This document shows positions 1 through 64,000 of a stretch of DNA of 64,000 nt, one piece after another. A program made the position numbers and the translations under genes. Every line of letters begins with the position of its first letter. Within the stretch, counting starts at the first letter, position 1. The notes beneath the pieces are model-generated. The model had not been told where the DNA came from, ran no database searches, and was given only the letters and a program-made list of their open reading frames with translations. The stretch is from the NCBI RefSeq assembly GCF_030440425.1, contig NZ_CP098023.1:62001-126000 (forward strand), written 5' to 3'. The DNA is from Microbulbifer sp. MI-G. GTDB taxonomy: Bacteria; Pseudomonadota; Gammaproteobacteria; Pseudomonadales; Cellvibrionaceae.

Positions 1-645
1 ACCATGGGGGTGGACCCGGCCATCCACGATATCCGCTTTGTGGAGGACAACTGGGAGTCCCCGACCCTGGGCGCCTGGGGTCTCGGCTGGGAAGTGTGGC
101 TAAACGGTATGGAAGTGACCCAGTTTACCTATTTCCAGCAGGTAGGTGGTCTGGAGTGCTTCCCGGTCACCGGCGAGATCACCTATGGTCTCGAGCGTAT
201 CGCTATGTACTTGCAGGGCGTGGAATCCATCTACGACCTGGTGTGGACCCGCAACCCAGGTGGCAGCCCCGTCACCTACGGCGATGTTTTCCACCAGAAC
301 GAAGTGGAGATGTCCCACTATAACTTTGAACACGCCGACGTAGAGTTCCTGTTCGCCACCTTCGATCACTGTGAACGCGAAAGTGCGCGCCTGATTGAAC
401 TGGGCCTGCCGCTGCCCGCTTACGAGCAAGTCATGAAGGCCTCCCACGCCTTTAACCTGCTGGATGCACGCCACGCCATCTCAGTGACCGAACGCCAGCG
501 CTATATCCTGCGTGTACGCACCCTGGCCCGCGCCGTGGCACAGGCTTACTACGATGCGCGCCGCGCCTTAGGCTTCCCCATGGCAGATGAAGCCTTGCGG
601 GCAGATATTTTGGCGGAAGACATCGAGCAAGAGGAGAAGCAGTAA
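1..645 (+). CDS. glyQ: Glycine-tRNA ligase alpha subunit, 3' part
   Basis: Cytoplasmic catalytic subunit of the alpha2beta2 glycyl-tRNA synthetase, which charges tRNA-Gly. The window opens inside the gene: about 214 residues are visible, against roughly 300 in the family, so about 90 N-terminal residues lie upstream. The blocks [42 protein letters not shown] and [16 protein letters not shown] are nearly identical to enterobacterial GlyQ. The stop TAA shares its last base with the glyS ATG, so the two subunits are translationally coupled. Identification is secure; only the 5' end is unseen. Confidence 0.97.
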
Positions 646-2726
646 TGGCTCAGGATTTTCTGGTAGAGCTGGGCACCGAAGAGCTGCCACCCAGGGCGTT
701 GCACAAATTGATGAACGCTTTCGCCGAGGGTATTACCCAAGGTCTCAAGGGCGCCGAGCTGTCTTTTGGCGAGGTTAAAGCCTACGCAGCTCCGCGCCGC
801 CTGGCAGTAGCGGTGTTCGGCTTGGCAGACAAGCAGCAAGACAAACAAATTGAAAAGCTGGGCCCGGCCGTCAAAGTCGCCTTCGATAAAGAGGGTAAGC
901 CCAGTAAAGCCGCTGAGGGTTTCGCCCGCAGCAACGGCGTGACCGTTGAAGAGCTGGGACGCAAAGAGACTGACAAAGGCGAGCGCCTGGCTTTTATCAG
1001 CGAGCAGAAAGGCGCTGAAACTGAATCCTTATTGGCGGGCATTGTCGAGAAAGCGTTAGCTCAACTGCCTATTCCCAAGCGTATGCGCTGGGGTGCGCGC
1101 CGCGAGGAGTTCGTGCGTCCGGTGCACTGGCTCGTCATGCTGTTTGGCAACAAGGTGGTAGATGGCGAAGTGCTGGGCTTAAAAGCCGGTAATACCAGCC
1201 GTGGTCATCGCTTCCACTGCAATCGCGCGCTGGAGATCCACTCCGCCCACGATTATGCGCAGGTTCTGCGCGAGCCCGGCTACGTAATGGCGGACTTCGC
1301 CGAGCGCCGCGAAGCCATTCGTGCCCAGGTGATTGCCGAGGCCAATAACGTCAACGGTGAAGCGGTAATCGACGACGATTTGCTCGACGAAGTGACTGCG
1401 TTGGTGGAATGGCCTGTCGCCCTCACCGGCCGCTTCGAGGAGCGCTTCCTGGAAGTGCCCGCAGAAGCCCTGATCTCCTCCATGAAGGCGCACCAGAAGT
1501 ATTTCCACGTGGTGAATGAAGATGGCCAATTGCTGCCTTTCTTTATCACCGTGTCCAATATCGAGAGCCAGGATGCCGCCCAGGTGATCCACGGCAATGA
1601 GCGCGTCATCCGCCCGCGACTGGCAGATGCCGCCTTTTTCTTCGAGACCGACAAACAGACCAGTCTGGAGTCTCGTCGGGAGAAATTGCGCCAGATTGTG
1701 TTCCAGCAACATCTGGGCAGTGTCTACGACAAGACCGAGCGGGTCTCCGCTCTGGCGCGTGCCATCGCTGAACAGGTGGGTGCCCACAGCGACTGGGCCG
1801 AACGCGCCGGGCGCCTGTGCAAGTCGGACCTGGTTACCGAAATGGTGTTTGAATTCGCCGATATGCAGGGTATCGCAGGTTACTATTACGCGGAAAACGA
1901 TGGCGAGCCGCTGGATGTAGCCAAGGCCATGTATGAACAGTACATGCCCAAATTCGCCGGTGACGAGCTGCCCGCCAGTGAGACCGGTACCGTGATCGCC
2001 CTGGCGGATCGCCTGGATACTCTGGTGGGCATCTTCGGCATCGGCCAGCCTCCCAGCGGCTCCCGTGATCCCTTCGCCCTGCGCCGCGCCAGCCTCGGCA
2101 TTATCCGCATTCTGGTGGAAAAGCGTCTCGACCTGGATCTGCGCCAACTGCTGGAGCTGGCTCGCGACAACTATCCGCGCACTGCCCTGGGGGAGTATGA
2201 CAGGGTTGTGGAGCAGGCCCTGCAGTATGTGTTGGAGCGCTTTCGCGCCCGTTATGAAGACGAAGGTATCGCCGCCGAGGTGTTTATGTCGGTGGCCGCA
2301 CGCAATTTGTCGTGCCCACTGGATATCGACAACCGCGTGCACGCGGTCAACGCCTTCAGCCAGCTGCCGGAGTCCGGTGCCCTGGCTGCCGCCAACAAGC
2401 GTGTTTCCAATATCCTCGCCAAGCTTGACACCGCCTTGCCCGAAACTATCGACGAGGCCCTGTTGCAGGAAGAGGCGGAGAAGGCCCTGTACGCCGCTGT
2501 GCAGGTGGCCCGAGCTGAGGTGGAGCCGCTGTACAGCGATGCGCACTTCGCCGAGGGTCTCGCTGGCCTGGCGGGTTTGCGGGAAACCGTAGACACTTTC
2601 TTTGACCGTGTGATGGTGATGAGCGACGACGAGCGACTGCGCGAGAACCGCCTGGCCCTGCTGGCCCAGCTGCGGGCACTGTTTCTGCAAGTTGCCGATA
2701 TTTCCCTGCTGGCACCGGCCAAATAA
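645..2726 (+). CDS. glyS: Glycine-tRNA ligase beta subunit
   Basis: Beta subunit of heterotetrameric glycyl-tRNA synthetase, needed for tRNA-Gly recognition. It has 693 residues, the normal size. The N terminus (DFLVELGTEELPP) and the blocks RRLAVAVFGL, MRWGARREEFVRPVHW and SSMKAHQKYF are diagnostic, and the C-terminal anticodon-binding-like region is complete. The start ATG overlaps the glyQ stop by one base, and GAGGAG lies about 10 nt upstream within glyQ. It is followed by the gmhB-like gene, the usual Pseudomonas-type order. Confidence 0.97.
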   Translation: MAQDFLVELGTEELPPRALHKLMNAFAEGITQGLKGAELSFGEVKAYAAPRRLAVAVFGLADKQQDKQIEKLGPAVKVAFDKEGKPSKAAEGFARSNGVTVEELGRKETDKGERLAFISEQKGAETESLLAGIVEKALAQLPIPKRMRWGARREEFVRPVHWLVMLFGNKVVDGEVLGLKAGNTSRGHRFHCNRALEIHSAHDYAQVLREPGYVMADFAERREAIRAQVIAEANNVNGEAVIDDDLLDEVTALVEWPVALTGRFEERFLEVPAEALISSMKAHQKYFHVVNEDGQLLPFFITVSNIESQDAAQVIHGNERVIRPRLADAAFFFETDKQTSLESRREKLRQIVFQQHLGSVYDKTERVSALARAIAEQVGAHSDWAERAGRLCKSDLVTEMVFEFADMQGIAGYYYAENDGEPLDVAKAMYEQYMPKFAGDELPASETGTVIALADRLDTLVGIFGIGQPPSGSRDPFALRRASLGIIRILVEKRLDLDLRQLLELARDNYPRTALGEYDRVVEQALQYVLERFRARYEDEGIAAEVFMSVAARNLSCPLDIDNRVHAVNAFSQLPESGALAAANKRVSNILAKLDTALPETIDEALLQEEAEKALYAAVQVARAEVEPLYSDAHFAEGLAGLAGLRETVDTFFDRVMVMSDDERLRENRLALLAQLRALFLQVADISLLAPAK

Positions 2727-2781
2727 CCCCTATAGGAGCCCCGGCTTCTGCTTCGCTTCAAACCAACAGGGCGCATCAGTC

Positions 2782-3369
2782 ATGCCAATGATCATTCTCG
2801 GGCGCGATGGGGTTATCAACGAAGCCCCCGACACCTGCGTCAGATCTGCTGATGAGTGGCAGCCCCTGCCCGGCAGTATCGAAGCCCTGGCTGCGCTCAG
2901 TCGCGCCGGTTACCAACTGGTGATTGCCACCAACCAGAGCGGTCTGACCCTCGGTCGGTTTGATCTCGATGACCTTGAGGCCATACATACCAGGTTGCGC
3001 GCGCTGGTGGAGGATGCCGGCGGTGAGATCGCCGCGATCTTTTACTGCCCCCACGGCCCCGAGGACCACTGCCGTTGCCGTAAACCCAAACCGGGATTAC
3101 TCGAAGCGATAGAGGCGGAGTTCGATACCAGTTTGCACGGATGCTATCTGCTTGGGGATAAGCTCGAGGATTTGCAGTTGGCGCTGGCAAAAGGCTGCAA
3201 GCCGGTACTGCTTAAATCCGGTGAGGGGGAACGCACGTTGAAAAAGATAATGGCGCATTCCAATCCAGACCTTGAGAACACGGTTCTATTTGCGGACTTG
3301 GCGCAGTTTGCTCAATTTTTGTTGGGCGGGTGTGTGGAGGACGCAAACAGGTTTCCGGCTGCGCCTTGA
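2782..3369 (+). CDS. gmhB: GmhB-like HAD phosphatase with altered nucleophile site
   Basis: Resembles D-glycero-D-manno-heptose-1,7-bisphosphate 7-phosphatase of ADP-heptose (LPS core) synthesis, and its place after glyS supports that. HAD motif II (ATNQSG), motif III (CRKPKPG), motif IV (LLGDKLEDLQ) and the zinc site (CPHGPEDHCRCR) are all present. Motif I reads LGRDGVINE instead of LDRDGVIN: the first Asp, the phosphoryl-accepting nucleophile, is Gly (codon GGG, bases 2800-2802). As written the protein should be catalytically impaired. The ATG at 2782 puts the HAD motif at the very N terminus, as in homologues; an upstream in-frame ATG (2692) would lie inside glyS. 195 residues. Confidence 0.85.
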   Translation: MPMIILGRDGVINEAPDTCVRSADEWQPLPGSIEALAALSRAGYQLVIATNQSGLTLGRFDLDDLEAIHTRLRALVEDAGGEIAAIFYCPHGPEDHCRCRKPKPGLLEAIEAEFDTSLHGCYLLGDKLEDLQLALAKGCKPVLLKSGEGERTLKKIMAHSNPDLENTVLFADLAQFAQFLLGGCVEDANRFPAAP

Positions 3370-3678
3370 ACCGGTCGATTTGCATATACATGACTTGCTT
3401 ATCTTTCTCTACCTGCCCTTTCCGCCGCACCCATCACTACACAATAAATTGTGTGCCAACACGTTGAGTTGTAGACGACATTCCTTTAAAAGCTGGTAAT
3501 GGGACGGGCAAGTCCACCATTGCAACCGCTATTTCTGACAGACCATGGATGGGCGCGGCGTTTCGAAGAGGGCCCTGTTGCGCGGCACTGAAAATACAGT
3601 GTGTGCCGCAGCGTTACAGAGATTACCCTGCCAGCCGCTATTTTCCCGCCTGCGTAAAAACATAAAAGGAACTTTTTA
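3370..3678. other. Intergenic stretch between gmhB and subtilase gene
   Basis: About 310 bases with no supported gene. It should hold the promoter of the secreted protease. An AAGGA ribosome-binding site lies just upstream of 3679. No repeat or RNA gene was recognised. Confidence 0.5.
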
Positions 3679-6660
3679 ATGAAAAAAACGATAATTTTCG
3701 CGCTCATGACCGGACTGCTCATTTCGGGCAGCAGTTTTGCTGAAACGGGCAGTGGCAAACCCGCTGCCAATGCCGAAAAGCACAGAAAGGTTTATATCGT
3801 TCAACTAAATGGTGAACCGCTATCCTCTTACAGCGGCGCCGCCCCCGGATCGTCCGCGGTGAAATCCGCTTTGCAGCGCAGGCTTGACCTGCGCAGCGGC
3901 AGCTACCGACACTATGCCGGGTTCCTCAAGTCGCGCCGTGAGCGGGTGCTGTCCTCCATGCCCAGTGTGCGCAAGGTGCATGAGTACGATACGGCCTTTA
4001 ACGGTTTCGCGGCGGTAATGAGCAAAAAAGAAGCCGAGGCGTTGCGCAGTCACACTGAGGTCAAGGGCGTATGGGAAGATCGTCTGCTCAAACCCCATAC
4101 AGATTCCACTGCGGACTTTCTCGGCCTGACCCGTGTACCCAGCCCCTGGCTCTGGGGGATAACCGGTGAAAATGTGGTTGTCGGTGTGATCGATAGCGGT
4201 ATTCACCCCGAGCATCTGAGCCTTGCCGACATCCCCACGCCCCGCCAGGGTAACCGCGGCGCTTCTATTCCCTACGGGCCTGTGCCCGAATCCTTTGTTG
4301 GCGAGGGCTGTGATTTCGGCAATACCGCATTCAACCCCAACGACGCTGCCTTCACCTGTAACAACAAACTGATCAAGGCCAAGTCCTTTTCCGACGCCTT
4401 CCGCTCCACGGGTACACTGGCGGACTACGAATTCCTCTCTGCGCGGGATGCCGACGGGCACGGCACCCACACCGCCACCACCGCCGCCGGCAACTACGGT
4501 GTGGTGACACCGGAAGGGGAAACCCTTACCGGCATGGCGCCGCGGGCAAGGGTTGCCGTGTACAAGGTATGCTGGGATGCGCCGAACCCGGACGACAGCG
4601 GCTGCTCCTCGGCGGACGCTATGGCGGCTATTGACGAGGCCGTGGCCGATGGCGTGGACGTGATCAACTACTCTGTGGGTGGCGGCAGCACCATCTTCAC
4701 CGGTGCGGACGATATCGCATACCTGTTTGCTGCGGATGCGGGTGTTTTCGTTGCCACTTCCGCCGGTAACGGGGGCCCCGGTGTCGCCACCATCGGCACA
4801 CCTTCCGGCGTTCCCTGGATCACCGCAGTGGCTGCCGCTGAGGATGACCAACGCTTTGGTACAGCATTGCGCGTGGATTCACCAGCGCCTATCGCCGGAA
4901 CTTACGATGCTCTGGAGGGCAGTGGCCCCGTCTCCATGCAGGACGCTGGGCTGCTGTCGGCACCTGTCCTCGTCAGTGTGCCGCTCGAAGCTTGCGCTGC
5001 ACTCGATAACAGCGCGGTTATGGCAGGCAAAATCGCCCTGGTAAAACGCGGGGGCTGCTCCTTCACGGACAAGTACAATAATGTGGCGGACGCCGGTGCG
5101 GTTGCGATCGTCGTATACAACGATGGCACGGCGGAGGATCGCTTTGATCCGATTGCCATGTCCGCGCCGGACACGCGTATTCCCGGCGTGATGATCCGCT
5201 ATGCGGATGGCGAACTGATTGCGGGCAGTGAAGGCGTCAGTGGCATACTGGACCCCGCACTGCAGATTTCCCGCGAAGACCGTATCGCCAGCTTTTCCTC
5301 CCGGGGCTACAATGCCGGCGCGCCGGATATTATCAAGCCGGATGTGGCGGCACCGGGTGTTGGCATTCTCGCCGGTATTTCGCCGACGCTAAGCGGTGGC
5401 AGCCTATTTGGACGCCTGAGTGGTACCTCCATGGCCAGCCCCCATGTGGCTGGTGTGATGGCGCTGCTGAAACAGGCCCACCCGGACTGGTCTCCGGCAA
5501 TGGCCAAGTCCGCGCTTATGAGTACGGCCCGCACCGACTTGCGCAAAACATTCGGCCCGGAAATGGCAGATCCGTTCGATATCGGTGCCGGCGCCATCGC
5601 ACCCTCTTCCGCTCTCCAGCCCGGCCTGGTTTACGACGCCGGTTTTAATGACTATTTGGCGTTTTTATGCGGCGCTGAAAATCAGCCGCAAATTGTCGAG
5701 CGCACGACCTGTGACAACCTGGTTAATCTGGGTTATTCCATTGACAGCAGTGACCTGAACTTGCCCTCTATCGGTATTGGTGCACTGGTGGGAACCCAGA
5801 CCGTAAAACGCCGTGTCACCAGCGTATCCCGCGGCTCAAAGTGGTACTGGGTCTCGGTTAATGCGCCGGTTGGTGTCGAGGTACAGGTACATCCGCGCGT
5901 GCTGCGATTAAGAGAGGGGGAAAGCGCGGAGTTTGAGGTTACGTTCACAGTCACTGAGAACGCTGCAATGAACAAGTGGGCTTTCGGCGACCTGAGCTGG
6001 CAATCAGTGGGCACCCGCTACTATGTGCGCAGCCCCGTCGCCGTCCGTCCGGTAGCCTTGTCGGCACCAACACAGGTCGCCGCTGAAGGTACCGACGGCA
6101 TCCTCAATCTGGATGTGCGGTTCGGCTATAACGGCGACTACCAGGTGACGGTAAACGGCCTGGCAGAAGGCGTGGCCAATCCCGGCAGTGTAGAGGACGG
6201 CGGTTCCCAATTGATCTTCTTCGACGTGCCGGAAGGAACGAATCTGGCCCGCATAGCCCTGTTCGATGCCGATGTAGGCGATGGCAGCGGCAGTGATGAT
6301 CTGGATTTACGGGTGTTTGGGCCGGCTCCCGATTTCCCGGAAGTGGGCAGCAGCGGTTCTGAAACCTCTACCGAGTCCGTGACCATACTCAACCCCGCGC
6401 CCGGGGAATACGCCGCGTTTGTCGATGACTACGATTCTGCAGCAGGCGCAACGCCTTTCACGCTGTTTAATTTCAACCTGACCGGTGACAGTGGCAATAC
6501 CCAGTTGAATGCACCGGGCCAGGCGCAACTGAATAGCAGCGGCACTATCGCGCTTGAGTGGATGGGGCTTGCGCCCAATACCCGCGCCCTCGGCATCCTG
6601 AACCACGGCAATGGCGCGCAGGCCTTCGCGGAAACTGAAGTGATGGTCAACACTCAGTGA
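3679..6660 (+). CDS. Secreted S8 family serine peptidase (subtilase)
   Basis: Extracellular subtilisin-like protease, 993 residues. A signal peptide (about residues 1-21, MKKTIIFALMTGLLISGSSF then AE) is followed by an I9-type propeptide (about 35-140). The catalytic triad is visible: Asp172 in VIDSGIHPEH, His261 in DADGHGTHT, Ser584 in SGTSMASPHVAG; the oxyanion Asn is about 364 (SAGNGGPG). A protease-associated (PA) domain is inserted at about 430-520 (KIALVKRGGCSFTDKY), followed by a fibronectin-III-like domain and a PPC-like C terminus rich in Asp and Gly. This is the cucumisin-like layout seen in marine bacteria. AAGGAAC precedes the ATG. Monocistronic, with a strong terminator after it. 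Confidence 0.93.
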   Translation: MKKTIIFALMTGLLISGSSFAETGSGKPAANAEKHRKVYIVQLNGEPLSSYSGAAPGSSAVKSALQRRLDLRSGSYRHYAGFLKSRRERVLSSMPSVRKVHEYDTAFNGFAAVMSKKEAEALRSHTEVKGVWEDRLLKPHTDSTADFLGLTRVPSPWLWGITGENVVVGVIDSGIHPEHLSLADIPTPRQGNRGASIPYGPVPESFVGEGCDFGNTAFNPNDAAFTCNNKLIKAKSFSDAFRSTGTLADYEFLSARDADGHGTHTATTAAGNYGVVTPEGETLTGMAPRARVAVYKVCWDAPNPDDSGCSSADAMAAIDEAVADGVDVINYSVGGGSTIFTGADDIAYLFAADAGVFVATSAGNGGPGVATIGTPSGVPWITAVAAAEDDQRFGTALRVDSPAPIAGTYDALEGSGPVSMQDAGLLSAPVLVSVPLEACAALDNSAVMAGKIALVKRGGCSFTDKYNNVADAGAVAIVVYNDGTAEDRFDPIAMSAPDTRIPGVMIRYADGELIAGSEGVSGILDPALQISREDRIASFSSRGYNAGAPDIIKPDVAAPGVGILAGISPTLSGGSLFGRLSGTSMASPHVAGVMALLKQAHPDWSPAMAKSALMSTARTDLRKTFGPEMADPFDIGAGAIAPSSALQPGLVYDAGFNDYLAFLCGAENQPQIVERTTCDNLVNLGYSIDSSDLNLPSIGIGALVGTQTVKRRVTSVSRGSKWYWVSVNAPVGVEVQVHPRVLRLREGESAEFEVTFTVTENAAMNKWAFGDLSWQSVGTRYYVRSPVAVRPVALSAPTQVAAEGTDGILNLDVRFGYNGDYQVTVNGLAEGVANPGSVEDGGSQLIFFDVPEGTNLARIALFDADVGDGSGSDDLDLRVFGPAPDFPEVGSSGSETSTESVTILNPAPGEYAAFVDDYDSAAGATPFTLFNFNLTGDSGNTQLNAPGQAQLNSSGTIALEWMGLAPNTRALGILNHGNGAQAFAETEVMVNTQ

Positions 6661-6702
6661 GAGGATAACTTGCCCCGCCATTGGGCTACTTTATCACTTC
6701 CG

Positions 6703-6743
6703 AATACCGGCAAAGACTTTTTTGTCTGCGCCGGTATTTTTTT
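6703..6743 (+). terminator. Rho-independent terminator of the subtilase gene
   Basis: A 9-bp perfect stem (AATACCGGC / GCCGGTATT) is followed by a run of T residues, 43 bases after the subtilase stop codon. Confidence 0.85.
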
Positions 6744-7696
6744 ACAATGACTGACAATCGCTCTCGGTTTAAATACAGCGACAATTTTCAAGAAATCAGG
6801 GTTAAAGTCTTTATCCCAGAAAGACCACCAGCATGAGGTAACCTGTTCAAATCCAACGTGTTGTGAGGGCACTCTCCCAAATTACTGCTCATTGATTGGG
6901 GTCATTAGGTATTCAATGACAGACCGTTTTAGAAAAAATACCTGCTTATAAAATCCCGCCTAAACCGTTGTGTTGGTCCAGACATGAAACAACCGACTAT
7001 AGAGAAAAAGACATACTTATACTTACGACAAACGTCCGTATAATATTCGACAAATAGCCTTATTGTTACAAAGTTAATCTGGTTTCAATCCCTTCTCTAG
7101 TACTGTTTGATAGGCGACATAAACGCGTTGGATAGTGAGTGCAGTAAAATCGGTACCAAAGTTCTGCCAAATTGCAAGGTGCCGATTTTATAAGAGCTAT
7201 TGCTTGTACATATAATGTATGCATAGAAGGAAAAGTCACCCCAACCATAACCAGTAAGATAATCTTCCGTGATGGGCCAAATTGGCATTGGCAACTGCGG
7301 TGGAGGTAGGGGTACAAGATACATCAACTTGATAGGGAGCACTTGAGAAAAGGCAAAACCGACTGAATATTATTAAAAGGCTGGATTCAGTGTAAGAGGT
7401 ACGTTTGGCATCTCTCAGACCGTTGATCGCCATCATAAGGTACCGCCCCGGTTCGTAAACGATCATGTTGATGCTATCCAGAAGCCAATCATTACCTGAA
7501 GTGTAAGCCTGAAATATTTGGAAGTCGCCCTCTCTTAAACTGGGTGTCATTCACCAGCGATTTAACGAATAGCTAGTGCGTTGCAAGTGCGCATCCGGTT
7601 CGGAGGAGAGGCGACTTGGCCGCTAAGTTACTGCAGCGAATTACGGTAGACAACTACAACAGTAACTGAACGGCCACGGTATTTGGCCAAAGTGAT
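6744..7696. other. Long gene-poor intergenic region
   Basis: About 950 bases, more AT-rich than the flanks. The only sizeable open frames are on the minus strand around 7066-7550 (up to 104 codons); they show no signal peptide, domain or ribosome-binding site that I recognise. I see no RNA gene. It may be decayed sequence. Confidence 0.4.
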
Positions 7697-9904
7697 TCAG
7701 AAGATGTACTTGATCCCCACAGTGGCCGCGCGCGGCCGGTTGGCGCGGGCGCCTTCCGGGCTGCGGCTGATAATCACCTGCTCGTCAAACAGGTTATCCA
7801 CTTTCAGGTAACCGGTCAGGTCGGCGCTGAAATCGTAGTGTGCGGCGGCATCCACCACCCACAGGGACTCGGTGTAATCGAACTGGTTGGCACCGCCGCG
7901 GTTACAGCGGGTGTTGACACACATCTCATCCTGATAGGCTGCGGTGAGGTTCAGGCGCCAGGCGGCGCCACTGTCCAGGCCCGCAGATACCGCGAAGACA
8001 TTTTCCGGCAGGTATACCAGGTTATCGCCGGCCAGCAGGAGTTCCTCAGGGTTCACATCGCAGAGGGGGTCCCCATTGCAGAGCGAGTCCTGGTCTTCGG
8101 TGACCTCCGCATCAGTGTAGGTGTAGGTGGCACGCACTGGCAGGGTCCAGCCGTTTGCGAGCACCCACTCGCTGCCCAAGGCAGCTTCCAGGCCCTTGAT
8201 TTCCGCCTCACCGAGTTGAAAGGTGCCACTTTCGGCTCCATTGGGGCAGGATACGGCCACAGAGCAGTTCTGCACTGCATTCTCATAGTCGCTATAGAAG
8301 GCGATCAGCTCGGCGGCGAGGGTGCCGTTATCAAAGCGTGCACCCCACTCATAGTTGGTGGATAACTCGGGACCCTGGCCATTTTTAGCACCGGCACCGG
8401 GCGGGGCGAAACCGCGATGCACACCCGCCAACAGGCCCCACTGCTCGCTGACCTGATACACCAACCCCAGCCCCGGCAGCCACTCATCTACTTGGTTTGA
8501 GCGGTCACTGCCTTTCTCTGTACGCTGCGCATCGTTGTAGCGCTGTTGCTGGGTTTCCAAATCCTCATAACGCAGTACCGCCGTCAGGGTCAGTTTATTG
8601 CCCAACTGGATATCGTCGGAGATAAAGAAGGAGGTGGCATCGGCCTCTTCAATACGGTTATTACTAGGGCTTGGGAGTTCAACGCGATCAAATACCAATT
8701 GACCATTAATCTGGTCATAGATCTCCACGGGCTGGTATCTGTCCACCTCATCCCAATGCCGTCGTAAACCTAGGGTCAATTCGTGGTTGATGGAGCCGGT
8801 ATTGAACAGCCAGTCGGCGCTGACCTGGATACCCTTGGATTCGTACTCACGATTGTTGTGCTTGATGCCAAAATCACGGTAATCCTGCTGCCCATCGAGT
8901 ATCGCTTGCGCACTGGCAGCTACAGTTTCGTTGTCGCTATTGGCATCATCAATCAGGCCTCCGAGGCTGACCTTAAACCAGTCACGCTTGAACTTGTTGT
9001 AGTAGGCCTGGGTATGCAGCGTGAAGCCCTCGTCCAGTTCGATGCTGTGATTCAGCTGCACGGTGCTGTGGCGGTTCTGCATTTCATCCAGGGCGCTGAT
9101 GCCGTAGCGGCGGTTGGGGTCGTCGTTTAAGTCGGCATCGCTCAGTCCCAGGTAGCTCATGCCGGACTCCTCTTCGGAGTACTGCAGTTTGATATCCAGT
9201 TGCTGACGATAGGTCGCATCCGCATCGGAGCGCAGGCGGCCCTTGAGCAGGTAATCCTCTTTGGCAATATCCGCGCTGCCGGCGCGATCGATGCTGCGGA
9301 AACCATCTGCATACTGTTGCTGGGTTTCCAGCAGCCAGCCGGTGTTTTCGGTGCTGGTGCCGTAATAGCTGTGCAGGCGAGCCTCGCCATACTCGCCGGC
9401 TTCGAGTTGTACTATGCCTGCAGGGCTTTCCGGGATTGGTGTGCTGAGCATATTCACGGCGCCGCCCACCGTGAATGGGCCGTAGAGCAAGGCAGCGGGG
9501 CCCTTCAGCACTTCGATGGCATCCAGACGGCCGGCGCTGGGGAAATAGTAGGCCTCGGGGGCTGAATAAGGTGCGGGCGCAATCAACACGCCATCTTCCA
9601 TCAGAGAGATCTTGCCGGAGCGCCCCCCCTGGGCGCCGCGAATCCCGATGTTCGGCCGCAGGCCGTAACCATCCTCTTCCAGCAGGTAGACACCCGGCAC
9701 CGAGCGCAGTATGCGGTTGATATCCACAAATTCAAACTCGGCCAACTCGTCGGCGTCGATCAGGTGTGCAGAACCCGGCAGGCTGGAGATGGATTCGGGA
9801 TCGCCGATGACGGAAACAGTCTCCAGGCGCTCTTCGGCCAGACTCGGCATAGCCGTCAATGCCGCCAGGGCAAATGCCAGTGGCGAACGGGGGAAAAGTG
9901 TCAT
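7697..9904 (-). CDS. TonB-dependent siderophore-type receptor (FecA-like)
   Basis: Outer-membrane active-transport beta-barrel of 735 residues with a signal peptide (about 1-23, ending SLAEE). It has a TonB box-like segment (ETVSVIG), a plug domain (DINRILRSVPGVYLLEEDGY ... IGIRGAQGGRSGKISLMEDG ... IEVLKGPAALLYGP) and a 22-strand-type barrel ending in the aromatic C terminus GIKYIF. There is no N-terminal signalling (STN) domain, so it is not a transducer. The plug resembles Fe(III)-dicitrate receptors, but the ligand is not proven. GGAGGG lies 5 nt upstream of the ATG and a candidate Fur box about 45 nt upstream, supporting iron-regulated uptake. Monocistronic. Confidence 0.9.
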   Translation of the reverse strand: MTLFPRSPLAFALAALTAMPSLAEERLETVSVIGDPESISSLPGSAHLIDADELAEFEFVDINRILRSVPGVYLLEEDGYGLRPNIGIRGAQGGRSGKISLMEDGVLIAPAPYSAPEAYYFPSAGRLDAIEVLKGPAALLYGPFTVGGAVNMLSTPIPESPAGIVQLEAGEYGEARLHSYYGTSTENTGWLLETQQQYADGFRSIDRAGSADIAKEDYLLKGRLRSDADATYRQQLDIKLQYSEEESGMSYLGLSDADLNDDPNRRYGISALDEMQNRHSTVQLNHSIELDEGFTLHTQAYYNKFKRDWFKVSLGGLIDDANSDNETVAASAQAILDGQQDYRDFGIKHNNREYESKGIQVSADWLFNTGSINHELTLGLRRHWDEVDRYQPVEIYDQINGQLVFDRVELPSPSNNRIEEADATSFFISDDIQLGNKLTLTAVLRYEDLETQQQRYNDAQRTEKGSDRSNQVDEWLPGLGLVYQVSEQWGLLAGVHRGFAPPGAGAKNGQGPELSTNYEWGARFDNGTLAAELIAFYSDYENAVQNCSVAVSCPNGAESGTFQLGEAEIKGLEAALGSEWVLANGWTLPVRATYTYTDAEVTEDQDSLCNGDPLCDVNPEELLLAGDNLVYLPENVFAVSAGLDSGAAWRLNLTAAYQDEMCVNTRCNRGGANQFDYTESLWVVDAAAHYDFSADLTGYLKVDNLFDEQVIISRSPEGARANRPRAATVGIKYIF

Positions 9905-9947
9905 GGACCCTCCAGGAATTGAGTAGTATTAATAATGTTTTATTTGT

Positions 9948-9966
9948 TAATAAGAATGATTACATT
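9948..9966 (-). promoter_or_regulatory. Candidate Fur box upstream of the TonB receptor
   Basis: The stretch TAATAAGAATGATTACATT resembles the repeated NATWAT hexamers of Fur operators and sits about 45 bases upstream of the receptor start, in an AT-rich promoter region. Pattern match only. Confidence 0.5.
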
Positions 9967-10134
9967 TTACCATTGATTTGAGGTTCAACAGTTATTTTTT
10001 TGATTGCCCTTTGATGTCACTGGTGGATTGTCCCGTTTCGGATGGTTTCCACCCGATTGGGAGAACATTTTGTAGGGGCCGTACTTTGCCCTGATTAGGA
10101 TTGTGCCTGTGTATCTGTCTCGGGAGCGCCGCCC

Positions 10135-10578
10135 GTGATTAGGAAGGCAGAATTCAAAGAGCTGGATCGGCTGGAACAGCTGTGGTTGCACGCTGCGGTC
10201 AGCTCACACCCCTCCCTGCCCCGAGCCTTCTGGCTAAATAGGGTACGCCAGTTTCGCCGTGAGTGCCGACGCGCCGGTCTGTGCCTGGTGTTTACCGGCC
10301 GTCACCCGGCGGTCGCCGAAGCCTTTATCACTGTTCTGGATCAAGACCGGCTTGCCCACCTGTGTGTCAGCCCCCTGTTTGCCGGTTGCGGTATCGGTGC
10401 AAGCCTGGTAGCTGCCGCCGGGCAGGGGAAAACCCAACTGCAGACCCGGGTGCTGAGGGAGAACTTGCGCACACGTTATTTCCTGCAGAGGTATGGCTTT
10501 GTGGAAACCGGGCGCTGCTACTGTGCGGAATACGGACAGTCGCTGATTCTGATGCGCTGCAGCACACTGCGGGGATAG
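10135..10578 (+). CDS. GNAT family N-acetyltransferase
   Basis: Small (147-residue) acetyl-CoA-dependent acetyltransferase fold. It starts with IRKAEFKELDRLEQLW, typical of GNAT beta1-alpha1. The region LAHLCVSPLFAGCGIGASLV corresponds to the acetyl-CoA-binding motif A (V-x-P-x-x-x-G-x-G-x-G/A), followed by LRENLRTRYFLQRYGFVETG, the usual YxxxGF element. GTG start with GGGAG upstream. Substrate unknown. It stands alone between a TonB receptor and a CysH-like gene. Confidence 0.8.
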   Translation: MIRKAEFKELDRLEQLWLHAAVSSHPSLPRAFWLNRVRQFRRECRRAGLCLVFTGRHPAVAEAFITVLDQDRLAHLCVSPLFAGCGIGASLVAAAGQGKTQLQTRVLRENLRTRYFLQRYGFVETGRCYCAEYGQSLILMRCSTLRG

Positions 10579-10717
10579 TGGGGCAGGACATGCCCGTTGC
10601 GCGGCGGTGAATTGCTTATAACTGAAAATTATTACTTCAATTCTTTTTATTGTTTCTATATAGATAAGGAACTGGGTAGCATGCCTTCCATCCTAGTTTT
10701 TCTGTGCACTGATTTTT

Positions 10718-11398
10718 ATGGGACGTAACGCTTCCGCCAATTCCCTGCATGTGGCTTCTGACCCATTCTTCCATCACGGCGCCGATTTGGACGCATTGAA
10801 TCGCGATTTCGTCGGAGAGAAGCCCAGCGAGATCATGCGATTTACCATGGAGCGTGCGCAAAACCCGGTGGTGTTTACCAATTTTCGCCCGCTGGCGGTG
10901 GCTTTTTTACACCTGGTGACCAGAGAAAAACCGGATATTCCGGTGATCTGGGTAGACCATGGCTATAACACGCCGGAGACCTACCGCCATATAGAATCTG
11001 TAGTAAGCAAGTTTAATCTGAATCTGCGCACCTATGCCCCGAAGATGTCAGCGGCCCATTACCATGCCGTGTATGGCGGTATCCCCCCGCTGGACACTCC
11101 CGAGCACGACTTTTTTTCCCGCACGGTAAAACTGGAGCCATTCAATCGTGCCATGGGGGAATTGAAACCGGATGTCTGGTTGAACGGTATCCGCCACGAC
11201 CAGAACGCACATCGCAAAAACCTGGACATTTTCACCCTGGGCAATCACGGCACCATCCGCGTGGCGCCGATGTTCCATTTGAGGGAAGTGGATGTGGAAG
11301 GCTATGTCTACGACAATAAGCTGCCGGATAACGATGTGTACTTTGACCCCACCAAGGGGGAAGAGCACCGGGAATGTGGATTGCTGCTGGAAAAGTAA
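10718..11398 (+). CDS. PAPS reductase family (CysH-like) protein, divergent
   Basis: 226 residues aligning along its length with 3'-phosphoadenylyl-sulfate reductases: LHLVTREKPDIPVIWVDHGY, TPETYRHIE, EPFNRAMGELKPDVWLNG and the C-terminal ECGL motif that carries the redox Cys. Two features are odd. The nucleotide-binding loop, usually LSSSFG, reads VFTNFRP, and the arginine loop reads IRHDQNAHR rather than LRREQSGSR. The family fold is therefore clear, but PAPS reduction is uncertain; a related adenylyl-transfer role is possible. No other cys gene is nearby. The ribosome-binding site is weak, so the start is provisional. Confidence 0.7.
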   Translation: MGRNASANSLHVASDPFFHHGADLDALNRDFVGEKPSEIMRFTMERAQNPVVFTNFRPLAVAFLHLVTREKPDIPVIWVDHGYNTPETYRHIESVVSKFNLNLRTYAPKMSAAHYHAVYGGIPPLDTPEHDFFSRTVKLEPFNRAMGELKPDVWLNGIRHDQNAHRKNLDIFTLGNHGTIRVAPMFHLREVDVEGYVYDNKLPDNDVYFDPTKGEEHRECGLLLEK

Positions 11399-12609
11399 CG
11401 GTGCTCCAGCCCAACGGGGTCTAAACGCCTCGCGTGTGTGCAGCTATTTCCTGTGAGGCCTCGGTTGATCCACTTCGCTGTTATCTGTCAATTCTATCGG
11501 TCAGTGTGTGGCACTGCGGCTATTGTAAAGGCGCGCACCGATTTGCTGTCGACAGCGGGGTTTGTGCCGCAATGAACATCCCCCAGGTAGACATCTAACC
11601 ATGCCGTAGTGGGCTTCCGGTTTTTTTACCTGGTGGAACCCCTTTTTGCCCGGGTAACCCGTTTAAGGAATAAGGTTTTTGGGCGGTTGAGAATAATCGC
11701 AGGCCTATTGAGACTTTCCCCTTTCAAATCCTTCTGCCCTGCTAAATCTGACCATAGTGTGTGTCTCACAAAGTTTGGCATTATACCAGTAAGAGAATTT
11801 TACGGGCTGCGGCCATTAATCAGGAAATACATCTGGTGGGCAGGGCTGGCACGAAGATAACGATTGGTGCCAAGCCTTAGTACAGTGTGTTGCCACGGGA
11901 CCTGTTTTAGTAAAGTGTGTGTAATTTGTTGCGCTTTTTCAGGCCGGAAACTTTTGAAAAACTCGACCGGTTTGCGCGTGCTTAGGTGGCTAACCGTTGT
12001 TGACTTGATTGGAATTCAGCGTATTCCCGGGAGAGCATCCGAAACTTTTTGAGGTCTTCTGCCAGCATCTTCCCCTATTCGAGATTCCCACTTGCTGCTA
12101 CCCGGAGCTGCTTGCGGGGCATTTTAAAGCAATTTCATGGATGTACTTTACCGACAATCACAACCCAATATAATTGAGAAAATACCCCTGTCATCAGGAT
12201 CACTCAAGCCAGTTTTAACTTCGGTGATACTAGGGTGAGCGCATTCGAAAACACCTGAGCAATCGTAGCGAAGGGCTATCGACGTTTGCCAAGACTTTGA
12301 AAGCTCCTTACGCGGGAATTGTGGAGATCAGTGTAGTTATCGACTTTGTCGCCGGTCCGGCTGTGGTTTCACACAGAGCATGACGACTGCTTTTTTGAAG
12401 AACAGAAAAACTGCTGCAATGGTTATCCTGCGCGCAATAAGGCGGCTATTTGGGATGACAGCTTTGCGCCTATCTGGCCCGACAATGAATTTTGTGTCAA
12501 TACTCTGAAGAGTATGCATTTTCTGCAGTGCCCGTCGCGTTTGTTACAGGGTGGGCTATCCTGTTGTTAACTATCAATTCTATCAAGCACGGCAGCACTG
12601 GAATCCCTT
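11399..12609. other. Gene-poor region of about 1.2 kb
   Basis: Several short frames (for example 11609-11860 and 12346-12570) lack recognisable domains or convincing ribosome-binding sites. I see no RNA gene, repeat array or insertion sequence. Probably decayed or regulatory sequence. Confidence 0.4.
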
Positions 12610-12843
12610 TTGAGGAATCTGTTCGATCGCTTTAGCCGATCTAGAAAAGCACGATATACAACCGGAGTGGTTGGTCTGGTTATCGCTGTGCCGTTCCTGC
12701 TTTGGGGGATCTTCGGTGCTATGGGCGTTGTTCCGTCACTACAAGCGGTTTTTGGGATATCGGGGCTGCGCATTCCTGCGGCAATCACGATTTTCGGTTT
12801 ATTGATCGCCGCCGTTGGCTTCTGGGACTATGGTGACAATTAA
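12610..12843 (+). CDS. Small membrane protein, unknown
   Basis: 77 residues with a basic N terminus (RNLFDRFSRSRKARY) followed by two hydrophobic segments (about 18-40 and 53-72), so a two-helix inner-membrane protein with Arg/Lys inside. TTG start preceded closely by CTTTTGAGG context. First of three consecutive tiny membrane-protein genes on the same strand, with a 12-base gap to the next. No family recognised. The minus-strand frame over the same bases shows no such protein-like pattern. Confidence 0.5.
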   Translation: MRNLFDRFSRSRKARYTTGVVGLVIAVPFLLWGIFGAMGVVPSLQAVFGISGLRIPAAITIFGLLIAAVGFWDYGDN

Positions 12844-12855
12844 CTGGAGATTCCT

Positions 12856-13035
12856 GTGTTTAAGCTTTCGGATGTTTTTATTCTGTTGGCGGTCGCCATA
12901 TCCTTTGCCCTGTCCGGGTATCTCTGGTTTAGTGGATACAGGGAACAGGGGGTTTTCACCGCGCTTTGGGTGCCGAGCATTCTGGCTTTTGGCATCTATT
13001 TTAAAGTATCGGCTTTAATTGCGCGCAGGGATTGA
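12856..13035 (+). CDS. Small membrane protein, unknown (59 aa)
   Basis: 59-residue frame with GTG start and a CTGGAG ribosome-binding site 7 bases upstream. The sequence begins VFKLSDVFILLAVAISFALS and ends ALIARRD, with two hydrophobic stretches around 6-22 and 34-52. It overlaps the next gene by a few bases, so it sits in a coupled three-gene set. Function unknown; it is easily missed because of its length. Confidence 0.55.
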   Translation: MFKLSDVFILLAVAISFALSGYLWFSGYREQGVFTALWVPSILAFGIYFKVSALIARRD

Positions 13036-13214
13036 CAGTGTCTGATTTATTCATTCTTGTGATCGCGGCTTGTGTATTTATTTGTATGTTGATCGGTATC
13101 GTGTTGACGGTATACGAATTACACAAGGCTGGTTCGGAACCCGTTCGTCCTGGGGTCAATAGTGGGATGAATGCGGACAACCCAAAAGAAAAGGCGCAAG
13201 ATCCACGCAGCTAG
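13032..13214 (+). CDS. Small membrane protein, unknown (up to 60 aa)
   Basis: Starts at TTG 13032 (overlapping the previous stop) or GTG 13038. One strong transmembrane helix (SDLFILVIAACVFICMLIGI) is followed by a hydrophilic, Pro/Asn-rich tail, so a single-pass protein. Third member of the small cluster and followed by a hairpin. Unknown function. Confidence 0.5.
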   Translation: MTVSDLFILVIAACVFICMLIGIVLTVYELHKAGSEPVRPGVNSGMNADNPKEKAQDPRS

Positions 13215-13222
13215 CGCCTTTG
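13190..13222 (+). terminator. Hairpin at the end of the small membrane-protein cluster
   Basis: Inverted repeat AAAGGCGC / GCGCCTTT with a 16-base loop that contains the last stop codon. The T run is short, so this is a weak terminator candidate. Confidence 0.4.
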
Positions 13223-13326
13223 ATTGTGCTCAAAGGTCGTGGAATTCCCTCGCACACACGGGAAGTGTAGCAGTAAAGCAGGGAGGCACTGCGCCTCCCT
13301 TCCCGGGAAAAGCCCGCTACCGCTGA

Positions 13327-15942
13327 TCAAAAGGTGTAAGTCATTTTTCCATAGATAAAACGGCCGCGCGGATCGTGCTGGGACTGCACATAACCATACA
13401 GATCGGCATCGCCGTCACCGATCGCAAAGGGAGGCGCTTCGTCGAAAACATTATCCGCGCCCAGGCTTAGAATCATATTTGCAAAACCGGTATATCGCGC
13501 TTGCAGGTTCATGGTCAGGAATGAGTCCACCGTGCGGGAAGTATTGGTGTCATAATCAAGTGTGCCGTCAAAGTCAATATCCGGCGTATCCTCGAATTCG
13601 CCGATATAACTCAGGCCTGCGCTGAATCCAAAACGGTCAAAGGTCCAGTCGCCTGTCGCATTCCAACGATGTTGGGGATATTCGTATTCTCCGGCCAAAT
13701 CTCTTGTCAGGAACGCGTCGCCATCTGCGTTCAATTCTACGCGTTCGAATTCCATCAAGTAGGAATAATCAAACCGCAACCCGAGATTGCCACCGGCCAG
13801 GGCCAAACCGCTGTAAACGAAACTGAGGTCGACACCAGATACTTGCTGTTCGCCGATATTGGTAAAGCCACTGCGAATGGATTGCAATGCCCCCAGAGAT
13901 TCTCCCTGTCGCGGTGTGCCCCTTTGACAGATGGTGCTACTCTGGTCATTACAATGCCTGCGGTAAAGGAACCCGAAAGGCGCCTCGTCAATCTTGCCTT
14001 CTTGGGTGATCTTCCAGTAGTCCAGGGACAATTGAAATCCTTCGATGGGCTCGAAAACAGCGCCGATATTGAAGGATTCGGATTCTTCGGCGTCCAGGTC
14101 GGGGTTACCGGAATAAATGATGGTGTAGTCGGTTTGACTGCAGTATGCCTCATTGACCTCGCAGCCGAAGGTATCTTTGAAGAACAGGGATTCCTGTGAG
14201 TCACCAAGACCAATTTGTGCCAGAGAGGGGGCACGGAATCCGGTACCCCAGGAGGCGCGCAGAGACAACTGGTCACTGGCGGTCCACAACAGATTGGCCA
14301 TGGGATTAGTCGTGCTGCCAAAGTCGCTGTAATCGTCGTAACGGCCGGCCAGGGTCAGGTCGAGATTGGCGGGTAGGGGAATGGCGATTTCCACAAAGGC
14401 GGAAGTGATATCCCGGCTGGCTTTGGCGGAAACGGACTCGGTGCCAAAAATCAGACCGCGCTGGAACTGGTCATCGGGGATATCGGCGGCTTTTTCCTCG
14501 CGGTATTCGAGCCCCGCTGCCATTGCGACCATTCCGCTGGGAGTATTGAACAGGTCGCCGTTGATAGTGAGGTCGTAACTGGTGAGTTCGGATTTGCCCT
14601 GACGCACCAGACTGGTGGTAATGGCATCAATCACAGCGTCCGGATTCTGCACACCACCGAAGGGGTTGTAGCGCCCCGCATTGATTTCCTCCTGCAGCAG
14701 GTCCGTGCGAACCCAGCCCTGGGAGCGGTCTCCGGTCTGAGTGGATTCGCTGCGGGAACGCTGTACAGAGGTCTCCCAGTCCCAATCGGCAATACTGCCG
14801 CGCAATCCGAACACGCCGCGCAGATTATCAGTCTCTATGTTCCACTGCCGTGCGCCTGCATCCACGGTGCGATAGCGGAAGATATCCACACGTTCACCGA
14901 AGGGGTTGTTGGGATGATCTGCCTCCACGTAGAGTTCGGCATCTCCATCCAGCGGGGTGGGGGCGCCCTGGGCCACAGAAGTATTGTGCTGCACGGCAAT
15001 TTCGCTGAAAAATTCAATATTCTCGGTCAGATCCGTATGGCCGAGCATCAGTAGACCGGTGCGCTCCGCCTCCGGGGTGATCAGGGTCCAGGGGCCGTAA
15101 TCGTAGAGGCAGACCTCCCCGGTATCACGCTCTTCGGGACAGTTCGGGTCGGGGACTGTTATTCCGTTGGGAAGTGTGAAGCTGCCTGGGTAGCCCCGCG
15201 ACGAGCGGAAGTCTTCTCCACCCCGTCCGGACTGATTGGCGGTGCCCAGACCGCTGCGTTCGGAACTGGCCAGGCGACTGTTTTTATGGTGGTCAAGTAT
15301 CACTGTGAGGTTGGAGCCTTCGCCATTGATGCCCCAGACTGCGGAAAGGGACTGTTCGTCATAACCATCGGCACCGCCGTAATCCATGGAGATCTCCGCG
15401 CCTTCGAAATCCTTGCGCAGCACCAGGTTGACCACACCGGCCACGGCATCGGATCCATAAATAGCGGAGGCGCCGTCCTTCAGGACTTCTACCCGCTCAA
15501 CAGCGGCCAGGGGAATACTGTTGATATCGACAAAGTTGGTGGTGATGCCCTCGGCAAAAGCGCTGATGGCCACACGCCGGCCATTCACCAGCACCAGGGT
15601 GGCATCCGCGCCCATACCGCGCAGGCTCACAGCAGCAGCGCCGTTGGCGGTGGAGTCCTGGTTATTGCCGCGAGTGGAAAAGGTGCCATTACCAGCGGCC
15701 GGGTTCTTTTCGAACAATTGTTGCAGATTGGTGTAACCGGATGTTTCGATGGTCTCGCGATCCAGAACCTGGACTGGTGTGGCATTCTCAAATTCGGTAT
15801 TGCGACTGATGCGCGATCCCACAACAGTGATCTCTTCGATGGCGCCTTCCTCGGCGGCGATGAGTGTTTGTGGTGTTGTTGCTGCGGCAGCGGCCAGGAT
15901 GGCGCTGGCCAGTAACGTGCGGCGGGGAGTGAAATTTTCCAT
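13327..15942 (-). CDS. TonB-dependent receptor, large
   Basis: Outer-membrane receptor of 871 residues from the ATG at 15942, which follows AAGGAAGAG at normal spacing and opens a clear signal peptide (MENFTPRRTLLASAILAAAA). The longer open frame to 16089 is unlikely. The TonB box region is EEITVVGSR; the plug contains TRGNNQDST, AVSLRGMGADATLVLVNGRR and VERVEVLKDGASAIYGSDAV; the barrel ends GRFIYGKMTYTF. It belongs to the large receptor group common in marine gammaproteobacteria for oligomer or peptide uptake; the ligand cannot be read from the sequence. It lies downstream of znuCB on the same strand, but a 315-base gap separates them. Confidence 0.9.
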   Translation of the reverse strand: MENFTPRRTLLASAILAAAAATTPQTLIAAEEGAIEEITVVGSRISRNTEFENATPVQVLDRETIETSGYTNLQQLFEKNPAAGNGTFSTRGNNQDSTANGAAAVSLRGMGADATLVLVNGRRVAISAFAEGITTNFVDINSIPLAAVERVEVLKDGASAIYGSDAVAGVVNLVLRKDFEGAEISMDYGGADGYDEQSLSAVWGINGEGSNLTVILDHHKNSRLASSERSGLGTANQSGRGGEDFRSSRGYPGSFTLPNGITVPDPNCPEERDTGEVCLYDYGPWTLITPEAERTGLLMLGHTDLTENIEFFSEIAVQHNTSVAQGAPTPLDGDAELYVEADHPNNPFGERVDIFRYRTVDAGARQWNIETDNLRGVFGLRGSIADWDWETSVQRSRSESTQTGDRSQGWVRTDLLQEEINAGRYNPFGGVQNPDAVIDAITTSLVRQGKSELTSYDLTINGDLFNTPSGMVAMAAGLEYREEKAADIPDDQFQRGLIFGTESVSAKASRDITSAFVEIAIPLPANLDLTLAGRYDDYSDFGSTTNPMANLLWTASDQLSLRASWGTGFRAPSLAQIGLGDSQESLFFKDTFGCEVNEAYCSQTDYTIIYSGNPDLDAEESESFNIGAVFEPIEGFQLSLDYWKITQEGKIDEAPFGFLYRRHCNDQSSTICQRGTPRQGESLGALQSIRSGFTNIGEQQVSGVDLSFVYSGLALAGGNLGLRFDYSYLMEFERVELNADGDAFLTRDLAGEYEYPQHRWNATGDWTFDRFGFSAGLSYIGEFEDTPDIDFDGTLDYDTNTSRTVDSFLTMNLQARYTGFANMILSLGADNVFDEAPPFAIGDGDADLYGYVQSQHDPRGRFIYGKMTYTF

Positions 15943-16257
15943 GATTCTTGCTCTTCCTTTTGTCGTCATTATCCGTGACTGGCCCAAATTGGCTGGTCGT
16001 CGCGCAACACTAGCAACGGCGGAATATTGAAACAATTGGCTGTTGGCCGGGCAGAGGTTTATTGAAGAAATGGGTGATATAGATCCCATTATTCAGAAAA
16101 CCAAAGCGCCAAACTGCAACGGTAGCGGTTTATCCTAAGCACTTGAAGTGTGGGGAATGCCAGGCGGGTTTGCGCAGTTTCTTTCTAAGGTGGCAACCAA
16201 ATACACCGTCCAGGTCTTGTTGGCTTGCCGGTGCATTGCTCAAAAGGCATCCAGTGG

Positions 16258-17067
16258 CTATCTGGTTCCGGTTGGCCACAACTGACAGATAAGGAAGAGT
16301 AGCGAGGCTGCCAGTACGATGGCGGGGCCTGCAGGGGTATTCCACAGAATCGAGGCCAGCAGGCCGAGCACGACGGCAAAGCATCCGATCAGCGATGCCA
16401 TCATGGCCATGAACTCCGGTGTACGGGAGAGCTTATGCGCAGCCGCTGCGGGAATGATCAACAGCGCGGTGATCAGCAATACACCCACGACTTTCATGGC
16501 GATGGCAATCAGCAGTGCCAGCATCAGCATCAGTGCCAGGCGTACACGCTCTACGGGTATTCCCTCAACGGAAGCGAGTTCCTCGTGCAGAGTGAAGGCC
16601 AGAAGTTTCTCCCAGAGAAAACAGAGCAGCAAAAGAATCCCCACTGCAGTGGTAGACATCAGCAGCAGGTCCTGGCTATTGACTGCGAGCAGATCGCCGA
16701 GCAACAGGGAGAGTAAATCCGCTTTAATCCCGAACAGGCCTATGGTGACAATGCCGAGGGCGAGCATTGAGTGGGAAAGAATCCCAAGCAGGGTGTCCAC
16801 AGCGAGTTTCTGGCGACGCTGCAGGTATACGAGCAGTATTGCCAGCAGGCAACAGGTGCCGCCTATCGCCAGTATTGGAAGAATATGCAAAACATAACCC
16901 AGAGCCACGCCGAGCAGGGCGGTGTGCGCCAGGGTATCGCCAAAGTAGGCCATGCGTCGCCAAACGGCAAAACACCCCAAAGGACCGCTCACCAAAGCGA
17001 CCAGCAGGCCGGCGCCCAGGGCGTACCAGAGGAATTGACTGTGCAGTAATTCGCCAGGCTCAATCAC
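16258..17067 (-). CDS. znuB: Zinc ABC transporter permease
   Basis: Inner-membrane permease of the high-affinity zinc importer, 269 residues. It has hydrophobic helices throughout and the family blocks YALGAGLLVALVSGPLGCFA, WRRMAYFGDTLAHTALLGVA and LLIIPAAAAHKLSRTPE. It follows znuC on the same strand with a 6-base gap, so the two are co-transcribed (znuC then znuB). Works with ZnuC and ZnuA. Confidence 0.95.
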   Translation of the reverse strand: MIEPGELLHSQFLWYALGAGLLVALVSGPLGCFAVWRRMAYFGDTLAHTALLGVALGYVLHILPILAIGGTCCLLAILLVYLQRRQKLAVDTLLGILSHSMLALGIVTIGLFGIKADLLSLLLGDLLAVNSQDLLLMSTTAVGILLLLCFLWEKLLAFTLHEELASVEGIPVERVRLALMLMLALLIAIAMKVVGVLLITALLIIPAAAAHKLSRTPEFMAMMASLIGCFAVVLGLLASILWNTPAGPAIVLAASLLFLICQLWPTGTR

Positions 17068-17073
17068 TGATGT

Positions 17074-17904
17074 TCACTCTTCGTCTCTGCTCGCAGCGGT
17101 TGGACCGGAGTGCTTGCGCGGGCAATCGGTCGCCTTCGCGATATCGCCACTGAGGTTATGGTGGTGGTTATGCTGATGGGTGTAAGGGGCCACCTTGTCG
17201 CCGAAGAGCTCCAGATAGGCCGGGTCCCGGCTGACCTGTTCCGGGAGACCCTGACAACAAATATGCTGATTGAGACACAGCACCCGGTCTGTAGCTGCCA
17301 TGACCAGGCGCAGATCGTGGGAAACCAGTAGAACGCCACAGCCGAGTTCGTCCCGGAGCGTGGCGATCAACTGGTATAATTCACCCTGCCCACCCACATC
17401 CACACCCTGGGTGGGTTCATCCAGTACCAGTAGGTGTGGTTTGCGGGATGCCGCGCGGGCCAGCAGGACTCTCTGCATCTCTCCGCCGGAGAGGTTGGAG
17501 AGGTTGGTGTTTTTTAGTTGCCCGGCCCCGACTCTGTCCAGTGCGGCCTGTGCCTGGGAGGGCTGCAAGCGCCGCTGGCCCAATAATAAAAAGCGTTCAA
17601 CAGACATGGGCATGGCGCTGTCAATATGCAGTCGCTGGGGCATATAGCCGATACGCAGCCCCGGTTTGCGCCAGATCATACCGCCGCTGGGCCGTGATAG
17701 GCCCAGCAGCAGTCGCAGCAGTGTGGTTTTGCCGGCACCGTTGGGACCGATAAGAGTGACAATGTCGCCCTGTAGCAACTCTACAGTAATGTCCTTTAGC
17801 AGTTGCCGACCGGCGAGCTGCAGAGAGACATTGTCGGCAGTAATGAGCGACTCGGAAGGGCTCAGGGTGAAATCTCCGGGGCTGGCGTGGGCAACAAGAG
17901 GCAT
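17074..17904 (-). CDS. znuC: Zinc ABC transporter ATP-binding protein
   Basis: Cytoplasmic ATPase of the zinc importer, 276 residues. Walker A is GPNGAGKTT (about residues 53-61), the signature LSGGEMQRVLLARA (about 138), Walker B LLVLDEPTQGVD and the H-loop LLVSHDLRLV. The C terminus carries a His-rich stretch (THQHNHHHN), typical of ZnuC and probably metal sensing. It is transcribed away from znuA, with the shared regulatory region between 17905 and 18014. The exact start is uncertain; ATG 17904 has an N-terminal extension of about 20 residues before the ABC domain. Confidence 0.95.
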   Translation of the reverse strand: MPLVAHASPGDFTLSPSESLITADNVSLQLAGRQLLKDITVELLQGDIVTLIGPNGAGKTTLLRLLLGLSRPSGGMIWRKPGLRIGYMPQRLHIDSAMPMSVERFLLLGQRRLQPSQAQAALDRVGAGQLKNTNLSNLSGGEMQRVLLARAASRKPHLLVLDEPTQGVDVGGQGELYQLIATLRDELGCGVLLVSHDLRLVMAATDRVLCLNQHICCQGLPEQVSRDPAYLELFGDKVAPYTHQHNHHHNLSGDIAKATDCPRKHSGPTAASRDEE

Positions 17905-17975
17905 GGGTGTTACGGCTTTGCTGCAAGTCCACTGGGTTGGGTACTGACCAATCGGGCTGGCGGCTTGAAGCCGGT

Positions 17976-17990
17976 TGTGATTATATCGCA
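17976..17990. promoter_or_regulatory. Candidate Zur operator between znuC and znuA
   Basis: TGTGATTATATCGCA is an imperfect 15-base palindrome in the divergent znuC/znuA promoter region, where Zur normally binds. It resembles, but does not fully match, the AT-rich Zur consensus. Confidence 0.35.
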
Positions 17991-18014
17991 GTTTTGCGTT
18001 GCCATCTGTCTTCC

Positions 18015-18905
18015 ATGTTTTCCTCTAAGCGTCTTTTCCCTTTATCCGTTTTGGCCCTGCTCGGTTTTTGCCTCCTGGCCTGCGCTGACCCGCCCCCCCC
18101 CACAGGGGGAGAGTTGGTAGTGAGCGTGCGTCCGCTGGCCCTGATCGCGCAGGAAATTACCAAGGACGACGTACCCCTTCGGATATTGATTGAGGGAAGG
18201 GATCCGCACCACTATGCACCCAGTATCCCCGAGCGGGCGGCACTGGAGCGGGCATTACTGGTCGTGTGGCTGGGCCCGCAGATGGAGGGTGTTCTGGCCA
18301 GGCAGATGGCCTCTCTGCCCGCTGAGCGGCAGTTACCGCTGTTGGCCAATAGTGCTTATGAGTATCAGGGTGCCAGCGATGCGGACATGCACCTGTGGCT
18401 GCGCCCGCGCAACGCGGCAATTGCGGCGGCGCAAATTGCTGAGCGCCTGGCACAGCTAAGGCCGCAAAGCGCCGAGTTGTACCGGGGTCGCGCGCGGGAT
18501 TTCTCCCGCTCCATGGCCAATCTGCAGAAAGTACTGGATCGCGCCCTATGGGGCTATCGCAATGTGCCTATTGTTGTGACCCACGACGCCTACGGGCATT
18601 TCTTTGGTTCTGCCGGGATAGAGACGCGCGCGCTAACCCGCGGTAGCGATAGCGGGTACGGTGCCAGAGCCATGCTTGATCTCTCTGGTGCAGGGGAGGG
18701 CTGTCTGTTTGGTGATGCTCCGGAAAATGCGCGCGACAGGCAGCTGGCTGAACATCTGGGTCTGCACTATGGGACCCTGGACCCGCTCGGCGCGCAGTTG
18801 GGTCCGGACGCCAGCTACCGGGATCTGATTGAATCCCTGCTGGCCCAGGCCCGCATGTGCCTGAGCCGGATTCCCGATGTGTCCGTCCGCGACTTCCGGA
18901 ATTGA
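18015..18905 (+). CDS. znuA: Zinc ABC transporter substrate-binding lipoprotein
   Basis: Periplasmic metal-binding component, 296 residues from ATG 18015. That start gives a lipoprotein signal with lipobox LLAC (FCLLACAD). The longer open frame begins at 17907 but would bury the signal. Metal-ligand His residues expected for cluster A-I proteins are visible: DPHHYAPS, DADMHLWL and VTHDAYGHFF. The acidic His-rich loop of enterobacterial ZnuA is absent and the protein is short, so it is a compact variant. Divergent from znuCB, and probably Zur-controlled. Confidence 0.88.
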   Translation: MFSSKRLFPLSVLALLGFCLLACADPPPPTGGELVVSVRPLALIAQEITKDDVPLRILIEGRDPHHYAPSIPERAALERALLVVWLGPQMEGVLARQMASLPAERQLPLLANSAYEYQGASDADMHLWLRPRNAAIAAAQIAERLAQLRPQSAELYRGRARDFSRSMANLQKVLDRALWGYRNVPIVVTHDAYGHFFGSAGIETRALTRGSDSGYGARAMLDLSGAGEGCLFGDAPENARDRQLAEHLGLHYGTLDPLGAQLGPDASYRDLIESLLAQARMCLSRIPDVSVRDFRN

Positions 18906-18993
18906 TTGCAACGGGATTGGTTTTGGAATTTTGATGGGAGAGGGCGCCCAGCGGAGTCGGCACTGGGCGCAGTGCTGTGTTGGAATGGCCCGC

Positions 18994-19299
18994 TCAGTCG
19001 GGGGAATTGGCACTGCGTTTCAATTGTTGTAATTTTTTTGCGCGGTCGGCATCCCTTCTGGCCTGCTGAAGCAGTTTTTCCAGTTGACGCATCTGGCGTT
19101 GGAACAGCCGTTTTTCCTGTGCCTGCCGGGCTTTCTTGAGCATCAACTCATGATTTGGTGCGGTGGTGTGTTTTGAGGGAAACTTCTCTGTGTCCGGATA
19201 CCCATCGCGGGCCTCCTCAGCTTCACCGGCCAAAACAGCGCCTGCCGAAGCTTGTATGCAGGTGATCATTAATAGAGCGGTGCCGATCACTCCTCTCAT
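18994..19299 (-). CDS. Small secreted coiled-coil protein, unknown
   Basis: 101 residues with a signal peptide (about 1-24, MRGVIGTALLMITCIQASAG). The mature part is charged, and from about residue 50 to the end it forms a continuous Lys/Arg/Gln/Leu-rich heptad pattern (LMLKKARQAQEKRLFQRQMR), so a periplasmic coiled coil is likely. AGGAAGG lies upstream of the ATG. Convergent with znuA and divergent from polA. No family assigned. Confidence 0.65.
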   Translation of the reverse strand: MRGVIGTALLMITCIQASAGAVLAGEAEEARDGYPDTEKFPSKHTTAPNHELMLKKARQAQEKRLFQRQMRQLEKLLQQARRDADRAKKLQQLKRSANSPD

Positions 19300-19582
19300 A
19301 GTTGGAATCCTTCCTTCATCATCTGTTGAGTCCTATTTTCTTGGGAATAAAAGTGTCTGTGCCGCCTGTTGGCAGCCAGAGTGCATTTGGTTCCCGGGGG
19401 GGCAGCGAGCGGTGAACGTCGCTATCGAGAAGACTAGCCCAGCATGTGGTTCTGGTGCGGTTGGTGCGCCAATAGTTGTTATGCGCAGGTTGAGCGGAAA
19501 ATCTGTGCGAAGGGCGTTATCCTATTGGCCAGCCCGCCTCCTGTGGGTACAAATAAAGCCCAACAACAGAACGCCTTGACTT

Positions 19583-22321
19583 ATGAGTAAACAAAGCTCC
19601 GGTGCCGCTCCGCTGATTTTGGTGGATGGTTCTTCTTACCTGTATCGCGCCTACCATGCCCTGCCACCGCTGACAACCAGCCAGGGAAAGCCCACCGGTG
19701 CGGTTCGCGGAGTCATCAGCATGTTGCGCCGCCACTTGAAGGAGCACGCCGACAGTACTGTGGTAGTGGTGTTTGATGCCAAGGGCAAAACCTTTCGCGA
19801 CGAGATGTTTGCTGAGTACAAGTCCCACCGCCCGCCGATGCCCGATGACCTGCGCGAGCAGATTCAGCCGATTCACGACATTATCGACGCGATGGGCCTG
19901 TCCCGTCTGGTTGTGGATGGGGTTGAGGCAGATGATGTGATCGGCACCCTGGCATTGGAGGCCCAGCGCAGCGGCCAGGAAGTGATTATTTCCACCGGTG
20001 ACAAGGATATGGCGCAACTGGTGCGCCCGGGGATCACCCTGGTCAACACCATGTCCAATACCGAGATGGACACAGACGGCGTGGTAAAGAAGTTCGGCAT
20101 AGGGCCCGAACTGATTATCGATTTCCTCGCCCTGATGGGTGATAAGTCCGACAACATTCCCGGTGTGCCAGGCGTTGGAGAAAAGACGGCGTTGGCGCTG
20201 TTGCAGAACCTTGGTGGCCTTAAAGAGATTTACGCCGATCTGGGTGCCATCGCCACTCTGGGTTTTCGCGGCGCCAAGACCCTCGGCAGTAAAATGGCCG
20301 AACATCGCGCGGCGGCACAGCTGTCTTACCGGCTCGCCACCATCAAGACCGATGTGGAAATGCCCTACCATCCCCGGAACTTGCACAATTCTGCACCGAA
20401 TATCGGAAAGTTGATCGAGTTGTTCGGACAAAACGAGTTTCGCACCTGGCTGGAAGAGCTGACCAGCGATAAGGCCGAGGAGGCCATGGCCGAGGCGGTG
20501 GAGCGGGACTATGTGGTTGTGACAGCAATGGCCGAACTGGATGCCTGGCTGCAGCGGCTCAAAAAGGCAAAAATCTTTGCCTTTGATACGGAGACCACCA
20601 GCCTCAACTATATGCAGGCCAGACTGGTGGGGGTGTCCTTTGCGGTTGAACCCTACCGCGCCGCCTACGTGCCGCTGGCACACGATTATATGGGCGCACC
20701 TGAGCAGCTGCCATTTGAACAGGTACTGCAGAAGCTCAAGCCGCTTCTGGAGGACGAGAAGCAAAGGAAAGTGGGGCAGAATTTAAAATACGACAGCCAT
20801 ATTCTGGCCAACTACGGCATTAGGCTGCGTGGTATTGCGCGGGATACCATGCTGGAATCCTATGTACTCGACAGCACTGCCAGCCGTCATGATATGGACA
20901 GCCTCGCGCTCAAATACCTGGGTGAGCATACGGTGCATTTTGAGGATATTGCCGGCAAAGGCGCCAAACAGCTGACTTTTAATCAGATACCGTTGGACAA
21001 AGCCGGCCCCTACGCGGCAGAGGATGCCGATATCACCCTGCGCCTGCATCGGGAGTTGAACGGCCGCCTGGCGCGAGTGCCGTCTCTGGTAAAGGTACTC
21101 GATGATATCGAGATGCCCCTGCTGCCGGTGCTTGTACGTATGGAGCGCAACGGCGCCTACATAGATGCAAAAATGCTCGCGGCACAGAGTGCCGAACTGG
21201 AACAGGAGATGCGTGAGCTGGAACAGCAGGCCTACGCGGTGGCAGGAGAGGAATTCAATCTGAGTTCCACCAAGCAGCTGGGGGCAATTCTTTTTGAAAA
21301 GTTACAGATTCCGGTGATCAAGAAAACCCCCAAGGGAGCGCCTTCCACGGCGGAGGCGGTGTTGCAGGAGCTGGCCCACAATCACGAGTTACCGGCGTTG
21401 ATCATGCAGTACCGGGGCCTGGCCAAGCTGAAAAACACCTATACCGACAAACTGCCGAAAATGATTGATCCTGCCAGTGGCCGTGTACACACCTCCTACC
21501 ACCAGGCGGTAACAGCCACTGGGCGACTTTCTTCCAGCGATCCCAACCTGCAAAATATCCCGATTCGCACCGAGGAGGGTCGCCGAATCCGTCGGGCTTT
21601 CACCGCGGACCCACGTGTCAATGGTGGCAGCGAGATCATCGCTGCGGACTATTCGCAAATCGAGTTGCGCATTATGGCGCACCTGTCTGCAGACCGAGGG
21701 CTGGTGAATGCCTTTGAACGCGGTGCTGATATCCACCGCGCCACTGCCGCGGAAGTGTTTGAAGTGGCCTTGGATCGGGTCAGCGACGAGCAGCGCCGCC
21801 GCGCCAAGGCCATCAATTTTGGCCTGATTTATGGCATGTCGGCCTACGGCCTGGCCAGGCAGCTGGGCATTCCCCGCGCGGATGCCCAGACCTATATAGA
21901 CCGTTACTTCGAGCGCTATCCGGGGGTTCTGCACTATATGGAGAACACCCGTAAGCAGGCTGCGGAAAAAGGCTATGTGGAAACCCTGTTTGGCCGTCGT
22001 CTGTACCTGCCGGAGATCCGCTCTCGCAATGCGATGCAGCGCCAGGCCGCCGAGCGCACCGCGATCAATGCGCCTATGCAGGGCACAGCCGCAGACATTA
22101 TCAAGCGCGCCATGATCGCGGTGGATACCTGGCTCAATAGGCAAAACCTGACCAGCAAGCTGATCCTGCAGGTGCACGATGAACTGGTACTGGAGGTGCC
22201 CAAGCCGGAAATAGAGACGGTTGCAACTGCTCTGGCGGAATTAATGCAGGGCGCTGCGCAGTTGCGCGTGCCGTTGACTGTTGATCTGGGACATGGCAAA
22301 GACTGGGATCAGGCGCATTGA
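19583..22321 (+). CDS. polA: DNA polymerase I
   Basis: Repair and Okazaki-fragment-processing polymerase, 912 residues. The N-terminal 5'-3' exonuclease (about 1-300; [44 protein letters not shown]) is followed by an intact 3'-5' proofreading domain ([10 protein letters not shown] near 333) and the polymerase domain. Motif A is [14 protein letters not shown] (Asp about 689), motif [21 protein letters not shown] and motif [12 protein letters not shown] (about 864). All catalytic positions appear conserved. In gammaproteobacteria the region downstream of polA, before engB, carries the Spot 42 or ErsA small RNA; here it holds sRNA candidates as well. Confidence 0.98.
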
Positions 22322-22471
22322 AGCATCGGTTGTTGGTAGGTTTTAGGCCTGCAGGGGAGCGCATGCGTTGTGCCGAGGTAAAGAAGTAGTCCCCTCAGAT
22401 ACCTTTTGAGTGAAAATGGCGCCAATTAGTGTGTTTTAACTGCTATTTTTACAATCTTTGCCGAAATCCGT

Positions 22472-22500
22472 GGAACTGTTCCGGCGACAGCCCCTCTAAA
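22472..22500 (+). promoter_or_regulatory. Sigma-E/AlgU-like promoter of sRNA candidate 1
   Basis: A GGAACTG -35 element is separated by 16 bases from TCTAAA as -10, fitting the extracytoplasmic sigma factor pattern (GGAAC ... TCTGA/TCAAA). The GGAAC starts exactly 35 bases before the inferred transcript start at 22507. The same arrangement and distance occur upstream of the second, related RNA. Confidence 0.55.
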
Positions 22501-22506
22501 GTGGCA

Positions 22507-22585
22507 AGATCGTTGGAATGCGTCATCATCCCCCAAGGAAGTCAGATGTTTGCCCCGGAACTCCCCAAGTCCGGGGCATTTTTTT
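22507..22585 (+). ncRNA. Candidate small RNA 1 downstream of polA (Spot 42/ErsA position)
   Basis: About 79 nt, from AGATCGTTGG to the T run of a strong terminator (TGCCCCGGA / TCCGGGGCA, 22551-22585). The unpaired middle holds ATCCCCCAAGG and the terminator loop holds CTCCCCAAG, so CCCC tracts could pair with Shine-Dalgarno regions. It aligns with candidate 2 at 24131: both begin AGATC-x-TTG, then CCCCAA, then TCAG, then the same CCCCGGA...TCCGGGG terminator. Location after polA matches spf in E. coli and ersA in Pseudomonas; sequence identity to those is not claimed. Confidence 0.6.
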
Positions 22586-23055
22586 GTCCTCTCAAGTTGA
22601 ATCTTCCCCCGCCAGGCACTCTTTTGTGTCCTTTCTCATCCACTCCATTTCACAACCCTGAATGGCAGACCCTTTGGAGGTTTACTGGGCTAATCTGAGC
22701 ACTACAGAGACCTAATTTCCACAGTGAGCATCTTCAGGGGCCTGTTCCCAGGGTCCGCTGACCTGCGGTTTGGCGTGTTGTATAAATGAGGATATTTGGG
22801 TTTTGTTTGCCTGAAGAGTGGCGGTGTGGGCTCCTGAAATACCATCCTCACCGCCAAGTTGGGTAGGTATTGCACGGGTGGCGAAGCATGAAAGATGGCA
22901 CTCCCATTGGGCTGCCGGGTTTATCAAAAGAGAGACTGCGGTATCGATGCATAGATTAAATGAGCATATTCCCCGTGCCGCCCACCAGCTTCAGGAGCCG
23001 TTGGCATGACGCATAGGGTGGGTTTGACTTCCCGGTGGTTTGCGGGAGGTTGGTT
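22586..23055. other. Intergenic region before the PRPP-synthetase-like gene
   Basis: About 470 bases with no supported gene. GGGAGG at the right end serves the next CDS. Short frames here lack support. Confidence 0.4.
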
Positions 23056-24024
23056 ATGGGTCGCTTGAAGCTATTTAGCCTGGATGTTGGCGCCGATTTT
23101 TGTGGACGCGTGGCCGCTGCCCTGGGAGAGCCCCTTTCCCGACACGAGGAACGCAGTTTTGTGGATGGTGAGCACAAGGTGCGCCCTCTGGACGACGTGG
23201 AGGGGGCCGATGTGTTCCTTGTGCAGTCCCTGTATGCCGATGTGTGCAGCAGTCTTGATGAAAAACTGTTGCGCAGCCTGTTTTTTATTGGCGCCCTCAA
23301 GGATGCCGGGGCATCGCGTATCACTTTCGTGATGCCCTATCTGTGTTACGGGCGCAAGGATCGGCGTACAAGGTTGCACGACCCCTTGCCAACACAGTAT
23401 CTGGCCAGCTTGCTGGAGTCAGCCGGTACCCACACAGTTATGACGATGGACGCCCATAATTTATCCGCTTTTGAGAATGCGTTCCGCTGTCGCACTGTGC
23501 ATTTGCTTGCCCGGCCTCTCCTGGTGGCGTTTGCCGCAGGACGACTGGCTGGAGAGCAGCGGCCACTGGTGGTGTTATCGCCGGATGAGGGTGGTATCAA
23601 GCGCGCGGAAATGTTTCGCCGGGCTCTGAGTGAGTGCTTAGAGAGAGCGATCGGCAGAGTTTTTGTCGAGAAATATCGCAGTGGCGAGCAGATCAGTGGT
23701 GGCACCTTGATTGGTGAAGTGGAGGGAACGGTGGTGCTGATTGTGGATGACCTGATTGCCAGCGGTGCAACTCTCTGTCGGGCAACGCTGGCAGCTGAGG
23801 CTGCGGGGGCTGCGGGTATCGTTGCTCTCGCGAGTCACGGCCAGTTCAGTGGAGATGCCAGAGCCCTTGTGTCGCGCCTTCCACTGGAGGTCGTTGCCCT
23901 GACCAACTCCCTGCCCCAGACAGACTTGCCGAACAATTGCGAACTGCTCGATTGTGCGCCTCTTCTCGCAGAGGGAATCCGTCGCCTGCACGACAACGGC
24001 CCGGTGTGTGAACTGACCATTTGA
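23056..24024 (+). CDS. Ribose-phosphate pyrophosphokinase family protein (PRPP synthetase-like)
   Basis: 322 residues, in the PRPP synthetase fold (ribose-5-phosphate + ATP to PRPP + AMP, cytoplasmic). It has the N-terminal RHEERSFVDGEHKVRP region, YLCYGRKDRRTR (ATP/flexible-loop block), TMDAHNLSAFENAF (pyrophosphate/metal His), VVLSPDEGGIKRAE and the PRPP-binding VLIVDDLIASGATL. ATG 23056 is preferred because of GGGAGG 8 bases upstream. It differs from housekeeping Prs in many places, so it is probably a paralogue, similar to the NAD- or phosphonate-linked Prs2 types. It lies between two related sRNA candidates. Confidence 0.85.
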   Translation: MGRLKLFSLDVGADFCGRVAAALGEPLSRHEERSFVDGEHKVRPLDDVEGADVFLVQSLYADVCSSLDEKLLRSLFFIGALKDAGASRITFVMPYLCYGRKDRRTRLHDPLPTQYLASLLESAGTHTVMTMDAHNLSAFENAFRCRTVHLLARPLLVAFAAGRLAGEQRPLVVLSPDEGGIKRAEMFRRALSECLERAIGRVFVEKYRSGEQISGGTLIGEVEGTVVLIVDDLIASGATLCRATLAAEAAGAAGIVALASHGQFSGDARALVSRLPLEVVALTNSLPQTDLPNNCELLDCAPLLAEGIRRLHDNGPVCELTI

Positions 24025-24095
24025 AGGGCTTTCCCTGTGAATACCGGCCACAGGTCCAAAACATCCACCATTTACATTTATTTACTCCAGTCTCG

Positions 24096-24124
24096 GGAAC
24101 AAAGGGATGCCCGGTCGTATCCAA
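24096..24124 (+). promoter_or_regulatory. Sigma-E/AlgU-like promoter of sRNA candidate 2
   Basis: GGAACAA followed after 17 bases by TCCAA. The GGAAC lies exactly 35 bases before the AGATC start of the RNA, as in candidate 1. Pattern match supported by the shared spacing. Confidence 0.45.
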
Positions 24125-24130
24125 TCCACC

Positions 24131-24205
24131 AGATCATTGTTACTCTCTAACCCCAAAGCGTTCAGCTTTTTCACCCCGGACTATCCCCATCTCCGGGGTT
24201 TTTTT
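24131..24205 (+). ncRNA. Candidate small RNA 2, paralogue of candidate 1
   Basis: About 75 nt from AGATCATTG to a Rho-independent terminator (ACCCCGGA / TCCGGGGT, loop CTATCCCCATC, then T7; 24173-24205). It matches candidate 1 in start, in a central CCCCAA, in TCAG and in the terminator stem, with a different loop flank but the same exposed TCCCCA. It could also be read as the terminator of the upstream PRPP-synthetase-like gene, 150 bases away. Both roles are compatible. Confidence 0.55.
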
Positions 24206-24288
24206 CTCCCTGAATGCCCCCTGGGGGATGGATGGCAGGTGACGGTTTTCCGGGTAGAAATCCGGGCTAGTTGACAAGATTGGAATCT

Positions 24289-24321
24289 ATTTCCGGAAAT
24301 CCGGATGTGGGCGAGTATAGT
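24289..24321 (+). promoter_or_regulatory. Palindrome and -10 element before sRNA candidate 3
   Basis: The perfect 12-base palindrome ATTTCCGGAAAT (24289-24300) sits 15 bases upstream of TATAGT (24316-24321), i.e. over the place of a -35 box, which is otherwise poor. This is the layout of an activator- or repressor-controlled sigma-70 promoter. Confidence 0.35.
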
Positions 24322-24327
24322 ATTCAC

Positions 24328-24513
24328 ATTCCTCTGATCGCTTTACTCGCCGGGTGGGAATACCAACGGCAGCAACCTAAGCTTCCCTGTGTGGAGGATC
24401 TTGCATTGAAGAGGAACCCTCAGGCGTACCCGTCCCCCTGGGTGCGCTTGGCAAGTGCCCATCCCCAAGGGCACTGACTCCTGGCCGGCAGTCCCCATCT
24501 GCCGGCTTTTTTT
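24328..24513 (+). ncRNA. Candidate small RNA 3 with three CCCC-loop hairpins
   Basis: An approximately 186-nt transcript is inferred from the TATAGT box to a strong terminator. Its last 90 bases fold as three consecutive hairpins: 24424-24447 (8-bp stem, loop GTCCCCCT), 24454-24475 (7-bp stem, loop ATCCCCAA) and 24484-24513 (8-bp stem GCCGGCAG / CTGCCGGC, loop TCCCCAT, then T7). All three loops expose UCCCC, the type of seed used by several bacterial sRNAs to pair with GGGGA Shine-Dalgarno sequences. No coding frame in the stretch looks protein-like. The 5' end is a guess. Confidence 0.5.
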
Positions 24514-24575
24514 ATACTCAAAAAGCTCCTGCCAGGACTCCTTAAGCAAGCGGCAAAAATTCAGTTTAATTATTT

Positions 24576-24594
24576 GCAAATGATAATTGTTCGC
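24576..24594 (+). promoter_or_regulatory. Candidate Fur box
   Basis: GCAAATGATAATTGTTCGC matches the Fur consensus (GATAATGATAATCATTATC) well in its core AATGATAATT and lies about 35 bases upstream of the GTG at 24630. Confidence 0.6.
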
Positions 24595-24629
24595 ATTACA
24601 CTGAGTGTGTTTCAAGCAAGGGAATTATC

Positions 24630-25088
24630 GTGAATTTACGTTACCTATGCGCAAACCACCGCCAGTGGTTGATTGCTGACACGGATCGTGCGGAAAAAAC
24701 GTGGCTGGACTGGATAGAACTGGGCAAGATCCTCTCTGAAGAGGGCAATGAAAAAGAGGCGATTCCCTATCTGGGATGCGCTTTTGACCTTGCGGGCTTT
24801 CTGCTGGCAAAACAGTGGCCAAGCTATGCCGTGTCTGCGACACGCTTTAGTGAAAACGCCCTCTGCCTGATGGCAGCCTACCGGGAGTTGGGGGATGAAA
24901 AATTACACCGCTATATTCTCGCCGGCGCCAGTTCAATCCTCGCGCGCCAGCTTGGAGATGGCCTCAAGCAGCGGATTGCCGCTGACTGTATCAGTGCCCT
25001 CTATCCAACGGGTGTCGGCGACGCAATGCAAAAAGCAGCCCAAGCTAGATGGCCCGTCCACCTCGACAGAGATTGCCGGCTGCACTGA
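24630..25088 (+). CDS. Small TPR-like protein of unknown function, probably Fur-regulated
   Basis: 152 residues, cytoplasmic (no signal peptide), all-helical in appearance. Repeated helices such as WLDWIELGKILSEEGNEKEA and ALCLMAAYRELGDEKLHRYI follow the W/LG/Y/A spacing of tetratricopeptide-like repeats. The end, DRDCRLH, recalls the end of Vibrio DUF2753 proteins, but this is weak. The upstream Fur box suggests expression under iron limitation. GTG start with AAGCAAGGG upstream. The next frame overlaps its 3' end and may be a frameshifted continuation. Confidence 0.65.
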   Translation: MNLRYLCANHRQWLIADTDRAEKTWLDWIELGKILSEEGNEKEAIPYLGCAFDLAGFLLAKQWPSYAVSATRFSENALCLMAAYRELGDEKLHRYILAGASSILARQLGDGLKQRIAADCISALYPTGVGDAMQKAAQARWPVHLDRDCRLH

Positions 25089-25308
25089 GGAAACCGCCCG
25101 TGTAAAGCCTGCAGAAACCCCGCGGCTGCTGACCGTTGCCATTCGCGAAGACACCCTGGTTGCGCTCTTGGCGCAACGCTGTCTGAGCGTTGAGGAGCTG
25201 CACTGCACGACACCCCAGACGCGCCAGCAGCTGCGGCAGGTATTGTTACGCTCCCTGTTGCCTCGGGATAAGTTGAGTTGCGCGCCGACAACAAAGAGTG
25301 CTGAGTGA
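24958..25308 (+). CDS. Uncertain ORF overlapping the Fur-regulated gene
   Basis: This frame is open for 116 codons from ATG 24958; only the part after about 25020 looks protein-like (CLSVEELHC, TRQQLRQVLLRSLLPRDKL). It is in the +1 frame relative to the preceding gene and continues 220 bases past that gene's stop. It is either a separate small gene with an unclear start, or the C-terminal part of the previous gene after a frameshift near the A5 run at about 25028. No family recognised. Confidence 0.3.
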   Translation: MASSSGLPLTVSVPSIQRVSATQCKKQPKLDGPSTSTEIAGCTEETARVKPAETPRLLTVAIREDTLVALLAQRCLSVEELHCTTPQTRQQLRQVLLRSLLPRDKLSCAPTTKSAE

Positions 25309-25398
25309 AGCGGTTATTGCACGAAAGGTTTCCCAACCAGGCGCCCTTTAAAATCAGTATCAGTGCAGGCTGCGGCCGGTAGCCTGTAAGGGTTGAGG

Positions 25399-26058
25399 TC
25401 AGCTACTTGTGGCGGAGGGCTCCGTGCGGGATATGAGCCATTCATTCAATTTGCGCTCCAGCGTGTCGATACCCGTTTTCCTGGTGGAGGAGAACAGCTG
25501 CAGGGTAACCTCCCGGTCCAGACCCTGCTCCCTGAGGGCTTTCTCCACGGCAAAGCGGATATTATTGGCGGGGCCATGCTTCAACTTATCCGCTTTGGTG
25601 AGCAGGCAATGCACAGGCAGGCCTGCCTCAACCGCCCAGGTCAGCATATGCAGGTCGAACTCCTTGAGGGGCTGGCGTATGTCCATCAACAGCACCAGGC
25701 CGCGCAGACATTGGCGCTGCTCCAGATAGGCAGCCAGGTGGCGCTGCCACTCGTCTTTCATAACACGGGCCACCTTGGCATAGCCATACCCGGGCAGATC
25801 CACCAGTCGCTGCTGCTCAGACAGGCTGAAGAAGTTGATCAACTGGGTGCGCCCGGGTGTCTTGGAGGTTCGCGCCAGCTTGCTGTTGCCGGTCAACGCG
25901 TTGATGGCGCTGGATTTTCCCGCATTGGAGCGGCCGGCAAAGGCCACTTCGGCGCCGGAGTCCTCCGGGCACTCGGCCAGGGTGGGCGCACTGGTCAGAA
26001 ATCGTATAGCACGGTAGTTCAGTTTTTGCGGCTGGGCATTCAGTTTGACAATTGACAT
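25399..26058 (-). CDS. engB: Ribosome biogenesis GTPase EngB/YihA
   Basis: Essential GTPase of 50S subunit assembly, 219 residues. G1 is [13 protein letters not shown]2 region [11 protein letters not shown]3 [11 protein letters not shown]4 LTKADK and G5 near SSTRKTG. Length and order are normal. It is transcribed toward polA, the conserved polA-(sRNA)-engB neighbourhood, and divergently from the cytochrome c4 gene. Confidence 0.96.
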
Positions 26059-26181
26059 CGTTTAAGTCCGCTGATCCGGTACACTCGTTTGGCGCGCAAG
26101 TATATAATGCCGCGGTTTTCGCCTCGCAGGATTTATGGGGCGGAGCGGAACACCATATCACAGCGCGCAACGGGACGATGT

Positions 26182-26841
26182 ATGAACAGCTTTATCAAGA
26201 ACACTGCTCGGGTACTTGGTCTGGTTATCGCCTTGGGAACCACATCCCTTGCAATGGCTATGGGTGATGCGGCTGAGGGTAAGACAAAGGCCGCCCAGTG
26301 TGCAGCTTGCCATGGTGCTGACGGCAATAGCCCGGTGCCCGCCTTCCCCAAAATCGCTGGTCTCGGCGAGAAATACCTGTTCAAGCAGCTTATGGATATC
26401 CAGGAAGGCAAGCGTAATGTGCCACAGATGATTGGCCAGCTGGACAATTTTAACGAGCAGGATCTACAGGATATCGCCGCCTACTTTGCCACCCAGCCGA
26501 TGCAGTTGACCGGGTCCGAAGCGATTGCAGTCACGCTCAATAATGGCGAAAGTGTCGACGGCCTCATCTTTGGGCGCAAATTGTACCGTGCGGGTAATAT
26601 GGAAACCGGCGTGCCAGGCTGTATGGGCTGTCACTCCCCCAGCGGTCAGGGCAATGCACCCGCCGGCTATCCGCGACTTTCCGGTCAGTATCCGGAGTAT
26701 ATTGAAGCCCAGTTGAAGGCATTCCGTGTCGGTACCCGCACAAATGACGGGGATACCCGTACCATGCGCACAGTTGCCAGCCAGATGTCCGATGCCGAAA
26801 TCACCGCTGTCGCCAACTATATTGCCGGCTTGACGGAATAA
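26182..26841 (+). CDS. Cytochrome c4, diheme
   Basis: Periplasmic diheme electron carrier feeding terminal oxidases, 219 residues from ATG 26182, which starts a signal peptide ending in AMAMGDA. Two heme sites are visible, CAACH and CMGCH, each followed by a Met ligand region (MIGQLDNF; MRTVASQM). This is the normal two-domain c4 architecture. It sits between engB and dsbA as in Pseudomonas. The frame is open upstream to 26089, but that part lacks a signal. Confidence 0.93.
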   Translation: MNSFIKNTARVLGLVIALGTTSLAMAMGDAAEGKTKAAQCAACHGADGNSPVPAFPKIAGLGEKYLFKQLMDIQEGKRNVPQMIGQLDNFNEQDLQDIAAYFATQPMQLTGSEAIAVTLNNGESVDGLIFGRKLYRAGNMETGVPGCMGCHSPSGQGNAPAGYPRLSGQYPEYIEAQLKAFRVGTRTNDGDTRTMRTVASQMSDAEITAVANYIAGLTE

Positions 26842-26862
26842 CAGCCAGGCCCCAGCAGCGGG

Positions 26863-26888
26863 AGGCCGGTCAAATGCCGGCCTTTTTT
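26863..26888 (+). terminator. Terminator after cytochrome c4
   Basis: AGGCCGG / CCGGCCT stem with loop TCAAATG and a T7 run, just after the stop codon. Confidence 0.85.
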
Positions 26889-27066
26889 TGTGCCCGGTGC
26901 CCGCTCAAGCAGTGGGGAATCGGGTAAAGTAGTCGCACTTTCGTCGCGTTTCCTTGCCCCAAGCAACGGGAACTTCAATAATCTGCGTTGTCTATTGTGC
27001 CTCAGTGACCCGGCAGCCCGCCGCTAACAGGCCTCGATCAACGTAGGTACAAGCTGGAGAAGACTT

Positions 27067-27753
27067 ATGAGAGCAGTTCTCGCCCCTATAACAATGGTTT
27101 TGGCTATATTGTTCAGCCTTGCCGCCTGTGCGCAGGAAAGCGGTGGGTTCAAAGCCGGTCAACACTATCAGGTGCTGCCCCAAGCGGTACCGCAGAAAGA
27201 CGATAGCAAGATCGAAGTAACCGAAATGTTCTGGTATGGCTGTGCCCATTGCTTCCATTTCGAGCCGACCCTGGAACGCTGGAAAAAGAATATGCCCGGC
27301 GATGTTACCCTGCTGAAGCTGCCCGCTATCTGGCAGCCACTGATGGATGTCCATGCGCGCCTGTTTTATGTGGCTGACGCAATGGGTGTCCTGGAAAAGA
27401 TGCATACCCCGATCTTTAATGCCATCTACACTCAACGCCAGATGCTTGCAGTTCGTGAAGGCCGGAACTGGAAGCCGGACCTGCCGGCAATTGAGGCTTT
27501 GTTCAACAAGCACGGCGCCGATGGCGCCAGGGCTGTCAAGCTGATGAACTCCTTTGCCATTAACAGCAGGGTCAAGCAGGGTATGGCCAACCAGCGGGCT
27601 TACAAGATGACCGGTACTCCAGAGGTGGTTGTGGCCGGTAAGTACCGTATCAGTTCTTCTCTGCCGGGCTATAAAGGGAAAAATAATGGCCAGGAACTGA
27701 TGCTGCAGGTAGCTGACTATCTGATAGCCAAGGAGCGTGCGGAGCGCGGTTAA
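27067..27753 (+). CDS. dsbA: Thiol:disulfide oxidoreductase DsbA, lipoprotein-like
   Basis: Periplasmic disulfide-forming enzyme, 228 residues. The active site reads CAHC (MFWYGCAHCFHFEP) in place of the common CPHC, and the cis-Pro loop is seen in MTGTPEVVVAGKYR. The N terminus has a lipobox-like LAAC (LFSLAACAQES), so it may be membrane-anchored. The CxxC dipeptide influences redox potential; Ala in the second position is less usual. Follows cytochrome c4 as in Pseudomonas and ends at a terminator. Confidence 0.9.
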   Translation: MRAVLAPITMVLAILFSLAACAQESGGFKAGQHYQVLPQAVPQKDDSKIEVTEMFWYGCAHCFHFEPTLERWKKNMPGDVTLLKLPAIWQPLMDVHARLFYVADAMGVLEKMHTPIFNAIYTQRQMLAVREGRNWKPDLPAIEALFNKHGADGARAVKLMNSFAINSRVKQGMANQRAYKMTGTPEVVVAGKYRISSSLPGYKGKNNGQELMLQVADYLIAKERAERG

Positions 27754-27770
27754 TCTCTACGCTGTGTCTG

Positions 27771-27797
27771 AGCCCGCTTTGTTCGGAGCGGGCTTTT
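27771..27797 (+). terminator. Terminator after dsbA
   Basis: AGCCCGCT / AGCGGGCT stem, 8-base loop, TTTT, 17 bases after the dsbA stop. Confidence 0.8.
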
Positions 27798-28144
27798 AAT
27801 ACCCGGCTGCCCCGGCGACGATAGTGTTTTCTGGGGTTGTTCACCCGCCCATTTCCCACTGGCAAATGACTGCTAAGCAGAAGACGGTCTTAGTCCCGTT
27901 TTTTGTGCCGCCCACCCATGCCCCGCCCCTCCAAAGACAGAAGGACTTGCGATCAATAGCGAATCGCCTCTGCCGTGGCTTGTTTTCGCCAGGCCTCAGG
28001 CGCCGGTAAGGTATGCGCGAGTGGTGTATTCCCTTATCTTGGCACCTGTATCCTCTTGATGGCGTCTACTGCACTGGAGAAAGCTGTCTAGACTGTAAAA
28101 AGGTTTATACGCCAAAAACGTGGCTCCGAGGTGAGGAATTTGCC
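27798..28144. other. Intergenic region before ecotin
   Basis: About 350 bases without a supported gene; presumably the ecotin promoter. The frame open upstream of 28145 does not look like protein. Confidence 0.4.
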
Positions 28145-28609
28145 ATGAAGAAACCCCTCTTCGCAGTGCTAATCCTTTTGTATATGACCACCGTGCAGGC
28201 CGCTGATCCCCTCGATGCTTTCCCGGTAGAAGTGGAAGGGAAGCAGCGCCACGTTATCCAGCTGCCAAAAGTGAAGGATGAAAGTCGTTTTATGATTGAA
28301 CTGGTGCCGGGGCGGCGTGAAATGGCTGACTGTAATTTGCGTAGCTTCACTGCACCTCTGCGCCGTGAGGTTTTAGCCGGCTGGGGCTATCCCTATTACG
28401 TCCTGTCCGATCTGAAGCCCACCTCCGGCGCGCGCAAGATCTGCACACCCAGCACCACCTCCCGACGCTTTATCCGCGTACGCGGGGATGGGCTGATACT
28501 CCCCTACAGCAGCCGCCTGCCACTGGTGGTTTACCTGCCTGAGGGGGTGCTGCTCAAATACCGTGTCTGGCGCGCGGATAAGAATCTGTCTGACGCGCGT
28601 ACCCAATAA
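28145..28609 (+). CDS. Ecotin family serine protease inhibitor
   Basis: Periplasmic dimeric inhibitor of S1 serine proteases, 154 residues with a signal peptide (about 1-20, ...TTVQAA). The family pattern is clear: RHVIQLPKVKDES, ADCNLRSF, LAGWGYPYYVLSD, LPYSSRLPLVVYLPE and LKYRVWRADK. The disulfide Cys63-Cys100 is kept. Aligning the reactive loop on Cys100 puts Arg97-Lys98 at P1-P1', where E. coli ecotin has Met-Met, so it should favour trypsin-like proteases. A GAGGTGAGGA ribosome-binding site precedes ATG 28145. Confidence 0.9.
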   Translation: MKKPLFAVLILLYMTTVQAADPLDAFPVEVEGKQRHVIQLPKVKDESRFMIELVPGRREMADCNLRSFTAPLRREVLAGWGYPYYVLSDLKPTSGARKICTPSTTSRRFIRVRGDGLILPYSSRLPLVVYLPEGVLLKYRVWRADKNLSDARTQ

Positions 28610-28884
28610 ATACAGCCAAACAGGCCACTACCCCATTGGTTCTATTCCAGCAACTGAGCTGGCGCTTTTGTTAATATTTTCAATGCTTCTAATGCCACTG
28701 TGGGATTTTGTGTCTAGCCTTACTAGCAAAGGATGTGAAAAAGAACGCCTGAGAAATTTTTCACGCCGGCTTTTGGGGCTTGCACTCCGCACCGGACAGG
28801 AAAATTGGCGGCACTTTCTGCCGCCTTCTACAGTAACCCGCGCCCGTGCAAATGGCTTCGGGGGCAGAGACAGTAGAGCAGCGC

Positions 28885-29370
28885 ATGAAGTATTTGCGTC
28901 ATTTCCTATCGAAAGGTGTTATTGCTTCTCATCTTCAAACCTATGCCGTCGTTCTTGTACTTTTTCTGCCCGGTCACCCCGCTGCTGCGGCAGAATCAGC
29001 GCAAATGCAGTGGGCTGGCAATTGGCTGGTGGTTAGTGAGGGCGATGACCAGTTGGTTTGGCAGCTCAATGCGGATGGTTCTGGCTATGCCTATGGTTTT
29101 AATGACGGGGGGCGATTGACGCACGGGTTTGCCATTAACTGGCAGCTGGATGGCGATCGTGTGCGAGTGCGCACCGGGGCCTCGGTACGCTGCAAAGGGG
29201 GTGTGGTGTCGGTGGCATTCCGTGGCTGGAGTCGCTCAACACTGCTGTTTGCGGTTATTGATGGACGTCACTGGCTGCAGGCTGGCGGCGGCTTGTTGAG
29301 CTTCCAGCGTCGCCTGAGTAACTGGAGAACGCCCCAGGCCGGCAGCAATTGCCCGGATCTAGCCAGTTGA
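28885..29370 (+). CDS. Secreted protein of unknown function, tandem paralogue A
   Basis: 161 residues from ATG 28885, with a hydrophobic export signal (about 20-36, YAVVLVLFLPGHPAAAA). The mature domain QWAGNWLVVSEGDDQLVW ... DGSGYAYGFNDGGRLTHGF ... VRCKGG aligns over about 80 residues with the next gene. Trp/Gly-rich beta pattern (W-x-G-x-W at the start) resembles small lipocalin-like or META-like sheets, but no family is assigned. The two paralogues are 56 bases apart on the same strand. Confidence 0.6.
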   Translation: MKYLRHFLSKGVIASHLQTYAVVLVLFLPGHPAAAAESAQMQWAGNWLVVSEGDDQLVWQLNADGSGYAYGFNDGGRLTHGFAINWQLDGDRVRVRTGASVRCKGGVVSVAFRGWSRSTLLFAVIDGRHWLQAGGGLLSFQRRLSNWRTPQAGSNCPDLAS

Positions 29371-29426
29371 ACTGGTCCTGTGTTGACGCCGGTTATAACA
29401 GGCAAAAATACTGTGGCACACTCGCA

Positions 29427-30149
29427 ATGGGCCTGGGCATACCTTGTGCTCAGGACCTAAAGCGGTGGCATGTAACACTCGCCCTGCTCTTTTTGCTCAT
29501 TGCTGGCCAAGTCTCGGCAGTTGAGGGCAAAGAAAAAAGTGGGCATGATGGCTGGCATGTGAAATCGCGCCTTGATGCCAGCCAGTGGGTTGGTGCCTGG
29601 CTCATCTCCCGCGACGGCGAGGCGCGCCATGTGTGGAGTCTGAAGCCTGACGGTACTGGCCGCTCTTATGCATTTCTCAATCGCAATGGGAAAATGCAGT
29701 TTGTATTTGGCTATGATATCCACTGGTATTTTGATCCCTTCACCCAGATGGCAAACATCAAAACCGGGCGCAGGCTTATTTGCCGGCGCGGAAAAATATA
29801 CCCTTATTTCCTCACTTTGAAATCCTATGAAAGCGACTATGCGGTGCGGGGAAAGTTCGCCTGGCAGACAACCTGGACAGAAGTCAGTATTGGGCGTAAC
29901 CGACTGCACAAATCCCTGGTGGTATTTTTAGCGCCCCTCTCCGCTTGGCACGATCCCGGTCGCGATGCTCCTTGTCCCGAGTTTCCCAGCCTGCATCTGG
30001 AAAAGGATATTGATATGGCCCTGCAACGTTGGGAGGAAGAAGAATCGCCGGATGCTGAAAAGAATAACAGATCACGACCGGGAGAAACAGAATCCAGAGA
30101 ATTGGAGGAATCGAAAAAAAAAAGCGTGAACAAAGACAAACGAAATTAG
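29427..30149 (+). CDS. Secreted protein of unknown function, tandem paralogue B
   Basis: 240 residues from ATG 29427 with a signal peptide (WHVTLALLFLLIAGQVSAVE). The domain ASQWVGAWLISRDGEARHVW ... DGTGRSYAFLNRNGKMQFVF ... RLICRRGKIYP parallels paralogue A position by position. It differs by an added C-terminal tail of about 50 residues rich in Glu, Lys and Arg (EEEESPDAEKNNRSRPGETE), likely disordered. Probably a gene duplication. Start not certain: the ribosome-binding site is weak and the frame is open from 29349. Confidence 0.6.
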   Translation: MGLGIPCAQDLKRWHVTLALLFLLIAGQVSAVEGKEKSGHDGWHVKSRLDASQWVGAWLISRDGEARHVWSLKPDGTGRSYAFLNRNGKMQFVFGYDIHWYFDPFTQMANIKTGRRLICRRGKIYPYFLTLKSYESDYAVRGKFAWQTTWTEVSIGRNRLHKSLVVFLAPLSAWHDPGRDAPCPEFPSLHLEKDIDMALQRWEEEESPDAEKNNRSRPGETESRELEESKKKSVNKDKRN

Positions 30150-30304
30150 AATGAGTAGCCGGTAAGGCAGAAAACCTATCAATACACAAGCTCCGCCACG
30201 GGCAATGGGGACCACCTATTCTCGGCCTCAGCCGTAGAGGAATGGTTGGTCAACCCGGGATGCCCCTACTTTTGTAGACAGGAAGTTTTGTATGGCAATA
30301 AGGT

Positions 30305-30715
30305 ATGAGCGCTGAGGCCTCTTGCGCAGGGATCTTGCGGAATATGTGCCCCAGGCTGCAGGAGGAAACCTACGTATTCTGCCAGGTGGCGAATACCCGG
30401 CTGATGGATGTGATTGCGAACAGCCTGTGTATTTTTCGCGAAGGTGAGGGTATGAGTGTAATTTTGCCCCGGAATCTGGCTCGGCAACACGGTCTCGTTG
30501 CCAGCGCACCATTTCGCCTAATCACACTGCAGATAGTATCCGGCTTTAGTGCGATTCAATTGACAGCGATTGTTGCTGGAGCGCTGGCTGATGCCGGCAT
30601 CGTTGCCAATGTGGTAACTGTGCTGCGCCACGATCATATCTTTGTACCGGAAGATAGTGCCGAACGCGCGCTGCAACTCCTGCGCGGTATCAGCAACCGG
30701 GCATACTATACCTGA
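30305..30715 (+). CDS. ACT domain-containing protein (DUF2241/COG3602-like)
   Basis: 136 residues. Blocks LRNMCPRLQEETYVFCQV and FSAIQLTAIVAGALADAGIV ... HDHIFVPEDSAERALQLL match the small stand-alone ACT-like proteins in which two ACT-type halves bind amino acids or other ligands. Cytoplasmic; ligand unknown. The next gene starts 13 bases downstream on the same strand, so the two may be co-expressed. Confidence 0.7.
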   Translation: MSAEASCAGILRNMCPRLQEETYVFCQVANTRLMDVIANSLCIFREGEGMSVILPRNLARQHGLVASAPFRLITLQIVSGFSAIQLTAIVAGALADAGIVANVVTVLRHDHIFVPEDSAERALQLLRGISNRAYYT

Positions 30716-30727
30716 GCTGCAACGGCT

Positions 30728-31471
30728 GTGCGCGTTGATTACCCTCCACCCCAACCTCACGGAGAAATCCGTCAGCTTCTGCCCGATCTATTCTATGTAC
30801 CTGGGACGGTGACGCTGGTCCCGGCGGTCACAATTAATCGCAATATGGCCATAGTGCGTTGGGGAGGGGATCTTATTCTGGTGAATCCAATGCGTTTGCG
30901 CCCTCAGCAGGAGGAGAAATTGCGGGATATTGGACGGGTTCGCCATGCAATACGACTGGGATATCATCACGGACAGGACGATCTCTACTACCGGGATCAC
31001 TTCGATCTCACCTTCTGGCGGCAGGCGGGATCTGATTTTTATCCCCCCAGTGCAGATCAATTGCTGAGAGAGGGAGGGGAATGCCCCGTGCCCGGGGGGC
31101 GCTTTCTGGAGTTTTCCTGCAGCCGATTTCCAGAAGCGGTGCTTTGGCTGCCCTTCAACGGTGGTTTGCTTTTGAGTTGCGATGCGCTCCAGTATTGGGG
31201 CAGTTGGCGAGGCTGTAACTGGTGTGGCCGTTGTCTGCTGCGATTTGCCGGGATGCGCTCTGGTATGCAGGTAGTACCGGCTTGGCGGTTGCGTATGGGT
31301 TCTCGGGGTAGGCACCCGTGGCAAGGGCTGCAGAAGGATTTTCAGCGCTTGCTAAAGCTGCCTTTCCTGCACTTTCTTGCCGCCCATGGCGAGTTTTGTG
31401 CCGACAATGCCCACGAAGCCGTATTTACCGCAGTGAATCGGGCTTTTCCGAAACTCAAAGGAGCAGCATAG
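30728..31471 (+). CDS. Metallo-beta-lactamase-like hypothetical protein
   Basis: 247 residues. The start LLPDLFYVPGTVTL ... RNMAIVRWGGDLILVNPMRL ... GRVRHAIRLGYHHGQDDLYY resembles a DUF4336-like branch of the metallo-beta-lactamase fold, where GxHHxxDDxYY replaces the HxHxDH motif; metal binding and catalysis are therefore doubtful. GTG start. Follows the ACT protein closely. Function unknown. Confidence 0.55.
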   Translation: MRVDYPPPQPHGEIRQLLPDLFYVPGTVTLVPAVTINRNMAIVRWGGDLILVNPMRLRPQQEEKLRDIGRVRHAIRLGYHHGQDDLYYRDHFDLTFWRQAGSDFYPPSADQLLREGGECPVPGGRFLEFSCSRFPEAVLWLPFNGGLLLSCDALQYWGSWRGCNWCGRCLLRFAGMRSGMQVVPAWRLRMGSRGRHPWQGLQKDFQRLLKLPFLHFLAAHGEFCADNAHEAVFTAVNRAFPKLKGAA

Positions 31472-32393
31472 TCAGGATTTCCATGCCCATTTGTGATATG
31501 CGGTTGAGTGAGCGGACGACCCACAGTGCCACAGAATTCTGCTGCTTGTCTGATGCTGCTGAGCGTTGGCCGATTTTGTTGTTGATTTGAAAAAGAACAT
31601 CAATTAAAGCCAAGACTCTGCTCATTGCCCTGCTGGTTGTTTACTCCACTACACCGACGTCTGCCTCTATTGCCGATGCCGTTAATATCTATCGTAAAGT
31701 GAACTTCTTGATCTCTGCCTGGCTGGCGGCCAGGGTTAGTTTCAGAAGATGACTTTCCAGCGTCAGTTCGGAGGGGAGTGAACCGGGATTTGTTTTGCGG
31801 AGGTCGGCTGGCTTTTGGGGCTTCGGTATCGAAGCGTCGGACTATGGCATGGATGATTGCGTAGATCTGGATGCGCAAGGAAACATTGATGTGATGCTGG
31901 AGATCGCATGCCTATTCATGGCGGAGGCGGATAAGGAGATGTGCTGGGCTCTGATTACTCCGCGGAGTATCCCACCATCCTCCTGAATATGCCAATCTGC
32001 TGTACCCCTTCCGCGAAATGGTCACTTTCTGTGCAGAGTAATCCTTCCTTGATCCTATGCCGGAGGCGGTGATGTTCTTGCGGAGTGATTGCTACAATTT
32101 CGTCTGCTATGAGGTACCTTCCATCTATTGGATCGTCGGTCGCGAGGATCAGCAGCGGTGATGCATGATGTCGCAGAAGAGGAGGCTTTTCTGTGTGAAC
32201 GCTACTATGAGCCTGGAGATGCTACATATGTAGCAATCGGGCATTTTGGACTGTCTGAAAGCCAGAAAAGTAATGGATGCACTGGATAAGCCCAGCGGGT
32301 ATGCGGGATTTTTGGGTAACGAACTCGGTAAAGTGCGATTCGTGCTGTTAGCTTCGAGCATGATAAGCTGTGAGCCTGATTGTGTAATAATAG
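31472..32393. other. Decayed region at the left edge of the AT-rich island
   Basis: About 920 bases with no intact gene. Broken coding-like pieces can be read on the + strand between about 31800 and 32160 (for example DDCVDLDAQGNIDVMLEIA, then in another frame NLLYPFREMVTFCAE, then EAVMFLRSDCYNFVCYEVPS), with stops and frame changes between them. The order loosely recalls a small SecB-like or unknown protein, but I cannot name it. Composition changes here from GC-rich to AT-rich. Confidence 0.4.
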
Positions 32394-33119
32394 CTAGCTC
32401 AATTGTGAGGCGGCAATCCTGTACAGCCGGACTTTACTACCTCTTGAATCGTTGAAATTGGTTCTGTAAGTACCATTTAAGTGAAACGGAGGAGGGGTGG
32501 GCGCCCCATTGCCAACCAGGGCAAGGTAGGCCCCCCTTCCAATCGCACCTCTCCAACAGTGAAATTCTGCAAGCCTTTTTGGCCAGGAATTGACATCATT
32601 GATAATGGGAATGGTGGTTAATAGTTTACCAAGATCCTCTCCTGAGCACTTGGAGAGTGCTTCCTTGGTTGTCCAGATACGTAAAAACTCCTGAGCCAAT
32701 ACAGACTTAGGTTGTTTTTGCAACCAAGAAACTTCTTCATCATGAAAGCAACTCTGTGCTATTGCCAGCCAATCCCTTGATGGATATTCCAACTCGTAGT
32801 CGATGCCAAGCATATCTTTGCCTATAGCGACGGCCAGATAATCAGCCGAGTGGCTAATTGAAATATTCGCAAGATGAGCACCTCCGCATGAGGCAAATGT
32901 TGGCGCTACTGCTGCAAGATTCACTTTTTCAGGCTCACAAGCAAAGTGCTCAGCAATAAAGACACGAACAAGCAATCGTCCCGCTAAGAATTGAGTTTTC
33001 CGTCTTGTGCTGAGCATTTGGTGTAGGCGTGAAAGCTCCTCTTTACTTAACAGACTGGTCGATGTGGACTGCCAGTCATTGGACCAATGAGAAAAGGAAG
33101 TGCAAGTGAAATTCAGCAT
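32394..33119 (-). CDS. Sfp-type 4'-phosphopantetheinyl transferase
   Basis: Converts apo-ACP to holo-ACP using coenzyme A; here it should activate the two ACPs of the adjacent aryl polyene operon. 241 residues. Diagnostic motifs are ISISHSADYLAVAIG, GIDYE (Asp107, Glu109: Mg/CoA binding) and WTTKEALSK (Trp149, Lys152-Glu153). It is divergent from the operon, with about 530 bases of shared upstream region. Such a PPTase is a frequent partner of APE clusters. Confidence 0.88.
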   Translation of the reverse strand: MLNFTCTSFSHWSNDWQSTSTSLLSKEELSRLHQMLSTRRKTQFLAGRLLVRVFIAEHFACEPEKVNLAAVAPTFASCGGAHLANISISHSADYLAVAIGKDMLGIDYELEYPSRDWLAIAQSCFHDEEVSWLQKQPKSVLAQEFLRIWTTKEALSKCSGEDLGKLLTTIPIINDVNSWPKRLAEFHCWRGAIGRGAYLALVGNGAPTPPPFHLNGTYRTNFNDSRGSKVRLYRIAASQLS

Positions 33120-33648
33120 GAAGACTCATTTGACAGATTGTTTAATTGCCAATCAAAAAACAGTCAGAATGATAGGCTGTTATCCTTCTTAATCAATTAG
33201 CAATAGAGGCTATATCTAGATTCCTTGTGTAGGGGAGCAAATACCCAGGGGAATAGCCAAAAATAGCGGATTCGCCTCAGTGAGGTATAGTGACTTAAAC
33301 TAACTTTTGGTCCAGTACCCTTCAATCTCAATGAAGAGCAGCTTGTTTCCTTTAAAGGAATCTTTTGAGGATTTTAGACTCAATATAGGATTAAAATGTG
33401 CTCTTGGTGTCTGAATACTCTTTATCAGTGGCGCTCGGGCATAGATAAAAATGGACAATGATACGAAAGCGTGCACTTTATGGAAAGTATCTGTGTCCAT
33501 TTGTAATTTAATTGGACTCCCAGCTGAAAATAATTTTTCTTTTGCTAGCGGGAGTTGATCATTTTGTGTACCATTCCGGCCCTGTTACTAGTCGCGCAAT
33601 GCCTAAAAAGTCAGATCAAAACAATGGCAGAGTTGTGGATATTGGATA
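33120..33648. other. Divergent promoter region of the aryl polyene cluster
   Basis: About 530 AT-rich bases between the PPTase gene and the polyketide operon. TTGACA occurs at 33129, but without a well-placed -10. Minus-strand frame 33300-33500 (66 codons) and plus-strand frames near 33512-33746 have no support. No operator recognised. Confidence 0.45.
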
Positions 33649-34410
33649 TTGGGGGGTGGAGTTCAGCTCCATTATGGTTGTTTGTCTATCGAATTTCTAA
33701 TCACTGCTTGGCGAGCATGGTATTCGGGGATATCAGAGCTTTCTGAGTGGCAACGTTGGCGTTGTGAGAAAGCACTGCCCGAAGGTGAAAACCAGGCCGA
33801 TGTTTCCTTCCTTACCGCTATGCAACGCCGTCGTTTGAGTCCATTGTCTAAAGCAGCACTTAATGCTGCTTATCCGCTTCTCAAACAGCGGGATATACCT
33901 TTGCTCTGTTGTTCTGTACACGGTGAATCGGTGAGAACTCATTCATTGCTAAAGAGCGCTGCCGCTGCCGAGGACTTGTCACCCACCGCCTTTGGACTTT
34001 CTGTTCACAATGGGATTGCTGGCCAACTTTCAATCCTATGCTCAGTACAATCTCCTGCGTTCGCTTTGGCCGGAGGTGACTTTCCATTGCTTGCTGGTTT
34101 ATTGGAGGCTGTTGGTATATTGCAAGATGGAGCAGAGGAGCTGTTGATAATATTTTATGAAGAACCGTTGCCGGAAATGTATCAGTCCAGTGCGCAAAGT
34201 CCAGCCAATATTTGTGTAACGGCAATGCACCTAGCTAAGGGTACAAATGTACAGGATAAAAAATCTTCTTTGGTGTTATCTAAGAGTACTAAGATTGAAT
34301 CGGCATTTGAGGCTCCAGATTATCAGCTCCCCCTAATTAGTGCCCTTGTAGAGGGATATGGAGTTGTTCCGTTAGGAAAAGGATGGGAGTTACACTTAAA
34401 TGCAGCCTAA
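33649..34410 (+). CDS. apeC: Ketosynthase-like chain-length-factor protein (ApeC type)
   Basis: Up to 253 residues of the beta-ketoacyl-synthase-like family (Ketoacyl-synt_2) that has only the N-terminal thiolase half and no active-site Cys. In the characterised Xenorhabdus system ApeC pairs with the ketosynthase ApeO. Visible: WRAWYSGISELSEWQRW, FLTAMQRRRLSPLSKAALNA, FGLSVHNGIAGQLSI. No ATG fits: TTG 33649 or TTG 33682 (starting LSIEFLITAWRAW) are the possible starts. First gene of the operon; its end overlaps the next gene by 11 bases. Confidence 0.82.
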   Translation: MGGGVQLHYGCLSIEFLITAWRAWYSGISELSEWQRWRCEKALPEGENQADVSFLTAMQRRRLSPLSKAALNAAYPLLKQRDIPLLCCSVHGESVRTHSLLKSAAAAEDLSPTAFGLSVHNGIAGQLSILCSVQSPAFALAGGDFPLLAGLLEAVGILQDGAEELLIIFYEEPLPEMYQSSAQSPANICVTAMHLAKGTNVQDKKSSLVLSKSTKIESAFEAPDYQLPLISALVEGYGVVPLGKGWELHLNAA

Positions 34411-35185
34411 GTTCCTGTTTACCGGACGAACAGATAAATACTGGTTGAGGTTGTTAGCTACTGCTACAGCCTTTAGCTTGTTTGGTTTTAGTGGATTGGT
34501 TTTAAGATTTGTTGTTTTTCCGCCTCTCAAATTAATTTATCGAGATCATGAAATACGTAAAAGAAAGGCAAGGTTTTGTATTCATCTTGCATTTCGTACC
34601 TTCATTGGTTTCATGCATAAAACAGGCATTTATACTTATAACTTCCAAGATCAAGAGAAGTTACGTAGACCTGGCCAGCTAATATTGGCTAACCATCCAT
34701 CGCTGATAGACGTTGTTTTTTTAATATCTCGTATTCCTAATGCAAACTGTATCGTAAAAGCAAGTTTGTTTCGGAATCCGTTTATGCGCGGAGCAGTAAA
34801 TATTGCCGGTTATATTCCCAATGATGGTCCGGAAAAAATTATAGAAATGGCTGCAAAGGCACTTAAAAATGGCGAGTCAATAGTTTTGTTTCCGGAAGGC
34901 ACACGTTCTGTACCGGGAAGGCCTTTTAAATTTCAACGCGGTGCCGCCTATATGGCGTTGCGCTCCGGTGTGACTCCTACGCTGGTTACCATTACATGTA
35001 ATCCGCCTATGCTGATGAAGAATATTCCATGGTATAATATTCCGCTTTCTCGACCTCATTTCCAATTTAAAGTCACTGAATCTAGTAGTTTTCTGCAAGT
35101 TGTAGAAAAAGATGAGACTCCTATAGTTGCTCGCAAGATTATTCAAGAATTAAAAACATTTTTTACCGAGGATTGTACTGCGTGA
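34400..35185 (+). CDS. apeD: Lysophospholipid acyltransferase family protein (ApeD type)
   Basis: Membrane-associated acyltransferase of the PlsC family, 261 residues. The catalytic H-x4-D motif is NHPSLID (His99, Asp104) and FPEGTRS is the second conserved block; a hydrophobic N-terminal segment lies at about 17-41. In APE clusters it is thought to help attach the polyene to a lipid anchor. Overlaps apeC and shares GTGA with the following ACP gene, showing translational coupling. Confidence 0.85.
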   Translation: MQPKFLFTGRTDKYWLRLLATATAFSLFGFSGLVLRFVVFPPLKLIYRDHEIRKRKARFCIHLAFRTFIGFMHKTGIYTYNFQDQEKLRRPGQLILANHPSLIDVVFLISRIPNANCIVKASLFRNPFMRGAVNIAGYIPNDGPEKIIEMAAKALKNGESIVLFPEGTRSVPGRPFKFQRGAAYMALRSGVTPTLVTITCNPPMLMKNIPWYNIPLSRPHFQFKVTESSSFLQVVEKDETPIVARKIIQELKTFFTEDCTA

Positions 35186-35439
35186 ATGAATTAATAAAAG
35201 AGCTTAAGGTGCTGATTATAGAAGTTCTTAATTTGGAGGATGTTACACCGGGAGATATCGCAAATGATGAACCACTATTTGGAGATGGGCTCGGTCTTGA
35301 TTCCATCGATGCCCTTGAATTAGGTCTTGCGCTACAAAAAAAATATGGAATTTCGATAGATGCAGAAAATGAAAATACGAAGTTATATTTTTCCAGCGTA
35401 AATAACCTGGCAAAGTTTATCGATAGCGGTCGCACTTAA
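35182..35439 (+). CDS. apeE: Acyl carrier protein 1 (ApeE type)
   Basis: 85-residue carrier protein. The phosphopantetheine attachment site is Ser41 in DGLGLDSIDALEL. GTG 35182 is chosen because it forms the overlap GTGA with the upstream stop and has GAGG 10 bases before it; the upstream TTG 35173 is less likely. It carries growing aryl polyene intermediates and is a substrate for the divergent PPTase. Confidence 0.9.
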   Translation: MNELIKELKVLIIEVLNLEDVTPGDIANDEPLFGDGLGLDSIDALELGLALQKKYGISIDAENENTKLYFSSVNNLAKFIDSGRT

Positions 35440-35449
35440 TGAGGTGATT

Positions 35450-35704
35450 ATGTTGGGTAACAAAGATGAAATACTGGTAAAGCTAACAGAAATTTTAGTG
35501 GAAATGTTTGAAGTTGAAGAGAAAAATATTAGAGAAGATGCACTTCTCTCTGATGACTTGGATATAGATAGTATCGATGCCATTGATCTGATTGTTCGTT
35601 TGAAAGAACTCACTGGAAAGAAAATTTCTCCTGAAGAATTCAAGAGCGTCAGAACTGTTGGTGATGTGGTAAAAGCCATTCAAAAAGTTATGGCAAATCA
35701 ATGA
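35450..35704 (+). CDS. apeF: Acyl carrier protein 2 (ApeF type)
   Basis: 84-residue ACP with Ser41 in SDDLDIDSIDAIDLIV. ATG 35450 follows GAGGTG at correct spacing. It differs from ACP 1 over most of its length, as in other APE systems where the two carriers have separate duties (starter versus chain). Overlaps the next gene by 4 bases (ATGA). Confidence 0.9.
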   Translation: MLGNKDEILVKLTEILVEMFEVEEKNIREDALLSDDLDIDSIDAIDLIVRLKELTGKKISPEEFKSVRTVGDVVKAIQKVMANQ

Positions 35705-36252
35705 AACGTTACGTGAAACTATTATTTTCAGTAATATTGATCCTGTATCCATTAACAGTTTACTTTGGTCTCCAGTACCTATCTTTAAATAGCATTCTGA
35801 TGTTATTGCTTTTAATTACAATAATGCGGTTAGTATACAGTGATGATAATGGAAAAAAAATAGGAGGAATGGTTACTCTTTCTCTATCTCTAGTGCTTGT
35901 CCTTTCGTGGTTACGTGATGACCCAAATGGATTACTCTGGTATCCAGTTCTTTGTAATATAATCTTATTTTGGTTGTTTGCTTATAGTCTAAAACAACCT
36001 AAAAGTATAATTGAGCGTATTGCCCGGATAAAAGAGCCTGACATGCCTTACAATGGTGTAGTGTATACCAGGAAAGTTACAAAAATATGGTGTATTTTCT
36101 TTTTGGTTAATGGATCCTTTGCCACAGCAACAGTAATAAATGGCAATATGCAAGTCTGGGTATTATATAATGGCTTGATTTCATATATATTAATGGGCTT
36201 GTTAATAGCTTCTGAATGGCTTGTACGCCGCCGCATCCATAATGAAGTGTGA
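35701..36252 (+). CDS. apeG: Integral membrane protein of APE clusters (COG4648/ApeG type)
   Basis: 183 residues, about five hydrophobic helices (for example LLFSVILILYPLTVYFGLQY, ILMLLLLITIMRLV and VTLSLSLVLVLSWL). The conserved family feature MPYNGVVYTRKVTKIW lies between helices. No catalytic motif. Always found beside the ACP and ligase genes in APE clusters; its role, perhaps scaffolding at the inner membrane, is unproven. GTGA overlap with the next gene. Confidence 0.8.
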   Translation: MKRYVKLLFSVILILYPLTVYFGLQYLSLNSILMLLLLITIMRLVYSDDNGKKIGGMVTLSLSLVLVLSWLRDDPNGLLWYPVLCNIILFWLFAYSLKQPKSIIERIARIKEPDMPYNGVVYTRKVTKIWCIFFLVNGSFATATVINGNMQVWVLYNGLISYILMGLLIASEWLVRRRIHNEV

Positions 36253-37967
36253 ATATTGCTGTGATCGAAGTTCAATTTAATCAACTTTTTGGATACCGAG
36301 ATGATAATGAAACAGTAAGTCATACCCTTACTGGCAAGGTTAATTTTCAGCAATTTAAAAAAGAACTTGCCTGGGCCAGTTACAAATTAAGAAATATAAT
36401 AGCCAAAAAAAGAATATCTCGAGTTGCTATTTACTGTGAAGATAGTTATGAATTTTCTATTTTATTTTTTTCAGCTTTATCGTGCGCAAAAATTGTTGTC
36501 GTGCCTGGTAATAATAAAAGAATCACAATCAATTCTTTTGCGGAACCGATATTATTTCTCGGTGAGTGGAATAGAAAAACAGTAATAAAATTGGATGAGT
36601 TACTCCTAGATACAGGAGATCAAAAATTACCACAATTTTTTTCTAGTAGTATTCAGTTATTTACCTCTGGTAGTAGCGGTAGGCCGCAAGTTATATCCAA
36701 AAAAATTGAGCACCTATTTAAAGAGGTAAGTGAACATGAAAAAAAATGGAATTCATTGAATCGTAAAATTACTACTCTGGCAACCGTCAGCCATCAGCAT
36801 ATATATGGCCTCTTATTTAAGATACTATGGCCTATAATGAGTGGTCGAACCTTCGTAAGTAAAACCTATACAGATGTTCCTAAATTGCTTTTAGATGCGG
36901 CTAACTGGGCACCTGCGATGTGGATTGCGAGCCCAGCTCAGTTGAGTCGTAGAATGACAACTTGGCCTTGGCACCTTGGCAAGGCTTTTACGCATATATT
37001 CTCATCTGGAGGAGCACTGCAACTAGAGGATGCACAGGCTATCGAGAAACTCTGCGGAATTGTACCAAATGAAATTTATGGCAGTACAGAAACAGGAGGA
37101 ATTGCTTGGCGTTGCCAACAAACTGAACCAAGCTGGACCCCATTAGCCAAAGTCAACCTATCTTCAACAAGTGATGGTCTGCTGAGAGTTAATTCACCCT
37201 GGTTGGATTTTCCGTTTTCCTGTCATGACAGGATAGAATTGCTTGAAAATGGAAATTTTCATCTTCTAGGAAGGATAGATCGCATTGTTAAAATTGAAGA
37301 AAAGAGAATTTCACTTTCTGAAATAGAGATCAGGTTGATTGCTCATGATTATTTTGTTAATGCGAAAGCCTTAGTTGTTGAACGAAAACGAAAAAACATT
37401 GCTGTAGTGGCAAAACTATCCGAGAAAGGATTAAATCTGTTAAAAACAGAGGGCAAAGTCCGATTTATAAAAAAGGTACGTAAATACCTGGCTTTAGACT
37501 TAGAAGGGGTAGCCTTACCGCGACTCTGGCGTTTTGTTGATGAAATTCCAACCAATCAACAGGGGAAAACACCAAAAGAAACTCTAATGCGAATGTTTGA
37601 TACAACACCAGATACTATGGTACCTCATGTTGAAAAACGTGAGCAAATAGGCAATAGAGGCAAAATTGTGTTCAGGGTAAATTCAGACTTGCCTTGTTTA
37701 CCAGGCCATTTTTCTAAAGCACCAGTTGTGCCTGGTGTAATTCAAATAGATTGGGCAATGCATTTTGGTAGGGAACTATTTGGTATTAGTGATATATTTT
37801 CTCACATGGAGGTGATTAAATTTAAACAGTTAATGTTGCCAGAAGACTTGGTTGCACTAATTATTGAGTTTGATCCGGGTAAGAAAAAATTGTTCTTTTC
37901 TTTTCATGATTATAATGAAAGCAATAAGGAGTACAGTAGTGGAAAAGTGTGTTTCCGGCATGACTAG
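36249..37967 (+). CDS. Aryl acid ligase-dehydratase fusion (ApeH + ApeI)
   Basis: 572 residues, two domains. Residues 1 to about 455 form an AMP-dependent acyl:ACP/CoA ligase: IQLFTSGSSGRPQVISKK (phosphate loop), NEIYGSTETGGIAWR and RIDRIVKIEEKRISLSEIE (hinge), with a truncated N-terminal lobe. Residues about 457-572 form a hotdog dehydratase with the catalytic His in LPGHFSKAPVVPGVIQIDWA. In Xenorhabdus these are separate proteins ApeH (loads the aromatic starter on ACP) and ApeI (which partners ApeP). The fusion would keep starter loading and dehydration in one polypeptide. GTG start. Confidence 0.87.
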   Translation: MNIAVIEVQFNQLFGYRDDNETVSHTLTGKVNFQQFKKELAWASYKLRNIIAKKRISRVAIYCEDSYEFSILFFSALSCAKIVVVPGNNKRITINSFAEPILFLGEWNRKTVIKLDELLLDTGDQKLPQFFSSSIQLFTSGSSGRPQVISKKIEHLFKEVSEHEKKWNSLNRKITTLATVSHQHIYGLLFKILWPIMSGRTFVSKTYTDVPKLLLDAANWAPAMWIASPAQLSRRMTTWPWHLGKAFTHIFSSGGALQLEDAQAIEKLCGIVPNEIYGSTETGGIAWRCQQTEPSWTPLAKVNLSSTSDGLLRVNSPWLDFPFSCHDRIELLENGNFHLLGRIDRIVKIEEKRISLSEIEIRLIAHDYFVNAKALVVERKRKNIAVVAKLSEKGLNLLKTEGKVRFIKKVRKYLALDLEGVALPRLWRFVDEIPTNQQGKTPKETLMRMFDTTPDTMVPHVEKREQIGNRGKIVFRVNSDLPCLPGHFSKAPVVPGVIQIDWAMHFGRELFGISDIFSHMEVIKFKQLMLPEDLVALIIEFDPGKKKLFFSFHDYNESNKEYSSGKVCFRHD

Positions 37968-38694
37968 TTATTGCTTTGTAATCCCTGTCTATAATCACGA
38001 ATTAGCTATAGGTAAAACGCTAGCATCCTTGGACCTATTTAAGCTTCCATTTATTTTAGTAGATGATGGCAGTAATAAAAAATGCCGGGAAACGCTTCAG
38101 TCTATAGAAAAAAAATACGCCGGGCAGGTTCGTCTGATAGTAAGAGAAGTAAATGGAGGCAAAGGTGCTGCAGTAAAGGCGGGATTAAGGGCCGCTAAAG
38201 AATTTGGGTTTAGCCACGCCATACAAATTGATGCCGATGGACAGCATTGCCCGACGGATATTCCACGGATACTTGATGAAAGCCGAAAGCAACCTGATGC
38301 TTTTATCTGTGGATATCCGATTTATGACGAGTCGGTGCCAAAAATTCGGCTTTGGGGTCGATATCTAACTCATGCCTGGGTATGGATTAATACTCTTTCT
38401 TTAGAAATCAATGACTCAATGTGTGGATTGAGATGTTATCCATTAACCACAATTGTAAAGCTTTTAAATACAGAATATGTGGGTAATCGTATGGACTTTG
38501 ATCCTGAAATATTAGTGCGATGGCATTGGCATAGAAAACAGTTAAGGCAAGTACCTGTTAATGTTCGTTACCCAGAAGATGGTATTTCTCATTTTAGAAG
38601 CTTTAAGGATAACCTTTTAATTTCCATTATGCATACCAGATTGTTTTTCGGAATGATATTACGTCTATTCCGGATTCATAAAGTGGAGTATTGA
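37960..38694 (+). CDS. Family 2 glycosyltransferase
   Basis: 244 residues from ATG 37960, overlapping the previous stop by 8 bases. GT-A fold: VIPVYNHELAIGKTLASL, FILVDDGSN (first acidic motif), IQIDADGQHCPTDI (DxD-like) and DSMCGLRCYP. It resembles dolichyl-phosphate-mannose synthase-like enzymes found in APE clusters, where the first half of ApeJ-type proteins has this role. It probably transfers a sugar to the lipid anchor or polyene. In some clusters it is fused to the next gene; here they are separate. Confidence 0.82.
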   Translation: MTSYCFVIPVYNHELAIGKTLASLDLFKLPFILVDDGSNKKCRETLQSIEKKYAGQVRLIVREVNGGKGAAVKAGLRAAKEFGFSHAIQIDADGQHCPTDIPRILDESRKQPDAFICGYPIYDESVPKIRLWGRYLTHAWVWINTLSLEINDSMCGLRCYPLTTIVKLLNTEYVGNRMDFDPEILVRWHWHRKQLRQVPVNVRYPEDGISHFRSFKDNLLISIMHTRLFFGMILRLFRIHKVEY

Positions 38695-39620
38695 TCTTGT
38701 TTAGTTTGCACTGGTCCAAGTATAGAGAGCAAGGTTTTTTTCTGGGCATCCGTTTTCTATTTTGGTTGCATCATAGGATTGGGCCTTATGCCTTTAAAGT
38801 AACAGTGTATCCCGTAGTGCTTTTTTACTATCTGAAGAATCGAAGTGGTCGCAAAGCAATAAGAGAATACCTTGATCTTTTTTCGAAGCGTTTTCCAAAT
38901 AGTTGCACACGTTCAAATTGGAGAACCGGGTTTCAAATTTTTCTCAATTTTTCCAATAGCGCGATAGAAAAACTCGAAGCTTGGTTTGTAGGAGTGCCTG
39001 ACAATCAAGTAAATTTTCCTAACAGAACAGTGCTGCATCATTTGGTGACAAGCGGGCAAGGTGGACTGATTATTGGCTCGCATCTGGGAAACCTCGAAGT
39101 TTCCCGTGCATTAGGCAGCTTGACTGAAGTGCGTGTTAATGTCCTTGTACATACCAAGCATGCGGTGAAGTTCAATCGGATGATGAAAATGTTGAATCCT
39201 CTTAGCCAAGTGCGATTGATACAAGTAACGGAAGTCTCACCAGCTTTGATGATGCACCTCTCAAAGGCGATTGGATGTGGAGAGTTAATTATTATTGTGG
39301 GTGATCGAATTCCGATTAACTCTGTTGGAAGAACTTGTGATGCTGTTTTTCTCGGGAAACGAGCACCCTTCCCCCAAGGGCCATACATCCTTGCGTCATT
39401 ACTCAAGTGCCCGATTTATACGCTTTTTTGTCTAAGTAGTTCAACTGGTTACGATATATATATGGAAAAACTATGTGATCGTGTTTTGATGAAAAGGAAT
39501 GACAGAGAAGGCCATATTAATTTTTTGGTATCGGAATTTGCCAAGAGGTTGGAGCGATATTGTCGCCTGGCTCCTTTGCAATGGTATAACTTCTACCCAT
39601 TTTGGGATCAGCAAAGATGA
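38691..39620 (+). CDS. LpxL/HtrB-like lysophospholipid acyltransferase
   Basis: Up to 309 residues of the lipid A late-acyltransferase-like family. GLIIGSHLGNLEVSRAL contains the H-x4-D/E motif, and GDRIPINSVG ... FPQGPYILASLLKCPIYTLF follows. Membrane-associated, with a hydrophobic N-terminal part. Predicted to join the polyene acyl chain to a glycolipid or phospholipid anchor. TTG 38691 (TTGA overlap) or TTG 38697 start; GTGGAG upstream. Confidence 0.82.
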   Translation: MILFSLHWSKYREQGFFLGIRFLFWLHHRIGPYAFKVTVYPVVLFYYLKNRSGRKAIREYLDLFSKRFPNSCTRSNWRTGFQIFLNFSNSAIEKLEAWFVGVPDNQVNFPNRTVLHHLVTSGQGGLIIGSHLGNLEVSRALGSLTEVRVNVLVHTKHAVKFNRMMKMLNPLSQVRLIQVTEVSPALMMHLSKAIGCGELIIIVGDRIPINSVGRTCDAVFLGKRAPFPQGPYILASLLKCPIYTLFCLSSSTGYDIYMEKLCDRVLMKRNDREGHINFLVSEFAKRLERYCRLAPLQWYNFYPFWDQQR

Positions 39621-41176
39621 ATGCAGCAGTTTTGCAAGATGGCCAGGTAATTTTTGGTGGTACAGATTTAACTATTAATCAGATAAATAGTATCGCTAAG
39701 GGACATGCGGAAGTGTGTCTGTCAGAGAAAGAGGAGTTTATTTCCAGAATCAACCGTGGAGCTGAATTTCTGGATAATCTTTGGAAAAAAGAGGGGGTTA
39801 TTTATGGTGTTACCACTGGGTATGGCGATTCTTGTACTGAAAGTATCCCCACTGAATTGGTAGAAGAACTCCCTTCTCATTTGTTCACCTTTCACGGTTG
39901 TGGGATGGGGGAGATGTTTTCCATCGAGCAAAGTAGAGCGATTTTAGCTGCTCGAATTGTGAGTATTGCAAAAGGATTCTCAGGCGTTCGTTACAAGCTG
40001 CTTCAAAAATTGGTTGATCTTTTAAAGAAAGATGTGATCCCGGTAATTCCACAAGAGGGATCTGTGGGGGCGAGTGGTGATTTGACTCCTTTATCCTACA
40101 TTGCTGCTGTATTGTGTGGTAAACGTAAGGTATGGTACCTAGGTCAACAGATGTATACCACAAAAGTCTTTGATGCTTTGCAGATAGCGCCCCTAAGGCT
40201 ACGTCCTAAAGAGGGCTTGGCAATAATGAATGGCACAGCAGCGATGACGGGCCTCGCGTGTCTGGCTTATAAACGTGCTGAATATTTGTCGCAGATAAGT
40301 GCTCGTATCACATCAATGATGTGTATCGCATTACAAGGCAATGCTTATCATTTTGATAATTCCTTGTTTTCTGTAAAGCCCCACCCAGGCCAAAATCAGA
40401 TTGCCCAATGGATACACGAGGACTTAAATGTAGGAGCGGCACCTAAGCATAATAATCGATTACAGGATCGCTATTCATTACGCTGCGCTCCTCATGTTAT
40501 AGGTGTTCTCCAAGATTCACTACCTTGGCTAAAGCGATTTATTGATAACGAGCTTAACAGCACAAATGATAATCCGATTATTGATGGTGAAAATGAAAAG
40601 GTTCTACATGGTGGACATTTCTATGGGGGTCATATTGCTTTTGCAATGGATAGCTTGAAAAATGCTGTGGCTAATCTTGCAGATTTGCTTGATAGACAAA
40701 TTGCTCAACTATCCGATGTGAAATTTAATAATGGATTGCCCGCTAATTTATCTGGAGCAGTAGGAACTCGCAGTTCAATTAACCATGGTTTCAAAGCTGT
40801 GCAAATTGGTGCCAGTGCCTGGGCAGCTGAAGCATTAAAACAGACCATGCCTGCCAGTGTATTCTCAAGATCAACTGAATGCCATAACCAGGATAAGGTG
40901 AGTATGGGAACCATTGCTGCGAGAGATTGCATCAGGGTGATAGAGTTAACTGAACAGGTTGCTGCCTCTGCGCTAATGATAGCTTGGCAAGGAATTCAGC
41001 TCCGCATACGTAGTAATTCTATACTTTGGAACAGTCTTTCTTATTCTTTGAAAAATACAATAAAGCAAGTTTCCGATCAGTTCACACTTCTCGAGGAAGA
41101 TAGGGAACTTGAAGATGCTCTGAGGCGATTTGTTAGTTTAATCCAGAAAAGACACTGGAGATTATATGAAGCCTAA
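39617..41176 (+). CDS. MIO-dependent aromatic amino acid ammonia-lyase
   Basis: 519 residues of the HAL/PAL/TAL family. The MIO cofactor triad Ala152-Ser153-Gly154 lies in SVGASGDLTPLSYIAA; the catalytic Tyr63 lies in VIYGVTTGYGDSC. The substrate-selectivity loop reads TFHGCG (Phe92-His93) rather than the SHAAG of histidine ammonia-lyases. Deamination of tyrosine (to 4-coumarate) or phenylalanine is therefore favoured, giving the aromatic starter. Such lyases occur in flexirubin-type clusters. No hut genes are nearby. ATG 39617 overlaps the previous stop (ATGA). Confidence 0.88.
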   Translation: MNAAVLQDGQVIFGGTDLTINQINSIAKGHAEVCLSEKEEFISRINRGAEFLDNLWKKEGVIYGVTTGYGDSCTESIPTELVEELPSHLFTFHGCGMGEMFSIEQSRAILAARIVSIAKGFSGVRYKLLQKLVDLLKKDVIPVIPQEGSVGASGDLTPLSYIAAVLCGKRKVWYLGQQMYTTKVFDALQIAPLRLRPKEGLAIMNGTAAMTGLACLAYKRAEYLSQISARITSMMCIALQGNAYHFDNSLFSVKPHPGQNQIAQWIHEDLNVGAAPKHNNRLQDRYSLRCAPHVIGVLQDSLPWLKRFIDNELNSTNDNPIIDGENEKVLHGGHFYGGHIAFAMDSLKNAVANLADLLDRQIAQLSDVKFNNGLPANLSGAVGTRSSINHGFKAVQIGASAWAAEALKQTMPASVFSRSTECHNQDKVSMGTIAARDCIRVIELTEQVAASALMIAWQGIQLRIRSNSILWNSLSYSLKNTIKQVSDQFTLLEEDRELEDALRRFVSLIQKRHWRLYEA

Positions 41177-41597
41177 TAGCAATAAGATATCAGAAAAATG
41201 GCGTGCACGAGTAGAAATACAGATACCTTTTCATGATGTAGATGTAATGGAAATTGCTTGGCACGGACATTATACAAAGTATTTTGAAATTGCCCGTTGT
41301 GCCCTCTTAGATAAAATCAAATACAATTATCCTCAAATGCGTGAGTCGGGTTATGCATGGCCGGTTATTGAATTAAAAATTCGTTACATAAAACCACTGA
41401 TATTTAAACAATGGATCGTGATATATGCTGAAGTTTCAGAATATGAAAATCGCCTAAAAATAAACTATACCGTATACGACAAAGATAGTGATAAACGTCT
41501 TACCAGGGGGCATACAGTACAAGTGGCAGTAGAAATGAAAAGTGGGGAAATGTGCTTTGTATCACCTCCATTATTATTAAAAAAACTTGGGATTTAA
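41166..41597 (+). CDS. apeK: Acyl thioesterase, 4HBT hotdog family (ApeK type)
   Basis: 143 residues of the 4-hydroxybenzoyl-CoA thioesterase fold: IPFHDVDVMEIAWHGHYTKY carries the conserved D-x-D/W-H-x-x-Y core, followed by YFEIARCALLD. Proposed to release or proofread ACP-bound aryl intermediates. Overlaps the lyase gene by 11 bases; the lolA-like gene starts 2 bases after its end. Confidence 0.85.
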   Translation: MKPNSNKISEKWRARVEIQIPFHDVDVMEIAWHGHYTKYFEIARCALLDKIKYNYPQMRESGYAWPVIELKIRYIKPLIFKQWIVIYAEVSEYENRLKINYTVYDKDSDKRLTRGHTVQVAVEMKSGEMCFVSPPLLLKKLGI

Positions 41598-41599
41598 AA

Positions 41600-42211
41600 A
41601 TGTCGAAGTTAAAATTATTCGTGCTTTGTTTGGCTATTTTTCTGATGCCAAGCTGCCTTCTTGCCTTGACTACAGAACAACGCCAAGTACTGGAAAAGAT
41701 CGAAGATAGAATAGAAATAACAGGGCAAATGATAGGAAATTTTTCTCAAAAAAAAACAATCCCGCAACTACCACGCCCTTTGATTTCTAAGGGTGTAGTG
41801 GCAGTTTCCGATGATTTGGGTATAAGTTGGAGGATAGAAAGTCCTGTTAGCTCTCATCGAATTTTCTGGAATCCTGATAATAATAATGGAAAAGGTTCCT
41901 CCACGGATCCAATAGATAACCAAATAACTTACCCACTTTTACAGATTATCAAGGGCAATTTCTCTTCTTTAAATGATTTGTTTTATCTGAATGCACAAAT
42001 AGAGCAGGAATACTGGCGAGTTAGTCTTATACCAAAACAGAAATCTTTTAGGGAGATTATAACTTCATTAGAGATTTCTGGAAATCATCATGTCAGAAAA
42101 ATTATAATAGCAGAAACGAATCGAGCAATAACAGAGCTGGAAATCTCCGATTTTTATTCAATTAATCAAGAAAAAGAGAAATTTTTGGCTGAATTCTCGG
42201 AGAATAAATAG
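41600..42211 (+). CDS. apeL: LolA-like outer membrane lipoprotein carrier (ApeL type)
   Basis: 203 residues from ATG 41600, with a signal peptide (LKLFVLCLAIFLMPSCLLAL). The periplasmic beta half-barrel pattern IGNFSQKKTIPQLPRPLISK ... GISWRIESPV is typical of LolA-like proteins in APE clusters. It presumably ferries the lipid-linked pigment across the periplasm from the MMPL exporter to the outer membrane. Confidence 0.82.
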   Translation: MSKLKLFVLCLAIFLMPSCLLALTTEQRQVLEKIEDRIEITGQMIGNFSQKKTIPQLPRPLISKGVVAVSDDLGISWRIESPVSSHRIFWNPDNNNGKGSSTDPIDNQITYPLLQIIKGNFSSLNDLFYLNAQIEQEYWRVSLIPKQKSFREIITSLEISGNHHVRKIIIAETNRAITELEISDFYSINQEKEKFLAEFSENK

Positions 42212-42222
42212 GAATAGGCTTA

Positions 42223-44484
42223 ATGAAGTTTCGAATCCTATCCTGGCTATTATTGGTTTTCTCTATATCTATTTTAGCAGCTTTAAATTATCACGACGAG
42301 TGGATTCAAACTGATATTTTATTGCTAGCAAATAATGATGAACTTCCAAATAATATAGAAAAAGTTCAAAGCCAAATTAATCAGAAGCTGCAAGGAGGTG
42401 TGCTGTGGGTGCTGGTAAGTTCTTCAGAAGATACTTCTACTTTAGCAAAAGATACAAAACAGCTAGCAAGTAAGTTAACAGGTAGTAGTATTTTAACATC
42501 TGTAGAGTTTCGCTGGGCCAGTGATAAAAGCTTCAACAATGAATGGAAGTTTCTTTATCCGTTTAGATATCAACTACTCAATTTCAATGATAGGACTATT
42601 TTATACAAAAATCCAGAGAAATTAATTCAACAGCAGTTAGAGGTGATTTATGGACCTGGAGGCGTAGCTATTGATTGGAGCGGAGATCCCTTTTCTATTT
42701 TTCGTCGTTATTTTTCTCTTTCCGCAGATACTAAAATTGAGATAATTGGTGGAATACCAATTCATAAAGTGGGATTGAAAAATTATACCATAATTTATAG
42801 TGTGGCCACTCCTTTTGATCTCGGAGGAAACGCTGATACTCCCCTGCTGCTGTTACAAAAAAAATTAAAAGATTGGGCAAAAAAAAATGGAAATCAGCTG
42901 CTTGTTGCAGGTTCACCTTTACATACAGAATATGCTGCTAGTAAAGCGCAAAGTGAAATTCGTACTATAGGAGCAATATCTATAATTGCTATTTGTGCCT
43001 TATGTATTTTCATATTCCGTTCTTTATTCCCACTTTTGGCATCGATATTTTCAATCTTACTGGGCATACTTTCTGGTATAGCTGGAGTGATTATTGTTCT
43101 TGGCCAGATGCACATTCTTGCCTTTGTATTTGGAACAATTGTATCTGGATTGGCAATTGATTATGCATTTCATTTCATTTGCAATAGATTGCGTCCAGGA
43201 TGCCCTAGAGACAATGATATTTTTCAGGGTCTTTTACTTGGACTAGTATCGAGTTGCTTAGCATTTTTTGCTTTATCTCTTACTCCATTTTCTCTGTTAA
43301 AACAGATAGGCATCTTTGTCGGCTTCGGATTATTGGGTGCTTGGCTAACTGTTTTTTTACTATTTCCTGCAGTTATAAAATTGAATTCGCGGACCATTAC
43401 CTTATTTGATAATATTCCAAAAATAAATCCGAAAATATATTTTGGCCTAATTGCGATATTGCTTATTCTTGGTAGTATGATAATTCCACAAATAAAATTG
43501 TCTAGTGATATTGATTTATTTTACCAGTCACCAGAATTTCTTAAATTGGATGAAAAAAAACTAAATTCTTTGGTCAAAACACGCCCTGAGTCAAGCTACT
43601 TTCTTGTTTCTGGTAATAGTGAGCAACAGGTTTTATCACGGGAGTGGGCTTTAAGAGATTATCTGAATAAATTGAAAGAGCAAGATATTATAAAAAATTT
43701 TAAAGGGGTAACTGACAGATTTCCGCCGAAGGAAGTTCAATTGGCTGACTGGAATCTATTAAAAGAATTTTATAAAAAAGATCTGGTGAAAGAATTTTAT
43801 TATAAACTTGGATTTAAATCCGAAGAAATTAATGATAAAATTAAAAAAATGAACCAGCCATTTCGTATACCAAGCTTAATGGCGTGGTCAGAAGTAACAG
43901 GGGAATTATTTCAAAATCTTTGGTTGGGCTGTCACGAAGACCGATGCTATTCTGTGGTTCGTATTTATGGTTTAGAAGGCACCATTCCTGAGCTAAAAGA
44001 AATTTCCGGAGTTGTTTTTATTGATCCGGTAAGCACTATTTCTAAAATTATTTCGTCGCAAAATGACCAATTGATAAGACTTTTACCGATAATATTAATT
44101 ATTGTCCTTGCTGTTACAATAATGCGACTCGGGGTTAAGCAGGCGATAAGTGTAGTCATACTTCCTTTGAGTTCAGTTATTGCGACAATATCAACCATTA
44201 TTTTGATGGGCACTTCAGTAAATCTCTTTCACGTTGCTGCTTTGTTGCTTATTTTTGGCATTGGAATGGATTATGCGGTTTTTGGTCATATATGCCAAAG
44301 GAAAGAACAGCATTATACGCAACTTTCTATCACAATGGCGGGATTAACAACTCTCTTGGGATTTGGCCTATTGGCGTTATCAGAAACACCGGCAATAGCA
44401 GATTTTGGCTTGGTCTTAACTATCGGATTACTATTAAATCTAACTTTAACATTTTTATACTTTTGTATTAGAGGTGAAAGATAA
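42223..44484 (+). CDS. apeM: MMPL/RND family exporter (ApeM type)
   Basis: 753-residue inner-membrane protein. Topology: helix 1 (ILSWLLLVFSISILAALN), a large periplasmic loop (about 25-240), five helices (about 245-390), second periplasmic loop (about 425-615), then a second block of helices to the end. Short RND-like conserved segments SGLAIDYAFHF and FGIGMDYAVFGH sit in the helix-4 equivalents. Predicted to lift the aryl polyene lipid out of the inner membrane. One of the most AT-rich genes in the window. Confidence 0.88.
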   Translation: MKFRILSWLLLVFSISILAALNYHDEWIQTDILLLANNDELPNNIEKVQSQINQKLQGGVLWVLVSSSEDTSTLAKDTKQLASKLTGSSILTSVEFRWASDKSFNNEWKFLYPFRYQLLNFNDRTILYKNPEKLIQQQLEVIYGPGGVAIDWSGDPFSIFRRYFSLSADTKIEIIGGIPIHKVGLKNYTIIYSVATPFDLGGNADTPLLLLQKKLKDWAKKNGNQLLVAGSPLHTEYAASKAQSEIRTIGAISIIAICALCIFIFRSLFPLLASIFSILLGILSGIAGVIIVLGQMHILAFVFGTIVSGLAIDYAFHFICNRLRPGCPRDNDIFQGLLLGLVSSCLAFFALSLTPFSLLKQIGIFVGFGLLGAWLTVFLLFPAVIKLNSRTITLFDNIPKINPKIYFGLIAILLILGSMIIPQIKLSSDIDLFYQSPEFLKLDEKKLNSLVKTRPESSYFLVSGNSEQQVLSREWALRDYLNKLKEQDIIKNFKGVTDRFPPKEVQLADWNLLKEFYKKDLVKEFYYKLGFKSEEINDKIKKMNQPFRIPSLMAWSEVTGELFQNLWLGCHEDRCYSVVRIYGLEGTIPELKEISGVVFIDPVSTISKIISSQNDQLIRLLPIILIIVLAVTIMRLGVKQAISVVILPLSSVIATISTIILMGTSVNLFHVAALLLIFGIGMDYAVFGHICQRKEQHYTQLSITMAGLTTLLGFGLLALSETPAIADFGLVLTIGLLLNLTLTFLYFCIRGER

Positions 44485-44490
44485 GATTAC

Positions 44491-45720
44491 ATGAAAAAGA
44501 TTATCTCTGATGTTGTGATAATTGGTGCTGGCCCGGCTGGAGCTATTGCTGGAGCTTTAATAGCAAAACTAGGTTGGGTTGTTAATGTGATTGAAAGAGA
44601 AGAGTTTCCTCGTTTTTCTATAGGAGAAAGCTTGCTGCCACAATGTATGAAATCTCTTGAGCGTGCAGATATGATGAAGGTTATAAAATCCGCTGGATTT
44701 CAATTAAAAAATGGAGCTGCATTTGAATGGAATGGTGCAAGAACATCCTTTGAATTTTCTGATAAATTCTCTAATGGTCCGCAAACCACTTTTCAGGTGC
44801 AAAGAGCAAAATTTGATAAAATTTTAGCAGATGAAGCGGAACGCCAAGGTGTAAAAATATATTATAATCATATAATAAAAAAAGCCGAGGTGAATAAACA
44901 AAAAGCAACATTAATTGTAAAAAATGGGGATGCAAGTTTGATTTTTCAGGCTCGCTTTGTATTGGATGCGAGCGGGTTTGGTAGAGTTTTACCGAATTTG
45001 CTTAAGCTAGATATTCCTTCAGAGTTTCCTGTGCGTGAATCGGTATTTACCCATGTCGAGGATAATATAAATGATAGCCAGTTTGATAGAAATAAAATTT
45101 TAATAACAGTCCATCCAAAAGAAAGAGATATATGGTATTGGCTAATACCTTTTTCTGATGGCCGTGCTTCAATAGGTGTAGTTGGAGACAAAAATAAGCT
45201 TGCATTTTTGGGAGATTCCCCTGAAGAGGTTTTGGAAAATTCAATATTATCTGCTCCTTCTCTTGCAAAAACACTTGTAAATGCAAAGTATGATATGCCA
45301 GTTCAGAGAATTCATGGTTACTCAAGTAATGTCTCAAGGCTTGCTGGACCAGGATTTGCCCTGTTAGGCAATGCAGGTGAGTTTCTCGATCCCATCTTTT
45401 CCTCTGGCGTCACTATAGCCATGAAGTCCTCTGAGTTGGCTGCAGCTTGTCTGCATAAACAACTATCGGGTCAAACAGTTGATTGGGATGAAGAATTCTC
45501 TAAACCTTTAAAAGATGGTATTGAAGTCTTCAAAACATTTGTAAAATCCTGGTATGAAGGACATTTTCAGGACGTTATATTTTATCAAACTGAAAAAAAA
45601 GAAATTAAGCGTATGATATGCTCCATTTTGGCTGGCTATGCGTGGGATAAAACAAATCCTTTTGTTGCTGCTCCACAGCGAAGGTTAAATGCATTGGTGG
45701 AAATATGTTCTTCAGAATAG
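44491..45720 (+). CDS. FAD-dependent halogenase-like oxidoreductase
   Basis: 409 residues. The FAD-binding GAGPAG motif is at residues 12-17. It has the FSIGESLLP block, Lys73 in QLKNGAAF (the position of the catalytic Lys of flavin halogenases), the halogenase signature W-x-W-x-I-P as WYWLIP (215-220), and EFLDPIFSSG near the C-terminal FAD contact. Together these resemble phenol/pyrrole flavin-dependent halogenases more than plain monooxygenases or geranylgeranyl reductases. Not part of the E. coli or Xenorhabdus set. Predicted to halogenate the aryl head group, as in brominated xanthomonadins; needs FADH2 from a host reductase. Confidence 0.75.
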   Translation: MKKIISDVVIIGAGPAGAIAGALIAKLGWVVNVIEREEFPRFSIGESLLPQCMKSLERADMMKVIKSAGFQLKNGAAFEWNGARTSFEFSDKFSNGPQTTFQVQRAKFDKILADEAERQGVKIYYNHIIKKAEVNKQKATLIVKNGDASLIFQARFVLDASGFGRVLPNLLKLDIPSEFPVRESVFTHVEDNINDSQFDRNKILITVHPKERDIWYWLIPFSDGRASIGVVGDKNKLAFLGDSPEEVLENSILSAPSLAKTLVNAKYDMPVQRIHGYSSNVSRLAGPGFALLGNAGEFLDPIFSSGVTIAMKSSELAAACLHKQLSGQTVDWDEEFSKPLKDGIEVFKTFVKSWYEGHFQDVIFYQTEKKEIKRMICSILAGYAWDKTNPFVAAPQRRLNALVEICSSE

Positions 45721-46256
45721 CACAGATTATATGCCTAATATTTCTTGTCGGTTGTACGAATCTTTCTTTGACTAAAGAAAAATATAATGCCTTACCTTTG
45801 GCGCCCTTGTTAGATGAGGATAAACGACAATTAAGCCAACATATAAAAGTAGATTATCTCGGTGAACGCTATGATGTTATTGCAGCATCATTGTTTTCCT
45901 CCACTGAACTGAGGGTAAGTTTTTTGAGCCTTGAAGGTATTAACTTACTCGATGTTCTGTATGATGGGCACAATGTACATCTGAAATATTATCTAAAAAA
46001 GCCCATACAGTTTCCTCCTGAAATGTTATTGGCAGATATTCAGCTTGTTTATTGGCCTGTTGAAATACTCCGTAAACAGTTACCATCAAATTGGAGGTTG
46101 AAAGAGTTGTCGGTTGAGAATACTTATCAGCGTCAGTTAATCATTGATGGGAGAGTATGTTCTGAAGTTCACTATAGCACCGATGACATTTGGATTGCTA
46201 ACGTTCAGCTTGAGCATAAATTCCTTGATTATAAGCTAAGTATAAGGAATCTTTAG
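45705..46256 (+). CDS. apeN: DUF3261 outer membrane lipoprotein (ApeN type)
   Basis: 183 residues with lipobox LVGC (ICLIFLVGCTN), hence a lipoprotein. DUF3261 proteins are a constant part of APE clusters and contain the pattern LLADIQLVYWPVEILRKQLP seen here. It may receive the pigment-lipid at the outer membrane, as LolB does for lipoproteins. ATG 45705 overlaps the preceding gene by 16 bases. Confidence 0.82.
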   Translation: MFFRIAQIICLIFLVGCTNLSLTKEKYNALPLAPLLDEDKRQLSQHIKVDYLGERYDVIAASLFSSTELRVSFLSLEGINLLDVLYDGHNVHLKYYLKKPIQFPPEMLLADIQLVYWPVEILRKQLPSNWRLKELSVENTYQRQLIIDGRVCSEVHYSTDDIWIANVQLEHKFLDYKLSIRNL

Positions 46257-46258
46257 CT

Positions 46259-47422
46259 ATGAATGGCTGTTTCCTTAATCATATGGGTTTGGCCTGTGCC
46301 CTTGGAGAGACGGAGAAAGATATTATAAAGTCTTTGTTTAAGGGGGATACCTCTTTCATGCGGCCGGACCTTGATCGAATACCAGGATATCATGGATATT
46401 TTGGTAAAATAGACTTTCACTTGCCAGAGATACCTCGGTTATATGAGGCCTACGATTGTCGTAATAATCGGTTAGCTTTGGCAGTTTTGCAGCAGATTGA
46501 GGGTGAAATTTCTAATTCCATTGCTCGTTATAGTGCTAATCGTATTGGTGTTGTTATGGGAACTTCAACTTCGGGGATTGAGTCTGGAGAAACCTATCTC
46601 AAGGGTCATGAAGAGAAAAATTTTAATTATCGATACCAACAGCAGATGGGCGGATTGAGTTCGTTTATAGGAGAGTATCTGGGTATTCATGGACCCCAAA
46701 TTACTGTTTCTACAGCTTGCTCATCCAGTGCTAACGCTTTTGCTTCTGCGCGACGCCTTATATCTATGGATATTTGTGATGCAGTCATTGTTGGAGGAGT
46801 CGACTCCCTATGTGATATGACAATTAGAGGATTTCATAGTTTGGGAGCACTAAGTGCTGGCCAAACCAATCCCTTCAGTACTAATCGGGATGGTATTAAC
46901 CTAGGGGAAGCTGGTGCAGTTTTTTTGATGAGCAAGGAACCCAGTGGGGTTTGCTTATCGGGTATTGCTGCTTCATCAGATGCGTATCATATGTCAGCAC
47001 CGCACCCTAAAGGGCGCGGTGCCGAGATATGTATGCGAAATGCACTAGTTGATGCCGGTCTCGAACCTTTCGCAATAGATTATTTGAATCTTCATGGCAC
47101 AGGCACTCACCATAATGACTCAATGGAAGCAACTGCTGTTTGGAATGTATTTGGCGATAATATTATTTGTTCTTCTACAAAACCATTGACAGGGCATACA
47201 TTAGGTGCGGCTGGAGCGCTTGAAGTGGCTTTTTGTTGGTTGGCAATCAAATACGGGCAAATCTTGCCCCATTATTTCGATGGTAATTATGATCCTCATA
47301 TATCACACATACAGTTATTTCGATATGGGGATAATAGCAAGTGTTTACGCTATGTTATGAGTAATTCCTTTGCATTTGGTGGCAACAACTGCTCGGTGAT
47401 TCTCAGTAAGCTGGAGATTTAA
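46259..47422 (+). CDS. apeO: Beta-ketoacyl synthase (ApeO type)
   Basis: Chain-extending ketosynthase, 387 residues, with a complete Cys-His-His triad: Cys154 in STACSSSANA, His279 in NLHGTGTHHNDS, His313 in LTGHTLGAAGA. In the Xenorhabdus system ApeO pairs with ApeC to elongate the polyene. Starts 2 bases after the DUF3261 gene and is followed by the dehydratase after 3 bases. Confidence 0.9.
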   Translation: MNGCFLNHMGLACALGETEKDIIKSLFKGDTSFMRPDLDRIPGYHGYFGKIDFHLPEIPRLYEAYDCRNNRLALAVLQQIEGEISNSIARYSANRIGVVMGTSTSGIESGETYLKGHEEKNFNYRYQQQMGGLSSFIGEYLGIHGPQITVSTACSSSANAFASARRLISMDICDAVIVGGVDSLCDMTIRGFHSLGALSAGQTNPFSTNRDGINLGEAGAVFLMSKEPSGVCLSGIAASSDAYHMSAPHPKGRGAEICMRNALVDAGLEPFAIDYLNLHGTGTHHNDSMEATAVWNVFGDNIICSSTKPLTGHTLGAAGALEVAFCWLAIKYGQILPHYFDGNYDPHISHIQLFRYGDNSKCLRYVMSNSFAFGGNNCSVILSKLEI

Positions 47423-47425
47423 CAG

Positions 47426-47872
47426 ATGCAGAAGTATACAGCTGAAGAATTGGTTCCACACAGCGGTGGTATGTCGCTTCTGGATGAGATTCTTTTGGTG
47501 GAGGAAGATAAGCTAAAAGCTAAGCTACAAGTACGTGATGATGGGTTGTTTTCCCGTGATAAACGAGTTCCCGCATACGTTGGTATTGAGTATATGGCAC
47601 AAGCAATTGCAGCCTTCTCTGGGTATCATGCCAAAGAAAAAAGTGAAGATATTCGTTTGGGATTTCTGCTTGGAACGAGAAAATTCGTGAGTAATATTGA
47701 AAGTTATCAGTGTGGAGATGAAATTACGATTCAGGCTGAACGTCTCTTACAGGCTGAAAATGGTATGGCAACATTTGAATGCCGGATAACTGGATCAGGT
47801 GTGGAACAAAATGCACGCCTAAGTGTATATCAACCTGATAATGTAGAAGTATTCCTGAAGGAAAAAAGCTAA
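47426..47872 (+). CDS. apeP: 3-hydroxyacyl-ACP dehydratase (ApeP type)
   Basis: 148-residue hotdog dehydratase. LVPHSGGMSLLDEIL holds the catalytic His and PAYVGIEYMAQAIAAFSGYH is the family block. It makes the conjugated double bonds; in Xenorhabdus it acts as a complex with ApeI, which here is fused to the ligase. The stop (TAA) overlaps the start region of the ketoreductase gene. Confidence 0.88.
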   Translation: MQKYTAEELVPHSGGMSLLDEILLVEEDKLKAKLQVRDDGLFSRDKRVPAYVGIEYMAQAIAAFSGYHAKEKSEDIRLGFLLGTRKFVSNIESYQCGDEITIQAERLLQAENGMATFECRITGSGVEQNARLSVYQPDNVEVFLKEKS

Positions 47873-48601
47873 ATGTCAAAGTGGGTTTTAGTCACAGGAT
47901 CTAGCCGTGGTATAGGTCGAGCCATCGCAATTGAATTAGCTAAGGATGGTTTTAACATCGTTTTACACTGCCGTAACCGTCGTGATCTGGCAGAGGTAGT
48001 TGCAGGAGAGATAACCAGATTAGGATGTAACTATCGTATACTGCAGTTTGATATATCTGAACGTGAATCTGCAAAAGAGATTCTGCTGAAAGATATTGAA
48101 GACAACAGTTGTTACTATGGCATTGTGTGTAATGCAGGAGTTACTTCCGATAACGCATTTCCTGCTATGTCAGGTAAGGAATGGGACAGTGTAATACATA
48201 CCAATCTAGACGGTTTTTATAATATCTTACAGCCATTGACTATGCCAATGGTACGACGACGGGCTCCCGGCCGGATAGTAGTCATGACATCAGTATCCGG
48301 GCTCATTGGAAATCGGGGGCAAGTTAATTACTCTGCTTCTAAAGCCGGGCTAATCGGTGCAAGTAAAGCTTTGGCTTTGGAATTGGCAAAAAGAAAAATT
48401 ACGGTAAACTGCGTTTCTCCAGGCCTTATCGGCACTGATCTTTTGAGTAAAGACTTGCCCGTGGGTGAAATCCTGAAGATGATACCCGCTAGACGGCTTG
48501 GTAAACCTGAAGAAGTTGCGGCAGCAGTATCTTTTCTTATGCACGAACGCGCTGAATATATCACCCGGCAAGTAATTTCTGTAAATGGTGGTCTTTGCTA
48601 A
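47873..48601 (+). CDS. apeQ: 3-oxoacyl-ACP reductase, FabG-like (ApeQ type)
   Basis: 242-residue short-chain dehydrogenase using NADPH. TGSSRGIGRA nucleotide motif, NAG (CNAGVTSD), the Ser-Tyr-Lys triad in VSGLIGNRGQ and YSASKAGLIG, and a C terminus ending ISVNGG. Reduces each beta-keto group in polyene extension. Its TAA shares a base with the ATG of the next ketosynthase gene. Confidence 0.92.
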   Translation: MSKWVLVTGSSRGIGRAIAIELAKDGFNIVLHCRNRRDLAEVVAGEITRLGCNYRILQFDISERESAKEILLKDIEDNSCYYGIVCNAGVTSDNAFPAMSGKEWDSVIHTNLDGFYNILQPLTMPMVRRRAPGRIVVMTSVSGLIGNRGQVNYSASKAGLIGASKALALELAKRKITVNCVSPGLIGTDLLSKDLPVGEILKMIPARRLGKPEEVAAAVSFLMHERAEYITRQVISVNGGLC

Positions 48602-49827
48602 TGAAACGTGTGGTTATTACCGGAATGGCAGGGATTAGCCCTATTGGACAGGGATGGGATGCGGTCAGCTTTTCCTTGCATAATCGCCTTACAGGCGTAA
48701 CTTACATACAGGATTGGGATAAATATGAAGGGCTTGAGACCCGCCTTGGAGCCCCTGTAAGAGAATTTAAAAAACCGGTCCATTATGACCGAAAACGTAC
48801 CCGTAGTATGGGGCGGGTATCTTTAATGGCTGTTTTTGCCAGCGAACAGGCCTTACTAGATGCGGGCCTTTTAGATGACCCCGTTTTGAAAAGTGGTTCA
48901 GTAGGCATCTCTTATGGATCTTCGGCTGGCACACCAGCTGCAATGGCTGACTTTGGTAATATGCTCCTCAATTGCCGTACCGATGGTTTAAATGCAACCA
49001 GCTATATTAAAATGATGGCCCATACTGCAGCGGTGAACATCAGTGTATTTTTTAGGGTATGCGGACGTATTTATACCACCAGTTCTGCTTGCACTTCTGG
49101 TAGCCAGGGCATTGGTTATGCCTATGAAGCAATTCGGAATGGTGTTCAAAAGATAATGATTGCAGGTGGTGCAGAAGAACTTTGTGCGACGGAAGCTGCA
49201 GTTTTTGATACGCTCTATGCAACCTCTACCAAAAATGACTCCCCAGAAACTTCACCTCGGCCTTTTGATAAATACAGGGATGGGCTAGTTATTGGTGAAG
49301 GCGCAGGAACTCTTATTTTAGAAGATTACGAGCACGCAATTGCCCGTGGCGCCAAAATATACGCTGAAGTTGTTGGGTTTGGTACAAACTCTGATGGCAG
49401 TCATGTAACCCAACCTCAGTCATCCACGATGGGGGTTGCTTTACAACAGGCGATGTGTCAAGCGGGAATCAATGGGAATGATATTGGTTATGTAAGCGCA
49501 CATGGTACAGCGACTGATCGAGGTGATATTGCCGAAAGCCATGCAACTTATAATGCATTCGGAAGACCCGTTGCAATTAGTTCATTAAAAAGTTATACAG
49601 GTCATACTCTTGGAGCCTGCGGGGTTCTGGAAGCTTGGGCCAGTATACAAATGATGCGTGATGGATGGTTTCACCCCACAATTAATCTAAGCGAGGTCGA
49701 CCGTGACTGTGCTGACTTGGAATATATAACGGGCAACGGTCGCAGGATAGATACTGAATTTGTGATGAGTAATAATTTTGCTTTTGGAGGAATAAATACC
49801 TCTCTTATCTTTAAACGTCTGGAATAA
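48601..49827 (+). CDS. apeR: Beta-ketoacyl synthase (ApeR type)
   Basis: Second complete ketosynthase, 408 residues, with Cys164 in SSACTSGSQG, His301 in SAHGTATDRGD and His335 in YTGHTLGACG. In characterised APE systems ApeR is a homodimeric ketosynthase, proposed to act at the first condensation. Last gene of the operon. An IS30 inverted repeat begins only 10 bases after its stop codon, so the native terminator is missing or displaced. Confidence 0.9.
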   Translation: MKRVVITGMAGISPIGQGWDAVSFSLHNRLTGVTYIQDWDKYEGLETRLGAPVREFKKPVHYDRKRTRSMGRVSLMAVFASEQALLDAGLLDDPVLKSGSVGISYGSSAGTPAAMADFGNMLLNCRTDGLNATSYIKMMAHTAAVNISVFFRVCGRIYTTSSACTSGSQGIGYAYEAIRNGVQKIMIAGGAEELCATEAAVFDTLYATSTKNDSPETSPRPFDKYRDGLVIGEGAGTLILEDYEHAIARGAKIYAEVVGFGTNSDGSHVTQPQSSTMGVALQQAMCQAGINGNDIGYVSAHGTATDRGDIAESHATYNAFGRPVAISSLKSYTGHTLGACGVLEAWASIQMMRDGWFHPTINLSEVDRDCADLEYITGNGRRIDTEFVMSNNFAFGGINTSLIFKRLE

Positions 49828-49922
49828 CATAATACGTGGTTTCGGATACTAAGTGCAATTGGATAAGGAGAAGAGCCAGCTGGTAGACTCCACGCATCTC
49901 CCGACCAAGAGATGAAGCACTG

Positions 49923-50920
49923 ATGAGTTACCACCAGCTGACCGAAGAAGAAAGATACCAGATTTACGTATTATTGAAAGCAGAACATAACCAGAGGGAG
50001 GTTGCGGCTTTGTTGGGGTGCTCACCTTCAACGATTAGCCGGGAATTGAAGCGTAACCGGGGTTTGAGGGGTTACAGACCCGACCAGGCGCAACGCTTCA
50101 GTAACAATCGCAGAACTACGGCTCACAAAGCAATCAAAGTGACAGATGAGGTGAGAAGCTGGATAGAAAAGCTGCTTCGCCAGGAACTGAGCCCTCAACA
50201 AGTAGCAGACTACCTGTTGAGGCACAAGCAGGTGTCGTTGCACCATGAGACGATTTATCAAATTGTTTACGCCGATAAGGCTGAAGGCGGAGAGCTTTAC
50301 AAGCATTTGCGAGTGCTCTCCAAGCCCTACCGCAAACGGTATGGCCATTATGACCGACGTGGACAGATCAAAAACCGCGTGGATATCGATGATCGTCCAG
50401 AGGTGGTTGATAGTCGTTGCCGAATCGGTGACTGGGAAGGCGATACCGTGATGGATAAGGGACGCAAGAGCGCTTTGTTGACCATGGTAGAACGCAAAAC
50501 GCTGTATACGGCTAACCGGCTAACCGGCTAACCGGCTAACCGGCTAACCGGCTAACCGGCAAGCGGGCCGACTTACTTGCAGAGGCAGCTGTCACGAGCA
50601 TGAAACCTCTGAAATCGAAGATTAAAACCATTACCCTCGATAACGGTCTGGAGTTTGCGGAGCATGAGAAAATCGCCATCGGCCTTGGTGGAGATGTCTA
50701 CTTCGCTTACCCGTATGCTTCCTGGGAGCGATGTATCAACGAAAACATCAACGGTCTTATTCGACAGTATTTTCCCAAAAGCACCGACTTCAGTGAAGTC
50801 ACGGATGAAAAGGTACAAGCAGTGATGGATCGACTTAACAACCGTCCGAGAAAGACATGGGGCGGTCGATCACCAAACGAACTATTTATGGGGCAGCGGG
50901 CAGATTTGCTTGCCGTGTAG
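49923..50920 (+). pseudogene. IS30 transposase, disrupted by an 8-bp repeat expansion
   Basis: The N-terminal part (MSYHQLTEEERYQIYVLLKA, HTH with GCSPSTISRELKRNRG, catalytic Asp in GDWEGDTVMD) runs to a TAA at 50529-50531. The rest (KRADLLAEAAVTSMKPLKSK, Asp in TLDNGLEF, Glu in NENINGLIRQYFPK, ending at 50920) is in another frame. Two repeat copies would read ANRLTGKRAD without a break; each extra copy introduces TAA. Six copies make the gene null as sequenced. Confidence 0.88.
50512..50559 (+). repeat. Six tandem copies of CTAACCGG inside the IS30 transposase
   Basis: Perfect 8-bp unit repeated six times (48 bp). It is placed exactly where homologous transposases read RLTGKRA, so it arose by slippage from a one- or two-copy ancestor. 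Confidence 0.95.
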
Positions 50921-50958
50921 TGAAATTGCAGTTATTACTTGAAACCGCGATACATTAA

Positions 50959-51102
50959 CTATTTGATTTTTATGAAAATTATAAAGGGGCAAATAATAAG
51001 TGGCGTTTAGAAAATACTACTTTTGGGCTTGTTAAATTTCGCGAAAAATACAATAGGATAAGATTTATAACTAGTGATGCTGTGTATAATTTGAATTTTT
51101 AG
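50959..51102 (+). pseudogene. Possible C-terminal gene remnant
   Basis: A 47-codon open stretch without a start codon reads as plausible protein (ENYKGANNKWRLENTTFG ... VKFREKYNRIRFITSDAV) and ends at TAG 51100-51102. It lies just right of the IS30 element, so it may be the stump of a gene lost when the element inserted or rearranged. Unidentified. Confidence 0.3.
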
Positions 51103-51141
51103 TTGGCCCAACCAATTGAAAAGTTGAGCCATGGGTCAACT

Positions 51142-51540
51142 TCAGCGTGACATTTCTTTAATTATCGCGCTGTTGAGGTTGTTTATCCAGCGGTTATAAC
51201 TTCTGTGGATGGTTTTTCGTTGGCCATCATAATCAAGCATTTTGCTATCTTTATAGGTGATGCTATAACTATCATTGTCGTAATTGATGTTAGCTTCAGC
51301 ATGATGTTTTCTTATATCAATTGAGGCCAAAATTTGACCTGGAGAAACTTCCTGGCAAGACCATCCTTTTACAATGCAACCAGCAATAATTGATTGTTTA
51401 ACGGAATCTCTAGTTTGTGACGAACCATCTATGCGGCTGGGTACAATTCGGTCTTGAATATTTAATAGTGGATAGCTGGTGCATGCTCCCAAGGTTACAG
51501 CGACTAAAGATAAAAATAATACTCTTTGCATAAGTTTCAT
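51142..51540 (-). CDS. Small lipoprotein, unknown function
   Basis: 132 residues with a clear lipoprotein signal (RVLFLSLVAVTLGACTS, lipobox LGAC). The mature part contains a Cys pair (GCIVKGWSCQEV) and a beta-rich segment (ASIDIRKHHAEANINYDNDS) followed by a helix at the C terminus. AGGAAA precedes the ATG. A 7-bp hairpin (AAGTTGA / TCAACTT, 51121-51142) follows the gene. Lies between two insertion sequences, on the strand opposite to both. No family named. Confidence 0.7.
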   Translation of the reverse strand: MKLMQRVLFLSLVAVTLGACTSYPLLNIQDRIVPSRIDGSSQTRDSVKQSIIAGCIVKGWSCQEVSPGQILASIDIRKHHAEANINYDNDSYSITYKDSKMLDYDGQRKTIHRSYNRWINNLNSAIIKEMSR

Positions 51541-51844
51541 AAAATTTCCTGATTATGGTTAAGGCAGAATCATTGGGGATGAATAGCTTGGATGGTTTTT
51601 CATGCTTGGTCGTTGTTAGGGCTGGGTAAAACGTCAACAGCACGGGAAATCGACCTAAAAGCTTGTACCGAAACCATTTGAAGCGCTCCTCATAGTAGCA
51701 AAACTATCTAATAATTTTGCAGCTTTGTAAAGGTAAGGTTTCAAGATTGTTGCCTTTTTCTATGCTGTCTCAGTTCCTGCTGAGATGTTAGTCCTGAATC
51801 CCCCCGGGTTTCTCGGAGGCTAACTTTCTTGAGAGAATTAGCCA

Positions 51845-53061
<1,217 letters not shown>

Positions 53062-53100
53062 CTCAAATCAAATTGCCTCCGACAAACTCGGGATGATTCA

Positions 53101-53879
53101 ACTTGTTGGAGCGGGAATTTACTGCAGACAAAATACAGCTGTCGGGAAAATTCCTGTAAAAAAATTTCTTCAATTCTTCTAAAGTAGAAGCTGTCTCTGA
53201 AAAACTGCTAATGTGCTGAGCTAGAAAGGAGTAGGCAGTGTTAGAATTCACTGAAGTTAAGTATAATCTCACCAGAGAGCGAAGTGCTCTTGACTGTCTC
53301 CGCGAGGATAACTTTGAGGCGAAGAAAACCTCTTAAATCTGCTTCTGTTCTTACTGGTTGAGACCAATTTTGTCAAAACGCATACCGTCGGAAGCACAAT
53401 ATCATCACTCATGAGTTTTTCGACTCCTGCTGCAGAATGACTGTAGCCCTGCCCGTGTCATGCAATGACAAGTATCGCAGTGGTTTGGTCATTGACAGGC
53501 GGACCAACTGACATGTGGAGTAGGTTCCCGATATGAAAATGGGGGAAGTGTATCGAGGAGGGATTTGGCCGGTGCAAAACTGTGGGCTCACTCAACCCTA
53601 TCAAAGTATGAGGATAGGAGCAAGGTGGTGTATTTAACATGGCATACATCGGTTGGAATTTAACGCGAACGGTGAATCTGTAAGGATAGTTTATTTGATG
53701 AGATGGAAAACAAGGCGATGCTCCGGAGATCTGGTAACAAACTGGCCAACTTCTTCACTTTATCGTTGTTTTTTCAAGAATGTAAGCGATCTTTCTGGGC
53801 AATTCCCAGATTGTTTAAATAGCCTTCCAATCTATGAATGAATAGGCATTCACAAAAACAAGCATCACAAAGGATTCAC
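53101..53879. other. Gene-free region between IS3 and permease
   Basis: About 780 bases. Short frames (up to about 70 codons) on both strands have no recognisable domain. I see no RNA or repeat. Probably decayed sequence plus the permease promoter. Confidence 0.4.
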
Positions 53880-55046
53880 ATGAATACGTCTGCCTCGAAC
53901 CTGCTCATCAGTAATCAATCAACTGCTAAAATTCGCATGAATCTTCTGGCCACACCCCTTGCTTCAATTTTTGGGAGTGGTTTCCTGGTAATTTTACCGG
54001 TACTGGCCACAGCCACAGGCAACGGGATGGGGATAGCCATTATCGTAGTGACATCTTTGGCGTATGCTGTTGGAACAGCGATTCGTTTTAATATTCAACA
54101 TGCGGAACCAATAATCGAAAAAGGCCAAAATACGCTGGTCTCATCACTAGACCGCATCTCTGATGTGTCAATATCCGTTGCCTATATCATTTCAATTACC
54201 CTGTATTTACAAATACTCTCATCATTTTTGCTGGCTGGCTTCAATCTTACTTCTCAGTTATTCCAAGATATATCCACCACCATTGTCATTGTCTCTATAG
54301 TCATTGTCGCTTTGACACGCGGATTGGGGACGTTGAATTTCCTGGAAACATGGTCTTTGATGACAACGCTCGCATTGGTCGTTGTTATTATTCTTGGGTT
54401 TATTCAATATGATCTCGCCAGTATTCAGCAGGGAGTACAAAGTATTCCCACACCAACGGCAAGCTGGTGGGAGATGGCAACGGTTGTAGGTGGTGCCTTA
54501 ATTGTTGTTCAAGGTTTTGAAACCCCCCGTTTTCTTGGAAACAGCTATGATGCAGGCCTTCGTGTGTGGAGTTCACGCTGGTCTCAGGTTGTTTCCTCGA
54601 CTATCTACATTGCATTTGTATTCCTCGCGATACCACTTATTCCCGAGTTGGGTGGTCAGTACGCGGATAATCTTTTGATTAAATTGGTCACTTATACAGC
54701 GATACCTTTCTTGTCAGCCGGAGTTGTGAGTGCCGCATTGCTAAGCCAGTTTTCCGCTGCGGTAGCAGATACCATAGCGACTCAAGGTAATGTTACGGAA
54801 GTATCTCAAAAAAGAATCCATCCGAAGTTAATCTATCTTTCAATAGGGATTTTGGCGATTATTTTAACTTGGTCAGCGGACACCTTTGAAATTCTAGCAC
54901 TGGCTTCAAAAGCCTTTGCATTTTACTATTTTTTGCAGTGCCTGATCGCACTGATTATTGCACCAAATAATCTCTATCGTCTTGGCTTTTCAGCAATCGG
55001 GGTTGCCATGTTATTTATAGTGCTGTTTGCAAAGCCTGTAGGATAG
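53880..55046 (+). CDS. APC-type amino acid permease-like membrane protein
   Basis: 388 residues from ATG 53880, which has AAAGGA upstream; the frame opens at 53838. About eleven hydrophobic helices, starting LLATPLASIFGSGFLVILPV and including LSAGVVSAALLSQFSAAVAD and IGVAMLFIVLFAKPVG. The pattern of an early Gly-rich helix break and a later FSAAVADTIA segment recalls the APC/NSS transporter superfamily. Inner membrane; substrate unknown. It stands alone between mobile elements and looks foreign to its neighbours. Confidence 0.7.
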   Translation: MNTSASNLLISNQSTAKIRMNLLATPLASIFGSGFLVILPVLATATGNGMGIAIIVVTSLAYAVGTAIRFNIQHAEPIIEKGQNTLVSSLDRISDVSISVAYIISITLYLQILSSFLLAGFNLTSQLFQDISTTIVIVSIVIVALTRGLGTLNFLETWSLMTTLALVVVIILGFIQYDLASIQQGVQSIPTPTASWWEMATVVGGALIVVQGFETPRFLGNSYDAGLRVWSSRWSQVVSSTIYIAFVFLAIPLIPELGGQYADNLLIKLVTYTAIPFLSAGVVSAALLSQFSAAVADTIATQGNVTEVSQKRIHPKLIYLSIGILAIILTWSADTFEILALASKAFAFYYFLQCLIALIIAPNNLYRLGFSAIGVAMLFIVLFAKPVG

Positions 55047-55079
55047 CTAGTGGGTCATGTGATGAATTTTATACCGATT

Positions 55080-55829
55080 GTTTTGCCCGCTCGGCTGAAG
55101 CCAGAATTTGACTTGCTGGCCTTGTCGGTTTTTTACCGGCTGTGTGGTGCATTGCACCGAAGTGGGTAACTCCCGTCAGATACTGCACTGCCGCGAACTG
55201 AGTGTCGCGCTGGTTCAACGCTATGTCACCCTGGCTGCCGTGCTGCGCTTTGTGACCGATTATATCGGTTATACTGTGGCTAACCAGGGATTCAGGTAAG
55301 GGGAGCGCAAGGGTGAATTGCTTTACAGCATGCTGGTATACGGCCTGATCGGATGGCTGGTGTTTTACTATGTGTTGATGCTATGGAGAGAGACTTTTTT
55401 CACTGCGATGCTGGCCGCGGTCAGCGCCTGCTGAGCAGTGGGGCTGCTTTGGCGGAGATGGGGGTCGGAAATGGTACTTTGAAATACTCTATTGGCTGAG
55501 ACTTATAACCGATAATGGCCAGGGAGCTCTGTGGAACCGCTTGCAGCAGGATACCGGTATCTAGCCTTAGCAAGTGGCTGTGACCCTGATGAACGGGACA
55601 AAGCTGTATTGTGATGTGGTGCAGGATTTTGACAATACAGTGGTGTGACTTTTTGAGACGGATCAGCTCGGAAATATTGCCCTCTATGAAAACCTGAAAA
55701 AAATCGGACTGGAAAGATGGGAAGGAAGTGAAATTTGTGCGCAGCGATAGCTGGGGAGACAACTTGAACTACATCTCCAGCCGGGAAGTCAGGTATGTGG
55801 AAGTACGCTACCTGAAGAAAAGACGCTAA
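55080..55829 (+). pseudogene. Decayed gene, several stops and frameshifts
   Basis: Coding-like pieces in changing frames are spread along 750 bases: LKPEFDLLALSVFYRLCGAL, then ELLYSMLVYGLIGWLVFYYV (membrane-like), then VAVTLMNGTKLYCDVVQDFD, an in-frame TGA, LFETDQLGNIALYENLKKIG, a frameshift, and WKDGKEVKFVRSDSWGDNLN to a natural end. Together they suggest one ancestral protein with N-terminal membrane helices and a soluble C terminus, perhaps DUF6338-like. Not functional as sequenced. Confidence 0.5.
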
Positions 55830-55972
55830 TCCTTATCGGGCTCCGGTTTGTCGCGGTCTGGTGGGGTTTGCTTATCACCAGCCTTTTGGCCCCGGCTTAC
55901 ATACGGGCTCTTGTCGTCATTATCATTTTCATCGGTCATCGAAGTTTGAAACCGCTTTTTATTTAAAGGCAT
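55826..55972 (-). CDS. Small hydrophilic protein of 48 aa
   Basis: Frame beginning MPLNKKRFQTSMTDENDNDD and ending PDRDKPEPDKD, with a perfect AAGGAGA ribosome-binding site about 8 bases upstream of the ATG. Highly charged (Asp/Lys-rich) and probably unstructured. Its 3' end touches the end of the decayed gene on the other strand. The strong ribosome-binding site is the main argument that it is real. Function unknown. Confidence 0.5.
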   Translation of the reverse strand: MPLNKKRFQTSMTDENDNDDKSPYVSRGQKAGDKQTPPDRDKPEPDKD

Positions 55973-56148
55973 AATGAAATCTCCTTGTTTGTTTGGTGGG
56001 GATAAAGGAGTATCATGTCTAAGTTGCTACAGTTGAAATGTTTATCAGGTATCGAGATATGCAGAGCAAGGCCGATAGTAAGAGGTAAATACCCAGCTCA
56101 ATATGAAGATAGAAGGGAAGGGTAAGTAGTACATGAACTATATTCCTC

Positions 56149-56924
56149 TTAGGGCCTGTTCACACTAATTAAAGTGTCGACAATAAGCGCAAAGTGAATA
56201 AAAAATGTGAAAACGACATCCAGTTTGTCAAAACGAGAGAAAATTCTTCTGAAGCCCTTCAGGCGTCGAAACAGCCTCTCCACTTCATTTCGTTTTTTGT
56301 ACGCCTCCACGTCGTATTTCCAGGTGCTCATTCGGTTACTCTTCGGTGGCACGACAGGTTCCATGCCCAGATCGAATACCAACTGCCGGGTTTCATTACC
56401 CTCGTAGGCCTTGTCCATGATCACTTTGGCACCATCCCAACCGCAGTTCTCAAGGCCTTTCAGCAGCTTTCGGCCCTCCGGAGCGTCTCCAGCCTGCCCC
56501 GGTGACAGAGAAAATACTACGGCGCGGTTGTGGTCGGCTGCAACCATATGAATCTTGGTGGTCCATCCTGCTCGTGATTTGCCGATAGATTGAGGACCGT
56601 TTTTTTTAACGCGCCAGTGCCATCTGGATGAACTTTAACAGCCGTAGAATCAAGAGAGATATGATCGACCTGGATATTGATCACATTATTTTCCTGGAGG
56701 GCCAGAAAGACCCTATCCAGTACACCTTGCTTGGCCCAACGATTCGCCCGCATGTAGACGCTGTGCCAACGGCCGAATTTCTTCGGCAGACCTCGCCATT
56801 TGCAACCATGCTCGGCTATGTAAAGAATGGCGTTCAGCACTTGTAAGTTGGATATTTTCACATTGCCGCGCTGAAGGGGCAGAAAATCTTCGATAATTTT
56901 GTATTGTTGCGCTGTAATTTCCAT
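56149..56924 (-). CDS. IS5 family transposase, expressed by -1 frameshift
   Basis: First frame (ATG 56924) encodes MEITAQQYKIIEDFLPLQRG, the IS5 N-terminal domain and the first DDE Asp in HISLDSTAVKVHPDGTGALKK. An A8 run (T8 on the plus strand, 56600-56607) then allows a -1 slip into GPQSIGKSRAGWTTKIHMVA. The second frame holds Asp in VIMDKAYEG and Glu in RNEVERLFRRLKGFRRI. Without slippage the product ends prematurely. The final TAA is formed partly by the TA target duplication. No disabling mutation seen. Confidence 0.85.
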
Positions 56925-56959
56925 GAGGGGATTATACAGGATTTAGTGTGAACAGGCCC
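56152..56959 (-). mobile_element. IS5 family (IS427 group) insertion sequence, apparently intact
   Basis: 808 bp bounded by perfect 17-bp inverted repeats (GGGCCTGTTCACACTAA) and flanked by TA on both sides (56150-56151 and 56960-56961), the expected target duplication. Contains one transposase read through a -1 frameshift on the minus strand. Confidence 0.92.
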
Positions 56960-56961
56960 TA

Positions 56962-57315
56962 GAAAAGGATGCGGTTTATTTACCGCTTACATATGATGTC
57001 AATCTAAAAGAATGAAATCATGGATTTCCAACTCTACCCTAAGAAATACGAAAATTTGGTTTTGCAGCATACAATATCAAAATTGAACGAAACCCGAATG
57101 GCTGATCAAATAAAAACAAAATAGGTGATCAAGATAGGCCAGAATCTGCAGGCGCAACGGGGATGGTGAGTCAGGGGTGTAAACAGTTTGGCAGGAATAC
57201 ACTAAATTACTTCACTATATTGAGGCTGCAGAAGCTTTAAATAAGCTTAAAAGAGGTGTATAAAATACAGTGTTCACGTTAACGGCTTTCTAGGGACAAT
57301 GGATAAAGGATAATC
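56962..57315. other. Intergenic region before the ferritin-like gene
   Basis: About 350 AT-rich bases, no supported gene. GGATAAAGGA near the right end is the ribosome-binding region of the next CDS. Confidence 0.4.
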
Positions 57316-58404
57316 ATGGCTATTGAATATGTAGATACAGCGCCCAATAACATCATTGAAGACTCAAGACCACAGATAACAGGAGAAGATATTGACAGTA
57401 TTGTCGAAATCTTTAATACCCCTTTAACCGGATCCTACAACTGGGACTACGACTCTGCCGACAATCGTATTCGTAAGCTTTACGAATTGGGTAAACGGCT
57501 CAATTGGAACGCTTCTATCGATGTCGACTGGGCTATAGAGCTCGATAAAACAGAACCCCCAATGGAAAAGGAGTTTAATCCCTATAGCGACTACCCCGAT
57601 TTTCTAGCCCTATCCCGTGAAGAGCAGCTCCGTTTTGGCTGGCACAACCAAGCCTGGACGCTGTCGCAGTTTCTCCATGGCGAACAAGGGGCCTTATTGG
57701 TCGCTTCGCAACTGGTCTCCTGCGCCCCGACCTATGAAGCCAAACTCTACGCCGCCTCTCAGACCTTTGATGAAGCCCGCCATGTAGAGGTCTTTGCCAA
57801 ATATCTTAATGACAAAGTGGCTATCCGCTATCCGGTCAATAAGCCTCTCAAGCTGCTGCTCGATAAGATTCTTACCGACCCACGCTGGGATTTAAAGTTT
57901 ATCGGTATGCAGATCATTATTGAAGGACTTGCCCTCGCCGCTTTCAATACTGTCAAAATTACCTGCAGAGATCCGCTGTTAAAAAATATCATTCATTTGG
58001 TGCTCCGCGATGAAGCACGTCATGTCTCCTTTGGCGTTAATTATTTAGAAGCGTTTGTACAATCACTGAGCGAACAAAAGAAAGAAGAGCGTGCTAAATT
58101 TGCCTATGAAGCCTGTTGTGTCATGCGTGAGAGACTGATTGCCACCGATGTCTTCGAACATTTTGGCTGGGATGTCGAGGCGGCAAGAAGCCATATTTTG
58201 AAGTCGGATATTATGGTTCATTTTAGAAAACTACTCTTTACCCGAATCGTGCCTAATCTTAAGCGTATCGGCTTGCTACCGGAATCATTCCGCGATAAAT
58301 ATGATGCTCTCGGTATATTAGAGTTTGAAAACCTCACCAGCGATGCCGTTATTGACTGGGAGGAGATGGCCAAGCCTCTCTATGAAGATGTCGACACCCC
58401 ATAA
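57316..58404 (+). CDS. Ferritin-like diiron protein, probable oxygenase
   Basis: 362 residues. A four-helix-bundle carboxylate diiron centre can be read completely: Glu123 (LHGEQGALL), Glu153-x2-His156 (DEARH), Glu203 (IIEGLALAAF), Glu233-x2-His236 (RDEARH). The size and two EARH motifs resemble ferritin-like oxygenases and R2-like ligand-binding oxidases rather than iron-storage ferritin. Substrate unknown. Cytoplasmic. It stands alone right of the IS5 element. Its codon use looks more GC-rich than the island but poorer than the core. Confidence 0.75.
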   Translation: MAIEYVDTAPNNIIEDSRPQITGEDIDSIVEIFNTPLTGSYNWDYDSADNRIRKLYELGKRLNWNASIDVDWAIELDKTEPPMEKEFNPYSDYPDFLALSREEQLRFGWHNQAWTLSQFLHGEQGALLVASQLVSCAPTYEAKLYAASQTFDEARHVEVFAKYLNDKVAIRYPVNKPLKLLLDKILTDPRWDLKFIGMQIIIEGLALAAFNTVKITCRDPLLKNIIHLVLRDEARHVSFGVNYLEAFVQSLSEQKKEERAKFAYEACCVMRERLIATDVFEHFGWDVEAARSHILKSDIMVHFRKLLFTRIVPNLKRIGLLPESFRDKYDALGILEFENLTSDAVIDWEEMAKPLYEDVDTP

Positions 58405-58708
58405 AAGTCACTGTCGTTAGACACACAAAGTTATGATTTACATCACTATTAGCATGTCTCTTGATCTAAGCAAAGGCCGATCATCGCCATAAACGTTAGG
58501 ACATTTTTTATGGTTGATTGTTTCGTGCCTAATGGATTCAGTAAGATACAATCCCGAAGGGGCTGAGCTTTTTTCAAGATTTATTTGGGGATTGGTAGTG
58601 CAAATGAATCTGGAAGAAGAAAATGGCATTGCTCACGAGAGATTCCGGCTAACATAGGATCTGGGAAAAAGACTCAAATAAGGAAATCTGGTAAAGGGGT
58701 TGGCACAG
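58405..58708. other. Intergenic region before the SRAP gene
   Basis: About 300 bases with no gene or RNA recognised. AAAGGGG precedes the next start. Confidence 0.4.
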
Positions 58709-59314
58709 ATGTGTAGTGTATTCGATGTGGATGATCACGCCGGTATGGAGCGCTTCCTAAAGGAGTATGGAGTACACCATCCGAAGCGCAAGTTGTATGG
58801 CCGCCGCAGACGGCCCACCCAGAGGGTTTCCATTGTCACTGCCAGGCATGGGGAGCCATCAGTTGAAACTGCAATCTGGCACCTGTATATGGAGCGCGAC
58901 GGCGACAATTGGCAGAAGCTGGACAAGCGCCCCGAGTACCGCAAATCCCGCTGCCTGATCCCCACCACTGCCTGGGTCGAAAGCCTGCATGCCAAGAATC
59001 CGGTTAAATTTAGTTATGGGGAACCCTTTTTCTTTTGCGGGCTGTATAAGACCTGGGGCGACAGGTTGAGCTGTTCCATCATCACCATTGCGACCCATCC
59101 CAGGACCAGGAGATATCACGATAAATCCCTGCCCATGGTCGCGCGGGCCGATCAGGACTTTGTGCAGGACTGGCTCAGCGGAGGAGAGGATATCGCCTCC
59201 TTTGGACCCTACCTGCATCCGCATATTGAATACGCCGGTCATCCGCTGTCGGTGCGGCCGGTGGAAAGGGCGACTTCTACGCACTACACTGGCGAGCCGC
59301 TGGACCTTTCCTGA
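58709..59314 (+). CDS. SRAP domain protein (SOS response-associated, YedK/HMCES family)
   Basis: Family proteins crosslink to abasic sites in single-stranded DNA through Cys2 exposed after Met removal. ATG 58709 is chosen because it gives MCSVFD with Cys at position 2 and has AAAGGGG at good spacing; the frame opens at TTG 58700. Other family elements: RCLIPTTAWVES (active-site Glu), PFFFCGLYKTW, TIATHPRTRRYHDKSLPMVA (active-site His; usually HDRMP). 201 residues. Divergent from the canonical MCGRF start. Confidence 0.85.
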   Translation: MCSVFDVDDHAGMERFLKEYGVHHPKRKLYGRRRRPTQRVSIVTARHGEPSVETAIWHLYMERDGDNWQKLDKRPEYRKSRCLIPTTAWVESLHAKNPVKFSYGEPFFFCGLYKTWGDRLSCSIITIATHPRTRRYHDKSLPMVARADQDFVQDWLSGGEDIASFGPYLHPHIEYAGHPLSVRPVERATSTHYTGEPLDLS

Positions 59315-59669
59315 TTTCAATTCTCTTCATGGTATTTTGCCGCCAGCGGTGAAGGTTTATCACGCCCCTCCCCACGCCTGCCGGCTTTGAGCTTTTCTTT
59401 ACCCAGTGAAATTGGAAAACTCCGCAAACCCACGCAAGCCGTGGGTTGCAGCGATTTTTGGGATTTCACAAAATGAAGAGTTTTGAATAAATGTGAAGAG
59501 GTTTTTCACAGGCCAAAATGGCTGAAAGCTAGTAACCACGGGGTTTTCCGCAAAGTAAGGAGGTTTTGGAACAAATCTGCTCAGAGGGTGAGGAGTGAAT
59601 ATTGCGTTGGCGCTTTGTTGACACATTAGCGTCTTTATAACGCCAAGAAAGAGATCTACCCAAAAATTG
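59315..59669. other. Spacer between SRAP gene and tRNA-Phe
   Basis: About 355 bases. A hairpin AACCCACG / CGTGGGTT lies at 59427-59447, without a clear T run. No gene recognised. Confidence 0.4.
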
Positions 59670-59703
59670 AAAAACCCGCGAAAGCTGGCGCTGGCGCGGG
59701 TTT
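59670..59703 (-). terminator. Terminator of tRNA-Phe
   Basis: On the minus strand, AAACCCGCG pairs with CGCGGGTTT around a GC-rich loop and ends in T5, just after the tRNA 3' end. Confidence 0.75.
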
Positions 59704-59709
59704 CAGGCA

Positions 59710-59785
59710 TGGTGCCCAGAGGCGGAATCGAACCACCGACACGGGGATTTTCAGTCCCCTGCTCTACCGACTGAGCTATCTGGGC
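59710..59785 (-). tRNA. tRNA-Phe (GAA)
   Basis: 76 nt including encoded CCA. On the minus strand: acceptor GCCCAGA, D-arm AGCTCAGTCGGTAGAGC, anticodon loop CTGAAAA with anticodon GAA, T-arm GGTTCGATTCC. Nearly identical to E. coli tRNA-Phe. The 3' end faces the variable region, while yggX and mutY lie on its 5' side. Confidence 0.97.
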
Positions 59786-59907
59786 ATTGAGATCCTCACG
59801 GGTCCCCCAAGGGCCGCGAGGCGCGTATTAAACCTGCTCCCAAGGCCGGAGTCAATGCCTTGATTGTAAAAAGTTTTTCCTTGCCGGGGGCGGTTTTCAC
59901 AGCCCCG

Positions 59908-60183
59908 TTAGGGGCCCTCTGGGGGGGCGTAACCCTCCACCAGATCGTACTCCCCACCGCTTAGAAACTTCTGCATCTGTTCGCTCAGGTAGGTGCGGCT
60001 GGACGGCTCCATCATGTTCAGATGCTTTTCATTGATCAGCATGGTCTGGTGAGACAGCCACTCCTGCCAGGCTTTTTTGGAGACGTGTTCAAAAATATCC
60101 ATACCCTTGGGGCCAGGGAAGGGGGGGGTGTCCAGTCCCTCCAGCTCTTGTTGGTATTTGCGGCAGAATACGGTTCTGGACAT
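59908..60183 (-). CDS. yggX: Probable Fe(2+)-trafficking protein YggX
   Basis: 91-residue cytoplasmic protein protecting Fe-S clusters from oxidation. [20 protein letters not shown] with the conserved Cys7, then [20 protein letters not shown], and the helical C terminus. Normal length. Lies 16 bases after mutY on the same strand, the usual mutY-yggX operon; MutY itself has an Fe-S cluster. Confidence 0.96.
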
Positions 60184-60199
60184 GGATTCCTCCTGGTTG

Positions 60200-61279
60200 T
60201 CAGTCGGTCGTGGTCAGCAGGGGCGCCCGCAGTGCAAGTAGCTGTTTAGCCAGCTTAACGATTGGTGCGGGCAACCCTACCTCCTGAGCGGCGCGAGGGC
60301 GATTCAAGTTGCGCAATTTATACCAGCCGACACCGCGTTTTGCTACTTGTGTGGGGGCTTTGGCGAGCTGTACCCACACCGGGGAAATATCCAGGTGGAA
60401 ATGGGTAAAGGTGTGGCGCAGCGGTGGCAGAGGCTGAATTGTGCTGGCGCGCCAGCGCCGTTGATTGAGCCAGTCCTGGGTGTCGTCAGACTGGGGCGGG
60501 CACCAGAGGCCGCCCCAGATGCCTTTGGCAGGGCGCTGCTCCAGATAGATTTGGCCAGCGTATTCCAGCAGCAGCATGGTGGCGCTACGTGTGGGTTTTT
60601 GCTGACGCGGCTTCTTGTGAGGATACGTCTGGGGATTGCCCTGGGCATGGGCCCTGCAGCATTTCTTTAGCGGGCAGCCGTGGCAGTTTGGTGTGGAGCG
60701 GGTACAAAGAGTGGCGCCCAGGTCCATGATGGCCTGAGTGTAAAGGTTACCCTGGGTGTCGGGGGTATAGGTCTCGGCCAATTGCCAGAGTTTGTTGGCG
60801 ACTGCTGTGCGACCGGGCCAGCCCTCCACAGCGTGATAGCGGGCCAACACCCGCTTCACATTTCCATCCAGAATCGATGCCTTCATCCCCATGCTGATGC
60901 TGGCAATGGCGCCGGCGGTGGAGCGGCCGATACCGCTGAGCCCGGTGAGGGCATCCAGGTTGCGGGGGAACTCGCCATTGTATTGATCCTGTACGGTCTG
61001 CGCGCATTTGTGCAGATTGCGAGCGCGGGCATAGTATCCGAGGCCGCTCCAGTGGGCCAGCACTTGTTCCAGAGGTGCGTTGGCCAGGGTTTGCAGGGTG
61101 GGGAAGCTGTTCATAAAGCGTGCATAGTAGGGAATCACTGCACTGACCTGGGTCTGTTGCAGCATGATTTCCGAAACCCAGACACGGTAGGGGGTGATGT
61201 CCTGCTGCCAGGGCAGATCCTTGCGCCCGTGTTTGTGAAACCATTTGAGAATGGCATTTTGGAACTGCTTGGGTGTCAT
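60200..61279 (-). CDS. mutY: A/G-specific adenine glycosylase
   Basis: DNA repair enzyme removing adenine opposite 8-oxoguanine, 359 residues. Catalytic Glu in [13 protein letters not shown], helix-hairpin-helix [14 protein letters not shown], catalytic Asp in [13 protein letters not shown]. The [4Fe-4S] ligands are C-x6-C-x2-C-x5-C in [17 protein letters not shown], and the C-terminal NUDIX-like domain reads 8-oxoG. Complete and typical. Confidence 0.96.
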
Positions 61280-61348
61280 GGATTACTGTGCGGTTGGGCG
61301 GTGTGAATACCTGGAATGTGCACCGGGTGTGACCCGGTGCGGTTTCAA

Positions 61349-63472
61349 TCAGCGACCGAAGAGATTTTTCAGTTTTTCTTTCAGTTCGTCGACCTTTTCC
61401 TCCACTTTTTCGCCGTATTTCTTTTTGGCTTTGTACTTCAGTTCTTCGCGCAACAAATCGTCCAGGCGGCGGCTGTCGGGTTTGCAGGTGCCGATATCAA
61501 TATCGTCGAATTGGCCCTTGCATCGCAGTGGCAGTGGGCGATTGCGCAAGCGCGGATTTTTTACCGTACAGCCGTCGGCAGAGGTGTTTTGGCCCACCAG
61601 GGAGAGACCTAGAGCGAAATCGAAGTTCTGTCTTTTCAGATTTACCGTGCCGTCTCCGGTCAAGGCAATATTCTCGATGCCCGCGAGTAGATCGCCTACT
61701 TTCACCTCCTGACCTTTGATCGTGATCGTAGCCCGCAAATCCTGCAGATGGGTTTTGGCGGGCCAGTCCCGATTCGGCATCGGGGTGTTTTCCGCATAGC
61801 TGAAAAGCTGGCACAGGCCCTTCTCCAGATTGAACGGTGCAATGGACAGCTCCCTGCTGGAGAGCACCGCAGAGGCGCGCAGGTTTTGTTGCAGGCTTCT
61901 GCTGGTTTTGCCCTTGGTGAGTGCGTCCCAGTTGAGACTGGCCGCGCCGGCCAGCTGCACTTTCCTGTCGGGGAAGAGGGCCTCCTGTACCTTGCCGAGA
62001 TCCACCCCGGTGAGGCCGCCGTGCACCTGGGCTTCGGCGGACTGCGCGCGCGCGTTGAGTTCACCATTGGTATCGAGTTGGCCGCCGTAAATACTGGCGC
62101 TGAGCTTCTGAAGGCGGTAGAGACCGTTGTCCACGGTGAGCTGCAGCTCGGGGCTGACCAGTTGCAGACCGGCGGCGTGCAACTGGTCGAGGGCCAGGCT
62201 GATATTGGCGGTAAAGCCGCGCAGGGCGCTGAGGGGCAGGGGCTCTGTGGTAGCCTGCCGGGTCCCTTTTCCAATGCGGGCTGACGCAGCGGGCTGTACC
62301 GTGTGGGCCTTGGGGGCGGGCTGAATCTGCTTGGCCGCCCGGGAAGCCTCAGGCGCTTGTGTCTCCCCGGCATTTTCTTCTGGCGGGGAGGGCAGGTAGT
62401 TATCCAGGTTAAAAGTTCCGCCGCGCAGGCTCAGGTCGAGGCCCGGCAGTTCGGCATTGCGCACCTGGGCACTGCCACTGAAGGCAGTGCTGTCAAGCCG
62501 CAGTTGCAAGGGCGTCAGGTCCAGTTTCTGTTCCGAGCCCTCGATACTGGCCTCGATACTGAGTTTTTGCAGGGCGGTATCGTCACGGGGGGTAAATGCC
62601 GTTTCGGTCAACGCCAGCCAGGGGCGCAGGGGGTCAGCACTGGCGTTGAGGTTCATTTGCACCCGCCAGGGCTGATTGCTGTTGTCACGGCGCAAGTAAC
62701 CGCGCAGGTGTACCGTGGCTCTGGCGCCGTTGTCAGCGGCAAAACCCAGCTGCAGGGGCTGCAGGCGCAGTCCGTTGAGACTTTCATCCAGAGCGAGGGT
62801 ACTCTCCAGTTGCAGCTTCAAGGGGGCCTGCAGGCTGCTGCCGCGTACCTCGGCGTCGGCGCTGAGCTGTCCTGTCTCGCCCCCGGGAATCAGGTTGTCG
62901 GCAGTGACGCGCAAATCTGCCAGTTTGAATTCCCTGCCGGTGCGGGCATCGCGATAGGCGACAAGGCCCTGCTGGATGCGCAGTTTTTCCAGGCTGAATT
63001 GTATGCTCTGCTGGGCGGGCTGCTGCGTGTGTTTGGGGATATCCAGTTTGGGGGGCAGCTTGCGCTGTGCTTCCAGCGCCTGGCTGACCCGTTGCCAGTT
63101 GCTGCGCCCTTCGCTGTCCACGGAGAATTCGATCTGCGGTGCCACCAGCACAACTTCCCGGGCCTCTATACGGCGCTGCAGAAGGGGTTTGAGGGCGACA
63201 CCCACGGCGATACGCTCCGCACGCACCAGTGTTTCCCGGGGAAGCTGCAGCGGGGCCAGCTGTACGTCGCTCAGTTGCAGGCCCAGCTGCGGCCAGAGCT
63301 GCCAGCTGATATCCCCGTCGAGTTTGAGGGCAATGCCCTGTTTGGCGGCGAGCTTCTCAAATTGGGGCTTGTATTGGTTTACATCGAGGCCCACCAGCAG
63401 CCAGGCAACTGCGCCGGCGAGCAGCAGGAAAATGATCAAAAGGGCGATAAAGGTGCGCTTGATCCAGGCCAT
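61349..63472 (-). CDS. AsmA family protein
   Basis: 707-residue inner-membrane-anchored periplasmic protein. One N-terminal helix (ALLIIFLLLAGAVAWLLVGL) is followed by the AsmA start LDVNQYKPQFEKLAAKQGIA and ends in the AsmA C-terminal region (PNRDWPAKTHLQDLRATITI, GDGTVNLKRQNFDFAL). A low-complexity Pro/Ala stretch lies around 365-400, and the tail is Lys/Glu-rich. Implicated in lipid transport and outer-membrane homeostasis. Upstream of mutY on the same strand. Confidence 0.92.
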   Translation of the reverse strand: MAWIKRTFIALLIIFLLLAGAVAWLLVGLDVNQYKPQFEKLAAKQGIALKLDGDISWQLWPQLGLQLSDVQLAPLQLPRETLVRAERIAVGVALKPLLQRRIEAREVVLVAPQIEFSVDSEGRSNWQRVSQALEAQRKLPPKLDIPKHTQQPAQQSIQFSLEKLRIQQGLVAYRDARTGREFKLADLRVTADNLIPGGETGQLSADAEVRGSSLQAPLKLQLESTLALDESLNGLRLQPLQLGFAADNGARATVHLRGYLRRDNSNQPWRVQMNLNASADPLRPWLALTETAFTPRDDTALQKLSIEASIEGSEQKLDLTPLQLRLDSTAFSGSAQVRNAELPGLDLSLRGGTFNLDNYLPSPPEENAGETQAPEASRAAKQIQPAPKAHTVQPAASARIGKGTRQATTEPLPLSALRGFTANISLALDQLHAAGLQLVSPELQLTVDNGLYRLQKLSASIYGGQLDTNGELNARAQSAEAQVHGGLTGVDLGKVQEALFPDRKVQLAGAASLNWDALTKGKTSRSLQQNLRASAVLSSRELSIAPFNLEKGLCQLFSYAENTPMPNRDWPAKTHLQDLRATITIKGQEVKVGDLLAGIENIALTGDGTVNLKRQNFDFALGLSLVGQNTSADGCTVKNPRLRNRPLPLRCKGQFDDIDIGTCKPDSRRLDDLLREELKYKAKKKYGEKVEEKVDELKEKLKNLFGR

Positions 63473-63646
63473 GGAGAGGGTTGTCCCTGTTTGTTCACAT
63501 GAGGGCGGGTCGCGTGTGCCGACCGTGCGGATGTTGCGGCGTGGCCCGAGGTTCCCGCGCTCTCTGCAATGAGCTTATGCGGGAAGTGTAGGAGATGCAG
63601 CCCCACGGGGCTGAGCGCGCCGCGGGGCCATTGAAGCAGTTGTCTA

Positions 63647-64000
63647 TCAGAAAATAAACCGTACGCCCGCCTCAAAGCTGCGACCTGGAGCTGGCGCAAA
63701 GTCCCGCAACAGGGAGGTGGAGTAACGTATTTCCTCATCGAGCAGGTTGTGCGCGCTGGCAAAGAACACCGCATCGCTGCCGCCGATAGTGAAATTGTAA
63801 TGGGCCTTCAGGTCCATGCGGGTGTAGCCATCGGTGGGTTCTTCAAAGGGGCCAACACGGTCCTGGTCAGCCGCCTGTACCGTGCGCCATTCCCAGCCCC
63901 ACCGGTCATAGTCCGCACCTAGGGCCAGGCCGGCCCGCAGAGGTGGCATGCGCGGCACATAGGAACTCTCGCCGGCAATGGTGTTGTCAAAGCGGGCACG
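63647..64000 (-). CDS. TonB-dependent receptor, C-terminal part
   Basis: The last 117 codons of a receptor running off the window. Barrel strands such as YTRMDLKAHYNFTIGG and AVFFASAHNLLDEEIRYSTS end in the aromatic C-terminal motif FEAGVRFIF. The fragment RARFDNTIAGESSYVPRMPP is in the same frame up to base 64000. The family is certain; the ligand cannot be inferred without the N-terminal part. Confidence 0.88.
   Translation of the reverse strand, partial: RARFDNTIAGESSYVPRMPPLRAGLALGADYDRWGWEWRTVQAADQDRVGPFEEPTDGYTRMDLKAHYNFTIGGSDAVFFASAHNLLDEEIRYSTSLLRDFAPAPGRSFEAGVRFIF

Follow-up and report, generated by a model that had tools for sequence, protein, structure and literature searches.

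The window analysed here is a stretch of 64,000 nucleotides from Microbulbifer sp. MI-G, and all coordinates given below are positions within it. The interval between polA and engB in this genome appears to contain three separate small RNA genes, all on the polA strand, here called RNA1, RNA2 and RNA3. The features of the locus are as follows.

19583..22321, + strand: polA, the left border of the interval (PF00476, 560 bits)
22472..22499, + strand: predicted RNA1 promoter, with -35 element GGAAC (22472-22476), 18 bases, and -10 element TCTAA (22495-22499)
22507..22586, + strand: RNA1, approximately 80 nt from an inferred start; C-runs CCCCC and UCCCCA computed as exposed
22551..22578, + strand: RNA1 terminator hairpin, its loop containing UCCCCA
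23056..24024, + strand: PRPP-synthetase-like gene (PRPS), between RNA1 and RNA2 (PF13793 and PF14572; TIGR01251, 210.6 bits, cut-off 113)
24071..24086, + strand: TTTACA[TC]TTATTTAC element preceding the predicted RNA2 promoter, conserved in 11/11 clade-A loci
24096..24124, + strand: predicted RNA2 promoter, with -35 element GGAAC (24096-24100), 19 bases, and -10 element TCCAA (24120-24124)
24131..24206, + strand: RNA2, approximately 75 nt from an inferred start; C-runs CCCC and UCCCCA computed as exposed
24173..24199, + strand: RNA2 terminator hairpin, its loop containing UCCCCA
24356..24381, + strand: RNA3 promoter-like element GGGAA...CCTAA; the homologous place in clade C is GGAAC-N18-TC
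24414..24513, + strand: RNA3 body, made up of three hairpins whose loops read UCCCCC, AUCCCCAA and UCCCCAU
24630..25088, + strand: 152-codon gene with no Pfam or NCBIfam assignment
25399..26058, - strand: MMR_HSR1 GTPase taken to be engB, the right border of the interval

An alternative GTG start is possible for the PRPP-synthetase-like gene upstream at 23035. An initial annotation had reported two paralogous small RNAs on either side of this gene, and the motifs it quoted were all found in place, including GGAAC exactly 35 bases 5' of AGATC in both RNAs (22472 and 22507 for RNA1, 24096 and 24131 for RNA2). Both RNA-like genes are indeed present; the list was incomplete, lacking the third RNA at 24414-24513 with its sX13-like body. 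A search of the whole 64-kb window with Rfam at gathering thresholds produced two matches, neither of them in the polA-engB locus, and a plain scan of the region found no excess of terminators (4, with 3.5 expected from shuffles) or of sigma-70-type promoters (1, with 1.3 expected).

The locus was compared with up to 6 kb downstream of polA from 45 of 47 Microbulbifer relatives. RNA1 was found in all 45 as well as in the window, and wherever both polA and engB were seen, in the window and 28 further loci of the genus, it lay between them. When 96 whole genomes were searched with an RNA1 covariance model, all 48 genomes of the genus were matched, the own genome included, with weak matches in three of the 48 from outside it. 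The sequence from AGATCGTTGGA through the terminator is conserved in nearly all rows, that of L075 being the most diverged. Upstream, GGAAC-N18-TCTAA was present in 46/46 loci with the spacing invariably 18, while the spacers themselves comprised 37 distinct sequences with a mean identity of only 45%. Fixed spacing around a freely diverging spacer is the behaviour of a promoter, and the 5' half of RNA1 is more conserved than this spacer. Covariation in RNA1 is limited to its terminator, the RNA2 fold depends on pairs that never vary, and the folding z-scores of the two are -2.6 and -3.0. Net length differences were not multiples of three in 32/45, 7/10 and 12/32 rows, which argues against coding.

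RNA2 is preceded by GGAAC-N19-TC in 11/11 clade-A loci, and shares with RNA1 the AGATC-x-TTG start, CCCCAA, TCAG and a terminator made up of CCCCGGA...TCCGGGG and a T-run. On the sequence evidence the two are paralogues and their likeness extends beyond the terminator, because the covariance models of RNA1 and RNA2 find each other. The RNA1 model, whose alignment includes the window RNA1 and excludes RNA2, matched the window RNA2 over its full length (41.9 bits, E 3e-7), and the RNA2 model, derived from 11 close loci, matched the window RNA1 likewise (36.8 bits, E 6e-7). Over the whole own genome the RNA1 model gave two matches at E≤0.01, namely RNA1 (E 1e-19) and RNA2 (E 4.5e-6). The RNA2 model also detected RNA2 in ten more distant loci (L042, L051, L057, L063, L064, L066, L070, L072, L073 and L074) with scores from 22.8 to 47.6 bits. 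A further RNA1-model match was present in 26 of the 48 genus genomes, in 25 of them on the same contig and 1.4 to 10 kb from RNA1, and in G016 on another contig. G024 has an additional weak third match elsewhere in the genome.

The resemblance could in principle have arisen by convergence, with a promoter type and a C-loop terminator selected in unrelated RNAs. The sequences are short and C-rich, and clade-A RNA2 has little in common with RNA1 apart from the motifs listed above. Against this stand the full-length reciprocal matches and the likeness of the 5' halves: aligned globally without their terminators, these scored 33 against a shuffled mean of 9.0, and none of 5000 shuffles scored as high. 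For a second pair of sequences, 4 of 5000 dinucleotide shuffles scored as high, and an hmmsearch of the 5' halves was weak, giving at most 5.2 bits for the real sequences. The windows aligned here were picked for likeness and carry lower weight than the reciprocal model matches, which come from unbiased scans. In addition, the RNA2 copies of three clade-B loci (L066, L070 and L072) are preceded by TCTAA and open with AGATCGTT.TGGAT, the start of RNA1 itself. Convergence is in our view very improbable, and the likeness is not confined to the terminator, the circumstance under which the initial annotation would have withdrawn its claim of kinship. That claim, of paralogous small RNA genes in the polA-engB interval, is upheld by the reciprocal matches and by the presence of RNA1 across the genus.

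A tree of polA (35 rows) was used to place the loci. Clade A, containing the window and L031-L040, formed one group (100/100), clades A and B fell together (96/93), and clade C formed one side of a branch (77/98); the tree includes one row, C_L023, with a branch length of 10 and probably in the wrong reading frame. In clade A the order is RNA1, PRPS, RNA2. The one clade-B locus read gene by gene, L042, has several nucleotide-metabolism genes between RNA1 and RNA2. Among them are the PRPP-synthetase gene and one for a ribonucleotide reductase of class II (TIGR02504, 583 bits); the stretch also contains a divergent gene of 347 codons that falls in no NCBIfam family, and genes with weak phosphoribosyltransferase and alpha/beta-hydrolase matches. 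In the 18 loci of clade C, engB is only about 0.8-1.9 kb downstream of polA, and the interval contains RNA1 and RNA3 with no PRPS match. All 18 genomes gave a single RNA1-model match and no RNA2, and the RNA2 model, run on ten of the 18 loci, returned only RNA1 and weak RNA3 matches. A gain of RNA2 and PRPS in clades A and B or a loss in clade C fits these sequences equally well, and the duplication may have come before or after the insertion. The initial annotation saw a gene caught between the two copies; this describes clade A, while in L042 the gene is one of several, and in the reading favoured here the PRPP-synthetase-like gene is a bystander.

These arrangements also bear on whether RNA1 and RNA2 are merely the 3' ends and terminators of polA and the PRPP-synthetase-like gene rather than separate RNAs. 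The predicted starts are close to the upstream genes, 186 bases past the polA stop and 107 bases past the PRPP-synthetase stop, and both terminators are strong. However, the conserved block opens with a promoter of fixed spacing and its 5' half is more conserved than the spacer, and in L042 RNA2 comes after a different gene, that of the class II ribonucleotide reductase. We consider this explanation exceedingly improbable, and continue to treat RNA1 and RNA2 as putative genes in their own right.

RNA3 has a folding z-score of -5.67. Its alignment covers 33 loci (31 distinct rows), and 97.6% of the cells were paired. Changes on both sides were seen in 11 of 26 pairs, seven of these in the first stem, and there were 51 double-change cells compared with 0-4 in slid-partner controls. 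The 5' end of RNA3 may be 20-30 bases further upstream of 24414. The terminator loop has a C-run in clades A and B and is CUGCAAU, without a C-run, in clade C, where only two of the three loops are C-rich. The models of RNA1 and RNA2 matched RNA3 only weakly (13-19 bits, E≥0.02) and give no support to the idea, which was considered, that all three RNAs share an origin.

A single match in the own genome exceeded the rpoE cut-off (316 bits versus 236), and in 20 of 21 genomes GGAAC-N19-TC was found approximately 116-146 bases upstream of the matched rpoE start. Since a similar element lies before rpoE, sigma-E control of RNA1 and RNA2 is likely, and the description of their promoters as sigma-E-like in the initial annotation is supported by GGAAC and TC at a spacing of 18-19. 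The enterobacterial sigma-E RNA promoters described in PMC1804206 have GGAACTTTT and GTCAAA motifs. The exact string GGAAC-N18-TCTAA occurs once in the own genome, at RNA1, compared with 11 times for the reversed control, and is not enriched; there is thus no sign of a regulon with precisely that -10 element. GGAAC-N19-TCTAA likewise gave 5 matches, with 6 in the control.

The situation upstream of RNA3 differs between clades. In clade C, GGAAC-N18-TC is found 69-84 bases upstream of the RNA3 body in 18/18 loci. The homologous place in clade A has GGGAA...CCTA or a near form in 11/11 loci, GGAAC...TC precedes RNA3 in none of the 11 clade-A and none of the four clade-B loci, and three of the four clade-B loci examined fit neither form. 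RNA3 could therefore be an sX13-type RNA that is independent of sigma-E here, leaving three real RNAs under separate control with only RNA1 and RNA2 responding to envelope stress. The GGGAA...CCTAA element in the clade of the window and the weakness of the RNA1- and RNA2-model matches to RNA3 are in keeping with such a division. It is at odds with the invariable GGAAC-N18-TC before RNA3 in clade C, and with the gammaproteobacterial genome G264, in which four sX13-like RNAs, copied in tandem, are each preceded by GGAAC-N18/19-TCTGAC. We regard separate control as unlikely.

The explanation we favour, and judge to be probable, is that the locus encodes three trans-acting small RNAs, of which RNA1 and RNA2 are induced by RpoE and block translation by pairing through their C-runs, with PRPS a bystander. 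Under envelope stress, RpoE would activate RNA1 and RNA2, and also RNA3 at least in clade C. RNA1 and RNA2 would each be produced from their own sigma-E/AlgU-type promoter and ended by an intrinsic terminator with UCCCCA in its loop; each carries a second C-run near its middle. The exposed C-runs would then base-pair with mRNA targets at their G-rich ribosome-binding sites, so that translation is blocked. Sequence comparison establishes the conservation, the sequence and spacing of the promoters, the paralogy of RNA1 and RNA2 and the structure of RNA3, while transcription of the RNAs, their dependence on RpoE and their pairing with targets are what we infer here. Exposure of the C-runs in RNA1-RNA3 is predicted by computation: among nine C-runs of at least four bases, two are in terminator stems, six of the other seven are 91-100% unpaired, and the internal run of RNA1 is 59% unpaired. 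A pattern search of the own genome for partners of the conserved CAUCAUCCCCCAA of RNA1 gave no convincing ribosome-binding-site target. MicA and RybB of enterobacteria are also short RNAs from sigma-E promoters (PMC1804206). They differ from the Microbulbifer RNAs in lying at other genomic places and in having porin mRNAs as targets, whereas the exposed conserved parts of the Microbulbifer RNAs are C-runs.

To look beyond the genus, a strict cassette was defined as [GT]GAAC-N17..19-TC with an intrinsic terminator 85-215 bases further on, no more than 1 kb after polA. Among 34 loci from the family and order levels, 16 contained it and three of these contained it twice; shuffles predicted 0.3, and the opposite strand gave 1/34. 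A version allowing longer loops found the cassette in 24 of 80 named loci, two of which were Microbulbifer (0.3 expected; 3/80 on the opposite strand). Known cases are missed, L079 by the first form and L223 by the version with longer loops, although both have ErsA according to Rfam. Of 274 class genomes, two scored above the cut-off of the sX13 model, in each case beside polA, and 12 loci matched the model at E≤0.001, with polA in the 1.5-kb flanks of six and engB in those of one more.

Five matches to the RNA3 model at E≤1 were obtained among the 80 named polA loci. The best were in an unclassified gammaproteobacterial assembly (L173, 32.6 bits) and a Methylothermaceae assembly (L163, 23.9 bits), both directly after polA, and a weak match in L147 was also just after polA; those in L191 and L196 were not. 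With strict filters, the RNA3 model matched 14 of the 274 class genomes, the own genome included. When 11 of the 13 other matches were inspected by eye (L132 and L136 were left out), their likeness proved to be confined to the terminator; L141 lies beside polA. The strict-filter search missed the G264 array, which was found with filters off, and its silence is no evidence of absence. The G264 copies have three C-loop hairpins, as judged by eye and from full-length model matches. All four were found by the RNA3 model (21-28 bits), and a copy was matched by the sX13 model at 48.3 bits, just below the cut-off. A fifth GGAAC...TC match in G264 lies inside a copy.

RNAs at the same place are known from other Gammaproteobacteria, and the Rfam cut-offs used for comparison were 50 bits for ErsA (RF01719), 50 bits for sX13 (RF02232) and 80 bits for Spot 42 (RF00021). 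RNA1, RNA2 and RNA3 are not filed as members of any of these families, because none reaches the cut-offs in the scans made. What is new here is the arrangement of three RNAs, together with the G264 array: no description of either came up in searches of the open-licence literature, and none of the papers found there on Microbulbifer and small RNAs concerns such RNAs, judging by title. No paper in open-licence PubMed Central names both ErsA and sX13, according to a whole-word search.

Spot 42 (spf) of enterobacteria and vibrios is situated downstream of polA (PMC3771888), the place also occupied by the Microbulbifer RNAs. None of 21 Microbulbifer genomes exceeded the RF00021 cut-off, and there was no sub-threshold match at the polA locus.

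ErsA (Pseudomon-1 RNA) of Pseudomonas lies between polA and engB (PMC8575079), a place common to it and RNA1. Sigma-22 dependence is reported for ErsA (PMC7565897), and the sequence and spacing of the GGAAC/TC promoters of RNA1 and RNA2 would fit control of this kind. In 12 of 14 loci from Pseudomonas, Halopseudomonas or Pseudomonadaceae the cassette after polA has a terminator loop holding UCCCCAU, the motif of RNA1 and RNA2. Four loci of these groups were scanned with Rfam, and ErsA was found in L156, L186 and L223 and not in L157; it was also found in L079, which the RNA1 model matched weakly (19.0 bits, E 0.047). ErsA is described as having three stem-loops and as acting on several targets in an Hfq-dependent manner (PMC8575079, PMC7565897), and it is reported to bind some targets through a U-rich single-stranded stretch rather than C-runs, in the case of anr as a predicted contact (PMC8575079). 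It also differs in size, RF01719 having 116 model positions where RNA1 and RNA2 are about 80 nt, and Microbulbifer has as many as two copies as well as a third RNA. Of the duplicated family at the ErsA position proposed initially, the position holds and membership of ErsA is unsupported, with none of 21 genomes reaching the RF01719 cut-off. Sub-threshold matches were RNA2 of G014 (20.3 bits) and of G003 (18.2 bits), with a top score of 25.4 bits elsewhere in the genomes, and the window locus gave no match at E≤5.

sX13 of Xanthomonas is adjacent to polA and works independently of Hfq; its C-rich loops act on G-rich motifs close to start codons (PMC3771888). RNA3, likewise situated in the polA interval, resembles it in forming three hairpins whose loops are C-rich, and in the window the folds, the covariation and the unpaired C-runs all conform to this trait. 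The best score of a Microbulbifer RNA3 on the sX13 model was 43.4 bits (G005, genome-wide E 1e-6), followed by 41.6 bits for L066 and 32.4 bits for the window scanned alone, and in all scans made the scores stayed below the 50-bit cut-off. A search of 21 genomes matched RNA3 in only three (G005, G012 and G001), with no match in the own genome at E≤1. Conversely, the RNA3 model scored 23.2 and 20.3 bits on the two loci over the sX13 cut-off, compared with at most 18.8 bits at unrelated places in those 37 kb. The differences are that RNA3 is parted from polA by RNA1, and in clades A and B by further genes as well, and that its terminator loop in clade C has no C-run.

Whether small RNAs are also encoded at the polA locus in other bacteria, and whether they act alike, is a question raised in the sX13 study (PMC3771888). 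The Microbulbifer locus suggests that the answer may be yes throughout a marine genus, which offers three candidates rather than one. With several C-loop RNAs at one place, it is a tractable system in which a dosage device could be told from a division of labour. A further suggestion from this locus is that ErsA and sX13, which have been studied apart, may be branches of one family. We tentatively propose a single sigma-E-driven C-loop RNA as the ancestor of ErsA, sX13 and the three Microbulbifer RNAs, copied in tandem to give one to four genes per genome, with the G264 array as the connecting form; the interval after polA would then be an old source of stress-controlled C-loop RNAs in Gammaproteobacteria. 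To this proposal we give somewhat less than an even chance. By analogy with these systems, the Microbulbifer RNAs most likely work like ErsA in their control and like sX13 in their action.

Upstream of the promoter of RNA2, one of the candidate small RNAs between polA and engB, the sequence TTTACA[TC]TTATTTAC (window 24071-24086) is kept in all 11 clade-A loci. It contains two TTTAC words at a spacing of one helical turn, and is possibly an activator site.

A tandem array was found in the gammaproteobacterium G264, where GGAAC-N18/19-TCTGAC lies upstream of each copy and the body of each contains three C-loop hairpins:

L261 (G264), approximately 1500-2330, reverse strand: small-RNA-like genes, four in a row, in the polA-engB interval

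In a different genus of the same family as Microbulbifer (L081, G054), a promoter-plus-terminator unit occurs twice in tandem downstream of polA (224-548), the two units being almost identical. Outside the polA locus, the ErsA model gave a sub-threshold match of 25 bits in the Microbulbifer genome G008 (L254, G008:C1:1995340-1995443) with a long C-run as its terminator loop, possibly representing an additional C-loop RNA. The third match to the RNA1 model in G024 (G024:C9:397606-397683) was weak (28.4 bits) and also lay outside the polA locus.

At the clade-B sister locus L042, consecutive genes (1386-5569) encode phosphoribosyltransferase-like, hydrolase-like, PRPP synthetase-like and class II ribonucleotide reductase-like proteins, of which the PRPP-synthetase gene alone is retained in the window.

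Elsewhere in the window lies an element of a type known from insertion sequences:

52123-52239: ALIL pseudoknot (RF01497, 101 bits)

The 152-codon gene is preceded by AAATGATAATTGTTCGCATT (window 24573-24600) and may be iron-regulated, because this sequence resembles a Fur box.
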